Positions 1 through 64,000 of a stretch of 64,000 nt of DNA are shown here, in pieces. Each line of letters starts with the position of its first letter. Within the stretch, counting starts at the first letter, position 1. Under the pieces are notes generated by a model. It did not search any database. It worked only from the letters and a program-made list of their open reading frames with translations, and was not told the DNA's origin. The position numbers were made by a program, and so were the translations under genes. This DNA is from Capitulum mitella (lineage: Eukaryota > Arthropoda > Thecostraca > Pollicipedomorpha > Pollicipedidae): the NCBI GenBank assembly GCA_030062745.1, contig CP099839.1, forward strand, positions 32,408,904 to 32,472,903. The letters run 5' to 3'.

Positions 1-270
1 AAAACACTGTCCCACACTTTCCCACAAGGAAGTGGTGCACTCTAAAGTTTGCACATCTGCACATCTAGTCTTATAGAGCTCCATTTTAACGTGCTTGACA
101 GAAGAGAGGCCGATAGTCACTAAATTACCAGGCTGTTCATGCGGTAGTAATCGGTACATTACCAATGCCATAACATTGGAGAGAATGAATCTGCGAAAGA
201 ACACGTACGACATAGCACACCACACACTTGTATCAAGAGCCCCTTTCACCTCCGATATGTGCGCATATTG
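1..270 (-). other. Open frame running off the window edge, unidentified
   Basis: Reading the - strand downstream of the LINE ORF1, one frame is open from about 270 to base 1, with an ATG at 213-211. It lies where a LINE ORF2 would begin. I see no endonuclease or PHD-finger motif in it, so it may be chance. The sequence left of the window would decide. Confidence 0.12.
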
Positions 271-294
271 CGCATTTTACTGTTTTTTAAACTT

Positions 295-1721
295 CTAGAT
301 TAGCCCGACCCCCTCCCTTTCCGACCTGTCAAGCGAGGGATTGCTCGGCCCATCAACAGGGGCCGCGGCAGCCACGGGTTCAATCGGTGGCGCCACCTCG
401 GCGGCGCAGTCTCCATTAGGAGTGACAGCGGCCTGCAACAGGTGTCGTCCTCCGTCAGCAGAGATGACCGATGCAGTCAGTCCGCTCAGCGGTAGTGGCG
501 GCTCGGGGGTTGAGGTTCCAACTGCGCGAACTCCATCAGCACAGGTTCAGCAGGACCGTCCCCATTGCGCGTCGCAGGGGGCGCTCCAGCGTCCTCATGC
601 TCCATGGCCTCCGATGGCGGCCGGCCCAACCCGCCCGCAGCTGAACCTCCCGGCCTTTCCGACGCCGGAGCGGCCGCCCGACCTGTCGGCCGAGCCAGAC
701 CACCTGGTCCTGGCAGGGACGGCTCTAGCCCAGCAGAGGCGGCCCCAGGCGAACCGGTCCGGCTCGGTACACCCACCACTGTGTCACCGGTCGTCGATCG
801 CCCGTTTAGCCGATCGCCTACGCCTGTGCTCCCGGTCCGTGCGCCAGGGCCACCAACCTCCGCCCCCGTCGCAGGGCCAGAGGCGCGGCTCTCTGTGGTC
901 GCAGGGGCGGCTGCAGGCGCGGCAGGTACGGCGGCCCCGGCGGGTTCACAACGTAGTTGCATGAATTGCTGGAGTCGGTATTCAGCCTCTTCTTTCGATC
1001 TGATCTTGGTGAGTCTGCCATTCTTGCTGAATGCGAAGAAGGCATCACCGCCGCGAAAGAGGACAGCGGATATAACTCTGTCCCTTCGCACTTTAAGCAA
1101 GAAGTTTAGAGCTTCTTGTCGAGCAGGAGTCATGTTCTCATTTATGAAGATCTTATGACCTCGGGGTTTACTTTTAGCCCTATACACCTGATCTCTCAAA
1201 TGTCCTCTCGCGAATCTCACGAGCAGTCGGTGTCTTGGCCGGCGTCGCACGCTATAAATCTGCCCCGGAGGGACGTCAAGCTCCAGGGTCCGACAGATCA
1301 GAGCAGTGATGGCAGCTTCAAGGCCCGTGTCATTTTCCGGGATATGGAGGTATGATCCTGAGAAAATGAGCACCAGCCTCCTCCTCACCCTCTCTTCTTC
1401 CTTTCTTTCGTTCTCTAGTTTTGCCAAACGAAATTCCATGTCCTGCCGTTCCAGGTGTATGGCTTTCAGTTTATCCTCAAAAGCATTTAGCTTTCGTGAC
1501 GTTGCCGTGATGGTCTCGTACGCAAAGTTTAGAGACTCTTCTAAGCACTTCAATTTCTGATCAAAAGATTTTGTAATTTCGCTGACAGCCTCGCCTATCT
1601 TGGCTTCGATAAAAGCCTTCAGCTCCTGTATGACATCCTATGGTGGCCCGTCCTCCTTATCCTCTTTCTGCGGCGTTCCCGATATATGACGTCTTTCCTT
1701 GATTTTTTTCTTTTTGGTCAT
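295..1721 (-). pseudogene. LINE retrotransposon ORF1 protein, one internal stop and a probable 3' frameshift
   Basis: This is the RNA-binding ORF1 protein of a non-LTR retrotransposon, which coats the element RNA. The ATG at 1721-1719 opens with a lysine-rich start (MTKKKKIKERR), giving about 411 codons to the TGA at 488-486. One in-frame TAG at 1640-1638 (codon 28) breaks it; the frame stays open on both sides. In order: a basic N-terminus; a charged heptad-like coiled coil (about residues 30-115); an RRM-like block starting RRRLVLIFSG, with RHRLLVRFARG and IFINENMTPARQ typical of LINE ORF1 proteins (about 114-215); then a Pro/Ala/Gly-rich tail. Past the TGA, another frame is open from about 543 to the TAG at 297-295 with the same composition, so the real C-terminus probably follows a one-base shift. 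The family assignment is from remembered motifs. ORF2 is not seen. Confidence 0.8.
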
Positions 1722-1900
1722 CGCCGTACCGTGTCGGTGCACTATTACACAAGTTAAATGTTCCACTGCGCACCGGTGATAGCTCGTAGTTCTCCCGGCC
1801 GAGGCTCGACCGGCGGAGCGGAGCGGGCACGTCCGTTTGGCTCGGCTGCCAGCTGTCGACTCCCCGCTTAGTCAGTCTTAGTTGAAGTAAGACTGACATG
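1722..1900 (-). other. Probable 5' UTR/internal promoter region of the LINE
   Basis: GC-rich sequence directly upstream (- strand) of the ORF1 ATG at 1721, with no long open frame in the ORF1 frame. LINE 5' UTRs carry internal promoters, so this role follows from position only. The 5' end of the element cannot be placed. Confidence 0.3.
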
Positions 1901-2070
1901 CAAAACGCGCTGCAAAATATCTCATATTCCCATTTTTTTTAGATTCACTCCAGTTACCAAGCCAGGCGCCGCCTGCAATCTAATGCACCCGTTTACTTTT
2001 TCGTCTCCTTTACAATTCCAGCTGATGGTCGCAATTCTCGTTTCATTTGCCATCCAGATTTTGGTCTCGG

Positions 2071-2364
2071 TTACCTCGTCTTCTCTGTGAGGAAGAATGG
2101 TGCGACAAAGGCACACTGAAAGAAAGGACATTGTGGTTTCTCTGGTGTAAACTCTATCTCCAGCAAACGATCATGCAGGCGCCCAAAAACAGACTCTGTG
2201 ACAAACCCCGCACGCGCTGCCAAATACACCCGACCAGTCTGCTGTGGAGTAAGGACGCACCCGAGGATCTCTGCCCCACAAAGAGAACAAGGTTTCTCAC
2301 ACTGAATGGGCTGACCCGCAGAGGATCCTTGACCAAGTAGTGATCGGCGCCCGGCCCTCTCCAT
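2071..2364 (-). CDS. Unidentified 97-residue ORF with CxxC motif
   Basis: A true ATG at 2364 opens 97 codons ending in TAA. The product contains CEKPCSLCGAEILGCVL near residues 28-44, suggestive of a small zinc-binding site, followed by a hydrophobic/charged stretch and a second CPFFQC cysteine pair near residues 79-84. The flanks are not repetitive as far as I can see. It sits about 350 bp upstream of the LINE 5' region on the same strand, so it could be a flanking element, an exon, or chance. I do not recognise the family and assign no function. Confidence 0.25.
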   Translation of the reverse strand: MERAGRRSLLGQGSSAGQPIQCEKPCSLCGAEILGCVLTPQQTGRVYLAARAGFVTESVFGRLHDRLLEIEFTPEKPQCPFFQCAFVAPFFLTEKTR

Positions 2365-2690
2365 CTTTTTTTACGAGAGCTAAAGACCACGCGTTCAGTT
2401 TTAGCAGAATTTACTTCCAGACCATCGCAAAGAAACCAGATGGCGTAAAAACACAGGCACTGCTCTGAACATTATGGAAAATGATCTCCTGAAAGCAGTC
2501 TTTCTTGAAGGGACGTCGTCACACTGTTGTAAGAATTCTGACATGAAGAATTCTGACAAGATGTGTGACAGATAATCATTACTTCAGGAAAATACAACGT
2601 CAGGCATACAATGTTAGAAGCCGCTGTAAATGTGCCGGAGGCTTCATGCACTGGCTCTAGTAGGAGGCGATTACTGTACTGTTTCGACTG

Positions 2691-2732
2691 GTTGGATAAA
2701 ATTAGTTGGATAAAATTGGTTGGATAAAATTT
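2691..2732. repeat. Short tandem repeat, three units
   Basis: The string GTTGGATAAAATT occurs three times in a row with 14-15-bp spacing. The ~550 bp that follow on the + strand are open (2720-3274) but show no recognisable domain. Confidence 0.7.
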
Positions 2733-3289
2733 GGTCGAATTGGAAATGTGACATATTTGGGTTTTTATCTTTTGTAGATGACAGTTCTGACGTTCTGTGC
2801 ACCTCTTTCTGGAGACTGTTTTTGCTGGCGTTCAAGACGCTACATCGACGAGTTCTCCCAAGGGCGCAAAAAGGAAGAATCCTTGGGGCCCCAGCGGCCT
2901 GGGCCCTGGAGGTACGTTTGGCGAAGATGAGTGATGTCATGTTTTTCGAATGGAGAAATTGTCTGTTGTCACGCGTGATAAAGACTGCACACCAGGAGCT
3001 GGAGCCCGAATATCAACGCCTTGCACAGCTACACGGCCCTGACGCGTCGCGGTCTCCCACCTGCTTATGCAAAACTTTAAGTTCTTTGCTTCACTTGAAA
3101 AAAACTGCCAGCACTGCCCCAACTTTGGAATTTAGGCACGGCAAAGAAAAACGTTTATTCCCCATGCCCGACAACACACAGGCGAGAAGGCAAGAGTGTT
3201 TCCAGCTTGAACATACAAAAAACGTCTTTAATCCCTATGTTCTGAAAAGGCACACTAACAGTACTTTATCGTGAAGTTTGCGATTCATT

Positions 3290-3420
3290 CATATTCGAAC
3301 TGGAGCTGAGGATTCGGATTCGCAGGATTCGAATAAATTCCAATAGTTTCGAGTCTTGCGGATTGTCGAAACTCGAAAACAGGGATTTAAACCCTAAAAA
3401 TCAATATTTGAATCCGGAAA
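3290..3420. repeat. Degenerate ATTCGGATTC repeat block
   Basis: The block is packed with GGATTC, ATTCGAA and AATCC words in both orientations. The same vocabulary recurs at 3945-4050, 19015-19200 and 21013-21178, so this is a dispersed simple-sequence-derived family. Between 3420 and 3945 I see nothing I can name. Confidence 0.5.
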
Positions 3421-3944
3421 ACCACGGTTGGATCTTGAAAGCCATTGGATAAATATCCAAATAAATGTTTTGAAAAATGCTTTGGCTCAAATTTTCTTCG
3501 TACAAACTAAACGTAACACGTACATGGCGGTGCTGCATCGGACTGAGTCGCCTGTCCTGCGCTTTATTATACTGTATTAGTTACTGTTGTATCCAGCTGT
3601 AGCGGTTACTGGCTTTATTCCGCCACCACGTTTCACTGATTTGTTGTGGGAACGAAAGTAAGACAACCTTCGCAGCGACTCAAACAGTAACCTTTAGGTT
3701 GCCGCGGTACCATGCCAAGGTCACGATACCATGCGCACCTGTCATATTTTTCCCCTTACCTCACCAAAAACCAAACTTCGACGTACACAAAAACCTGCAG
3801 ACTGGTACCAATGTCATCCTCCATTTTTGGGCCGAGCTACAAATGTGCCACTGGCAGGAACGCTAAGCCAGCAAGCCAACCAGAAACCAATGAAATCGGT
3901 TTAAAGGTGGGGACTACGCGACGTTAAAAATCTCGACATTTCAA

Positions 3945-4050
3945 TGCAAAGATTCGAACCTATTGGAATCTATTCGTATCCCAAATCCGAATTCAAATCC
4001 GACCATCCTAGGATTCCATTCCCAAAATGTATGCAAAAACTCAGCTCTAA
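3945..4050. repeat. Degenerate ATTCGGATTC repeat block
   Basis: Second block of the same GGATTC/GAATCC word family as 3290-3420, on the other side of about 500 bp of unassigned sequence. The pair may be one element interrupted by an insertion. Confidence 0.45.
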
Positions 4051-4373
4051 TTCGTATCAAACTGAAGATGCAACTGCGACCAAACTTTGTCCGCAGGTCA
4101 CTTGAACTGAGTTATTTGCGGTTCTGATTCTGAAGCCTGTTTAGCGATAACCGTAACGGTGTGACTGTAAATTAGTATGCCTACATTCTGTAGCAGTGAT
4201 TTAGTTCTCCCCGTGGTGTTCAGCTGGCGTGCGCGCGCAACGTTGCTTCACAACAAAGCACACCGACGTAGACGTGCCGCGTCTAGCTGAATGGCATCAC
4301 GAGTGACAGAACCCGACATGGTATCAGAAGTGGAGCTGTGACCTACTACAGGGCACAGCAAGTTTGCATATTG

Positions 4374-5182
4374 GTAACATCAACACTGATGATGTACAGT
4401 CATCACATTGCATGTTCTTGATCAATAATCCGCACCAGCAGCGTTTGCATATTGGTGTGTGTGCGGTAAGTAGACGCTGCGTTGACTACATGGCGACTCC
4501 ATGCATTACAATGTTAAAAATCACGTTGAACAAAAACACTGTCTTTCCACAGTAGATCGCTACCAATGATCATGCAGGACCATCACACTGCCTGTTCTTC
4601 ATCAATAATCGTGTCAGTACCGTTTGCATATTGGTGTGCGCTACGTAAGTAGACGGTGCCTTGATTACGTGGGAGCCGTATGGGCAATAGCAATGCAATG
4701 TTAAAAACCACATTGAAGAAAAAACACTGTCCCTGCCCACTATAACGTCAGCAGTGCTGACGTTTGACCATCACATTGACTGCTCTTGATGAATAATTCG
4801 ACCAGCAGCGTTTCCATATTGGTGTGTGCCTTGTAAGTACACGGTGCGGTTCCCATGTGGGGATCGTACGGGTAATACCATTGCGTTGTCAAAGATCTCT
4901 CTGAACGAAAAACACTGTCTTTGCACTGTACAACGTCAGCAATGATGATGCACGGCCATTGCCTGTTCTGGATCAATAATCCGTAAAAGCAGCGTTTCTC
5001 TATTGCTGTGCGCTAAGTAAGCAGACGGTGCGAAGATCACATTGAACAAAAAACGCAGCCTTTGCACAGCATAAGATCATCCGTGATGTAAGACCATCAC
5101 ATTGCCTGTTGTTATCAATAATTAATTTCAGTAATGTTTGCATATTAGTGAGCGCTAGGTAAATACACACGCGTTGACGACG
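4374..5182 (+). repeat. Left arm of satellite palindrome
   Basis: This ~809-bp segment matches the reverse complement of 7691-8498 at roughly 97% by eye, including unit-specific deletions. That is far more similar than neighbouring units are to each other. Homology stops sharply after the shared GCGTTGACGAC at the inner end. Confidence 0.85.
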
Positions 5183-7690
5183 TGGGGGCCGTGAAGGCAA
5201 TGACATTGCAATGTTGAAGATCATGTTGGACAAAAAACATTGTTTTTGCGCAATATAACGTCAGCAATGGTAATCTTTGTCTTTACTTAGTATAACGTCA
5301 GTAACGGTGATATACGACCATTATTTTGCATGTTCTTGATCAGTAATTCGTACCAGTACCGATTGCATATTGGTGTGTGATAGGTAAGTAGACGGCGCGG
5401 TGACTACGTGTGAAGTGTGTGGGTAATAGCATTCCAAGATGAAAGATTACGCGGAAGAAAACACCTTCTTCTGCACAATATTACATCAACAATGATGGCG
5501 CACGGCCATCACGTTGCGTGTTCTTCATGAATAATGCGTACCAGTACCGTTTGCTTATTGGTGTACGCTAGGTAAGTAGACGGTGCGGTGGATCTCTCAC
5601 ATTAGAACGCGTAACCCACACGGTCCCAACGTAGCCATCCCAACATAGCCAACGTAGCACCGTCTAGTTACCAAACGCACACCAATAGGCAAACGGCACT
5701 GGTGTGGACCTATGATAAAAAAGGGCAATGTGATAGTCGCACACCATTGCTGACGTTATGCTGTATAAAGAATGCGTTTTTCTTCAACGTGATCTTCGCT
5801 CCGCCGACGTAACTAGCGCACACCAATATGGAAACGCTGCTGGTACGGATTAGCGATCTTACAGGCAATGTGATGTCGTACGGTATCATTGCTGACGTTG
5901 CTTTGTGCAAAGACAGCGTTTTTTTGTTCAACATGGTCTTTAACATTGCAGTGGTATTACCCAGACGGTCCCACGTAGTCACCGCACTGGCCACTTACTT
6001 AGCACACACCAGTACGCAGACGACGCTGGTACGGATCATTGATCAAGAAGAGGCAATGCGATGGTCGTCGATCATCATTGTCCATGTCATATTGCGTGGA
6101 AAAAACGTTTTTACTTCGGCGTAATCTTTCACGTTGTCATGCTGTTACACCTACACGTTCCAACGTAGCCACCGCAACGTCTACTTACCTAGCGCACACC
6201 GGTATCCAAGCGGTACTGGAACGGATTATTGATCACGAACAGGCATTGTGATGGTCGTACATCTTTGGTGACGTTATTCTGTGCAAAGACCATGCTTTCC
6301 CCACGTAGTCAACGCACCGGCTATTTCCGTAGCGCACACAAACATGCAAACGGTAATGGCACGGATTATTCATCAACAACAGGCAATGCGGTGGGCGTAC
6401 ATTATCATTGTTGATGTTACATTGTGCTGAAACGACGTTTTTTCTTCAGCGTGATCATTCGCATTGCAATGCTATTAACCGCACAGTCCTAACGTGGCCA
6501 CCGCAGCGTCTGTTTACGTTGCGCACACCAATATGCGAACGGTACTATTCATCAACAACGGAGAATGTGAGGGCCTTACATTATTATTACCTGCAACATA
6601 TTGTTTGGTAAAAACGTTCGTTTTCATCGTGACCTTTGACGTTACAGTGCTATTACCCACACGCTCCCAACATGGCCACCACGTCTGCCATTACGCACAC
6701 GCTGCCATCCTACCACCACGTCAACTTATCTAGCTCACAACAGTACGAAATCGCTGCTGTCACGGATTGTTGATCAAGAACAGGCAATGCGATAGTGATA
6801 AATCATCATTGTTGACGTTATTCTGCGCAAACACGGTGTTATTTGTTTAGCGTGATCTTTAACATTAAATGCTTCTTCCCGTACATTCCCAACGTAGCCA
6901 CCGCACACTCTACGTGCATAGCGCACACCAATATGCAGACGGTGCTGGCGCAGATTATTACTCAAGAGCAGCACATGTGATGGCCATACATCATCATTGC
7001 TGACGTTGCACTGGGCACATACAGTGCTCTTTGTTTAACATGATCTTAAACATCGCAATGCTTTTGTCCATACGGTCCCTACGTAGCCAACGCACCGTCT
7101 ACTTACCTAGCGCACACCAATATGGAAACGCTGCTGATACGGATTATCGATCAAGAACAGGCAATGTGATGGTCGCACATCATCACTTATCTTGTCATAT
7201 TGTGCGGAAACGACGTTTTCACTTCAGCATGGTCTTTCACATTGCAGTGCTATTACCGACATATTCCTGACGTAGCGACCACACCTACTTACCCAGCGCA
7301 TACCAATATGCAAGCGTCCTGGTATGGGCTGTTGTTTAAGAATAGACAGTGCGATGGTCGTACATCACCATTGCTGGCGATCGATGTGCAAAGACAGTGT
7401 TTTCTTCGGTGTTATCTTAAGCATTGCGATGCTATTTGTCCATACGGTCCCTACGTAATCAACGTACCGTCTACTTACCTAGCGCACACCAATATGCAAA
7501 CGATGCTGGTACGGATTATTGATCAAGAACAGGCAATGTGATGGCTGTACGTCATCAGTGCTGACATTCAACTGTTCAAAGACCGTCTTTTTGTTCAAAG
7601 TGACCTTAAATATTGCAATGCTATTAGCCATACGGTTCCCACATAGCAATCCGATCAACAGCGTTTACGTAGGGACCGTTTTACGTAGGG

Positions 7691-8498
7691 TCGTCAACGC
7701 GCCGTGTATTTACCTAGCGTTCACTAACATGCAAACATTACTGGAATTAATTGTTGATAACAACAGGCAATGTGATGGTCTTACATCACGGATGATCTTA
7801 TGCTGTACAAAGGCTGCGCTTTTTGTTCAATGTGATCTTCGCACCGTCTGCTTACTTAGCGCACAGCAATAGGGAAACGCTGCTTTTACGGATTATCGAT
7901 CTAGAACAGGCAATGGCCGTGCATCATCATTGCTGATGTTCTACAGTGCAAAGACAGTGTTTTTCGTTCAGAGAGATCTTTGACAACGCAACGGTATTAC
8001 CCGCACGATCCCCACATGGGAACCGCACCGTGTACTTACAAGGCACACACCAATATGGAAACGCTGCTGGTCGAATTATTCATCAAGAGCAGTCAATGTG
8101 ATGGTCAAACGTCAGCACTGCTGACGTTATAGTGGGCAAGGACAGTGTTTTTTCTTCAATGTGGTTTTTAACATTGCATTGCTATTGCCCATACGGCTCC
8201 CACGTAATGAAGGCACCGTCTACTTACGTAGTGCACACCAATATGCAAACGGTACTGACACGATTATTGATGAAGAACAGGCAGTGTGATGGTCCTGCAT
8301 GATCACTGGTAGCGATCTACTGTGGAAAGACAGTGTTTTTGTTCAACGTGATTTTTAACATTGTAATGCATGGAGTCGCTATGTAGTCAACGCAGCGTCT
8401 ACTTACCGAACACACACCAATATGCAAACGCTGCTGGTGCGGATTATTGATCAAGGACATACAATGTGATGACTGTACATCATCATTGTTGATGTTAC
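7691..8498 (-). repeat. Right arm of satellite palindrome
   Basis: Inverted partner of 4374-5182. The loop between the arms (5183-7690, about 2.5 kb) is made of the same satellite family. The arms therefore arose by inverted duplication of a block of several units, not by unit-by-unit amplification. Confidence 0.85.
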
Positions 8499-8620
8499 AT
8501 TGTAAGGAAACAACGTTTTTTTCATCAGCGCGATCTTTCACATCGCAAAGCTATTACCCACACAGTCCCAACGTAGTCACCGCACCGTCTACTTATCTGG
8601 CGCACACCAAAATGCCAACC

Positions 8621-9638
8621 TTGATCAGTGTGCCTATATCGGCCTTTGCAATGCCTTCACGTGGAAATATACAACATGGGACAAACTGACTTGTTGGGTC
8701 ATCTAGAAATGTGAAATGGATGTCACATGCGTGCTCCTGTGCTATTCTGAGTTTGAAACTACAGAACTGGGGCCATTCTAACGCTTTTTGTGCCCTGGGC
8801 TCTTTCAACGTGTCTTTTTTTGAATCTCCGCGTCAAATGGGCCAGGAAAGATGTATCGCACGATATGTTGTAACAGGGATCAAATTTGACTCAGTGCATG
8901 GCCTTGACCTTGTGTGGCCTTGAGCCAGGCGGCACACAGAACTAGAGATTAAGTTGCCAGGAACATATTAACACGCATAATTTAGTTTTGATCTGCTCTC
9001 CATTGTGGTTCGGCAGTTCTGGAGAAAATGGTCCCTTTTTCGTGATTGAACTCACCTGTGACGTCATCAGCAGGTCAAAAGTAAAACAGTGTGTAAGCCA
9101 CAAAAACGAAACGTTCGGTGCTATCAACTGGCGTTCGAATCAAATCAGTCGAATAGAACGATTTGTTCTCATACCATTGGTTCTTGAAGGGAGCCATCCT
9201 AGCGAATGTCAGTATTTTTACCTACTCACCCTAGCGGCAAAAAAAGAACGAATATTTCCCTGGTGCCGAAATCAGAAACTACAATCGCGCGTTAACCTTA
9301 CCCTCGACTCTGCGCATGGTGTGCGATCGGTAAGGATTAACCAAAAATTTGCAAAAAATAAAAATTAGGGTGGGCCCTGACTCTAAGCCAAGGTCCTTGT
9401 GGCATAACCATAATTTAAGGTTGCAGAACATTTGTTTGAAATAGTGAAAGAAGTATTTCATTTTTCATTGTTGCACTTTAACTGCAATTATCATTTTCTG
9501 CTCACATGTCGTTCTATTCTCAGTGCTGACAGGTATTGTTATGCTTGCAACCAATAACCATGAATCGCCTTATTTATTAGGTGTGCAATAGTCTCTAAAG
9601 CACAGAAATTTTGACAAGATCTGTGTATGCACACCAGG
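8621..9638. other. No recognisable feature
   Basis: Unique-looking sequence. Open frames up to about 126 codons exist but carry no motif, and I would not call a gene here. Confidence 0.5.
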
Positions 9639-9672
9639 TGGAAGCCAGTGCAGTTTGGTGCACTGGCTTCCA
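9639..9672. repeat. Perfect 14-bp stem hairpin
   Basis: TGGAAGCCAGTGCA is followed after a 6-base loop by its exact reverse complement. Followed closely by the second inverted repeat at 9700-9737. Confidence 0.8.
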
Positions 9673-9699
9673 GTTGGTGCACTACACTAGCTGGGTCTG

Positions 9700-9737
9700 C
9701 CCACACTAGCCAACGCTGAGGCATTGGCTGGTGTGGG
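9700..9737. repeat. 14-bp inverted repeat, loop 10
   Basis: CCCACACTAGCCAA pairs with TTGGCTGGTGTGGG with one mismatch. It lies 27 bp after the hairpin at 9639-9672. Confidence 0.7.
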
Positions 9738-10071
9738 TATCATTGTTTTGTCTCTGTGGTGTGGGCTGTTGTACATTAGGGTGGATAAAAAAAAATAAAT
9801 CAACTTCTTAGGGGTCAAATTGTGTGCACGTGAATGTGAAAAAAAGAAAAATGGGGACCAAAAAATATGTAAAATGTTTTAGATAGGGTGCACAAAGCAT
9901 TTTTGGGACCAGAAATATGCCTTCTAGGCCATGAAGTCTCCATTGCCTTAAACATTTTGCTTCATAAGGTAACCCTTCAGAAGTGTGAATCCTGTGAGTG
10001 ATAATTTTTGGCAGTTAGCGCATGCATCAAACAAACACTGTGTGTGTCATGTCGGCAACCATCGAAACATA

Positions 10072-10140
10072 TCATAATTGTCATTGTCACCACCATCATC
10101 ATTGTCATTATCATCATCATTATTATCTTCACCATTCATC
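10072..10140. repeat. (ATC/ATT)n trinucleotide microsatellite
   Basis: Imperfect run of CAT/CATTGT triplets on the + strand, with no coding context. Confidence 0.8.
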
Positions 10141-10294
10141 AAATGCCATCCCAGACACGTTAAACCAGAACTATTTGTTTGTGATGAATGGCATTCCACA
10201 ACAAACTCCACTGCAACTAATAAACCAGCCTCAGCGGCCACTTGTCACTCAAAACCAGTCATAGAAGTCCCTCCTCGTGTCCATCACTGGCAGA

Positions 10295-10956
10295 TCAGTC
10301 CTGGACCGGGCTTTTGCCAGTATCAGTGCATGACGTCCACTGTGTCCCGCCCACCTTCTTCTCTGCTATTTGTGTGACTTCTTTCACCCATCTTTCGACC
10401 CCTTGGGAGTGGCAGGGAAAGTCACTTAAGTCCTTTGGTGCTTCCACAACAGCCACGATGGTCTCGTCTGACATTTCCATGACGAAAGGTGGCTCCGTTG
10501 TATCTTGCCAGTCAATCATGTGGTGGTACTCCTTGGCATGGAAGTTGATGTCAGGGATAACAAACTGGCATATGTCATCTGGACCCTGGTCCTGGCATCT
10601 TTTGGTTTGACATCTCCTCACGCACTCTACCGCCAGCATCCTGTTCTGCTGATCGTCGGCCAGCATAGCGATCAGGACATGCTCACTGTGGGCCCAGAAC
10701 CCGTTGCACTGAAGCACCTTTTGCGTGATGTTACGGTCTCTCTCCGGCAGCTTTCTTGACAGCGATATCAGAAAGAACAGGTTCTTCTCTCCGTCGCTGA
10801 TATTTGAATGAAGTCTGTACCTGAACCATCGGGGGCTGTACTGATTAAGTATAAAATATACTAGCCGTGCAAGCGCCGGTGCTGGAGCCTCTGTGGACAC
10901 GTACAGTCTGAGTACTCTATTTGCAAGTGTAACCCAATGGGCTTGATGGATGTCCC
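10295..10956 (-). CDS. Uncharacterised multi-copy family, C-terminal exon (copy 1)
   Basis: One uninterrupted frame of about 220 codons with no clear ATG, preceded at about 10957 by a usable splice acceptor (..AACCAG). Landmarks in order are: WVTLANRVLRLYV, a LVYFILNQYSP block, NGFWAHSEHVLIAMLADD, IPDINFHAKEYHHMIDW, TEPPF and FPCHSQGVERWVKEVT. The same landmarks occur in the decayed copy at 22674-23961. I recognise the pattern (ANRxLRLYVS, PxxNFxAxxYxxLIDW, PCHTQAVER) from a family of uncharacterised proteins that is highly multiplied in arthropod and cnidarian genomes. Its biochemical role is unknown to me; its copy number suggests a transposon origin. The end is shorter than in copy 2 and the upstream exons were not found, so it could be a live gene's last exon or a truncated copy. 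Confidence 0.6.
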
Positions 10957-11929
10957 CTGGTTCTTAGGCCAACAAACACTGGGTAACTGGGTACCCACTA
11001 CCCGGTGGATGGTGACCGAGGTGTTATCTTGCTATGCGTAATGCTAAACCAACGGAGACTTTAACGCTGGGGAACGGCGAAGCTGACTTGAAAGATGCTT
11101 TGTGCGCCCTTTCTAGAATATTTTTAATATCTTTTTACTCCCTATTTTCCGTGTTTTCAGATCGACGCGCACGCCTTTTGACTCCTAAGAAGTTGTTTTG
11201 CGACAAAAAATATATTTTTGATCCACGCCATTGTACATTCTGTAAGAGTAGTAAGCATTGCAAGAGAGCTGGTGATAGGGTGGAGAAATAGGAGACTTTC
11301 TGTTGAATGAGGCTGCACCACATTTGGGAGGGATAATTCATATATGAGTGCTACCAGAAGTTAATACCAAATTTAGTTGTCTCTGGAATTTCTTTTCATT
11401 AGCCATGGTCATGAATTGCAGCCAAATGAAAATATTGAGGCATTCTATGGAGAAGAGTATATGCTGAAATTAACTGAAATCTATTAAGTATTGCCAGTTG
11501 TAGCACAAGAATACTGTAATCACTATGTTTTATTAAAAAGGTATAGTGAGTCACTGAAGGGTAACAGTTGGCACCCTTTATGTCATTTCTCGTGATGGTC
11601 AGTTGTGCAAAGGAAGGTGGAATGTTCCAATAGTTTTGCTGTTGGTTATGCCAAGTCATGCATAGTTATTGCAACCCATTTCTTGTGTTGTGCTAATGCT
11701 ATCACCCTAAACATTCCTGACATTTTTCAGTAGTGTTAGCCAATCAGCATGCTGGAATCCTGCTCAGTTTTTGCCTGGACTAGACTAACCACTGGGGGAA
11801 ATTTGAGATGCCTCTGCTAGTCACACATGTGCTAGACACTCCCACCCAAAATACACACACACTATAGTTATACTTGCAGAAACTCGCACACTTTACACCT
11901 TATGCACAAGCTTAACATTTTGTGCACTC

Positions 11930-13152
11930 TTAACCTCTATTCCCGGAGGGCTAGACAGTATGGCCGATTCCCGGCAGGGGGGGCGGATTCGGCCCCCCCC
12001 TGAGATCTCGAGAACTACTGGTCCGATTTTATCGCAACAAACGGCAATCCATTTGCCGTGACGTGAACTACATTTTTATAAAAAGAAATTTTCAAAATTT
12101 TTAAATTTGTGGATACAGGGGGGCAAAAATGTCAAAATGGGGGGGTACTTTTGGACTTCTTATAACTCCATTGTTTATGGACCGATTTCGATGAAACTGG
12201 CATGAATCGAGAGATTATGGATAGGGCTTTTACCATGGGTCCCCAAATCTGAAATTTTGAGAAAATTCATGGGCGTTCACAGGGTTTCAAAAATAGGAGG
12301 ATTAGTTTTCTAACAACTGGATGAACAAAAAAGGCAAACACCCTTTTTTGGCTTCTGCTAGTCATGTTATACTAAAGAAGTACAAATCGCATTACAATGT
12401 TTGTATAATGTTAGCATAGGCGGTGCCAGGGACATGAAAAAGGGGGAACTGTCATGGTCACACGTTTCTCAGATCAACTTGTGACCTTTGACCTTAAATG
12501 ACCTCCAGTGACCTTGGGGTCACTTGGAATGATCTCCTGTGCATTTAATGTTATCTTTAAACGTTTTCAATCATTTGAATTCACTCTATTTCAAAAATTT
12601 CATTTTATGGCTATTGCGATATAGGGTACGGGCACGGACATTTTAGGTAATAGCTCCGTGACCCGACCTGATATCAAGCTAAAACTTGATACACAAGTAG
12701 AAGGCACCCTTCTATGGTATATATATTCCGGGTTTGGCATTTGAAAAAAAACAGCCCCGAAATTATAGCAAAAAAAAACCAATTTTGACTTTTGACCTTG
12801 ACCTGACCTTGTAAAATGACCTCAGGAGAAGAAAACTATATCTGCACATTGCCCAACTATTAAGCTATACATCCATATAAAGTTTTAAGTTCTATCTTAA
12901 AAACTCTGTTTTTGGCAGACATTTTCGTTTTACCCTTAGCATGGCCAAAAATGGCATGAGGTGCCTCCCAAAAACGTTGCCGGGCTCCGCCCCTGAGCAA
13001 AATAGAATTTTGAAATTTTGTCACGGCACGTGGAAAGAATAGCTAGGAAAAGTCACCAAGTTTCGTGAAGCTGCGTTAAAAAGCCTATAATTGGCAAGCA
13101 AAAACCCCAAGGGGGGGGCGGATTCCGCCCCCCCTGCCGGGAATAGGGTTAA
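11930..13152 (+). mobile_element. TTAA-flanked non-autonomous DNA transposon, copy A (piggyBac-like)
   Basis: A 1.22-kb element bounded by TTAA on both sides and by terminal inverted repeats CCCTATTCCCGG (left copy has one base change). Near each end is a hairpin of a G run, a short palindrome and a C run (GGGGGGG-CGGATTC-type). Copies B (56769-57989) and C (62873-edge) are the same sequence in the opposite orientation. There is no transposase frame, so it must move in trans. TTAA target duplication and CCC..GGG ends are the known signature of piggyBac elements; the assignment rests on that. The interior carries clustered TGACCT (AGGTCA) words at 12482-12514. Confidence 0.8.
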
Positions 13153-15083
13153 CACACAAACACATCAACATGCACTTGGGTGGACATTAGGGCCCAGGAG
13201 GCTGTGCACGATAGCCCTGAACCCATGACAGCGTAAGAAGAACTTTTGCGAGCCATGTGCATGGTTGTTTTTAAAGTTCGTTCATCAGAGGTAAACCTGG
13301 TGATCCCCATATACTCAGTTTCCCTCTCTCCCCTGTTATTTTAACTTTGGGTTTCAACCACTTCATTTTCGGCTTTGATGGAAATGACTCTGGGCGCCGA
13401 ATGACCCTGCAGTCGGTGCGCCCCTAAGCCCCAATAACCAACCGATGGAAATGACTCAGAAAAATGTACATCACAGAACACTGTCAACCAGCACTGAAGA
13501 ATGCAGCAAACTAAGCACTGCGCACCCTTCACATATTGTGCAGCGTGTAGATGCAGGAATTGCTGCACTTAATGCCGGATGTTGCAAAAGCCTATTTTTT
13601 CAGTTGAAATGATATTGAAAAAGCCCACTTTTTCAATAACCTTCCCTTGATGCAAGGAATGCCCAGTGAGGTTGGTATGCATACCGCCCTCACCGGGCCC
13701 GCACCGCACTGCACGTCGTCTGCACCACACCGCACTGCTATCTGGCCTTGGACCACGTTTCAAATAGGCTAGGCTGTGCTTTGGAGTCATAACCTAATAC
13801 CATTGATGCCGTTTGACATCCGAGTGTTGACACTCTGGCCCATTGCTGGCATTTTGAGGCCAGAGAGCAAAGTCAAGGGCTGATGCCTGTTGATAAGAAG
13901 TATGACGTCTAGAGTGAGGAGCTAGTTGTGGTGCTCTGTTGGAATTTGATGGATGTCTGGCATGTGATGTGCACGATCAAATGTGGCATGACTTGTGCAA
14001 ACCGTAGCTATCGTCAAATGCTTCAGGTTTGACATGTCCTGTCATGATGCTTCACAAAACTCTGCTTTCAAGGCTGGGCTGTGTAGTTATGCATATATGG
14101 ATGGTGACATTTTGAAAGCATTATGTCTTAAGCTTTGTGCCACCTGGGCACATTTAGTTTCTTTTCTTGCTTATTTTTAGCAGTCGGTACCTAATACGGT
14201 TTTCTGTTCTGATCCATATGTCCAAATAATCGACCTTATGCTCTGCTGAGTCTTTATACTTCGCTGTGTGCGGTTTTCGTTCGTGACTGGATCGATCCCA
14301 TGCATGGGAGTGAAAGGAGACCCATCATAATTTACGATCTAACGTTTGTTAAGAGGTTATGAGTGAATGCAACTGGGAAGCCCAAAAATGCAGTGTAAGG
14401 AAACCACATGTTATATCACGTGAGCAAACGTACTGGTTTTGATTGACTTTGTTGACCGATTGGAATGGTAGATTCTGCTGAAAGTATCGTCAGTCGTCGT
14501 AAAAAAAAAATATTTGTCTCCTAGACATGCTCACCATAACGAATGCATCATGGCCTCAGAAATAGATTCACACGGAGTATTGGACACAGTTGGCCTGAAA
14601 ACGTACCGATGATGATTAATAGCTCAAGGCGAAGTATGGTCACTGATGCAGAATATAAACCTGCCTCAGCTAACAAAGAAGAAAGTCTCACTAATTATGC
14701 TGTAGTTCGGTTGCTTTGCAATAGTCCCTTAAACAGGCAAATAACGATGCAACGCCTGCAAAGCTTTACAACATAATGTGGATATGGCATGCATTGTCAT
14801 GTAATGGTGGAGCGCTTCACATCGTAACATTCGCCATGTAGGAACTTAGCTCCATCACAGTTCATGGATGGTAAGTTCATTGAACACAGTTCATTGAATG
14901 GCATATTGGCGTGTCATTTGGTGCCACTGACTTCCATGAAGGTACCCACCTCAGAGCTAGCTTGTCATGCGACAGGCAGGCATCAGGTCTGTGCTAGCGA
15001 TGGTTGTTGGGAGGATTATGATGCGTCGCTTTTCAGCATTGGAAGATCGTTTCGAAAACGAGAAAAATGCATCTCATATATGG
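13153..15083. other. No gene recognised; one short interspersed repeat
   Basis: Apart from the ~52-bp repeat at 13392-13443 I see no structured feature. Small open frames here have no motif. The TP53I13 promoter may extend into the right part. Confidence 0.4.
13392..13443 (-). repeat. Short interspersed repeat (SINE-like segment)
   Basis: Reads on the - strand as GGTTATTGGGGCTTAGGGGC followed by GCACCGACTGCAGGGTCAT. A close copy is at 27916-27970. This phrase resembles short repeats I know from arthropod genomes, but no Pol III boxes or tail were seen. Confidence 0.5.
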
Positions 15084-16195
15084 AAGCGGGGCAGTGCAGC
15101 CCATAATGGGCGGTGACAGTGGAACGGTGCGGCTTGCACTGATTAGTGGCAGTGGGACGGGGTAGCCTGCACCAGGCGATGACAGCGGGATGGTGCAGCC
15201 TGCACTGGGCGATGGTAGCGGGTCGATGTAACCTACACTGAGTAGTGGCAGCGGGGCGGTGCAGCCCGCACTGGGCGATGGTAGCGGGGCGGTGCAGCCC
15301 GCACTGGGCAGCGGCAGCGGGGCGGTGCAGCCCGCACTGGGCAGCGGCAGCGGGGCGGTGCAGCCCGCACTGGGCAGCGGCAGCGGGGCGGTGCAGCCCG
15401 CCCTGGGCGATGGTAGCGGGGCGGTGCAGCCCGCACTGGGCAGCGGCAGCGGGGCGGTGCAGCCCGCACTGGGCGATGGTAGCGGGGCGGTGCAGCCCGC
15501 ACTGGGCAGCGGCAGCGGGGCGGTGCAGCCCGCACTGGGCGATGGTAGCGGGGCGGTGCAGCCCGCACTGGGCGGCGGCAGCGGGGCGGTGCAGCCCGCA
15601 CTGGGCAGCGGCAGCGGGGCGGTGCAGCCCGCACTGGGCAGCGGCAGCGGGGCGGTGCAGCCCGCACTGGGCGATGGCAGCGGGGCGGTGCAGCCCGCAC
15701 TGGGCGGCGGCAGCGGGGCGGTGCAGCCCGCACTGGGCAGCGGCAGCGGGGCGGTGCAGCCCGCACTGGGCGATGGTAGCGGGGCGGTGCAGCCCGCACT
15801 GGGCGGCGGCAGCGGGGCGGTGCAGCCCGCACTGGGCAGCGGCAGCGGGGCGGTGCAGCCCGCACTGGGCGATGGCAGCGGGCGGTGCAGCCCGCACTGG
15901 GCGGCGGCAGCGGGCGGTGCAGCCCGCACTGGGCAGCGGCAGCGGGGCGGTGCAGCCCGCACTGGGCGATGGTAGCGGGGCGGTGCAGCCCGCACTGGGC
16001 GGCGGCAGCGGGGCGGTGCAGCCCGCACTGGGCAGCGGCAGCGGGGCGGTGCAGCCCGCACTGGGCAGCGGCAGCGGGGCGGTGCAGCCCGCACTGGGTG
16101 ATGGCAGCGGGGCGGTGCAGCCCGCACTGGGCGGCGGCAGCGGGGCGGTGCAGCCCGCCCTGGGCAGCGGCAGCGGGGCGGTGCAGTCCGCACTG
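15084..16195. repeat. 33-bp GC-rich minisatellite immediately upstream of TP53I13
   Basis: About 34 head-to-tail 33-bp units. Each contains AGCGGGGCGGTGCAGCCC and hence a GGGGCGG (GC box/Sp1-type) core. Units at the left edge (15084-15245) are degenerate; the middle and right are nearly uniform. Because 33 is divisible by three, several frames on both strands stay open for hundreds of codons (for example GxGSGAVQPAL on the + strand); these are artefacts of the period, not genes. Two adjacent units near 15880-15910 lack one G. The array ends about 75 bp before the TP53I13 ATG, so it lies in the promoter or 5' UTR. Confidence 0.95.
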
Positions 16196-16270
16196 GGCGC
16201 TGGAGCGCGCACGTCCGGCGGCGCCGGCCGGCCGCTGACGGGGCGCCTTTGTGTCGCAGACGGCGCAGCC

Positions 16271-16408
16271 ATGCGGAGCGCCGGCCCTCTGCCTCTCTGG
16301 GCACTTCTGGTAGCGATGACCGCCGCCGCACCGCCGCTGACCGGTCTCTTCGACGCCAAGCACGGCGTCAAGATGGGCGTCCCGTCCGACGGCTGCGACG
16401 ACGGGCAG
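16271..16408 (+). CDS. TP53I13: TP53I13 homologue, coding exon 1 (signal peptide)
   Basis: Start of a six-exon gene for a DUF3105-type secretory/membrane protein related to tumor protein p53-inducible protein 13, whose molecular function is poorly known. The ATG has a purine at -3. The first 25 residues form a signal peptide (MRSAGPLPLWALLVAMTAAA), followed by a linker and a first cysteine (SDGCDDGQ). The exon ends in phase 0 at CAG|GTGAGA. Joining this exon to 17300-17395, 18074-18129, 18851-18929, 21568-21696 and 29270-29479 keeps one frame throughout and gives 235 residues. An AG at 16258-16259 could alternatively be a splice acceptor for a non-coding first exon. The GC-rich minisatellite lies directly upstream. 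Confidence 0.85.
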
Positions 16409-17299
16409 GTGAGACGGGCTGACGAACTGACGGAGATCCCTCATCGTGGTCTGACCGATGACTAGGTGTGCTGGGAGCATCAGTGCCAGCGTCAGAGGCG
16501 TCAGAGACGTCATCAGAGGCTAGCGTTTAGCGTCAGAGGGCGCGTATGATGTGCGGAATGAAAGCAGAATGTCGAGGTAGGATAGCTTCGCGAATGTATG
16601 CGAATGCGCGAATGTCTTGGGTTTGATGTCTGGCAAATGAACTGACATTTTTCCCCAGAAGTGTTGACTGGAAAAATGGCTAAACTACGTGCGTATGTCC
16701 TGATCACATCAACAGTCTCTTGAACCTTCGCCTCGTCACTTTGCATTGGACGAAACAACTTGGTAACTGGACGTTAAGTATCTTAAAAATATTGTCGGTG
16801 TCGCGGAATCGCTTTCAGCACTTTCACGTGTCACATGAAACATTTTCATGCTTCTTACGAAAGTTTTCCCGTCCTGTACCACAAGCCGTTTGTCAACATG
16901 TAGCTTTGCGGAGGTCTGAGAAGACGACAACGCTTTCCGTATTGAACGACGTTAGACAGATGACGGACTATGTAGACAACTGACTGATGTCTGACGAGAC
17001 ACGACTAGACACAAGACTTTGGACACCTGAGACGAAGAGGCTATGCGTCCTAACCCACAAACAATCAAACAAATGGCGTTAGATATGTTCCTGTCATCTT
17101 CATGCTGATTGCCGGTGGATCTGTCACGAGGGCTGCCTCGCCTCCGACTGCAGTCGCAGTCAGCGCTTGCCGACCGGGCTAGTCGCCGGCCGGTCTATTT
17201 CGGACCCGCGCCCTCTGGCGTGCTGCCGGTGCTGGCGGCGGCGACAGCTGTCCTGCTCGGCCGTCCTGATCGCACTAACCGGCCGCGGACCGGTTCCAG
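16409..17299 (+). other. TP53I13 intron 1
   Basis: Begins GTGAGA and ends TTCCAG. No repeat or exon recognised inside. Confidence 0.7.
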
Positions 17300-17395
17300 A
17301 CGAACTTGGCCTTGGACTGGGCCGGCTCGGCCGTCCAGTACACCTGCTTCATGCCGTTCAAGAGGCGCCTGCCCGTGCGGCGAGGGCTGGAGCCC
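17300..17395 (+). CDS. TP53I13: TP53I13 homologue, coding exon 2
   Basis: Encodes about residues 47-78 (TNLALDWAGSAVQYTCFMPF then a basic stretch ending LEP). The acceptor is GGTTCCAG with a good branch site CACTAAC 25-30 bp upstream. The donor is the weak point: the phase-0 sites are GTCCAG at 17396 (chosen because LEP|PQHFCM reads like the family) or GTGCGG at 17375. The frame would otherwise run on to a TGA near 17450. The CF and HFC cysteines are typical of the segment before the DUF3105 motif. Confidence 0.65.
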
Positions 17396-18073
17396 GTCCA
17401 GCACTGTACCAACCTGCCGTCCACCTACTACGTTAGGACGGCGCGTTGACCGCGCGCTCGGTGGTGGTGGCGTTCATAGCGCGTTTGGCCGTTTCTTTGC
17501 TTGTGCACTTTAATTGGGGCCTTTAATTGCAGTGTGTTTTGTGACGTGTTTGTGGGATATTTTGATGCGATTCGATGGGCGGGATTGGACGTTGCGCTCA
17601 CCATCTTAGCATTTGGTGCTCAGAAGGTTTAAGGTATTTCTCGTGCCCAAAAGGATGGCACGGGTGTCATTTTCATGAGGAATTTTACGTTTAGACTTGA
17701 TGGTGAGAACGAAAGCACACTTGAATTCGCCTTCACTCTCTTCATTTCAAATTTTTGCCACCTCTTACAATGTCTGTAATGATGATGTTGTCAGGTGATC
17801 AGGTTTCTTAGATAAAACTCAGTTCTGCTACTTCGCCTTGTATCTGTCACGGTTTGCATGCCGTTCAAATTATTTAATGATGACGTTTTGTGGGGCGGCT
17901 CCAGATTAAGCTCACATCAATTGTGATAGCAGTAATATTGCAGTGACGTCGCTGCTGTCAGCGCTGACTGGGTTTGCGTGCAGCACAGACCATGTTTCCG
18001 CTTGGAACCAAATGGCGGGGGGAGCCCTGCATTCTAACCACCTACGTCACGAGTGCCCGTCTTTCCTTTGCAG

Positions 18074-18129
18074 CCGCAGCACTTTTGCATGGATCACCAG
18101 CTGATGTATAACGAGACGATACCCACGTA
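18074..18129 (+). CDS. TP53I13: TP53I13 homologue, coding exon 3
   Basis: Encodes PQHFCMDHQLMYNETIPT, matching the family block HxCM...Y...IPT that precedes the DUF3105 core. The acceptor is CTTTCCTTTGCAG and the donor TA|GTAAGTAT is near consensus. It ends in phase 2, and the split codon TA+C gives the Tyr of PTYGSHRPLW. Confidence 0.88.
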
Positions 18130-18175
18130 GTAAGTATAGACAGAAGGGCACGAGATGTAGTGGATGTGAGTATTC

Positions 18176-18440
18176 CAGGGACGTAGCCACGGGGGCCATG
18201 GTGCCATGCCTCCCCCCCGAGTCAAGCAGTCCTCCACTAGCTATTTGGCGATTTCGCACGAATACGGAATGGTGATCATATATCTGTTGCAAAACAAACG
18301 TATGTTTTCCTGTTCGTTAAATATGATGTAAATTACATAAAACTGCTGTTTTCTCCTATAAATTTCGTCATATGCCCGATGGCATAGGACAAAATATGAG
18401 TTTCGGCCCCCTCCCTGAGGAAAATCCTGGTTACGTACTT
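18176..18440 (+). repeat. Interspersed repeat beginning CAGGGACGTAGCC (copy 1)
   Basis: About 265 bp homologous to 38029-38291 in the same orientation. Shared landmarks are GGGACGTAGCCA, a C run, TTTCGCACGAAT, GGTGATCATATA, TATAAA(C/T)TTCGTCATATGCC and GAGGAAAATCC. It lies in TP53I13 intron 3. It is a non-coding dispersed repeat, probably a small DNA transposon relic. Confidence 0.7.
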
Positions 18441-18850
18441 GGAGCATACTTATCTCACGTACGATCATTATTACTTTGTGCAACACACATACGTTCTTGC
18501 GCGCACGCATGCTTTTTCCCGTTCCGTTGTCGGAAGGCGTGCAGATTGATCAACAATTGAATGTGGACGTCACTTTAAATAACTATTTGCAAAATGTGCT
18601 GTCCATTCGTCACGGAGAAAATCTTTGCGAATGACCAGGGTCTACGCAGCGTAGTGGTTGTCTCGAACTGAACCTTCTGGTGGTGCTGAAAACGCTGGCG
18701 AGTCTGCGAGCGTTTCCAAACTTAAACCGGGCGCCGCGCCTGCTGTGCGGGCGATGTGGCGTGATTCAGCAGATCGCGGAACGAGATTGATGCCCGTTTG
18801 CCGCAGCCGGGCGACAATGACAGTGCTCTGACGGACGTATTGGGTTTCAG

Positions 18851-18929
18851 CGGCTCTCATCGTCCGCTGTGGGCCGTTTTCGGCGAATATAAGTACCTGC
18901 CGCCACAGCGGTGGCTGCACAACGTGGAG
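18851..18929 (+). CDS. TP53I13: TP53I13 homologue, coding exon 4 (DUF3105 core)
   Basis: Encodes GSHRPLWAVFGEYKYLPP then QRWLHNVE, the most conserved part of the family (HRPLW..xGEYxxLPPQRWLHxxEHG). It starts one base into a codon, after GTTTCAG, and ends in phase 0 at GAG|GTGAGC. The H and E of the W-L-H-x2-E-H-G motif continue into the next exon. Confidence 0.92.
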
Positions 18930-19014
18930 GTGAGCCCACTTGTCCTGTTGTCGAACGTTCCATGGCGTCTTGACCGGAGTGTTAGATGCTTTTTCGTTTG
19001 TGTTGCAGGATCAT

Positions 19015-19200
19015 GGAACCAGATTTGTGTTCGATTCCAGCGGACTCGGAACCGAATCCGGATTCGCTTCCAATTGGCCTGGAATTGGATTGGGAATCGA
19101 TTCACTTGGGAGATGTGTTGAGTCGGATTCAGAATTGATTCAGTTACTCCGTGGAAACTTTGTAACTTCCGTGGAAACATTGGAATCGGAAGGGAATCAA
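19015..19200. repeat. GAATC/GATTC-rich degenerate repeat
   Basis: Dense run of GGATTC, GAATCC and GGAATTGGATT words. It resumes at 21013-21178 after about 1.8 kb and resembles 3290-4050. It lies in TP53I13 intron 4. Confidence 0.55.
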
Positions 19201-20121
19201 AAGGCAAAATGACTGATACCGCTCTTTTCAATTTAACTTACCTGCTTTGGTGTCTAAAAATGCAATAAATATAACGATTAACAGCTATGCATGTATATGC
19301 AATAAAGGTTTCACTTTGAGAGCAGTTTTGGGCAGTTTCATGTCAATGGTTTATTTATGGTGGCATGCGCGGGACATTGCCAATCAGGTAGGTTGGCAGG
19401 TAGTTGGAAATGAGGCTGTGCTCCAAAATTTAGAACAATTAACATCAGATCAAAGGATTTTTGCCTCAAGGCAAGACAACAAAGTAGGAAAAGGATACAC
19501 AGACATCACTGGTATACCAGTTTCCTGGGTGACGGTAAGTAGGTACAGATAGTGTTATCATACCTTCACTTCACATTTACCGCCTTGTAGGTATTTGCCT
19601 GTTGACGAATGTCGATTGTCATTGACTTGAGGCATGTCGCGGAAACGCCAGAACTCTACGCTGTAAATAGTGTGTAAATAGAGCGTAAATATTTTCTCTT
19701 ACTGCCTGAAATAAGTATTTGACTGGTTACGAATGTTGTTTACTTCAGGCATGTCGCAAGAGCGCCAGAACTGTACATTATAAATGGTGCGGAAACGCCG
19801 TGCGTATATTGAGATACCACGCGATACATACCACACCATTTTCTTTTTATCAGTTTTTTCAATGTGAAGATTATGCAAACGATGAAAAATTGTACTTTTT
19901 TATGACAACAATTTGTATACAAATATTTACTGTTGCTGAGTGCTAGATACCATAACCAATACTACTTATGCCATCAACCTCGCGCCGACTCGAACCACGT
20001 TTTGCCACTGCGCGGGGTGTCTGTGTTGAGCACGTCCTTTCTCCTTCGATCCTAATTCTTGTCCTCTTTCCTTGTATCAGTCTGTCCCGGAAAACTCTTT
20101 GGCCGTTTGAAGTTTTAGTTC

Positions 20122-20185
20122 CACCTGAAAAGGTGATCATTCGGAGCATCACCGAAGGCGGTGCTCTGAATGATCACCTCAGGGG
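20122..20185. repeat. Long intronic hairpin, ~28-bp stem, 7-base loop
   Basis: AGGTGATCATTCGGAGCA on the left pairs with TGCTCTGAATGATCACCT on the right, and the stem extends outward through CCTGA/TCAGG. It lies in TP53I13 intron 4. It could be a pre-miRNA-like RNA structure, a small foldback transposon or chance; no second copy was noticed in the window. Confidence 0.75.
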
Positions 20186-20867
20186 TGATAAATGTTTAAC
20201 GTTAACGAAAGGCAGGTGTTGCCCATCCGCCGGCATCGTTTCTGCAACTAGGATCAGGGCAGGCACTGCTCGACAAACAGTTAGCCTAGTTGCTGTACAG
20301 CTGTGAACTTTCGCTTCAGGTAGTATTTGCTTCAGTGGTTGATAATGTGGCGAATGAGCACGATTCGCGAGAGACTGGCAGAGCTGCTGAGTCTAGGTTA
20401 ATTTGCCAGAGCTCTACTGTTTGGTACATGCCAAGTGTGGTAATGTTCATCCGTGATTAGTCCTTCCTGCGTGAGGTGAGACAAGTAACGGACAAAGAGC
20501 ATGACACAACTGAGAAACTTGAATGGTCATGATGGAAATTTATGGTTTAGGTAACTGCAGTCCAAGAGCCTAACTACCAAACGTTCCCCCGAATGAGTTT
20601 GTCATCGGATTTGGCCGCTTTAGCTTGATCGGCACTAATTTTCGTCTTTAATATTTGGTTATCATTTACCATTTTAAAAACTTTCTTCCCTTCTTTAAAA
20701 ATAATAGAAAATATTGGAGGGGACCTGCCTAATACAAAAAAATGGAGGGGACCTGTAAAGTACATCGCGAGGGGGCAGATGCATATTGGGAGGCCATGGC
20801 TGCTCCCAAAGAGTTTAAATTGACCCCTGGTAGCAGTAGGTTTACCTAGCTGATTATTAATATCTTA

Positions 20868-20950
20868 TTGGTATATGTGTATGTGCATGTGATGCATGGA
20901 TGTGTATATATGCATATATATGGATGTACATACATATATGTACATACTTA
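20868..20950. repeat. TATG/CATA-rich imperfect microsatellite
   Basis: Alternating TATATGTG, CATATATA and TACATACA words; AT-rich simple sequence with no other signal. Confidence 0.6.
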
Positions 20951-21012
20951 ATATGCTATTGAATACACTGGTCTGTATTATATTATGGTTATATTGTATT
21001 TGCATTGTCTGT

Positions 21013-21178
21013 CTGAATCGGATTCAGGTTCGTAATCAGGCAGTTTTAGCCACATTGGAATTGAATTCGGAGCCGATTCCATTTTAAATTGGTTGCTTGG
21101 AATTGGATTCGGATTCGAAGTCATTTGCCTTGTTATTGAGTTGGAGTTGATTCCAGTGAAGCGGAATCAACCACAAGT
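21013..21178. repeat. GAATC/GATTC-rich degenerate repeat
   Basis: Continuation of the 19015-19200 type (AATCGGATTCAGG, GAATTGGATTCGGATTCG). The two parts may be halves of one element split by later insertion. Confidence 0.5.
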
Positions 21179-21567
21179 CTGCATGAAACCAAGATTTTGC
21201 ATTACCCAGGACATTTTTTATATTAGTGTTCATCAGATGTACATACTTTTCTAAACATTAGTGTCTCATATCAAATTGCATGTTTTCTTATGGCATCCTT
21301 TCGATTGTACTTCTCCGGCTGCCTGATGTGTGGCGTACTTGAGCCCATCTGAGACCCACCCCATTAAATGTCCCAGCGTTGTGAGCTCCGTCTTACAATG
21401 CTTGGGAAAAAAACAACCTCGGGTGTAAAAACCACATTCCCGCAGTTCCGAGCGTTTTGGCGACCACGCCACACCGCTGAGCGTCGTACGTGCGTATCAC
21501 CACAGTTAAGGTGTGCTACCCGATCCGTGTCGTCTCCGATAGTAACGGTTTTCTCCCCCCCCCCCAG

Positions 21568-21696
21568 CACGGCTCGGTGATCATGCTGTACCACCCTTGC
21601 GCCGACTACGAGGAGGTGGAACATCTCAGGCAGCTGGTGCGCAGTTGCATTAGGAAGCACGTAATCACGCCGTACCCGGCGGTCTCCGCGGCGCGG
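21568..21696 (+). CDS. TP53I13: TP53I13 homologue, coding exon 5
   Basis: Encodes 43 residues: HGSVIMLYHPCADYEEVEHL, then RQLVRSCIRKHVITPY. This completes the EHG motif and supplies the LYHPC block shared with vertebrate TP53I13. The acceptor is a C-only polypyrimidine tract ending CCCAG; the donor is CGG|GTGAGT, phase 0. Confidence 0.93.
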
Positions 21697-22673
21697 GTGA
21701 GTAGAGCAGCGTGCTGGCTAACGGAATACCCGCTCGCCTGACTGCCACGTGTAGCCTGACAGACATCGCGAATCCAATGTCAGGAAGACACTGACTGTCT
21801 CGCCTCTCAAATTGGTGATTTTTTTTGTTAAAGAGAACCGATGGAAACCGTGTGGAAGACATCGCAACGGTTTCTGTTGTGTTTCACTGACCAGTTTACA
21901 CAACCATGGTGGTGAGAACATTGGTGCCGAATGCTAAACGGCCTGATTATTTTTTCGTCTTGCGAGGTCGTTTGTGACAACCGCGAGGCTGCGTGTAGCT
22001 GTAAGCGGCTCTTCTGAGAAGCCAGTTTGTTTATGACATCCAGAAAGCAGAATGTGTGAACCGGTCCTGTGGGAGCTGACTACTGACTGTTGGGTGTGTT
22101 GATTTTGACCTTTTTCTTGAAATCGCACTTCTGATAGTGAAAAGAACTTGCGCAATGTCAAATCTTCCTTTGATGTAAAAAAAAAACGCTTCATTGATGA
22201 CGTTTACTATCGCCACCGAATGAATATCTTACAACCGACTCTCGGGCCGCGCGCCATCTATTGAGAGCTCCGAGCACTATGCGGATTTTAGTTATTTACG
22301 GCCCAAAATCGCATGTTTTTGTACGGACCTCTGCCTCCCAGCCTTGTTTGTGCTGGATCCTGAGAAACGTGAATAGATCTGTCGGTAAATGTAGGTCACT
22401 CTGCAGGCGTTGATATCCTCTAGCCGTGCGTTCTTCCGGAAAGAAAATTTCGTTCTCACTGAGACCGTCGGTTTACTCCCTACAGCAAAAAATATGATGA
22501 GGACAGTCAAATGAAATGCGAGACAGTTGCATATTGTGAACAATACTTCACCATGCATTTTGCAAGCCAGTATCATTATCAGTACTTATAGCATTATCAG
22601 TACTAAATCAGTCCTTGACGCTAAAATGCTCGTGGTTCGACGCACTCATATCGGGAGCAGGATAACTTGTTTT

Positions 22674-23961
22674 TTAGAAGCTGAAATCCTTCTTGGTGGT
22701 GAATCGAGGCAGAGCTTTTTGATGCGCGCGGCGAGCACAGATGAACCCGTGCCGGGCTTCTTGGGCAACTACAGCGGCTGAGGCTTCTGTAATCACGCGA
22801 ACTGTACGCTCCGCAGCTTGCGTGTGAACTGGATACCTCCTGATTTTCGCCGGGATGTCGGCGATGGGCTCGATCTCCTCGTTGCAGCTTTTTGACAGCA
22901 AAGGCGGCTGAGTCAAACGTGTCGATGCCCAGTCGATTAAAGCAACGTAGGTGGCGGCATCAAAATTGATGTTCGGGATCTTAAATGGTCCGACATCTGA
23001 CCCAGATTCGCTGTTGCGGCTAGCCAGGATGAAAGTGACTGCTGTGCTGCGGATAGCTGCATCACCGTCGGCTGTCATCGCGAGCAGAATGGCTTTGGGA
23101 TGAGCCCAGTAGCCATTCGTCTGGATGACGAGCTCAACCACGGCCCGGTCTTCATCTGGCAGATCTTGCAGCAAGCGTACGCTGAGGAATAAGTTTTATG
23201 ATCCTTCTGCGCAGTATGGATGAGACTTGATGCTACTGGTTCAGAATGAAGTTAACGAGTCTCTGACGTTAAGATCCTCTGACGGCTCCACGGCTCCTGT
23301 GTCCAGGCGAAGTAGGCGCGTTGCCATTGTGGCCACCTTGCATGGTTCACAGGACCAGATTTTCTGTTAGCAACATCCGATGGGATATCTCCAGACTACA
23401 CAGCCATGTATAGATCATAAAGTAACTTTCGGTTTAAGCTCAGCTCACGACCGATGTCGTCAGGGATCTTGCTCGCTTGCCCGACACAGGCTGAAACTGG
23501 ACTGCCGGTGGGATCTCTACCCGCCGAAACGCCTGCTTGCCAAGCGTGTCACTGAAGGACTTGCTCCTGTTGTGATATCGTCAGCTTCTCGAAACACTTC
23601 CCGTGTTAAGCTGGTTCATATGCAACTGGCATACAAAACAGTGCACCGGAGTATCCCGCGCGTCGTAAGATCGGCGCCAGGTACCTGCATGAACCCTATT
23701 GCCACTGCCTATTGTTCACTGCCACTCCCGTCACAGCCGATAACAGACGTCATCCGCATTTTACTCACAAGCCGCCGACTGCAACTCATCGAAAATATCT
23801 TCGGCTCTTCCTGGACGTGGCGTGAATTGCGTCAGATACTCCCCACCGGGCTCGGTGATCACTGTAGTTTGTTCTTCGTGCACAACCAACTTCCGTGAAG
23901 ACGCTCTCGAAAAAGTTGCACTCTCAGTGTCTTTGCTAATCGCCAAATCTTTCCTCATCAA
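22674..23961 (-). pseudogene. Uncharacterised multi-copy family, decayed copy 2 (central and C-terminal part)
   Basis: Antisense inside TP53I13 intron 5. Reading the - strand, the landmarks appear in family order but in shifting frames: TVITEPGGEYLTQFTPRPG from an ATG near 23961, VIGCDGSGSE, CFVCQLHMNQLNTGSVS, CKVATMATRLLRLDTG, LVNFILNQ, a stop where copy 1 has Lys (..GS*NLFLS), then an intact run NGYWAHPKAILLAMTADG, IPNINFDAATYVALIDW, YPVHTQAAERTVRVIT, with FICARR further on. Several stops and at least three frame changes make it a pseudogene. Same family as copy 1 at 10295-10956; the family is recalled from invertebrate genomes and has no function known to me. Confidence 0.65.
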
Positions 23962-24250
23962 AATTTAATGCTGCCAGCGCCTCTTCCAGCACTCCCTCGG
24001 TACTGCATTTCGCCCCATTGGTGCTGTTTTTGTCTCTTGCTCGCCGAGTTTTATTCGCTTCAACGATTTTGGACGAGTCGTCAGCGTTACTCTCCCTGTA
24101 TCAACCTGGAAGGGATTGATAAGCGCAGCTGCTGCTTGATCCATATCGGTCAGCCGCCAAGGCAGTCTGCGTCAGGTCGACGTTGTAGTCGGTGGGGATG
24201 TTTTCGTCCACTGAAGTTTCAGGCTGTTCAGAGGCAAGGTCCTATATATA

Positions 24251-26053
24251 AGGTATGACCATTAGGCACTTCGACTTGTATCTGTGACGACACTGGTCCA
24301 CAACCTAAAATACTGTCATTCTGGTGGACTAAAATGCTGCAATCAGCTGTTCATAAAATGTCCTCAGATAAGCCCGCGATTTTCGCTGCTGAAAATAGTT
24401 CAGGTGCAACCCTATCAAAGTGTATTGCAAAATTTAAGCCCTGCGATACTTTTTTCCACGGTCTTGACTTTTTATGCTTGTACTTTTTACCAAGTCATGA
24501 CTAACCTGAAAAAAATGTGGGTGGACGAAATTTTCAAGCACACCAGGGAATCCCATGTAGGAATTACCCTGGTTGGCATATCGCCCTGAGTTTGTTACGA
24601 GCACTGTAACATTCTGCATTTAGTTACATTTGTTAGTATATGTAAACACGTAATTAAGAAATAATGATCACGTGACAGGCGTTTGTTAAGTTATATCAGT
24701 TGTTTCAAATATTTTGCGGTTTTCCTACACGATGTTATGAAAGTGCATCAGTGACTTTTACGTTTGGGTCCAACTTGGGTGAAGTTTATTTTTTGTCAAA
24801 TTCATGAATTCAGGCCGCTGATCAAAGAGCTGCAAAACGTGTTCCGGAAAGGGGGGGGGGCACCGGACACCTTTCGAGCCATTTCTTCCCATGCAGCGCC
24901 AGAGGGTTAATGTTGACTTTCGCCAGTTAAGGGGGGACTTTGCCCCGCTCCCCCACCCCCGCTTCTTCTGTTACTACACTTATCTGTACTGGTCTCACAG
25001 TTTTCAAGTAGCTGGAGGCGCCGATTTCCACAGCTTAATCAGCTCTTTCCCATGCAATGTCAGACGTCATTCCGGTCTCCTCAGAAACACTACTAGTTTT
25101 TGTAGTAGTTCAAGAGCGGGAGAGCTGTACCATTTTTTAACTCTCAAGTCCCTCACGTGCTGTGTATTGAAGATGCGTAGATATATACTACGGAAGACAG
25201 ATATATACCTACAGATAGCCATGCACTTCATTCCTCAACTATAATTCTGGTGGAAAAGTTTTCCAGGGCGAAGATTAATCTCTATGCAAGTGACTGTTGA
25301 ATTGACCCTTTTGCAATGATACAACCTGCCCCACCTATGGGGTTTACTGTGACAAATGGCGGACTGTTGAATTGACCCTTTTGCAATGATACAACCTGCC
25401 CCACCTATGGGGTTTACTGTGACAAATGGCGGGGTGGATTTTATCACAATGACTGCAAGTTATCTTCATGATTAGGAATAGGCTAAGATGATGAGGACGA
25501 TAAAACTAATTTATTGAGTGGTCATACATGTACGATGACTCAAAAAAGCACATTGTTGGATTGGTAACCAATCACATATTTACATGTTTACCGTGCAGCA
25601 ACGGTCAAGTTTATCTGACTTGGATACCCTTTGAGACATTCACTAAAAATAGCCTTACCTGCACTGAGTTTGATGTGTCACGGATCAAAATAAATCCTTG
25701 AACCATGGGTGGTCCATGATTCCAGCACTTCATGCATGTCATGTTTACACAGGACAATTCTGTTTACAACCTGTTTTGAGTGTTGATGGATCATAATTAT
25801 CTGCTGGAAATGCACCTTGCCATTGTGGCAATAAATAACAGTTAAATAACAATTAATGACGAGAAATACCTCAAAATTGTGCTAAGGGGTAACACAGACA
25901 TCTAAATGTCTGTGATAGTTTTAAATCCATGCAATAATGCCAGTCATAAGTCACGATTTCATTATGTTTACAAACGCCACTACACCCACCTGCAGCAGCA
26001 TCTTCAAATATGACCCAATGGTCCAAAATAGTCCTGACGTTTTAAGTTGGTAC
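24251..26053 (+). repeat. 1.8-kb dispersed repeat, copy 1
   Basis: Matches the reverse complement of 35936-37751 along its length. Landmarks are the outer end TATGACCATTAGG, CCACCAGAATGACAG (as its complement) near 24310, a C-rich block near 24940, the 70-bp duplication near 25290-25432, TCTAAATGTCTGTG near 25900 and the inner end GTCCTGACGTTTTAAGTTGG. There is no intact frame and no obvious terminal inverted repeat. It lies in TP53I13 intron 5. Element class is undetermined. Confidence 0.75.
25293..25432. repeat. Perfect 70-bp tandem duplication
   Basis: Two adjacent copies of a segment starting CTGTTGAATTGACCC and containing CCCCACCTATGGGG (a near-palindrome), with no difference seen between them. 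The copy at 36560-36640 is single, so this duplication is recent. Confidence 0.85.
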
Positions 26054-26519
26054 ATAAAAGTAATTACAAATTTCAGTTCATTAGCATGAGACAGATGAGT
26101 TGGGCATTCCTTTTTGATTGGCATGGCATTGCAAATGAGCTGAATTTCCCTTTTTCACTACCACAACAAAATCTTTGCATTGGCATCTGCTGAAACACAC
26201 ATACCAGGACCCATGAAATCAAAGTTGGCATTAGCCACCTAAGTTGCAAATTTTACTAATTGAGAAGTATTTAGGCTGATGATTACAATACGTATACAAT
26301 ACATACAATACAATGGATGATTTCAATACTAAGTGAAGAACACATTGCTCACAGTATGCTTGATTGCCATTAGTACCATGCAATATCACATTCATTTCAG
26401 ATTTTGAGTGCAATGAATGATAACAAATACTTTAACACTTAACACGTAACATATTAACAAATGTCCTTGAAACTTGGCCCAGTTCAGACTCTTTTCTTGG
26501 ATTATGTGCATTTGTTGTT

Positions 26520-26711
26520 ATGGGTGTAGCCATCAGGGGTTGGGGGGATATGTCCCCTCTAATTTGGGCAAAATAGACTGTAGTCCTCCAATTTTGGCCT
26601 TAGAATAAACGTTTTTTCGTGTTATTTTTCATTGAAAAATAAGATTTTGAGTAAGATTGCTCTCCAGAATCTGATTTGCCCCCCAATTTTCTGATATATG
26701 GCTACACCCAT
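26520..26711. mobile_element. ~190-bp MITE with 14-bp terminal inverted repeats
   Basis: ATGGGTGTAGCCAT at 26520-26533 is matched exactly by its reverse complement at 26698-26711. The interior is AT-rich and has no frame. A target duplication is not clear. Confidence 0.7.
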
Positions 26712-27559
26712 GCCTGCTTTGCTCAGTCTAGCTTTCACACACATGTACTCACTGCAAACTTCGTTTCCCAGCTTACTACGAGAAATGCATACTTTGCATG
26801 CCTCCACAGATTCAGCAGTCTTGTCCCACCTACCCTGTTGCTGCAGCTAATGTCAGTTCATTCCCTACAACTCATATCCTGCAGACAATGGTGGACACCA
26901 TTCAGTATTCCTGACCAGTCATCACAGCACATCTCTGTCACAGAATGTCCTACTGTACAACTCTTTTTTGCTATTGCTTAATACTGGCAATCACATCGTG
27001 ATGTAGCATTAAATGTTGCAACATCACACAAACCAGTCAAACCTAAATCATAGATTTATTGCATTGTTTTGAGTCATTACATCCAATCAGTTGAGCTAAA
27101 ATCCACATGCAAAACAATGTAGTAGTCCAAGCAACACCAACCACCTCAGGCCTATTAACTAAACCAAAGTTGTAACTTTCATTGCCAGTTATAATGAACC
27201 GATGTAGTAAATGCATCCACACGATGGAATCCAAGGCAAAAATAATCATGTCATTGCATTAAAGCAGCACGAAATCTCCGGTCTAACTCGCCAATTCCCA
27301 ATATCCATCTTGCTGCACGGAAGGTCCACGTATGCCGCAAAACTTGACACGGCCTAAATATCGCGCAGCTATATGAAATCGCCAACGAGCCCTGCGCAGA
27401 CGTTGTCTGCCACGCGCAGTTCACTGAAAAAATATGTTTGGATGACCAGCAGTAGTTACAATTTACCAAACTCCATCCAAGAACATGCGACAAACGCCTT
27501 CCCACTGAGATTCTTAAGGACGCCGGGGAGCTGTGTCGTCACTGGTCAACAGTGAACAC

Positions 27560-27910
27560 TCAGTTGCTATCGCGATGCCACCCCCCTGGTTCAGAGGTAA
27601 CACTGCTGCTCGAATCAGTCATCACCGAGGCGCCACCTTTGAGAGAAAGCTCCAACTCGGACGTTTCTGAGGACTCGTGCTCTTGTTCCTGGAGCGCCGC
27701 CGGTCTCGCGGCCTGCTGCTGCCCGTGCCGTCTTTCGAACTGATCTGCTCCACGGATCCGCATCGCTGTGGTTCCTCGCTGGTCGGTTAGAAAAGGAACT
27801 TCAATGGCCGGTATTTTCTTTTCTTCAGGACATCTACATGAATTGGTGTCCAGGCGTTTGCAGCTGACTGTGTTCATCAGCTGATCAAACCATTGTCCCA
27901 GCGACATCAT
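27560..27910 (-). pseudogene. Probable N-terminal exon of the copy 2 family member
   Basis: Open - strand frame, with ATG in frame at 27907-27905, encoding SLGQWFDQL, CKRLDTNSCRCPEEKKIP, AIEVPFLTDQRGTTAMRI and a Glu/Ser-rich stretch. A cysteine cluster followed by IPxIExxFLxDQR is what I remember from the N-terminus of the same family. It lies upstream (- strand) of 23961, with about 3.6 kb between. Upstream of the ATG the open frame runs through a SINE-like repeat (27916-27970), so the longer ORF to 28027 is not native coding sequence. Confidence 0.4.
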
Positions 27911-27915
27911 TGGAT

Positions 27916-27970
27916 GGGTGCCGAATGACCTTGAAGTTGGTGCGCCACTAAGCCCCAATAACCAACCAAC
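27916..27970 (-). repeat. Short interspersed repeat (SINE-like segment), second copy
   Basis: Copy of 13392-13443 in the same orientation: GGTTATTGGGGCTTAGTGGC then GCACCAACTTCAAGGTCATT on the - strand. Confidence 0.5.
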
Positions 27971-28865
27971 CGACATTATTGAAGTTCTTCCCTCTTCGAT
28001 TTTGATCGTTTTCCTGCCTTCAGCCATCAGGTATGGCAGTCACTTGCCAACTGCTCTGTCACGATCGGAATACCCTCGTTAGCCTGGATCTGAGGAACCG
28101 AAGCTGCCATGGTTTCAGTGGCTGATCTGACTGGATGATTGCGACCACCGTGACCGCTGCACAGTTCTGCTTGAACTTTTCTCATGTAATTGACCACATC
28201 CTTTTTTGTCAGGAGAACGTTTTATTTAAGATCACTTGGTTGGCCAAGCGCAAAGTGTTCCGTGCCACGCCTTCGTGATCTCCGCGATGTCATGCCGCTG
28301 CACTAAAACGCAGTACGAATTACTACACGCCGCGCCAGTTCAGCTCAGAAGACCGCATCACTGCCGTGCTAACGCCGTAACTGCTTTCGATCCCCCCAAC
28401 CCACCGCTCTTCTCCCGAGCCCCTCTGTCTGCCATTAGGTCCAGTGGTGCTGGCTTAAATATGCTTTTGTCACGTCTCGAGTCAAACCGAACCCTCTGCT
28501 CTCCTTTTCTGTTTGCATAAGAGATGATAAAAAACCAAATCAGTGTTTTGCCCACGTTTTCCGTACACTTGGCATTGTTGTTGCGTGGTTCGGTTGGAAG
28601 CCCGTAGCGGCAAGTCACATCGTGCTCATGCGAAAACTATGCATTTTGGACATGGAAGGTGACAAATATCCACCTTCGGTTGTCTTTCGTTGTCGTACTC
28701 CGCGTCACGCTACTTGAAATTGCTCGGTCATACTCTGAGTCACTCAAAAGCGCATGCGATTATCGATGGTATGCCATGGAAACGCCGAATCTGAAGCCCT
28801 ATCATTGCCTGTTTGAAAAGCGCTGTGAGAGGCGCTGTATTTATTTTTCTATTTATGTATTTTTT

Positions 28866-28871
<6 letters not shown>

Positions 28872-28915
<44 letters not shown>

Positions 28916-28965
28916 CATACATACATACATACATACACACATACATATATACATACATACATATC
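28872..28965. repeat. (TA)n-(CATA)n microsatellite
   Basis: About 20 TA dinucleotides followed by CATA tetranucleotides. It lies in TP53I13 intron 5, about 300 bp before the last exon. Confidence 0.95.
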
Positions 28966-29269
28966 TTTCCTCTACAGACACTTACTTCCTTGGTGGGGAT
29001 AGCAGGTATGTCTTTATTGCCGTTTTTGTGTATGCCAAGTATTTGTAGGGGCATGCGCAAGTTTTTATCACTCATATATGTCAATTTCCTCCCATCGACC
29101 CACCCTACTACTGAGTCTGTTTTTGAGGGCCGCGGACGCTGTATGTAAGTGTGAGCTGCTGCGCTGAGCGCCGACTGCTGTGTCTGTGTGACGGCCGGGA
29201 GGCTGGGCGTGACTGAGAGCAGCGCCCCGAGCGCAGACTAACGTCATCTGGTCCATATGTCCGACGCAG

Positions 29270-29479
29270 CCGCTGACGCTGGTGGCCTGGGGCTGTCGGC
29301 TGGAGATGGCCCACGTCGACCCGGGTCTCGTCCGCCAGTTTATCCGGATACGGGCCCTGCGCGGCCCGGAGGGCGGCTACGCCAAGCAAGGCCAGTATGA
29401 CTACAAGCTGCTGCGGCCGGCCGAACCGCCTTCCGGCTCGGACATTAACGACTCGGTCCTGTGTCCGGACGGTGTTTGA
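29270..29479 (+). CDS. TP53I13: TP53I13 homologue, last recognised coding exon
   Basis: Encodes PLTLVAWGCRLEMAHVDPGL, then FIRIRALRGPEGGYAKQGQY and LLRPAEPPSGSD, ending CPDGV and TGA at 29477-29479. PLxLxAWGxxLEM is shared with human TP53I13. The acceptor is GTCCGACGCAG. Vertebrate TP53I13 continues to a membrane segment and cytoplasmic tail; here the frame stops first. Either the protein is short and soluble/secreted, or a donor just before the stop splices to an exon I did not find. The last codons and the stop lie in the first unit of a 49-bp minisatellite, so the C-terminus may have been altered by repeat expansion. Confidence 0.9.
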   Translation, partial: PLTLVAWGCRLEMAHVDPGLVRQFIRIRALRGPEGGYAKQGQYDYKLLRPAEPPSGSDINDSVLCPDGV

Positions 29480-29710
29480 GGTTCCGGCCTGAGATCACGG
29501 CTCTGTCCTCTGTCCGGACGGTGTTTGAGGTTCCGGCCTGAGGTCACGACTCGGTCGTCTGTCCGGACAGTGTTTGAGATTCCGATCTGAGGTCACGACT
29601 TTGTCCTCTTCCCGGATGGTGTTTGAGATCCCGACTCCAGGTCACAACTCTGTCTTCTGACCGTGTACGTCCTGAGGTCCCGACCGGAGGTTGCAGATTG
29701 ACCCACGACT
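29463..29710. repeat. 49-bp minisatellite starting inside the TP53I13 stop region
   Basis: TGTCCGGACGGTGTTTGAGG recurs at 49-bp steps near 29463, 29512 and 29561, then decays (29610, 29659). The first unit supplies the last five codons and the TGA of the TP53I13 exon. The later units repeat the same GTGTTTGAG stop context in the 3' flank. Confidence 0.85.
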
Positions 29711-30405
29711 TTGTCCCTTGACCGCACGGTGTCTGGGATACTGACCCCAGGTTGCGGTGTGCGTGACCTCTGATCAGGACACGGCCTGAGGTCACGTGAA
29801 GTTGTGGATCAGGGTCCTCAGGCGACATTGATTAGGGCTATTAGGATGTTGTAGGGCATAGGAGCTTTCCTAACGGCAGCTGAGAACGTCAGGATTGTAG
29901 GGTACGGTCCCGTCGCCGCCGTACCTGTCCCTGTTACGGCATCTCTTGACCAGACCGGCATTCCGTCAAGTCCCAGGATGATGCCAGTCCTCTACCCTTG
30001 TCAAGGGCCTTGTCTATCCTTGTGTGCAACAACGCCGTAGTAAGGACATCCAGGTGCCGGTGGGTCCAGTTTGCAAAGCCGAAGTTCTGACCTGGATCCT
30101 GTTCGTGGTCGGTCGACGTATGAGACTGACCGGCGCTGCACGTCGCTCGTCGCCTTCCGTCGGCCGGCCGGACGCGACGACGCCAGTCGGACGGGCCGGA
30201 TCTCATGTGTCCCATCCGTCCTCCGTAGGTGTGTCGATTGTCGGTACGTGATGGTGGCCGAGCCTCCGACTGTGCTGTCGACTTGTATTCGTTTAGGACT
30301 TGGATACCCGGCTGCACCTCCTGATTTGGACTTGCTGTGATTTTGACATGGAGCAAACGTGGCAGGTTGTAACGGGAGTTTTGTTGTTTTGAGATAACGC
30401 GGCAT

Positions 30406-30411
30406 TGTGTG

Positions 30412-30444
<33 letters not shown>

Positions 30445-30469
30445 GCGTGCGCGCGCGCGCGTGTGTGTC
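30406..30469. repeat. (TG)n/(CGTG)n microsatellite
   Basis: Pure TG run passing into CGTG/CG repeats and back to TG; potential Z-DNA-forming sequence. Confidence 0.95.
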
Positions 30470-31069
30470 AGCATTCCTCGCTACGGGGGACCCATTTTAT
30501 GACATTGTTTTTGGACGGCATTTTGCGTTAATGGTGCTTGTGGCCTGTGGCGTTAAGGTGAATCCGTGGTATTCCCGGCTAAAATTTCAGGTTGTTAGAG
30601 GAAAAGCGAACCTACATGGCCGAGCCCATTTGAAAGCTTAAAGATTGATACGGCTCGTTTGTTTTATGTTAACTGTTCGTGGATGTTTTTTGTGACATTT
30701 TATGGCCGGCACGTATGACCACCGCATTGCTGTTGGACGAAAGTCTTTTGAAGTCTGTACGGATGATTGTCTTAATCGGAGAGCTTGCACAGGGTAACGT
30801 CGCGCACAACCGTGGGAGTCATGGCACATTGGCAGCTCTCGGGGCCGCGTTTTAGGGTAACGGCGTTCCGTTGCAAAGCCGTCTTTTGTATGTTCTTTTT
30901 ACAGGTAAGGAAGCACTTATTTTTCTAACAGTTTAGCGTTCCTTGTGTGTGTTTGAGAGTTGACACACCCGAATGACCACGAGTTCTCATGTAATCTCTA
31001 AACTGACGTTCGTCGCCGCCGCCATGCCTGGTATGCAGTGTGGCTTGGTTAATTTTCCTTGGGTGTCAC

Positions 31070-31128
31070 GATGTAAAAAATATATATGTATAAAATAAAA
31101 TAAAATAAAATAAAATATATATGTATAC
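31070..31128. repeat. (AAAAT)n microsatellite
   Basis: TATATATG, then five AAAAT units, then TATATATG; a mirror-like arrangement. Confidence 0.9.
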
Positions 31129-32008
31129 AAATCGGCACCGTTGAATAGCATTATATTGAAAAACAAAGTGATGCCTACGCTAAAGGAAATGCATACTACT
31201 GCAACACCACGCTGAAGGAAAGGTGGCTGACCAGATCATCCTAGCAATCTTGCACCGACTTTTAGTCATTGTGTGGAAAAGTCCGAACCCATCGTGGCTT
31301 TGGGCAGGGCGAAATGGTCCGTCGGTTGCATCAGTGGAAACAACACGTTACTTTCAACCTGTTGTGTTTCAGAAGCCACATCGGCTACAGTCCATCTCCC
31401 GCGTGGCTGTCCAGGGGCCGGGAACCTACCATCTACACTATTCTGATTTCTGGCTTCCTACCAATTCCCCAGCATGAGGGATGTCATGTCTCGGCATCTC
31501 ATGTCTCCAAGTCCGAACGTTTTTACGCAGGTCCTACGATATGTTCTTATCGTCACAGTCATCTTGAACACAGTCATGAAGCACAGTCATGAAGCGAAAT
31601 ATAAGCAGCATAAATCTCCAACATCACTGAGCTTCATCTTGTCAGATACGTGGTACCCATCACTTTTGCAGTGATTGGTGACATGTCCGTGACGATTAGC
31701 TCTTCAGTCAACTGCGAAAAGCGTTAACGCACAGTAGCTGACTGGGAATACCAGCAAACACGGCCTACGGGAGCGATCGTTCGAGAAGTCCCTTTTGAAT
31801 TGTACTAAACTGTTTCGAGAGTTCCTGTTTGTGCGCGACGTGCCGCGACCCGCCATGTCATGCCCGGCGAGTCGACAGAGCACTGTTCAACGCGTGCTCT
31901 GATCTCACAGCACTCGGATCAATTTTTTGTAGTAATAATAAATCAGTCATAGACGAGAGGCATGGTAATTTATTTCATTACTCAATACGATCAGGCCGCT
32001 TTAATCAG

Positions 32009-32130
32009 TGGCGCCACAGGCCAGGACACATCTCTGAACGGTGCGGCAGGCCAGCACACCTTCCCCATAGGCACAGCAGGTCGGTAAAATTCTCCCAGTA
32101 GCACAGCAGGCTCGGTTACTTCTCGAGCTG
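32009..32130. repeat. ~31-bp degenerate tandem repeat
   Basis: Four units marked by GCAGGCC/GCACAGCAGG at about 31-bp spacing. Adjacent GC-rich sequence to 32840 may be the LTR side of the Gypsy remnant, but no LTR ends could be fixed. Confidence 0.5.
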
Positions 32131-32847
32131 CATGGCAGGCAGGGCGCGCTGTGCTAAGTTGTCTGCAGCCGTCCGTTCCGCACACGCTGAGCTCTCTCGC
32201 GACTGCATTCCGTTCCTCCCGACGGTGGGGTGGGGCGGTCCAAACACTGCCCCAGGTTAGATACGGTCACCCAGTCGACCGCGCAGGCTGGCCAGGTCAG
32301 CGGGCCGCGGGCCGCCGGTGCGCGGGTCCAACGCAGTCATGGCTACACAACACCTTCCCCCAGGACGTGGGGAAGACCACTCGACACGTCTGACCATACA
32401 ATCAATCGCAAACAGAACTAAGCAACGGCCAATAACAATGCAGCCACCCCCGACAAAACCGAACATAACTTCTCCGTCTCACTGCTACTTTGCTGCCGTA
32501 CCTTTTACACGTAACAATACACTGGCTCGGACCAGCTAACCAACCGTCCCTGCGATAGCTGACGTTCTCGCAGCCCGAGTGCAGTCCGCAGCCCGCCTCG
32601 CGGGCAGCACTGCCGGAGCTCTAGCGCCCATGCGGTCGCTGCCACACGTACCGCCGTTGAAACGACCGCCGCCGCAGTCGCTGCATCCAGCGTCATCACG
32701 ACCGCCATCGTCGCGGCTGCTGCCACCGCCGATGCCGTGGCCGCTGTCGCCGCGGCAGGCCAGCACGTGTCGAGGCAGCCGCCGTCGCCGCTCTCTAGGA
32801 CCGCTGCCACCATCCAACGAGACCGTCACGAACGGTCGCAGGGGCTA

Positions 32848-33091
32848 GAGATAATGGCGGTTGCGTCAGTACATGCGCCCGCTGAGCATGCCCATCCACA
32901 GACCCGTCTTGGGGTCCTGCATGAGGACGTGCTGTCCGGTACGGAGAAACTGAAGTGGGCGGGCGCTGGCGTCGTTGCATTCATTGAGCGTGACCGGAGT
33001 TCTGGTGCCTTCCTGTCGCACGCGCCCAGATGTCGGCGAACGCCCGGTGGTGTGCTGGCAACGCCGAGCGTAGCTGGTGGCCGTTCAGCAC
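32848..33091 (-). pseudogene. Ty3/Gypsy-like integrase C-terminal remnant
   Basis: Reading the - strand: VLNGHQLRSALPAHHRAF, then in a shifted frame RTPVTLNECN and LQFLRTGQHVLMQDPKTGLW, then RNRHYL. In Ty3/Gypsy integrases the order is a GxxLRSxxPAH block, a central helix region, GxxVxxQDPxTxxW and a terminal RNRxxL, so order and spacing fit. There are at least one frameshift, a stop and a short deletion before RNR. The rest of pol was not found in the window. This is a dead fragment. Confidence 0.6.
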
Positions 33092-33385
33092 CTGGGTGCG
33101 CCAGCGGCCATCTGCACGTAGGTGTTGAGCAATGGCAGGCAGTCTTGCACGAACTCGTCGGTGTCGAGGTTTTCTTCTCCTCCAGCAGCACTCTCCTCCT
33201 CCGCACTCTCCTCCTCCAACAGCGGTAGATCCAGGCGACGCACTCTTCTCCTCCAGCAGCGACAGACCTGGGCGACGCGCTCTCCTCAGATCCGGGTGCT
33301 AGCCGGGAGGTCACCTGGAGCTGCAGCCACGAACTTGCCCTGCTGCTCGTCGCTCCGCTTGCACCTCTGCCAGGGCGCCATTCAG

Positions 33386-33909
33386 CTATCTGAGCCGCAC
33401 ATGAAGACGCGTGCTCGCCAGCTTCCTAGCCACACGCCGATCCACACGAGGCTGCCGCTGCTGGATCAGCTGCACGAAGCGCCGCAGAAGGCCAGGCTGC
33501 TGGTCGGCAGTGAGGCCCATGACGACAGAAAAGTTCGTCTCGAACTCCTGGACTACAGCCATCCACCACGCAGATGGGACGTACAGCTGGCCCCGGCTGA
33601 TCGTCTGGATCCACCCGCAGGGGACGGAAGCCATGGCCGCGGGTGAGGCACTGGACGTGGGAAGGCCGAGACTGCTGTCGATGTGATGGCATTTGTAGGC
33701 AACGAAGCCCACCATGAATGCCAGCGCTTCGTGCTGCATGTCGACCTCGGTGTTCGCCGGTTCAGCTGAACGTCCTTCCAGGGGACCACCACTGGTGCGG
33801 ATGTCACGGCGATGTCCGTCGAGAGCGGCGGACACAGAGCCATTGCGCGCTGGAACACCTCAAAGTCGTGCTGATCGCGTTCAGCATCGATCTCGTCAGG
33901 ATCGCAGAC
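33386..33909 (-). pseudogene. P-element/THAP9-like transposase, C-terminal fragment
   Basis: From a splice-acceptor-like CTGTTTTTCAG before 33909, the - strand reads VCDPDEIDAERDQHDFEVF and VVVPWKDVQLN. After a one-base frame change near 33770 it continues EVDMQHEALAFMVGFVAYKC, IDSSLGLP, GWIQTISRGQLYVPSAWW, FETNF, and ends VARKLASTRLHVRLR before a TAG. AGYVAxKC, then WIxxISRGxLxxPS, then tRlhvR near the end is the order I know from the C-terminal part of P-type/THAP9 transposases. The catalytic core and THAP domain are absent nearby, so it is a non-functional fragment or a domesticated exon. Confidence 0.5.
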
Positions 33910-34899
33910 CTGAAAAACAGGAGTTATCGTTGGAAATTCGAGATGAAAGACCCGAACATTTTGGTAACATATCAATGTCACAGTTACATAGCATCTGCAT
34001 TTCCACGGTTTTCCTACGATGCATTCACTGTTTTGGAACATGTTTGGGAAATTCTGAATAACAAGCTTGTTTAATTTCCAGTCAACAGAGCAGATGGTGT
34101 ACCCAGCTTAAAGTTAGGTAATACAAGGGAATACAATTTAAGTGAATTAAAAAAAAAAAACAGCAAAACGACGCAAAATCCAGCCATGATATGCGGTCAT
34201 GTGGTGTAGCGCTGTTGTGGCAGCATGCCAAAATAACTGCAGCAGAACTGCGTTTGGACACTGCATGACGACGTCACATCTACCGCTTCCACGTCCTGCC
34301 ACGTCAATGGAGGTAACACTGGTTCCGGATGGATAAACAATGACACTTCGGTAATTTCAAGAATAATACGAAGGACGTCACGCGAATAATCATCACGGCG
34401 GCTTACACTCCTTACGTCAGTCAATGGCTGCTCACGGCCGGCAATTCTGTCAAACCGACGACCGCACGCAGAAGTTTTGCTTCTGGGTTCATAAACTGTT
34501 TTTTAGTTTGCACAGGCCAGGCACAGGCCATGTTTGTAGGTGCACAGATCTGGTTTGTTGGTGTATGTGTAAAATTCGCCCACCACGGCGCGGGGTCGCT
34601 TTGCAGTCAGCATTGTGCGGGCCACGCGGTGGGAAGCGGGCGCCACCTTTTGCGCATGACCAGCACCAAGGGTGCCTGATTCAAGCGCCCGCCGCCAGGC
34701 GGTGGTCGCCTCGGCCGTCGGGTTACACCCTGGCGGTGGAGTCGCGCATGGCCGCTAGGCGGCGGTGAGCGCTGCATCAGGTGCCTAGGATGCTGCTGCC
34801 GGGTTAGGCGCATGCGCCAAAGGGGTGAACGACCCAACCCGTTGCGGGCGCGATGAGGATCGCGAAGGCCCGGCTTTCGGGGCACTCTGCACCGTGGCT

Positions 34900-35145
34900 T
34901 CTTTGGGGTAGGTCATGTGGGTGTCGGGCCAAAGAGGGTCCGAGATTCTGGGATTGGGGTTTCCCCCGTATAAATGTAGGCGCTGTGATTGTGAGTGTGT
35001 TTGTACCGAATGTATCACGTTGAATGTAAGGATTGGTTGCACGATTCTGTAGCCGTAACTTGTAATTATTGAATATATGGGATCCAAGAGATCAGTTATC
35101 TTTCTCCTAGTGCGGGGTGCCGGGACTACTCTGCGGTGAGCGTAA
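34900..35145 (+). mobile_element. Possible LTR remnant
   Basis: A TATA-like CGTATAAATG at 34967, a downstream ATTGAATATATGG and an end ..GAGCGTAACAC resemble a short retrotransposon LTR. No matching start (TGTTAC..) or second LTR was found. Weak. Confidence 0.2.
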
Positions 35146-35935
35146 CACATATGTGTGTACCGGGTCGCACATAACGACCGTGTGGCAGGCGAGCGAAACG
35201 GCGATACCGGTGTTTTTGCCTCCCCGTGACGAGTTCGGCCGACGACTCACGGTGGAGGGTGGAACGGCGCTGGGCGGTGCGAAGCGCTGTTTGGTGTAGT
35301 GGTAAGGTCCGTGTCCGGGAGGACCCGCCCCACTTTCTACATATGTCCTCCTGCAGAGATATACAGTCTCCCCCTTGGAAGTGTAACAAAAAGTGGAAGG
35401 ACCATTCCTGCAGCAGCACCAAACAGCAAGGGCACGCTAATTTTTGGTAAGGACACCATTTACTTGGACAGGAATTGGTAGTTGACTAGGTAATGATTGA
35501 GCAGGTTTCCCACTTCTCATAACTCTAAAAACCCACGTAGTTGCCAAGCCATATTGGTGTCAAAAGATGCGCAATTGAGAAATAGGTCGAATGCAGGCTT
35601 TTGTGACTTATTAATGCCACAACTTTTCCAAAATAACCTTTTGAAATGGTCCAGTCACCCACCGCCTTCACAATTAGCACGACGGCAAAGCACGGAGAAT
35701 CTCCGCGAAACAGATCAACGCCAAACCACAAGGGTCGACAGTTTGCGAAGGTTTCGTGAAGTATGACGTCACTGAAAGACTTACTAAAATGCAGCAGTCT
35801 TCAAACTCGAAATGAGGAATCTGGCGGTGTTGAAACGGGACAGGTCGAGGTGGACTGGGACCGATCAAGGACTGGCGCGAGTGCCTGGGAGAGAACAGGG
35901 ACAGAAAAGGATAGCCGGCATTGCACGTTGAATTA

Positions 35936-37751
35936 CACCAATTTAAAATGTCAGGACTATTTTGAACCATTGGGTCACAGGATCATATTTGAAGATGCTA
36001 TTGCGGACATAAGCTGCGTAGATGCAGTAGCATTTTGCAAACATAATGAAAACCTAACTTACGTCTCACATTACTGTATGGATTTTGGAATAACAGACAT
36101 TTAAATGTCTGTGGAAACATTTGCCACAGCTTTGGGGTATTTCCTGTCGTTAATGGCTATTAATTGTTAATACTTGCCACAATGGCAAAGGTGCTTCCCA
36201 CAAATAATTATGATCAATCGGCACTTAAAACAGGTTGTAAACACAATTTCCCTGTGAAAACAAGACATGTATGAAATGCTGGAATCATGGGCTACCCATG
36301 GTTCGAGGATTTATTTTGATCTGTGATACATCAAACTCAGTGCAGATGACGCTGTTCTTAGTGAATGTTTCAACTGATATCCAAGTCAGATAAACTTCAC
36401 TGTTGCTGCACGATAAAAGTGTAAATCCGTGATTTGGTACCGATCCAACAGGGTCGTTTATTGAGCCATCTCACACATATGAACACCCAATAAATTTGTA
36501 TTATCCTGCTCATGATCTTGGCCTCCTAATCATAAGGATATTTTGCAACGCCACTGTGATAAAATTCACCCCACCACTTGATGCAGTCCACCCCATAGGT
36601 GGGGAAGGTTGCATCATTGGAAAGGGGTCAGTTCAACAGTTACTTGCCTTAAGTTTAATCTGCGCTCTGCAAAACGTTTCCGCTAGAATGATAACTGAAG
36701 GGCATAGCTATCTGTAGACATATGACTTAAAGTCCTATTCTCATACATAGGACGTGAGGGAGTTCACAGTACAATCTGATATAGCTGAACATTGCACATA
36801 CATACATACAAAAATCGGATACAGTAAAATCTGATACACACCATTCTTCCCTTTAGTAGTGCTTCTGAGGAACCTATAGTCTGGGGTTACATAGAGAAGA
36901 GCTGATGTAGCTGTGCAAGTCGGCGTCTCCAACCACTCGAGAAGTGTGAGGCCAGTATAAGTGTAATAGCGGCAGAAGCGGGGGAGGGAAGCGGGGGCAA
37001 TGTGCCACCCTTAACTGGCCAAAAGTTAACATTAACCCTACGACGTTGCATGGAAAGAAATTACTCGAAACGTGGCCGACCCCCCCCCCCACCCTGCTGG
37101 AACACGCTCCGCCGCTGTTGCATCAGTGGCCTGAAATCATGAATTTGACAAGACACTTGACCCAAATTGGACCAGTATGGAAGTCACTGGCCCATTTGCA
37201 TAAAATCGTGTAGGAAGCACCACAAAGGGTTTGAAACAACTGTTGTAACTTAATAAACAAGTGCTGCCCGATCAATGTTTCTCCATTATGGATTTACGGA
37301 ATTTCGGTACTAATAAACACAACTAAATGCAGAATGTCACAGCACTGGTAACAAACTCAGGGCGATATGCCAAATAAGGTAATTCTGACTTGGAATTCCC
37401 TGATGTGCTTCAAAATTCCGTCCAACACGTCTCTTCCAAGTTTCTGTATTATTTTCTGAAAAGTTCTTCTGAGTGGAAGCATGTTTTTCTGGACGTAACA
37501 GTCATGGCTTGGTAACAAGTACAAGTATGAAAAGTAAAAAACCGCGAAAAAAGTATCACAGGGTTTAATTTTCGCACTACACGATGACAGCGTTGCACCT
37601 GAGCTATTTTCAGCAGCGAAGATCGCTGGTTAAACTCTGGGCATTTTATGAAGAGCTGATTGCAGCATTTTAGTCCACCAGAATGGCAGTATTTTAGGTT
37701 GCGGATCAGTGTCGTCATAGATACAAGTCAAAGTACCTAATGGCCATACTT
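35936..37751 (-). repeat. 1.8-kb dispersed repeat, copy 2 (inverted)
   Basis: Inverted partner of 24251-26053, clearly diverged (roughly 75-85% by eye) with indels. It has a single version of the segment that is duplicated in copy 1. A - strand frame at 37718-37449 and its counterpart at 24284 share NLKYCHSGGLKCCNQLFIKC, so an ancestral frame is possible, but neither is intact. Confidence 0.75.
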
Positions 37752-37759
37752 TACACGTA

Positions 37760-40700
37760 GGGACTTCAGTCGGCGAATTAACGAGCTAGGTGGCCGTAAA
37801 CGTGCTTATGGGCGGCGCTCAGGTGGCGCGGCGCCGCGTTCGGCATGTTCAGTTGCTATGGTGGTGGCGGTTGGTCGGACCGGAGTGGGACGTTGTCAAG
37901 CTAGTGACGTCGGTCCTGTCCGTGGAGGGCAAGGCGGAGGCAGAGCCAAACGTCTCGGGATCGGCAGCAGAGATGCGTGGGGCGTGTTCACATGGTTAAC
38001 TGTCATGTGACATAACATGTCACACTCGCAGGGACGTAGCCAAGGGGGGCCATGCCCCCCCCCCCTGAGCCATGCGGTATACACCAGATGTATAGAGGTT
38101 TCGCACGAATGCGGAAGGTGATCATATACATGTTGCTAAAACAAACATTATATGTATATATTCCTGTGGGTTAAATATGAGGCCAATTACGTGAAATTGC
38201 TGCTTTTGCCTATAAACTTCGTCATATGCCAGTGGTTTCTGAAAAATTTAGCATTTGCTCCCCCTCGAGGAAAATCCCGGCTACATGCCTGAACATATGC
38301 GTTAACATGGCTAAATAAAAGTGATTTGGAAAGGCGCAACCTGAGGAGAACACGAGGACTGTAGACCTTAGACTTCAGAACACGTGGCACTTGATATTTT
38401 GAGAATGTATGCATGTTGATTATCAGTGAACGATGGAAACAAAACGTCTATAATGAGGACAGAATGAAACATGCGCGCCTCTGAGCAGTGGAGAAAACAT
38501 GAAGAGAGAGATTTGCAAAGTTCCCAAAACCGGATACGAAGTTTATGTATTATTTCTATTATAGATTATAACTGCATTATAAGTTATATCAATATGTATT
38601 GGATTTCTTTTTTATGTTTGTATTTTTATATTCATATTTATATTTTATTGCATATTTATAAATTATATAAATATAAACATAACTAGATTAAAAAAATATC
38701 ACTAGATTATGAAAAGAAGTAATCTCTAAATGTTGCTACAACTGAATGTCACAAAACGGAAACGAAAAACATACCGACAACTAAATTACCACACTTATCT
38801 GGAGTTTAATGAACAAAAACAATGATAAAGACTTTGGAAGATTCGGATACAACAATGGCGACTTTGAAATTGGCAGCATAAAAATAAATCAGTTGAATGC
38901 AAACAAAACCAAAGCGCGCAACAAACGCAAACACCACAAATCGATTACAATAGACCCAGCCAGGTAAACGACCAATCCACTACAGATGGCCGGTTCGTCG
39001 CAGCCCACAAAACTGTCCTGGCTGGACGCTGGTGGTTCCGATCGTGGTCCCACGAGCCGCCTTCGAAGAGGTGCGGACGTGACCCCCGGCGTCTGGACGG
39101 TGGGGTTCCCGCGACTCCATGTGCCTGGCTGCAGCCGAGGATTCGTGCACACCTGTCACTTGGGCCGGCGTTACTGTCTCGGCCGGCAGGTAGCCAGGGC
39201 GCCGGTGTCGAGGGTGTTGGGGTCGCACGGTCTGACGGCATGTTGGAGCAGCCTGGTGCGGCAGCGAGCCAGTCTGAAATGGACCACAGCTCAGTCGGGC
39301 TTGTGGCGTGCGCCGGCGTCTGGCAATCGCCTCACCGCTGGTGAGTTAGGCAGTAAATGTGAGGCGCGGCTGTCATTGGACATGATGCAGAAGGCATGGG
39401 CAGTGTTTTGCGGTGGACAGAGTGTCTCGACCAAGACAGCAGATCATTGTATTGTGCGCTGGGCTGTGACAGTCAGCGGACAGGCAGTGTGTCCGCCGGT
39501 TGTTCATTGTCGTGGATCGCGTTGTGGGGTGGCCGTAGGAGGGAAACCGACTGAAGTAAAAGTGTAGATATGAGCAACTTCAGTCTACTTCTGCCCATCC
39601 CAGGCAGAGTGCCAGACGGGAAAAGGCGGGTGCCTTGCAGCGGACAGCTGCAGGGAGAAGATCGCGCAGAGGGAGTATGGTTGCCACAGCGGGTTCGCGC
39701 GGCCAGGTTCTGTTATCAGGGAGGAGATCAGTCAGGATGCGTGCCGCCCGGGGAACCCGTCGGCGGTCGGCGCCGCGTGTGCAGCGTGACGCGCCCAGGA
39801 ACGAAACAAACAGGCACTGCACGGTTCCCTGGCCGCTTCAACCAGGCCATGAGGCATCAGTAGGCTACAGACTGCATCCTTGGCCAGCGCGCTGGGATAT
39901 GGCGAAACACTTTGTCGTGTGCATGGTCCAACTTGAGACTCGTCACCTCAGTTCATGCCAACCAGACAGAACCCGCCCGTCACGCTGCCGGGCGCGGCTG
40001 TCTGACGGTCCAGCCGGCCAACGGCGGTCGGAGAGCGGGCTGTAGCGGCCGGCGAGGAGTCCAGTAGACACGTGTGCTACCCCGGGCGGCCTTAGATAGC
40101 CCTCAGCCCGGCCAGCAGGACAGCTAGATGATCAACTGGCCATGCTTCAGCGGCTAGGAAGCAGCAAAGTAAGTCTGAGGACCGAAAGACCGCAATCGAT
40201 GTCTTCCACGCGTTACATTACAATACATTTGAAACCAAATCACGCAAAGTGCAGGGCCGGACTGCGATCGGGCGTGGCACGCTTACACGCACAGCGAGGC
40301 CTGACGCAGCCCCTTACCTCGCGGAGATCGTTTGCGCTTCTGAGCCGGAGGCACGTCCTGGCCTCCATGACCCCTGCCACACGACAAGGTGGATACGCCA
40401 GACGATCACCACCATTAAGCCGTCCGCTGTCCATGACACGGGCTGATGACATGGTGACATGACACCACCACCATTGAATTGTCGCTGTCGCGCTTGTCAG
40501 TGGCCCCTGTGGTGGCCTGTAGCGACATTTGACTGTCTGGAAACCACCACCTGTTCCGAGCCGGCTCGCCTATTGAAACGCTTCACGCGATCTCGTGGCC
40601 AGCGATGACCTCTTTTGGCTTAGTCAGTTCACTTCCTACGGGTCGGCGAGTGCTAATGATCATGGCACTGCCGCGCATTAGCCATTACCAGCAATACCTT

Positions 40701-41815
40701 TTGCGTAGCATATAGGCCTGTTTATGTCGAGACTAAATCAAACCATTACCAAAGAATGCTAACAGCAGTTCTCAGGTAAAACAAAACTAATGGAAATGTA
40801 AACAACTAGTACGACATGACTGTTTCTCGTCTGGCCACACGACGTCATTTTCCACCAACAGTAATGTGGTCTGCATATATATTTTTCGGCCGCCTAAAAC
40901 GACCCAGGGCGAAGGGGTCCAACTCCGCTCCCGACACTGAAAAGCACCACTAGCTCCCCGTCGTAGCTGGCTCAATGCGCGGCAATGTTCACACGTGTAC
41001 AAACTGGACCTATCACAGACTGTTCCTACGCAGTAATCGAATACATAAAACACGGTCAGTCGGAGGCCTCACATAACCACCAACACGCGCTCAATAGATG
41101 CACAGGTTTTTATACAACAGCGCAACACAACGGCACGGTGGCAGGCCTCAGGCACGCAACAGCCGAAGAGTGCGGGGGGGGGAGGGGCAAAATGTGTCCC
41201 AACCCAGTCCGCTGTTCAAGCGGCATACCACCGCATCCTCCTCCCACAAGTTCGGAGCAACCGAAGAGAGGCGGCCGTCCCAACAAGCCACCGTTAACAC
41301 CGCTGGGGTGTACTGCCGCACTGCACCACGACCCCCAATGACCAGCCACCTCCGCTGCCCGAAATCATTACACGGCTGTTTCTGTGCAGCTCACGGTCAA
41401 AGTGGGTGCCAACGCAGAGGACGCAGTGAGATGCATCGACGTTAATCCGATCTTAAGGGAGCATAGGGAGGTTTGCGATGCGAAATCTGACACTCCACGA
41501 GAAAAGAGATCACATTCCCGTGCGCAGCGCACACGCACACACAAGCGCCGAGTCCTTTCCGTATCTTGCGTAGTAGTAGCAAAACCGATTTGCTAAAAGC
41601 ACACGTTTTATCGCAGCCGTGTCGTCGCCAGTCAATTTACTCCGATTCCGAGCCCTACGCCCAACCTCAACGAACGAGGGCATTAACAGATGGGACTCCG
41701 CCCCATCCACCGGAGAGCCCATGTTCAGTGGCCACGGAAAGCGAATGATCACGCAGTCTTCTTGTGAGGACCAGTCTGACAGCGACGGGGCACCAGGACC
41801 GACAGACAGCCGCCG
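37760..41815. other. GC-rich and AT-rich stretches, no gene identified
   Basis: Apart from the repeat at 38029-38291 nothing is firmly recognisable. An AT-rich tract lies at 38540-38690. From 39000 to 40460 the sequence is GC-rich, with a 193-codon frame (38986-39567, + strand, true ATG) and overlapping frames on the other strand. No motif identifies either; the compositional bias alone can keep frames open. This interval is the 3' flank between the convergent TP53I13 and tankyrase genes. Confidence 0.35.
38029..38291 (+). repeat. Interspersed repeat beginning CAGGGACGTAGCC (copy 2)
   Basis: Second copy of the family at 18176-18440, same orientation, more diverged in its middle. No terminal inverted repeat could be fixed. 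Confidence 0.7.
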
Positions 41816-41819
41816 ACAG

Positions 41820-41935
41820 CCCGGCTTACGTGGCCGCCAGCTCTGGCTTACACGGCCGCCGGCTCCGGCTTATATGGCCATCGGCTCCGGCTTACAACTG
41901 TTGTCTCCGGCTTACACGGCCGCCGGCCCGCTGGC
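41820..41935. repeat. ~22-bp minisatellite spanning the tankyrase stop codon
   Basis: CCGGCTTACACGGCCGCCGG and variants repeat about five times at 20-22-bp steps. The unit nearest the gene carries the tankyrase TAA (41914-41912); the others extend into the 3' UTR. Confidence 0.8.
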
Positions 41936-41989
41936 ATGGTTCTCGTCCGGTCGACAGATCTGGTATGTGATCAGGTACTCCGGGTATGC
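41912..41989 (-). CDS. TNKS: Tankyrase, last coding exon
   Basis: Encodes AYPEYLITYQICRPDENH then ASGPAAV and TAA. AYPEYLITYQI is essentially invariant in tankyrases; its Glu corresponds to the catalytic Glu of the PARP H-Y-E triad. The acceptor is TATGTTTGGTAG; phase 0 matches the upstream exon's GEQ|. The 25-residue end is a little shorter than in human tankyrase 1. The stop lies in a minisatellite unit. Confidence 0.93.
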   Translation of the reverse strand, partial: AYPEYLITYQICRPDENHASGPAAV

Positions 41990-42009
41990 CTACCAAACAT
42001 AACGACGCG

Positions 42010-43990
42010 CTTCAGCCAACGCTCAAATGCTGCACTGCACGAAGTACCGGCACCTGCTGTGAATGACAATTTTACCGGCAGTGTTACCTTTCCCACAACA
42101 TGGCCTTTTGGAAGGACGTATCTAACTGGTGAAAAACATCCAGCAGTAATCAATGTCAGCGCGAGCTCAGCAAAGATGAAGGAATGGTACAAACGGTCGC
42201 AGTGATACACATCACTCATACACTAACCTGGACCCTATGGTATGCGGCCCCCTGGTGGAAGGGTACCACAAGATTCTTACCGATGACGTAGCGCCACCTT
42301 TCTCCGGAGTGGAGGTGCCCTCCTCGAGTTGCGTTGTCTGTATCCGGAGCGGAGTTGTACTACTCTCGTCTACGGCTCATTCCCGTTAACGCGGAAAAAC
42401 TCAACAGACATAACGCGGGACTTTTGAAACGTTCTTTTTCAACCCAAAATTAAGCCGATAAGGAGCTTTTTTCCAGAAAAAGCCTGAGGTTGTCAGGGAG
42501 AACCACAAACCTTTTCATGGATACAAACAAATAGCGGATTCAATGAAGTTTCTATAGACAAAACGCAAAATGTCTCCATGCGGTAAAAACAGCTACGTCC
42601 GTCACTGTATGGAGAACAGCTGCGCAGGAGATGCAACTGTGCTGGGCCTTTAATCAATGTTTTGATGAGAAAGTTGATTTCACGAATTGAGCCCGCCACT
42701 ATTCGCTATTTCGACACCTTTTTGGCCATTTGCCCACCTTTGGGAGTACAACGGGGGGGAGGGGAGAGAGGGAGTGTTAAGGCACGTTGCCACGAATCGG
42801 CCGGAGGGGCAGATCCTGAGAAGGGGGCCTCCTCAACTAAGGACGTCCCTCAGCTCAAGAGGGGGAGGGCCCCAAAAAGAAGTGCTGCGGTGGCCGCCAT
42901 ATCCTAAAAAAAGACTGCCATTTCCAGGAGCCTCCTACAGCATCAAGTGGGCCTCCTATAACATCAAGGGGTACTCCTATAGCTTAAAAGGGTCTCCCAT
43001 GGGCCACCCATAACAAAATGGAGGGCCTGCCGTAGTCTCTGGGGCCATAGCTGAGAATCCTGTACGCTTTCAAAAGGGTCAAAGGGGCCCTATCTATTTT
43101 CCCCAGGGGGCAACCGCTACCTTCATTCCTATTCCCCCCCCCCCCGCTACGTCCCTTGAAGTGGCATATACAAGACCAAGCCCACTGTTTGTAAACCTGA
43201 CGTAATAAAGCAAAGAAAAAACAAACTGGGAGATGGATCCTTTGACCACACCACGATACAAATCTTTATCGTTTTAAGTCAAGATGTCTTATAGGCGATC
43301 CTGACGAACATTCCAGTGTTTCTGGATTTCACTGGGCCTTATCGGATGCAACATACATGGTGCGTTTAAGGGGGTCCGGAATGACTTCAGACATGAAGAA
43401 GGACCTGGTGTTGCCTCGCCAATCAGCACACCATGACCCCTCCGTTGTTAGTAACAGCCTCAAAAAGGTTAGTGATCTCCGTCGACGGCGGAGGTCATTA
43501 CGGATCTAAAGGATGGCACATGACATATAGAAGAACTTCTTTAAAGTCAATGCCACAGAGGTAACACCATATTTCAAAGTAAAAGATGGGTCAGAACCAC
43601 CGGCCAACGGACTACGATTCCCTAAGCAAAATCTGTGGAATGGACTGCATTTTTTGACTGCACGGTTTGGATTAAATATATGTCGATCGTAGCAGAAAAC
43701 TCCGCAGCTGGCCTTGCCAACTTCGCAAAATGAATCGGCTTGCATTCACATTGAGCTGAATTGTATTTTACGCCACTGGAAAGCCATATTAGTTTCCTAC
43801 AAAATGCCTACTCATCGTCTTTTCCGCGAAAATATGGCCAATGGTGAAATGCTACATAGTAAGAATGCTTTCACAACTATAAGTCTAGGCAGTTTTCCAG
43901 CGTGCACGCCACATGGAGCCATCGTAGGACATCTCCACTCCGGAGACAGACCCCCCCCCCCCCCTGGGACACCACAGCATGGACGCCACA
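42010..43990 (-). other. Tankyrase last intron (about 2.0 kb)
   Basis: Between 43999 and 41990. Contains a purine-rich stretch near 42740-42870, a run of related GCCTCCTATAACATCAAG-like phrases at 42930-43010 and a C run before GCTACGTCCC near 43130-43155. No exon recognised. Confidence 0.5.
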
Positions 43991-43999
43991 GGTGCTGAC

Positions 44000-44156
44000 C
44001 TGTTCTCCTCGGTACACGACGTATTCGGGAAAGCAGAGACCGCCGGCGCTGGGTCGGCCCACCACGCTGTGATGTCCCGGAGGCGCGTGGGCCATCTTCA
44101 TAGCTGAGAACTGCAGGAAGGACTTGCCCAGCGCAGCCCGGCACATCAGTAGCTGC
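44000..44156 (-). CDS. TNKS: Tankyrase, penultimate exon of the PARP domain
   Basis: Encodes [20 protein letters not shown], then [16 protein letters not shown] and YVVYRGEQ, a near-exact tankyrase signature. It starts with one base finishing the Arg codon left by the 52204 donor (acceptor GTGTCTGCAG) and ends in phase 0 at CAG|GTCAGC. Together with 41912-41989 it completes the fold of the catalytic domain. Confidence 0.95.
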
Positions 44157-47100
44157 CTGCAGACACGGGCGTCGGCCGCGGTTCGCAGGTCATCAGTGTG
44201 ACAGCGGCCGTTCAGACATCGGCCACGATCGACGGGCATTGGCCACAGTACCTCCGGTTGCCAGTCATGACAAACGGCGGAAACGGATAGCTAATGGAAT
44301 ATGAATTCGCACCTTTGCGATTCTCTTCGTTAAATCTTAACTTACCAGGCGGAATCTTAGGAGAGACACACTAGACGCTGAATTTCTATGGAGGTACTAT
44401 TTTTAGGCACGTAAAATGTGGTTATTTGATTTGACTAATCTTCATTCAATAACTTTTGTTTCCAGCAGGCCATTGCAATGATTCCCGATGAATGAATCTG
44501 ACACAAACGTATCAAAGTCACCGCAGGCAAAGAGAAAAACAAATATATATTAACAAATTGTTGATAGGTGGGTCACCCGCATCTAAAAGACTATCACTAG
44601 ATGATTCTGTTCGCTGTCTGATGTTTATGGTCATGTCTGCAACGGACGAGAGCGCGGCGATCTGAATCGCTGTAAATCCAACGTTGCTGAAGAAAAGAGA
44701 TTGAACGGACGTGCAAGCAAGTGACGTAACCTGTTAAACTAAATATTCCAAAATTATACAATTTATTGTACTAAACGATAGTGCGGAACGCAAGCGTTTC
44801 GGTCGAAGACAAAACAGTTTTTAGGCCTTTTCAAGGACTGGGTGTGTTGCTGGCGACCCAGAGATCGCAGCGACTCGGAAAAAGCACCGAGGTGTAGCTA
44901 AATGTACCGTGTTTCGTTCGTACCAGACGCCCAACGGTTCCCGTTCACGGTTCGGGCGCCACGCCGCTTGGAAGCAGACGATGCATTCATTCCCAAGCCC
45001 TTTATCAATTCCACTTCAGTATCGCACAGAGGCTCTCGACTTGCAATGAAAACTACATCAGGGTGAAACCCTTCTTTTGTTCCATATCGGTCAAAAAACA
45101 TCGTACTATACTGTGGTTTGTGTGTAACAGTTCGTCCCATAAAGTCCTGCATGTCTTAACGGGGATATATCGCGAAAATGATTAATATGACAGCACCAGC
45201 TGCTGGTTCAATTCACAACCATGTAAAATGAATAGCGCACGCGCGGCTCAAAACCTAAAATCCGCGTAATCACACTCGCGTCAAATTCCTTTCTCAAAAA
45301 TGTTCTGCTTTCGGAGGGCTGTCTTGACCAACCACGAACAGTGACTCAAAATGGATATCCTCTTAGAAAAAAATGAACAACACATCGTATAGCGCTCTAA
45401 ATGCGCTTAATAAGATTGCCGGTGTGTCGTTCATGGACAAAGAGAAAGATGGCCATTTCCTACGTTTTCCACCTTTTGTGTCGAATGTAAAGACAGTCAT
45501 CAAGCTCAGATCATCAAACCGAAATGCGAAATAATGTAAGTCGATATATAAATGAGATCTGTCGTACACAGGAACGTCCAGCAAGGAGCACGTCAACGCC
45601 ATTTATGATAACCCACGTCCCAAAGCCTCGAACCAAACAAGATCCCAGAGGCCAGACTGCTTCGAAACCGATTCTACTGGAAATCGGGCGGTTCAGTGTT
45701 CATAAACCTTGCTTAACGAAGCAAGCGGCGAACCCTACTTTTCTGCTATCAGAAATGTCGAGATGTTTTCATTTGTTTGACATTTATGTTTTATGCATGG
45801 TAAAGGCCAAAATGTTGATCGGTGACGACACTGTCTTTTCACTAAATAACAATACGCATTAATCCGCTTTTTTCGTACAGGAAGGGTGCTTCATAGGTTT
45901 TTTACAATGTGGTACCAAAACCTTTAGAAACCTTGAAAATGAGGCAAATCAACAATCCCTCTGTTTACCCTAAACTGGCGTCCAAAAACCTTTAAATGTG
46001 GAGAAAAACCTATGAACTGGCAGCGCGTTTTTCTGTTACACCCACTTTCGTTAGACCACGTTTTTTCGCTGGCCCTGCCAGCGAAAAATGCGAATACTTT
46101 GGCGCGTAGCAATAGTCCGGAGGAATCTGTCGTCGCTCCGACGTTTTCCGCCAAAAAGCCGATTGTTGCAAATAGCGGTATAAATGCCTTCAGACCGATT
46201 TTTGGCTCCTCCGACACCAAACCCATTTAATGATGCGTGAGCGAAGGATAATAATTCCGAACGGAGAGAAAAACTTAGTTCGTTTATCCAGTGGCGTATT
46301 CAAGGGAGGAAGGGGCACACGGCGTACGTGCCCCCTTATCAACTCTGATGCATGTGAATAAATGCCGACAATAAAAAATTCGTCAGGCAGGTAGAAATAG
46401 GTGAATCAAGAACATACGACGTAGTACGCCATGTGAGAAATTTCGCGTGGCTGCGGCGCGCTAAGCTGGATTTCCAGCGGAAAATTTCGAGCTGCACCCC
46501 CACTGCAAAATCTTCCATACACCCCTGCGTTTGTTGCATATCACAACGCCCATTCTGCAACTGTGTGAGGAATGAAAATTTTCATGGTTTGAAGCTAGGC
46601 TGCCACCATTCGAATTTATCGCAACATTCGAGCTGGGGTGACCACAAGTCGAGCCGGCAGAACCCGGTCTTACTCAGTACCTCACCGCGTCAAACATGTT
46701 AAATTATTTAACGTCATTCAGCTTGAAAATAGCAATGCCATCTTGCAGGTACACCTGTCAAATGAACGCGCTCCGGCCGGTGTTCCCATGAAGGTGCTGT
46801 ACAGATGGGGCGCCAGCACGGCGACACCCATTACCACCTGCGTGGACCTACTGTCATTCCTGTACGTACAGAAGGAATAGGATCAGTACGATTGGGCTCC
46901 TCTGAGGCAGGCCCACATCAACATCGGGAACGGTTCGCATCTGTTTAGGGTTCCCGAACCTACTGTGATGTGCCGTTAATGCCTGCTGAACGTGCGGCAG
47001 CACATGCAGGTGGTAAGGGGTGTCGTTTACGCCACTCATTTAGCATGAAGGCATACTCTTCCACAATGTTAGGAAAACGGCATGTTCTAGATCGAGGCCA

Positions 47101-48230
47101 TTCAAAATTTCCGGCACAAGCATAGCGACTTGGCAGAAATTTTGGCAATGGCCGAGATCTAGAACACGGAGTTCATCTGACAAATTGCAAGAAATTCTTA
47201 CCTGTATGTCTGAATGAAGCAACCGAGTAATCATCTCATGGGTTTTGCCATCGAACCCAGTACTGCCAACAGTCTCAGGTTCTGATGCATTTTCAAGGGA
47301 TTCATTCCAATTATGTCTAAGATTATTACGTATCAGTGTAACGGGGTTTTGTATTACATTTTTGTGTCATGTAATGGGGTATAATATGTACAAATTTCAA
47401 GACAGATTTGTACTTGTACTTGTGGCTTTGTACACATTTATATGTGTACTTGTGGCTTATGTACAGATTTCAAGTCTGCAAGAAAACTGTTTGTAAAGCA
47501 TCGCATTAAAAGTAAATGCTGGGAATTCCAAACTGCTATACAACCTTCACTTTTCGTGTGGAATCCAAAGGAAGCGTAAGCCGTTCATGAGAATGCATGC
47601 ACGAACACCTCGTGCCAACTTTCCTGCACAAAAACTTCCTATAGTCCACTGCAATAAACATGAAGGAAAATGCAAAAGAACACCGTTCACATCAATGCAA
47701 ATCGACAATCTATGATCCCTCATTTGACCTTCCGTTTTTAAGAGCACACAACACATGTACCTACGAGCAATCGACAAAATCCCCACATTTTTACTTCAAT
47801 CTGGTTGACATCCGTACGACTGTACACCATCTAGGATCGCTTACCTATTCTGACCCTCCGCAATCACGGACATCTACTGTACATACGCTTGAATTAAAAA
47901 GAACAAAAACGCCACTATAGTATATCACCTTCCCCGTTAAACACAAATGTATCAAAATATCGCAACCCTTGCCAGCATCCGCTGTTTGGTTACCTTTGGC
48001 AATACAGGCAATACATTCGTACGATCCTCCAGCCATTTCCAAACCTGACGTGCTCAAGCGACGAAATAAAAAGGAAGGGGTAACGCGGTCCTTTAGCTAC
48101 ACGATGATATCCCTTTCACCCTTTTAGGACACATAGTGACCATACAGGCGACCTCAAACGTGATTATGTCAGGGAGTTCTGGCTTTCATTGCATTTTATG
48201 GAGCCTAACATACAGGGCACTTTTAACCCT
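44157..48230 (-). other. Tankyrase intron, left part; nothing firmly identified
   Basis: Two - strand frames (44898-45152 and 45363-45602) read like protein (for example DRYGTKEGFHPDVVFIASRE) but match no family I can name; they may be transposon debris. A hairpin lies at 47083-47167. A + strand frame at 46740-46880 after CTTGCAG is unassigned. Confidence 0.35.
47083..47167. repeat. ~85-bp hairpin, ~32-bp stem
   Basis: TGTTCTAGATCGAGGCCATT at 47084 pairs with AATGGCCGAGATCTAGAACA ending near 47166. The stem continues inward through AAAATTT/AAATTTT with a small bulge to a ~18-base loop. Size and shape resemble a microRNA precursor or a tiny foldback element. Confidence 0.7.
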
Positions 48231-48232
48231 AT

Positions 48233-49090
48233 TCCCGTACCCAAAACGCTAGTGCGCATTCCCTTAGGGAGGGGGGTTTATTCGGCTCCCTGATATTACG
48301 GTAATTATCTGTCCGATTTGATCGCAAAAAAACGGCAATCTATTCGCCATGACGTTAGCTACACTTTAGGAAAACAAAGTTTTGAAAGTACTGCAAGGGG
48401 TGGATACATGCGGGGGAAGGAGGACGAGGGACCAACAAGCCAGAGAAGGACGCATTTTTAAACTTGTTATAACTCAGATATTTGCGGAGCGATTTTGATG
48501 TAAATGACATGAATGAAGAGCTAATCGATTGGAAATTCCCTCTGGCCCACACATTAAATGTTTTGAGGAAATTCATACACATTCACGGGGCTTGGAAAAC
48601 AGGAGAAATACATCTATATTGAAATGACATAAAAGTCCCAAACGTTTCCGAAGCTTTTACTAGCCAATTCGCACTTCAAATGTACAAATCGTTTTACATT
48701 ATTCGTATAATTTTGGTACAGGCAGCGCCAGGGACATGGAAAAAGGATAACTGTCGTGATCATATCTTTATAAGTCAGCTTACGACCGCTGACTTCGAAT
48801 AATTTGGGCCTTAGGTCGATTTCATAGTGTTTGAAAACGATTCCAACCGTTCGAATCGACTTTATTTCTGGAATTCCGGTTTATGACTGTAACGATTCTG
48901 GGCATACGGGTGGGCATTTTTGGTCAAGGCTCCGTGATCCGACCTGATGCAAACCTGAAACTTGAAACACCAGTACAGAACACAGCTTAGCTAGACATAC
49001 TCCGAACCTCATATTCAAAAACACCAAGAATACTTATATTAAGCCAAATTTTGACATCTGACCTAGCCCTGGCCTTGTTACGCGATATCG
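48233..49090 (+). mobile_element. Diverged, truncated relative of the TTAA element (copy D)
   Basis: Starts TTAACCCTATTCCCG and follows element A in order (GTCCGATTTGATCGC, CGGCAATCTATTCGCCATGACG, TATAACTCAGA, GGCAGCGCCAGGGACATG, TCCGTGATCCGACCTGATG) with much divergence. The right end is not recognisable. It lies in a tankyrase intron. Confidence 0.65.
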
Positions 49091-49544
49091 CGTATCAGTT
49101 ACTGCGTTCCAGAGCAAACCGTATAGGGGTAACACCCCCATGCCTCAAAACTGCTTTGAACTTGGCACATCAGATCATATGGAAGCACTAATCTTTTCTT
49201 CAGAAGTTCCAGCCCAGTCAGATCACAAACACGAGGTCACGTTTCACAGCTGAACACCTTTTGAGGGTCAGCGAATGCAGCCCACTACGAAATTGTGAAT
49301 AAAAACAATATCAAATATAAAAATACGCAAACCCGTACATCACCAGAACCGTACGAAATTGAGGAGTCCTAAATCACTTTCATCTTTCTCAGGTCAATAT
49401 CTGATTCCATTACCTTGTGATATTTCCTACGTCCGAAATCAAACAGTTTTGCTCAACTTTTATTTATTAACTTTGCAACAAGGAAAAAAGCAAAGCCTAT
49501 GATGTCTAGCATCTCTAGCTAGCAAAACCAGCTTTTTGGTTTAG

Positions 49545-49720
49545 CAGGTGCAATGGGAGGGGGATCTTTTTGTGCCCCCCCCCCACCTGTTTTTCTTGAA
49601 TATCTCGAGAACGGATCGGAGCTGGTTGCTGCTACTTTGAGACATTTATGGCAATTGAATAACTCGTTGAACGACGCGGAAAAACCGGAAATCGGCCGGA
49701 AGTTTTTCAAGTTTCAAGCA
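49545..49720. mobile_element. Fragment resembling a TTAA-element end
   Basis: A G run, then CCCCCCCCCC, then ATCTCGAGAACGGATCGG and TTTATGGCAATTGAATAAC recall the subterminal region of elements A-D, but TTAA and the terminal repeats are missing. Confidence 0.35.
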
Positions 49721-49852
49721 TTTGAAGTCAGGCAAACATGACGAAAACGACAGTTGTCGCTGACAAATGGGAACCTTGTGAAAGAATTAGCGTTCTACTT
49801 GAGACTACCGTGTGAACACAGTCAGGCATTAGGCAATGTCGTTCGGGCATAA

Positions 49853-50315
49853 ATGATGGATATACCAAGATCACAGCCAGGGTCAATAAGGGTCAAGGTC
49901 ACCAAAAGTCAAGGTCAAACAGTTTATGACCTGATCCAGATTTGCTTTGCAACATGTCAGTTTGCATGAAATATACATTCAAAGACCCTAATAAAAACAC
50001 GTGTGCGCCCACTGATACGCTTACGTATACCAAGCTGAGTGAAGGTCAAGGTCATTAAAGGCCAAGGTCAAATATTTTGTGGCCTGACCCAGATTTGTTC
50101 TGCGACATGTCGATTTGTACGAAATATGCATTTAAAGACCTCAATAAAAACACGTTTGCGCACATGGATACGCATACATATGTACCAGTCATTTCAGGTC
50201 AAGGTCATGAAAGGTGAGGGGCAACTTTTTGTGACATGGTCCAGATTTGCTTTGCAGTATGTCGATCTGTATGAAATATGCAGTCAAAGACACTACTAAA
50301 ACACGTTTGGCATAC
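49853..50315. repeat. ~153-bp tandem repeat (three units) rich in AGGTCA
   Basis: Three units aligned on TCCAGATTTGCTTTGC (49935, 50088, 50240; steps of 153 and 152). Each begins with clustered AAGGTCAAGGTCA words and ends AATAAAAACACGT or a variant. It borders the microsatellite at 50322. Confidence 0.8.
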
Positions 50316-50320
50316 TGATA

Positions 50321-50321
<1 letters not shown>

Positions 50322-50373
<52 letters not shown>

Positions 50374-50410
50374 GTATATATGCAAATATACATACACATA
50401 CATACATAAT
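50322..50410. repeat. (TA)n-(CATA)n microsatellite
   Basis: About 24 TA dinucleotides followed by CATA-type tetranucleotides. Same composition as 28872-28965. Confidence 0.95.
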
Positions 50411-52082
50411 AAATATAAAAACTGGAAGTGACCAAATGTGCCGATGTTGGCTACCTTCACTGAAAATACGCCAAAAGATACATGTTGCGCCCTCATTTAC
50501 TCTCAAACTGTCCAGTGTTGTTCGAAATCTGATCTGCAAAAGGTGAAAAAATGACGCCATAGGTCAATGACCTGACATGACCTCGACCCAAAATCCTCAG
50601 TCAAGACTCCAAATGAATGGGGGTTGTCGTATTCCACGTTTTAACGGCCAAACAAACACCCCTTTCCCGTTTCGTTCGGAAAACTTGTCCGGAATGGCCT
50701 GTACGGGCCGAGAAAGTGTCCAACATTGACCTTATCCACCCCATTTGACGTTGAAGATGTCGACCTAGGGTCATGAAAATTGCACACAATGTAAATCGTT
50801 ACAGCCTCACCCTGTCCACAAAATGCCATGTTTCTAGCTCTTTCCGTTGCCGAGATCGGAGGGAGGCACTTTTAGGCCCCCTTCCAGAGCGCGTTAGTGC
50901 GAAACCCCCTTCCACTGCGCGGGTTAAGATAGGTCAGAAGGTCAATGACCACTTTTTCCTCCAAAAAAGTAGTCCTCCAACATCATGCAACGCTTCGTTC
51001 GTTTCCCATGAACACTGTCAGACAACCATTCAGAAACACTACACATACATATGACATATCTAGCCGAAAATGTGATTAAAATATCAAAAACACGAGGAAT
51101 TACTGTGTGAGGATCGTTGCTTATGACGATCGTTGGTTTCCAATGAAATGACACGAAATTAACTGAGCGATGTTTCGGCGAACTAGTTGTAAACATCTGC
51201 TTCCTAAAATTTGGGGCACTTCTGGTTGACTACGTAGAAAAACATAACGGTATAAACCTGAACAGCCTCTCAGACCCTGACTCCAATCGGGATCCATCAG
51301 AGAGAGAAAAGGTACCTTGTCTTTACCTGTCTGTTAAAAGGGGATCGCAATTTCCGATGTACATAGCTTCCAGTATTTGCAATTTATGTTTTTCTAACAG
51401 AGAGAGAGTATGGATGTCATGTTCAAGAAGGCTCCTATGGTGATCGTGACAAGATAGACGACGTGGTCTTGTATGGTGCAACATCACGGGATTTGTGAGA
51501 AATAAAGGATTCTTATTGTACTAACGCTTCTGAGATACTCTGTGCGAATGGAAAATGTGGCCTTGGGGTTCCCACTTGGGCCCTCTTCGCGAATTTATAC
51601 ATGAGATCGAAACAAGCCTACTGCAGTCGAAATGTTGCCATGCTGATGATATTTCCGTCGACTTGCGCGACGAGATACACATAAAACAACTCCAGAACTC
51701 TTCTGAACGCAACACCTGTCTCATATCACGTAATGACCCGAACCATAAACGCGTTTTCCCCAGTCCATCTCCAAATCTACCTTTTTGTTGGAAAATCGTG
51801 TCATCCGTGATTCGCTTGTTTCGGAACAAAACATCAAGTTCGCTTACGCAAGGTACCTGTGACCTCAAGCGCGGTCAACAAAGGTCATTTGCGTCATTGA
51901 TCATTTTGTTATATCGATTCCATCGATGTTTTTCCGGCGTCTGACACTGATCATGACACTGCTCTGAAGGTTTATGACTTTCTGCACATACTTTCACACA
52001 TTACATCACAACTCTAACTTTCTAACATGGAACACGAGCGGCATCAAGCTAGGCTTCCGGGCGACATGTCGACCATTCGACC
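50411..52082 (-). other. Tankyrase intron, right part; nothing identified
   Basis: Several TGACCT/AGGTCA words near 50560-50780 and a 129-codon frame at 51555-51944 (+) without motif. No feature I would defend. Confidence 0.4.
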
Positions 52083-52247
52083 CTGACACTGACCTGTGAC
52101 AAACGTAGCAGGAGCGGTCCTTGTGCACCGGGCAGCCATGACACTAACCTGTGACAAACGTAGCAGGAGCGGTCCTTGTACACCGGGCAGCCATGACACT
52201 CGCCTGTGACAAACGTAGCAGGAGCGGTCCTTGTGCGCCGGGCAGCC
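52083..52247 (-). repeat. 55-bp tandem triplication of exon end plus 5' splice site
   Basis: Units 52247-52193, 52192-52138 and 52137-52083 on the - strand each contain GGCTGCCCGG, AAGGACCGCTCCTGCTACG, TTTGTCACAG and a donor. Donors in order: GCGAGT, GTTAGT, GTCAGT. The encoded zinc motif is [14 protein letters not shown] in unit 1, [14 protein letters not shown] in unit 2 (zinc His replaced by Tyr) and [14 protein letters not shown] in unit 3. Confidence 0.95.
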
Positions 52248-52312
52248 CGTGCCGCCACCAATTCCATGAACGTACTGGTTACTCTTGGAAGAGTTTTCGG
52301 CAAAGTAGATGC
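52204..52312 (-). CDS. TNKS: Tankyrase exon with catalytic Tyr and zinc site; end triplicated
   Basis: Encodes [20 protein letters not shown] then [17 protein letters not shown]. It includes the Tyr of the H-Y-E triad and the Cys-x2-His-x4-Cys-x2-Cys zinc ligands that distinguish tankyrases from other PARPs. The acceptor is CTTCCCTTTGCCAG, phase 1 in and phase 2 out. The donor at the in-frame end is CACAG|GCGAGT, a GC-type donor with an otherwise strong match. The last ~44 coding bases plus donor are repeated twice more downstream (52083-52192). The two downstream donors (GTTAGT, GTCAGT) have canonical GT but would add 55 or 110 nt and break the frame into the 44156 exon. Confidence 0.93.
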
Positions 52313-53374
52313 CTGGCAAAGGGAAGACGACGGTATTTTGATGAGGTTTTCGGACCTAAATAAGTGTGAACGCAAATTCATGCAGCCTTGACGATCACCT
52401 AACCTTCGGCGCTATCTGTACGACCTGGGGCCCTCGGCTCCCCACACCACTATTCACGAGCTGCAACTAGCACAGCTGCACAGAAGGCATTTTGGTAGGT
52501 AGAGCACAACAAAACTTCTGATGCTCTCCAGGGTGGGGATGGGATGCTGGCTGGAACTCATAATTCAGTAAATTGCATTTCTCCTTCTTTCGCGGATCGA
52601 TTACAAGTTGAATCTACGTCGCTCTGTAATTTTACAAAAATCTCGAGCCTTTGGACAAACAGGAAACAGGAAACCACGCATGGATAGCATATAACACGCA
52701 AAGCGTATACATTTCTCAACATTTTCGTTTTCCAACCACAGCCCGGTGACAGCAGAAGCTACATTTTCCCCTCTTTCTGGGATGTATTTTGGTAAGTTTT
52801 TGGTCATTTTACATGGATAACGAACAGGTTTTGAAGACCAGATGATACCGAATAGGTTTAAAGACTACATGCTGTTATTTTCGAAAAACTGCTTGAGAAA
52901 GCTTTTTCAATGATGGCCATATTTTTCCATAAACTGAGCTCCACTGAAAACCATTCTGAAGACTGCATGGTGTGCATAACCGAATGTGAGCTTACTATCT
53001 GCAAAATGATTATTATGGTCCCAAAAACCTTTCCGCTGCTAACATCCCCAGTATCCCACGAGTCAATCCGCAAGGCTTATGTTCAAAGAGGAAATACAAC
53101 ATACATGACTGCAGTGAAGAACATGTTTATTCAAGTGTAGACCGCAGCTAGGGTGAAATCAGGGTTTTCGCTTCATTCACACAAACGCCCCCAAAACAGA
53201 ATCTTTCGCACACACTAAAGTGAACACACATTACACTTGGCACGTATCACTGTCAGAGCCGATGCTGTCGATACTCTGCCGCTGACCCCATTGTGCTGCT
53301 GGCACTCCAGTTCGGCGAGGAGGCGGCAAGATTCGTGCAGCAAAGCCATCCTCTTACCAGCCGGCGGCTGCTGA

Positions 53375-54600
53375 TCACTTTGCTGATGATGAGGGGTCAC
53401 TCGACAGCAGTTGGTGCCCGAGGAAATCGGACATCTCGCGGAAACGGCTGTCCTTCCCGGTGTGCTGGACCCGGCACGTCCGCACCTCCTTGTTTCTAGC
53501 CCCAGCCGCATCCTCCGACATCACGCCTATTAGTAGCAGGCATGAGGCGATATTGTCGGTTGCAGCAGCGGCCTGAGCAGCGTCACTGGTATGGGGTACC
53601 ACTGGTACCGTGTCACGCACAGCTGAGACGTCTGTTCGCAGAACTATCCCGGTCCTGCTGCAGACAGTGGACAAAGGCAGCTTACTACCCGCAGCAGTAC
53701 GTGTAGTCGCATGATGAGATCCTTGTCAACGCCTGAGCACACTGCGAAGGTGACTAGAATGCCAGCTTGGCGATGTTGCCATTGTTCAAGATTCCGGCTC
53801 CATCTGAGCGCGGCTCATCCACTAACAGCCTGAGATCATCTCTGAAGCGGCGCTGAATAGCTGCCTTGGTGAGTGCGAAAACTTGGCGGTCCTCGCCACA
53901 CCCCTGCCACCGCGGCGGGTCCGCCTGCAGGGGGACCCCTGCACGCGGTAGCCCATGCGCAACAGTGCCTCGACGATTCGTATCCAGCAGTGCAAGCTGC
54001 TGATGCCGAGCCCCGTGCTGGTGAAGGGGTGAGTGATGACTGACGAGGTCATGCGAAGTCATTCATCTGGCTTGTCTTGGCACCGCACATGCTGTAGGTC
54101 TGCCATAAAGGCGTTTCGGCGATGGCATCGGCGACCTTGCCGTAAGTCATGTTGAGCAGAATGAGGTAGGTGACGACCGTACGGCCGGTGACCAAAGGCC
54201 TCAGCTCACTGACCTCGGCCTCCGCACGTTGATGTTCCGTGCAAGCCAGCTCGGTTCTCTACCTCCTCGAACTGTGGAACGAGCGGCCGGCAAAAGCAAG
54301 AAGAGCTCGAAGTGCTGTTGTTTCACACGATTGCGCCAGACCGTTCGGGCACCAGCCGCGGAGGCATCCGCGATGTGAAAAACAATTGGCCATCTGATGC
54401 GAGACCTGCTTGCACTGAATCTGGCCTGAAGACCCGCCCATTCCCCACTAACAGAGAAGGACGAGGCTAGACACATCCGCTGCCGGCAGCGCCTCCAGCA
54501 CCTCCGTCTCCATCTTCAGCAGCCTCTGTGCCGTATGGTCCAGCAGAGTCTGCAGATTGATCACGGCTCGGCCTGGGGTGACAGTCATATTTTCCACGGG
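53375..54600 (-). pseudogene. Unidentified broken coding region inside a tankyrase intron
   Basis: Successive - strand segments in changing frames read like protein: VENMTVTPGRAVINLQTLLD, AQRLLKMETEVLEALPAADV, VPQFEEVENRAG, EAEVSELRPLVTGRTVV, TYLILLNMTYGKVADAIAET, LTKAAIQRRFRDDLRLLVDE, ILVTFAVCSGVDKDLIMRLH, and finally a ~90-codon frame (53674-53375) with DNIASCLLLIGVMSEDAAGA. At least four frame changes separate them. The order, composition and single strand suggest one decayed gene or transposon ORF. A distant resemblance of the middle part to the dynein heavy-chain region after the stalk (E..RP....vlyfvL.dM) is too weak to call. Function unknown. Confidence 0.4.
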
Positions 54601-55666
54601 CGGCAAGCAGTTACACTAGTTCTTCCAGTCTGACCTTACTGTACGATCGATAGATGCTTGCCTGCCGGCGCTTGACTGACTACAGAAGGCACCAGACCCT
54701 CAATCTCAGCTTCAGCAGCGACCCGTCAGCCTGTTCCAGTCTTCAACTTGATGCGACATGATGCATTTTTAGTAAACAGAAAAAATTGCACACAGTCAGC
54801 AATTTTTTTGTCAACGTTTACGGGCGGGATTATCGGAACCCTTCCCCACACACCTAGCTGCTATTAATCAGACATTATATTTCACGGTCACCATCATAAT
54901 CATCAATAATTACCACGACATCCGCCAAAATGAGTAGAGATGGAACATTTACACATCTAATGAAAAAAATGTGGACCACCTTCCTAGCCCATCCCCTCCT
55001 CAGCTTTCTGTGCAACAGTAGGCAAAAACTTTCAGCAATTACACTTCCAATTGTTGGTCGACGGCAGGAAAAAAATAAAACATGCATATGGTATTCATAT
55101 GTGGTTCCAGTACCGGTGCTGCAGCTGGACGCAAAACATTTCCTTTGAAGTTGGTGATGCACAGAGAGGCCATTTTATGCGTTTTCTGCCATTTTCTGCG
55201 CTCAATATTAAGATCTATTGTTCCGGGCCTATGACAGTTTTTCCTTACTCGCAGACACTTGATCTGCATCATATGTTCATCGTTAAGCAGAGCATAAAGA
55301 AAATGACTTAGACCCAAACCTTTATCGTGAGTAGTTAGTTCACACCCCGGCTGGTCAGGGAAGGCACATCAAATCACATCTACTTCACACATTTAGTAGT
55401 TTAACAGCCACGTATTCCCGCTTCATATATACCCTGCATTTGGTCCGACGACAAGTAATTTAAAAGATGGAGTTGAAGGTGATTTTTTCACACAAGGCCG
55501 TTCGCCATTGGAAAATAATAGCATATCCTAAAACAATGGAGTATTTGGAGCAAAATGATATTGGTTTCACTACATTTAAGGAAAAATCGCTAAGGAGGGG
55601 AGGTCACGCTAGAGGTGTCAAAATGCCCACCGTGGGCTGGCCTAGGGCAAACTAGGCCGGGCTCAC

Positions 55667-55850
55667 CTGCTCCAAACATGCCACCGATGTAGGCGTGACG
55701 TTCATCGAAGCCCTTGTGCACAATGGCGTTGATAAAAGGTGAACCGTGGAATAGGATGCGTTCGCAGGGTTGGCCACCGTTCTCCTCGGCTACCTCCTTA
55801 CGCCGATGCAGATAGCGTTCCCAGAGGCGACGGTTCTGCACCTTCTGAAT
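55667..55850 (-). CDS. TNKS: Tankyrase exon, start of the recognised PARP catalytic region
   Basis: Encodes [40 protein letters not shown] and [20 protein letters not shown], ending AG. FHGSPF carries the catalytic His (NAD+-binding) and [18 protein letters not shown] is a tankyrase hallmark. The acceptor is taken at GGTACTGCCGCAG with a T run and a CTGAC branch-like site upstream. The donor is GCAG|GTGAGC, phase 1, matching G|GC of the next exon. Tankyrases are telomere/Wnt/spindle poly-ADP-ribosylating enzymes; the ankyrin repeats and SAM domain must lie further right (- strand) outside the window. The four exons total 528 nt, 175 residues plus stop. Confidence 0.94.
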
Positions 55851-55926
55851 CTGCGGCAGTACCCATTCGAAAAAACCGTCAGCTGGGGTGTCACCGTCTA
55901 GCGCCAGACGGCACCTGCAGAGGACA

Positions 55927-56225
55927 CGAACACCTCCCAACAGACCCTTTCAGTGCACCACCTCCCAACAGACCTTCAAAGACCACCGTCTTCCAACGGA
56001 CCCTCACAGTCCATCACCTCCCAACACAAACTCACAACCCACCACCTACCAGCGGGCCCTCACAATCCACCACCTCGCAACAGAACCTCAAGCCCACCAA
56101 CTCCCAGCGGAACCTCAGAGTACACCGTCTCTAAAAGGACCCTCACAGTCCATCTCTCAATGGACCCACACACCCCACAACCTCCCACTGAACCCTCGCA
56201 TTCTGTCAACTATTGCGGTCCACGA
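55927..56225. repeat. ~28-bp minisatellite next to a tankyrase exon
   Basis: About ten degenerate units of the type CACCACCTCCCAACAGACCC + CTCACAGT. The array starts about 75 bp upstream (- strand sense) of the 55850 exon acceptor, so it lies in the preceding intron. The open + strand frames here only reflect the repeat. Confidence 0.85.
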
Positions 56226-56768
56226 CCCCTAAAACGGCACACCTGACGTTTTACGTTACTTTCATTGCAACACCCACCGCATGGACTATGTTGACAGCAA
56301 ACCAACGAAAAAGATGAAGAGAACATACACGTATACATATTCACGTATACATGTATACATGGGATACAGGGTCCATAGCACGCCCGGGATCTAATTACAC
56401 AAAAAGGCAAGAAAACTCACAACAGATGCCGCACAAAGAGTCGCAGTCAGCTGTTACTTCAACTTTCGCTCGTCGGCCTTTCATCTACCACGCGAAACGG
56501 TTTTAGCATCATAAGCGCATTACTATTAGGTGACGACGTACTACTACTGTTACTTAAGACACAATGGTCCGTTACAGTGCAAGTGCTCCATACCTTGCCC
56601 ACAAAGAATAGCCGAAGCACTACCGTATATTTTAACATTTCACTTGTTTTTGTATCACTAATGATCCGCCAATGGTCCTACTGTGCATTATCAGGAAGCA
56701 CACGGTTCGGTTTCAAAAGATACTAGGACTGAAGATCATTGGTAACGACACGAGGACTTAAGTGCTGC

Positions 56769-57989
56769 TTAACCCTATTCCCGGCAGGGGGGGGGGGCGG
56801 AATCCGCCCCCCCTCGGGTTTTTTGCTTGCCAATTCTAGGCTTTTTAACGCAGCTTCACGAAACTTGGTCACTTTTCCTAGCTATTCCTTCTACGCGCCG
56901 TGACAAGATTTCGAAATTCTATTTTGCTCAGGGGCGGAGCCAGGCAACGTTTTTGGGAGGCACCTCAGGCCATTTTTGGCCATGTTCAGGGTACAAGGAA
57001 AATGTCTGCCAAAAACAGAGTTTTTAAGATAGAACTTAAAATTTTATATGAATGTATAGCTAAATAGTTGGGTAATGTGCATATGTAATTTTGTTTATCT
57101 GAGGTCACTCTACAAGGTCAGGTCAAGGTCAAGTCAAAATTTGTTTTTTCGCAATAATTTCGGCGCCGTTTTTTCAAATGCCAAACCCGGAATATATATG
57201 ACGTAGAAGGGTGCCCTCTACTTGTGTACTAAGTTTCAGCTTGATATTAGGTCGGGTCACGGAGCTATGACCTAAAATGTCAGTGCGCGTACCCTATATC
57301 GCAAAAGCCAAAAAATGAATTATTTGGAATAGAGTGAATTTAATCGATTAAAAACGTTTACAGATAATACTGAATGCACACGACATCATTCCAAGTGATC
57401 CCAAGGTCACTGGAGGTCATTTAAGGTCAAAGGTCACAAGTTGATCTGAAGAACGTGTGACCATGACAGTTCCCCCTTTTTCATGTCCCTGGCACCGCCT
57501 ATGCTAAAATTATATACAAACATTGTGATGTGATTTGTACTTCTTTAGCATAACATGACTAGCAAAAGCTAAAAAAGCGTTTTGGCCTCTTTTGTTCATT
57601 CCGTTATTAGAAAACTAATCCCCCTATTTTTGAAACCCTGTGAACGCCCATGAATTTTCTCAAAATTTCAAATTTGCATACCCATGGTAAAAGCCCTATT
57701 CATAATCTCTCGATTCATGCCAGTTTCATCGAAATCGGTCCATAAACAACGGAATTATAAGAAGTCAAAAAGTACCCCCCATTTTGAAATTTTTGCCCCC
57801 CTGTATCGACAAATTTCAAAATTTTGAAAATTTCTTTTTATAAAAATGTAGTTCACGTCACGGCAAATCGATTGCCGTTTGTTGCGATGAAATCGGATAA
57901 GTAGTTCTCGAGATCTCAGAGGAGGGCCGAATCCGCCCCCCCCTGCCGGGAATCGGCCATACCGTCTAGCCCTCCGGGAATAGGGTTAA
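56769..57989 (-). mobile_element. TTAA-flanked non-autonomous DNA transposon, copy B
   Basis: 1.22 kb, TTAACCCTATTCCCGG at one end and CCGGGAATAGGGTTAA at the other. Inverted relative to copy A and about 96% identical to copy C by eye. The right end carries an extra ~30 bp (..GGCCATACCGTCTAGCCCTC) between two GGGAAT-type motifs, so the subterminal regions are asymmetric. Four AGGTCA words lie at 57404-57436. No transposase. Confidence 0.85.
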
Positions 57990-58238
57990 TGAGATGTCAG
58001 AAATTAGGAAACTAGTTCCTAATTACGCACACCCGCAAATCCTCGTATTATGCACATAAGAGCAAGTCCTTTTGTAAAATCGATTGAGGGAAGGGTGAGC
58101 CTGCTTTCCCTCCACGAGCAGTCCCTGATTTCGGCCAGTATTTTGAGGCCCGGCTATTTTTCTACTATTCCATTTTTCTTTCTCACAAAAGTTGTTTTCC
58201 TCAGCCAGTATCATCATCCCGAGTTCGACGGATGCGGT

Positions 58239-58387
<149 letters not shown>

Positions 58388-58389
58388 CC

Positions 58390-60735
58390 AGAAATCAGGT
58401 TCACAAAGACACCATTTAACCCTCGTCCGACTGGGACGGATCGATTGAGGACCACCCTGCGGTTTCGCCTAAAGATGGAACGCAGATTTTCTTCTGTTTC
58501 CGCGTTTTTCACATTTTTTAACTTGAGTAAGTTTAACACTTCAACTTCAACTTCAAGTTTCAGAATTTCTCATGCAACACGCCCTGACCTGTGGCCTTTT
58601 TGTCCAGGTCATGCTGGTCTTGATGTTAATCAAATCAAATAACACATTTCATTTCTTGGACATTGTGCATGTCATGCTGGACATTTAATACTGTGTTACA
58701 TATTTCTTTTACAAATGTAGGTGTCAACGACCTGATGTTAATGTACGGAAAGGGTTGGGTCATCAAGGTCAAACTAGGTCAAACGTGCACATCAGAAATT
58801 GACGTCTAACGTCATTATAGTTTGGTATAAGGGTGTGAAGTACACTTCCAAGAATGCTGTATTCCAAGCCACCACGTCAACATTCTTTTGACAAACATCG
58901 TTCAACCTACTGTAAAGCGACTTTGTTAGTCAAGACCACGCTACGCCAGAGAAATTCGAAAATTCAAAATTCGATTGTGCCACTCGGAGATGACCTTCAC
59001 AAAGCATCGCAGCCGCCAGTGATATGCTAAGACAGACTGTGTGCCCGCCTACCTGCACACCAAATTTGGTGGGTCTAGCTCGCGTGGTTTTGAACAAATA
59101 ACTTTCAAATAACAAATAACAAAAAATTTCCGTAAAATGACGGGAGCACCCCTAATGGTGACCTTGGGACCTAAGGTGGCCGTGACCCCAAATAGGCGAC
59201 CCCCTCCCAGCCAGAGGAGAATCGGTGTGCCACTTTTAGCACGTCTGTCTTCGCTCGTTCGACATGTGACTCGACAAAGGTGTGGTGGTAGCACTATGCC
59301 TCCTATTGCATGTTTCAGTTTTGATGACATTTTCGTGGTCTGAGAGGTCACCCAATGACCTATACCTAAAAACTAATAATTTCTCATGGCTAAGACAACG
59401 ACCAATACGCTGGTGATTACTGGGTCAAGTTATTTTGGGAACTATGGAAATCACATGGATAGGGAAACTTCCACATATTTTACATGACCGCGTAGAAGTC
59501 ATTACCGTGACACAGGTCACCTGCTGAGCTGAAACCAAAAGATCGGATATCGTTGAGTAGCTGACGTGACGAGCAACACACCGGTTTTTACCGCGTTGCT
59601 CTATCTCTCTGCGTTCAAAAGTTAGTAGAGGGGTTGTTTTAGGGCCCATCCCTATTGGGCGAAGGAATAAAAATGGCCCCGCCGGATGAAGGTGAACGTT
59701 TCGGAAAAAAAAATCATTTTTCATCTTCAGAATACATTTAGTTATCGCGGTGCCATACATTACGTTTGGCCAGTTACATACAAGGCCATGCGTAGTAAAT
59801 TTAAAAGTCCTTTCACTCTTCATATTTTCTAACAGTAAAAATTCTATGCAAGATTTCACCCTCAGGCTAGCAAAGCTAACTTCTGTTCCTCGAATGCATT
59901 TCACTGGTTCATGATATTCCTAGACTGCGTGTCACTGGTCATTCCTAAGTCTTAAGTTCCAGTGTTACGCATGATTTTATCTGGACGCTCAGCGACGGTT
60001 AGCATTTTAGTACAAAAAGGGGCTCATGTACGTAAAGACGTCTATGGTCACCACCCGTCATGAGCATCGTCGCATTCTCAGTCAGTCTCTGCCTTGTCAG
60101 AGTTTTGTCATACACCTGTCGTGAGTACCGGGCAGGAACACCATCACGAAGGTATAAGTTGTCTAGATGGATAAGTTGTTGTAGAACCAATGCGCGATTT
60201 ACGAAGCGAGCAGTCTTCGTGTGAACATACCTATTGATACACTACATTGACGCTCTTCAACGTGCGGTGTCTTTTAGTCGGGTTGTTTCTCATGACAAGG
60301 CTTTGGATCGTTTTGTTTCAGTAATAAGTGATGAGCTAAGTTCTTCGTTTCTTATCCTAGGGGCCACATGCATACGTATTATGTCCATCATCGCTTTTCA
60401 TCTGTTTCGTAAGATAGTGTCATCTGACTTTCGCAGAACAATTTGATTACACACCTGCTTACCGTGCCAGGCTTATTATGCATCACAGTGCCCATGTACA
60501 GTCCGATTTCGTTGTCAACAGTCGTGCTTAACGAACGAAAAGGTGATAAAAGATATAACACGCAAACACGTTACCCCTAGGGTAAGAATCGAAAAACTTA
60601 AGCTCATCATTTATTACCGAAACAAAACGATCCAAAATCTTGTCATCAGAAACAACCTGACTTAAAGACGCAACCAGTTGAACAGCGCCGATGTCGTGTA
60701 TCAATAAACATGTCCAGACGAAGACTGCAGGTTTC
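58390..60735. other. No gene recognised; AGGTCA-containing repeat debris
   Basis: TTAACCCTCGTCCGACTGGG at about 58418 resembles the end of element E, but no partner end was found. AGGTCA/TGACCT words recur at 58580-58800, 59340 and 59515. A 159-codon - strand frame (59904-59425) has no motif. Confidence 0.4.
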
Positions 60736-61969
60736 TTAACCCGCGCACGACCGTCGGTCCGTCCCGAACACCGGCGACTGGGGGGGGGGGGCAGTTGACT
60801 GCCCCCCCTCTAACTCACGAACGGTTGGTCGCACGATAAATATAAGCATACCGTTGGAAAGCCCGTCACGAGTAGAGCTCGAAACTGGTCTCATTTTTAG
60901 TTTTAGATAATATGTAAGCCAATTTACGCCCTATATATGTTTCCTCATAGCCGACTGCATGAGACCGAGAAATGGCCTGAATCTCAAGGGCTGTAACTAA
61001 TAACGCATAGGTAAAGGCACCAGCGCACAAGTAAATGTCCGCGGATGCCGATACACGTCTAATTTCCACAGATTTGTTCAATACATACGCCGAAACGTTG
61101 AGTTAAAGACACCGTAATTCTCCCGTCAGGCGCTACTGTGCGCCGCTGACGTATGCGGTACCAAATTGACGGGAACTAATTTTAGCGTTCCTTTATTTTC
61201 GCAAAAAAGACGATCTATGTAAATTCGATTGATCTTTGTGGTTCTTGTGATGGTTTCTCATGCTTAAATTTTGGAAAAAATGATTAGTTGCCAATCTACA
61301 AAGTTGGCGGGGCTTTATTCGCGAGAGCCTGTTTATTTCCAAAATATGCTACTTTTTCAAACTTTTTGAGGTTCGTGGTATTGATTACGTCTGTGCAAGC
61401 TAGTTGTGCCATTTTCTACCCATTCTGAGTAATTCATCGTCGATTTTGACGGTGGTACATTTTGGCCCACTTCAGTTATTCGTGACCTGACCTCAGGTCA
61501 ATGGCTGGAAGTCACTGATACTTTGTCCAATGACGGTAACTAGGTGTCTGCTTCACTCCACACTAAAAATGTGATGAAATATTCCGTCAATTTCAGAAAA
61601 AAACGGCGATATGTCTTAAAAATGGGCTTGACCTTAGGTCAATGACCCCGAAAATTCCGAAAAATCCGAGATAGCAGATTTGTTGCATCTATCACGATCA
61701 CTAATCCCTGAAAGTATTATTGAGATATCTTGTTTTGCGAAAAAGTTAGAGGGCGCTAAACTTTTTTGGACTTAGGTCTGTTTGACCTGGTCTAGGTCAG
61801 GCATCTGACCTGACCTGAGGTCAAAATTTTGACAAGAGACGTAAAATTGATGGAGCAAAAGGTACACAAAGTTTTGTGACTCTGTGTTAGTTCGTTCTCT
61901 CGCAATCCCAGAAAAACCTCAGGGGGGGGCAGTCAACTGCCCCCCCCCCCCCAGTCGGGGACGGGTTAA
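60736..61969 (+). mobile_element. TTAA-flanked DNA transposon of a second family (element E)
   Basis: 1.23 kb bounded by TTAACCCG on the left and CGGGTTAA on the right. Near both ends is a G run, CAGTTGACTG (or CAGTCAACTG) and a C run, forming a perfect long hairpin. The interior differs from elements A-D but again contains TGACCT/AGGTCA words (61480-61830). No transposase frame. Piggybac-like by TTAA and CCC..GGG ends. Confidence 0.75.
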
Positions 61970-62872
61970 GTCGCACTACATTGATGCTACAACTTCTCTA
62001 TCTAGAAACTTACCAATCACCTCCGTGTAATGCTCGTGCCCAGCACTCACGACAGACCCAGATCGGACGATTTCACTGTTCCGTGATGGTCGTGGTATTC
62101 AGTCGGCGCGTGACGTCCGTGGTATTCACAGGCCTACACCGCCAATGCACTTATTGCTTTAATGGAATTTAAATGTCGTCGTATTTTCTGAACAGAGATA
62201 ATGCAATTTAACAATGCACATATAATAAAGCAACCCTTCATTAACATATGGGCCATAAGCCGCTTCTGCCCAACTTTTACCGTTCACCACGTTTTTACCG
62301 TTTACCGCGTACACCGTGTCAAATCGCGCCATGCAGATCCATATCGATATGTCCTTTTCACTGATGCTATTTTAATTCCGTATGCGATCTAAGAACCGTA
62401 CTTCGTGGTTTCCGGTACCCCTACTACAAGTATCTTTTGGAACATGTCCACACGATCTGACCTAACCCGACAGTTCGCAGAACTTTTGGGGACTCGAAAA
62501 ACGATAAACCAGGAGTCTTCCTATTACTTGCTGTGTAGGATGTGATGGAGCAAAACCCAATTCTTGCTTCCTTATGTAGGTCCTTATGTTCGTCACCAGT
62601 GGTTACCGGAATCCGCATTCCGACTTTTCCAAGATTTTCCCATTTCCGATCCGGAAATCAGTTGGACATAACAATTTCACTTGAAAAAAATCTGGACAGC
62701 CTATTGCAAGCCAACTGCCAAAAAACGCGATAAAACCAAATTCTGCTTAATATTCCAGTTATAAACCCAATTATGGCACAAAACTATCATTTTGATCCCG
62801 TGACTCGACAACATGTTCGATTAAGGTTCTGCTTTTTACATAACCAATTCAATTCCACGTGTTTAACCCTAT
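61970..62872. other. No recognisable feature
   Basis: Short interval between elements E and C, with only short motif-free frames. It lies in the presumed upstream intron of tankyrase. Confidence 0.4.
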
Positions 62873-64000
62873 TCCCGGCAGGGGGGGCGGAATCCGCCCC
62901 CTCGGGTTTTTTGCTTGCCAATTCCAGGCTTTTTGACGCAGCTTCACGAAACTTGGTCACTTTTCCTAGCTATTCCTTCTACGCGCCGTGACAAAATTTC
63001 GAAATTCTATTTTGCTCAGGGGCGGAGCCAGGCAACGTTTTTGGGAGGCACCTCAGGTCATTTTTGGCCATGTTGAGGGTAAAGGGAAAATGTCTGCCAA
63101 AAACAGAGTTTTTAAGATAGAACTTAAAACTTTAAATGAATATATAGCTAAATAGTTGGGCAATGTGCATATGAAATTTTGTTTATCTGAGGCAACTTTA
63201 CAAGGTCAGGTCAAGGTCAAAAGTCAAAATTTGTTTTTTCGCAATAATTTCGGCGCCGTTTTTTCAAATGCCAAACCCGGAATATATATGACGTAGAAAG
63301 ATGCCCTCTACTTGTGTACCAAGTTTCAGCTTGATATCAGGTCAGGTCACGGAGCTATGACCTAAAATGTCAGTGCACGTACCCTATATCGCAAAAGCCA
63401 AAAAATGATTTTTTTGGAATAGAATGAATTTAATCGATTAAAAACGTTTACAGATAATATTGAATGCACACGACATCATTCCAGGTGACCCCAAGGTCAC
63501 TGGAGGTCATTTAAGGTCAAAGGTCACAAGTTGATCTGAGAAACGTGTGACCATGACAGTTCCCCCTTTTTTATGTCCCTGGCACCGCCTATGCTAACAT
63601 TATACAAACATTGTAAAGCGATTTGTACTTCTTTAGCATAACATGACTAGCAGAAGCTAAAAAAGTGTTTTGGCCTCTTTTGTTCATTCCGTTATTAGAA
63701 AACTAATCCCCCTATTTTTGAAACCCTGTGAACGCCCATGAATTTTCTCAAAATTTCAAATTTGCATACCCATGGTAAAAGCCCTATCCATAATCTCTCG
63801 ATTGATGCCAGTTTCATCGAAATCGGTCCATAAACAACGGAGTTATAAGAAGTCAAAAAGTACCCCCCCATTTTGACATTTTTGCCCCCCTGTATCCACA
63901 AATTTCAAAATTTTGAAAATTTCTTTTTATCAAAATGTAGTTCACGTCACGGCAAATCGATTGCCGTTTGTTGCGATGAAATCGGATAAGTAGTTCTCGA
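62873..64000 (-). mobile_element. TTAA-flanked non-autonomous DNA transposon, copy C (cut by window edge)
   Basis: Starts TTAACCCTATTCCCGGCAGG and follows copy B nearly base for base to the window end, where about 95 bp would remain. AGGTCA cluster at 63494-63526. Element-internal frames such as 63901-63695 are not genes. Confidence 0.85.

Follow-up and report, generated by a model that had tools for sequence, protein, structure and literature searches.

GC donors are published as making up less than 1% of donors (PMC7072748; PMC2490688). The second source adds that they lie nearer to the consensus at the remaining positions, that they are enriched in alternatively spliced genes, and that regulated splicing of nematode let-2 requires a C at position +2 (PMC2490688). 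For human +2T>C changes, only ~15-18% are estimated to give wild-type transcript (PMC8375439). Multiplied splice signals are known from intron gain by tandem duplication, the Rogers model, for which PMC4974935 gives ATP2A1, fission-yeast SPOG_01682 and potato RdRp as cases; in the fission-yeast case one intron spans four copies. A third comparison is with clusters of alternative 5′ splice sites and with latent ones (PMC8890436 for the latter), in which several usable-looking, mostly frame-shifting donors follow one exon.

Here we analyse a 64,000-nucleotide stretch of the genome of Capitulum mitella (the window), in which a tankyrase exon end, together with its 5′ splice site, is present in three tandem copies. 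The locus shares with U2-type GC-AG introns a GC at +1/+2 within an otherwise near-perfect consensus (CAG|GCGAGT) and an AG acceptor, and differs from them by the presence of two tandem exon-end copies with GT donors directly downstream. As in the Rogers model, a duplicated AG|GT segment gives extra splice signals, and the yeast copies likewise lie inside one intron. In contrast to that model, the duplication at this locus straddles an existing donor, and its first effect would be competing 5′ splice sites, not a new intron. The likeness to latent 5′ splice sites is in the several donors past one exon; here, however, the alternatives repeat the authentic site with few changes, and the one that is in frame at the normal acceptor is the GC one. 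Among the literature matches listed, none describes triplicated donors in exactly such a layout, which does not prove that a precedent is absent.

The array consists of three head-to-tail units of 55 bp on the minus strand (52247-52083), which are 94% alike and contain no indels:

52193..52247, minus strand: repeat unit 1, the in-frame exon end and the start of the intron; donor CAG|GCGAGT, last exon base 52204
52138..52192, minus strand: repeat unit 2, intronic if the unit-1 donor is used; donor CAG|GTTAGT, last exon base 52149; TAC replaces the CAC that we take to encode a zinc ligand
52083..52137, minus strand: repeat unit 3; donor CAG|GTCAGT, last exon base 52094; beyond the unit the intron sequence is unique

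Tandem Repeats Finder delimited the array as 52084-52247 (period 55, 3.0 copies, 94% matches, no indels, score 293), in agreement with an earlier note on this DNA that had described a tandem triplication of exon end and donor at 52083-52247. The three donors read from the sequence, their last exon bases and the start of the next exon at 44156 also agree with that note. The array covers the end of tankyrase exon 18, including the zinc-site codons, and the 5′ splice site. Pairs of units differ at 3 or 4 of the 55 positions, and the five variable positions overall are in an A/V codon, in an H/Y codon, at donor positions +2 and +3, and at the last base. A 218-bp query around the array gave a single match in the genome (477 Mb, 16 contigs); this and the 94% similarity over three 55-bp units rule out a chance repeat as the origin of the array. 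A tandem repeat of an AGGT-containing segment, as described by the Rogers model, is present, since units 2 and 3 carry CAGGT; unit 1 carries CAGGC. The gene thus has a real, small oddity, a 5′ splice site in three tandem copies of which the one that keeps the frame at the normal acceptor has GC.

A tblastn search with human tankyrase gave ordered matches on a single strand to ankyrin exons, to one SAM and one linker exon and to four PARP exons. The matches are 53-91% identical to human tankyrase-2, and the order of domains is that of a tankyrase: ankyrin repeats, then SAM, then a PARP domain of the tankyrase type. The exons extend over ~114 kb of assembled sequence, of which ~22 kb are probably a false duplication. 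We call the gene near-complete, because its first ~25 residues, with the start codon, and some of the linker ahead of the SAM domain were not located. At all introns other than 6 and 14 the exons found join without a stop. The exons around the array, in our own numbering, are the following:

55667..55850, minus strand: exon 17, IQKV...GGMFGA; donor CAG|GTGAGC
52204..52312, minus strand: exon 18, 109 nt as spliced with the unit-1 GC donor
44000..44156, minus strand: exon 19, the segment with the putative catalytic Glu; acceptor 44156, with a possible acceptor shifted by 4 nt at 44152; donor CAG|GTCAGC
41912..41989, minus strand: exon 20 (last), coding part, AYPEYLITYQICRPDENHASGPAAV and stop; the end is counted from 25 codons plus the stop

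Across the junction of unit 1 with 44156, 89 residues align gap-free to human tankyrase-1 (E 2e-51; 31 PDB sequences matched, 2 alignments shown), which bears out the identity that the earlier note had assigned. The protein corresponds to human tankyrase-1/2, to which the exon 18-19 junction aligns gap-free and the other exons align in order. The pattern C-x2-H-x4-C-x2-C and the stretch EYVVYRGEQ, a conserved Glu region, are both aligned to human; we take the former to be the zinc ligands and the latter to contain the catalytic Glu of the PARP domain. When the genome was searched with the 89-residue stretch and the best candidates were scored, no second tankyrase catalytic domain was found: the four matches with E <0.001 were all at the locus of the array, and one match with E 2.4 was on C11. 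Within this scope a second functional tankyrase elsewhere was rejected, and tankyrase appears to be single-copy in the genome. A Pfam PARP search gave six matches on two other contigs; it missed the tankyrase locus, which indicates that it was not sensitive.

Eight spliced products were examined for their reading frame. The product of the unit-1 donor and acceptor 44156 has the normal, gap-free tankyrase end, and the other two donors are out of frame at that acceptor, just as the earlier note had it. Use of the unit-2 donor with 44156 results in a longer, frameshifted C-terminus that replaces the catalytic end; its stop is in the last exon, so nonsense-mediated decay (NMD) is not expected. With the unit-3 donor the stop lies 146 nt before the last junction, and NMD is therefore expected. 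The "truncated product" of the earlier note thus applies to unit 3, with its early stop, but not to unit 2 at 44156. The AG 4 nt downstream (44152) changes these outcomes: the unit-2 donor is now in frame, with 17 extra amino acids and no stop, use of the unit-1 donor leads to a stop 146 nt ahead of the last junction, and use of the unit-3 donor to a frameshift with a stop in the last exon. The claim that only the GC donor keeps the frame consequently holds for the three donors at 44156, but not absolutely. Acceptor 44152 is weak, having a score of 5.37, about the sixth lowest of 50 real acceptors, and 10.8% of the 3558 AGs on the minus strand of the window score as well. The exchange of His for Tyr in unit 2 reads correctly at the level of codons (GTG TAC versus GTG CAC in unit 3), but that frame was unread in all eight products examined. 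Two GT sites 4 and 6 nt past the GC donor, likewise able to keep the frame given suitable acceptors, were ruled out, as they scored below all 49 GT donors of the set described below.

Donors for comparison were inferred by homology in tankyrase, clathrin heavy chain (CLTC), VCP and five proteasome ATPase genes. The set comprises 51 non-target junctions, namely 16 of tankyrase and 35 confident ones out of 41 in the other genes; the 6 non-confident junctions, among them one low-scoring GC call (L048), were left out of the donor counts. Tankyrase introns 6 and 14 are also outside these counts (the best automatic choice for intron 6 was a poor GC one), the donor of intron 11 was read by eye, its automatic choice being poor, and for intron 15, which has two near-equal choices, the second-ranked one was used. 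GT was present at 49 of the 51 donors and GC at 2, these being the donor of tankyrase intron 10 (GGG|GCAAGT, the best-scoring in-frame choice; coordinate 123090 when the window and loci L013-L027 are stitched together, locus L018) and one of CLTC (AAG|GCAAGT). At a rate of 1% the probability of at least 2 GC donors in 50 is ~0.09, indicating that GC donors occur here without being shown to be unusually common. The GC at unit 1 that the earlier note had singled out is real, but the other GC donors inferred in this gene and genome make it less odd than that note suggests. A special U1 snRNA that reads GC donors was not found among the best 42 of 7158 candidates scored: these yielded at least 11 U1 snRNA genes in two clusters on contig C15 (~7.74-7.78 Mb and 16.58-16.61 Mb), and all 11 genes found have the canonical pairing bases ACTTACCTG.

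The strength of the three donors was assessed with a context matrix built from the 49 GT donors and applied without +1/+2. Outside these two positions unit 1 equals or exceeds 48 of the 49 GT donors, and units 2 and 3 are average (22 and 23 of 49, respectively). The GC donor of CLTC equals or exceeds 39 of the 49; that of tankyrase intron 10 reaches only 10 of 49, and this intron therefore does not follow the rule of a strong context. A GC donor with strong flanking consensus, joined to an AG acceptor at a frame-preserving junction, fits a U2-type GC-AG intron, as is the case for unit 1 and 44156. Each unit shows a single departure from CAG|GTRAGT, at +2 in unit 1 and at +3 in units 2 and 3; C or T at +3 is found in 6 of the 49 real donors. 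Predicted U1 duplex energies are -7.3, -7.7 and -7.5 kcal/mol for units 1, 2 and 3, compared with -11.7 for CAG|GTGAGT. When +1/+2 were included, in a matrix of the 15 GT donors of the tankyrase gene, unit 1 scored lowest (8.6, versus 10.3 for unit 2 and 11.2 for unit 3), with a penalty for unit 1 that depends on the pseudocount. The extra donors look usable, since GTCAG or GTTAG cores were inferred as real donors in tankyrase introns 4, 12 and 19 and in CLTC and PSMC4. The sequence thus predicts a real competition between donors, the outcome of which is not readable from DNA alone.

A second, larger duplication lies nearby. The SAM and linker exons of tankyrase lie in a 17.1-kb segment that is present twice, the copies being 98.9% identical:

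window 58268-64000, continuing to C1:32484290: copy 1, which ends 2 bp before a 500-N gap
C1:32489161-32506251: copy 2

The copies differ by 112 substitutions (0.66%), and the SAM (231 nt) and linker (176 nt) stretches compared are identical between them. The segment is probably a false haplotypic duplication at a scaffold join. If the two copies are the two haplotypes of the animal, and assuming neutral, equal rates and a star tree, the 5 changes among the three 54-bp units compare with 0.53 expected (P ~2e-4, or ~2e-3 at 1.1%), small numbers in either case. The array seems old on account of this excess of unit divergence over the putative haplotype difference, which suggests that it predates typical allelic divergence and that the gene has persisted in its presence.

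Several other repeats were observed in the region. A GT dinucleotide array of ~1 kb is located just before the second copy of the duplicated segment (C1:32488216-32489277; stitched 79313-80374, locus L014), and the 3.4 kb between the 500-N gap and this array have no other match in the 214 kb examined. A 1.2-kb repeat family, probably a mobile element, is present at window 56766-57989, near 11930-13160 and 62860-64079 and at many places in the 214 kb, its members being ~82-96% alike. The window also contains a 33-bp minisatellite at 15148-16199 (~32 copies, 89% matches) and, at 4374-8619, related repeats in both orientations that are ~64-86% alike.

Taken together, these results lead us to favour, as the probable explanation, that the unit-1 GC donor gives the productive mRNA and that units 2 and 3 are competitors which cost output of active enzyme. 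A 55-bp segment over the end of exon 18 and its donor would have been tandemly duplicated to three copies. Productive mRNA most likely results from splicing of the exon-proximal CAG|GCGAGT, a U2-type GC donor, to 44156, by which units 2 and 3 would be removed as intron. The latter would act as competing GT donors of ordinary strength, giving some frameshifted RNA: a frameshifted C-terminus from unit 2, and an early stop with expected NMD from unit 3. Being frameshifted or NMD-bound, these products would lower the output of active enzyme. A working product is expected, as the exons located are open and spliceable (introns 6 and 14 excepted) and the best candidates scored included no second catalytic domain. 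The donor used, and the share of each, we infer from the sequence.

The GT donors outscore the GC donor when +1/+2 are counted, and units 2 and 3 might accordingly win the competition. The RNA would then be mostly frameshifted or subject to NMD, with the donor-3 frame ending 146 nt short of the last junction and the catalytic end missing from the donor-2 product, and the allele would be a loss-of-function or strongly weakened one, perhaps heterozygous in the animal sequenced. We consider this unlikely: exons 19 and 20 are open and conserved, no second catalytic domain turned up among the best candidates scored, and the gene has not decayed even though the array, with its 5 changes versus 0.53 expected, seems old. 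Slightly less likely still is a regulated switch, in which tissue or stage would set the choice between GC and GT donors and thereby control the level of active tankyrase. The three donors with similar predicted U1 pairing within ~110 nt, and the enrichment of GC donors in alternatively spliced genes and the +2 C of let-2 reported in PMC2490688, are in line with such a switch; against it, the array may simply be a minisatellite straddling a junction. Of the 214 kb examined, 4.1% consists of repeats with a period of at least 10, and such repeats contain 3 of the 33 junction positions tested, that of the array among them.

That the real locus has one unit and the array is an assembly artefact seems to us quite improbable. 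The tankyrase gene does hold the probable false (haplotypic) 17-kb duplication, whose copy 1 starts 6 kb upstream of the array and ends at the 500-N gap 23 kb upstream of it. The three units, however, have their own differences and are not exact copies, 165 bp is short for long reads, and the window is without N, so that there is no gap near the array. Splicing of the unit-2 donor to 44152 is very improbable; the product would be an in-frame enzyme, free of stops, with 17 residues added after the zinc site, and the donor is average, but the acceptor is weak (5.37, about sixth lowest of 50) and the insertion would fall inside a stretch conserved with human. We regard as slightly more remote yet a nascent mini-intron or recursive splicing, in which the unit-1 donor is spliced to the AG that closes unit 2 or unit 3, removal of the long intron follows and the same in-frame mRNA results. 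The first of these steps would excise 55 or 110 nt and recreate CAG|GTTAGT or CAG|GTCAGT. Each unit end is a median 3′ splice site (rank 27 of 50; 2.6% of the 3558 AGs are as good), and tandem duplication of an AGGT segment is a known route to new introns (PMC4974935). Whole-copy removal as in the Rogers model would fit in frame and in 3′ splice-site score, but 55 and 110 nt are shorter than every intron measured (35 in housekeeping genes, the shortest 145 nt, and 15 in tankyrase, the shortest 230 nt), and the GC donor would still be required. We keep it as a minor rival.

Productive use of the unit-1 donor, with units 2 and 3 as competitors, also allows a more speculative extension, to which we give little credence: the GC copy would carry all active tankyrase, and the two GT copies would be built-in brakes, one NMD-bound and one giving a stable protein with a replaced catalytic end, so that the level of a Wnt/telomere enzyme would be tuned by the copy number and the donor bases of a short minisatellite. 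The array is a natural side-by-side contest of one GC and two GT donors with near-equal predicted U1 pairing and a near-identical exon side, in a gene that is apparently single-copy, and it bears on the relative weight of exon proximity, +2 and +3 in the choice of donor. It may show at an early stage how tandem duplication multiplies splice sites, be it as tolerated noise or as raw material for regulation.
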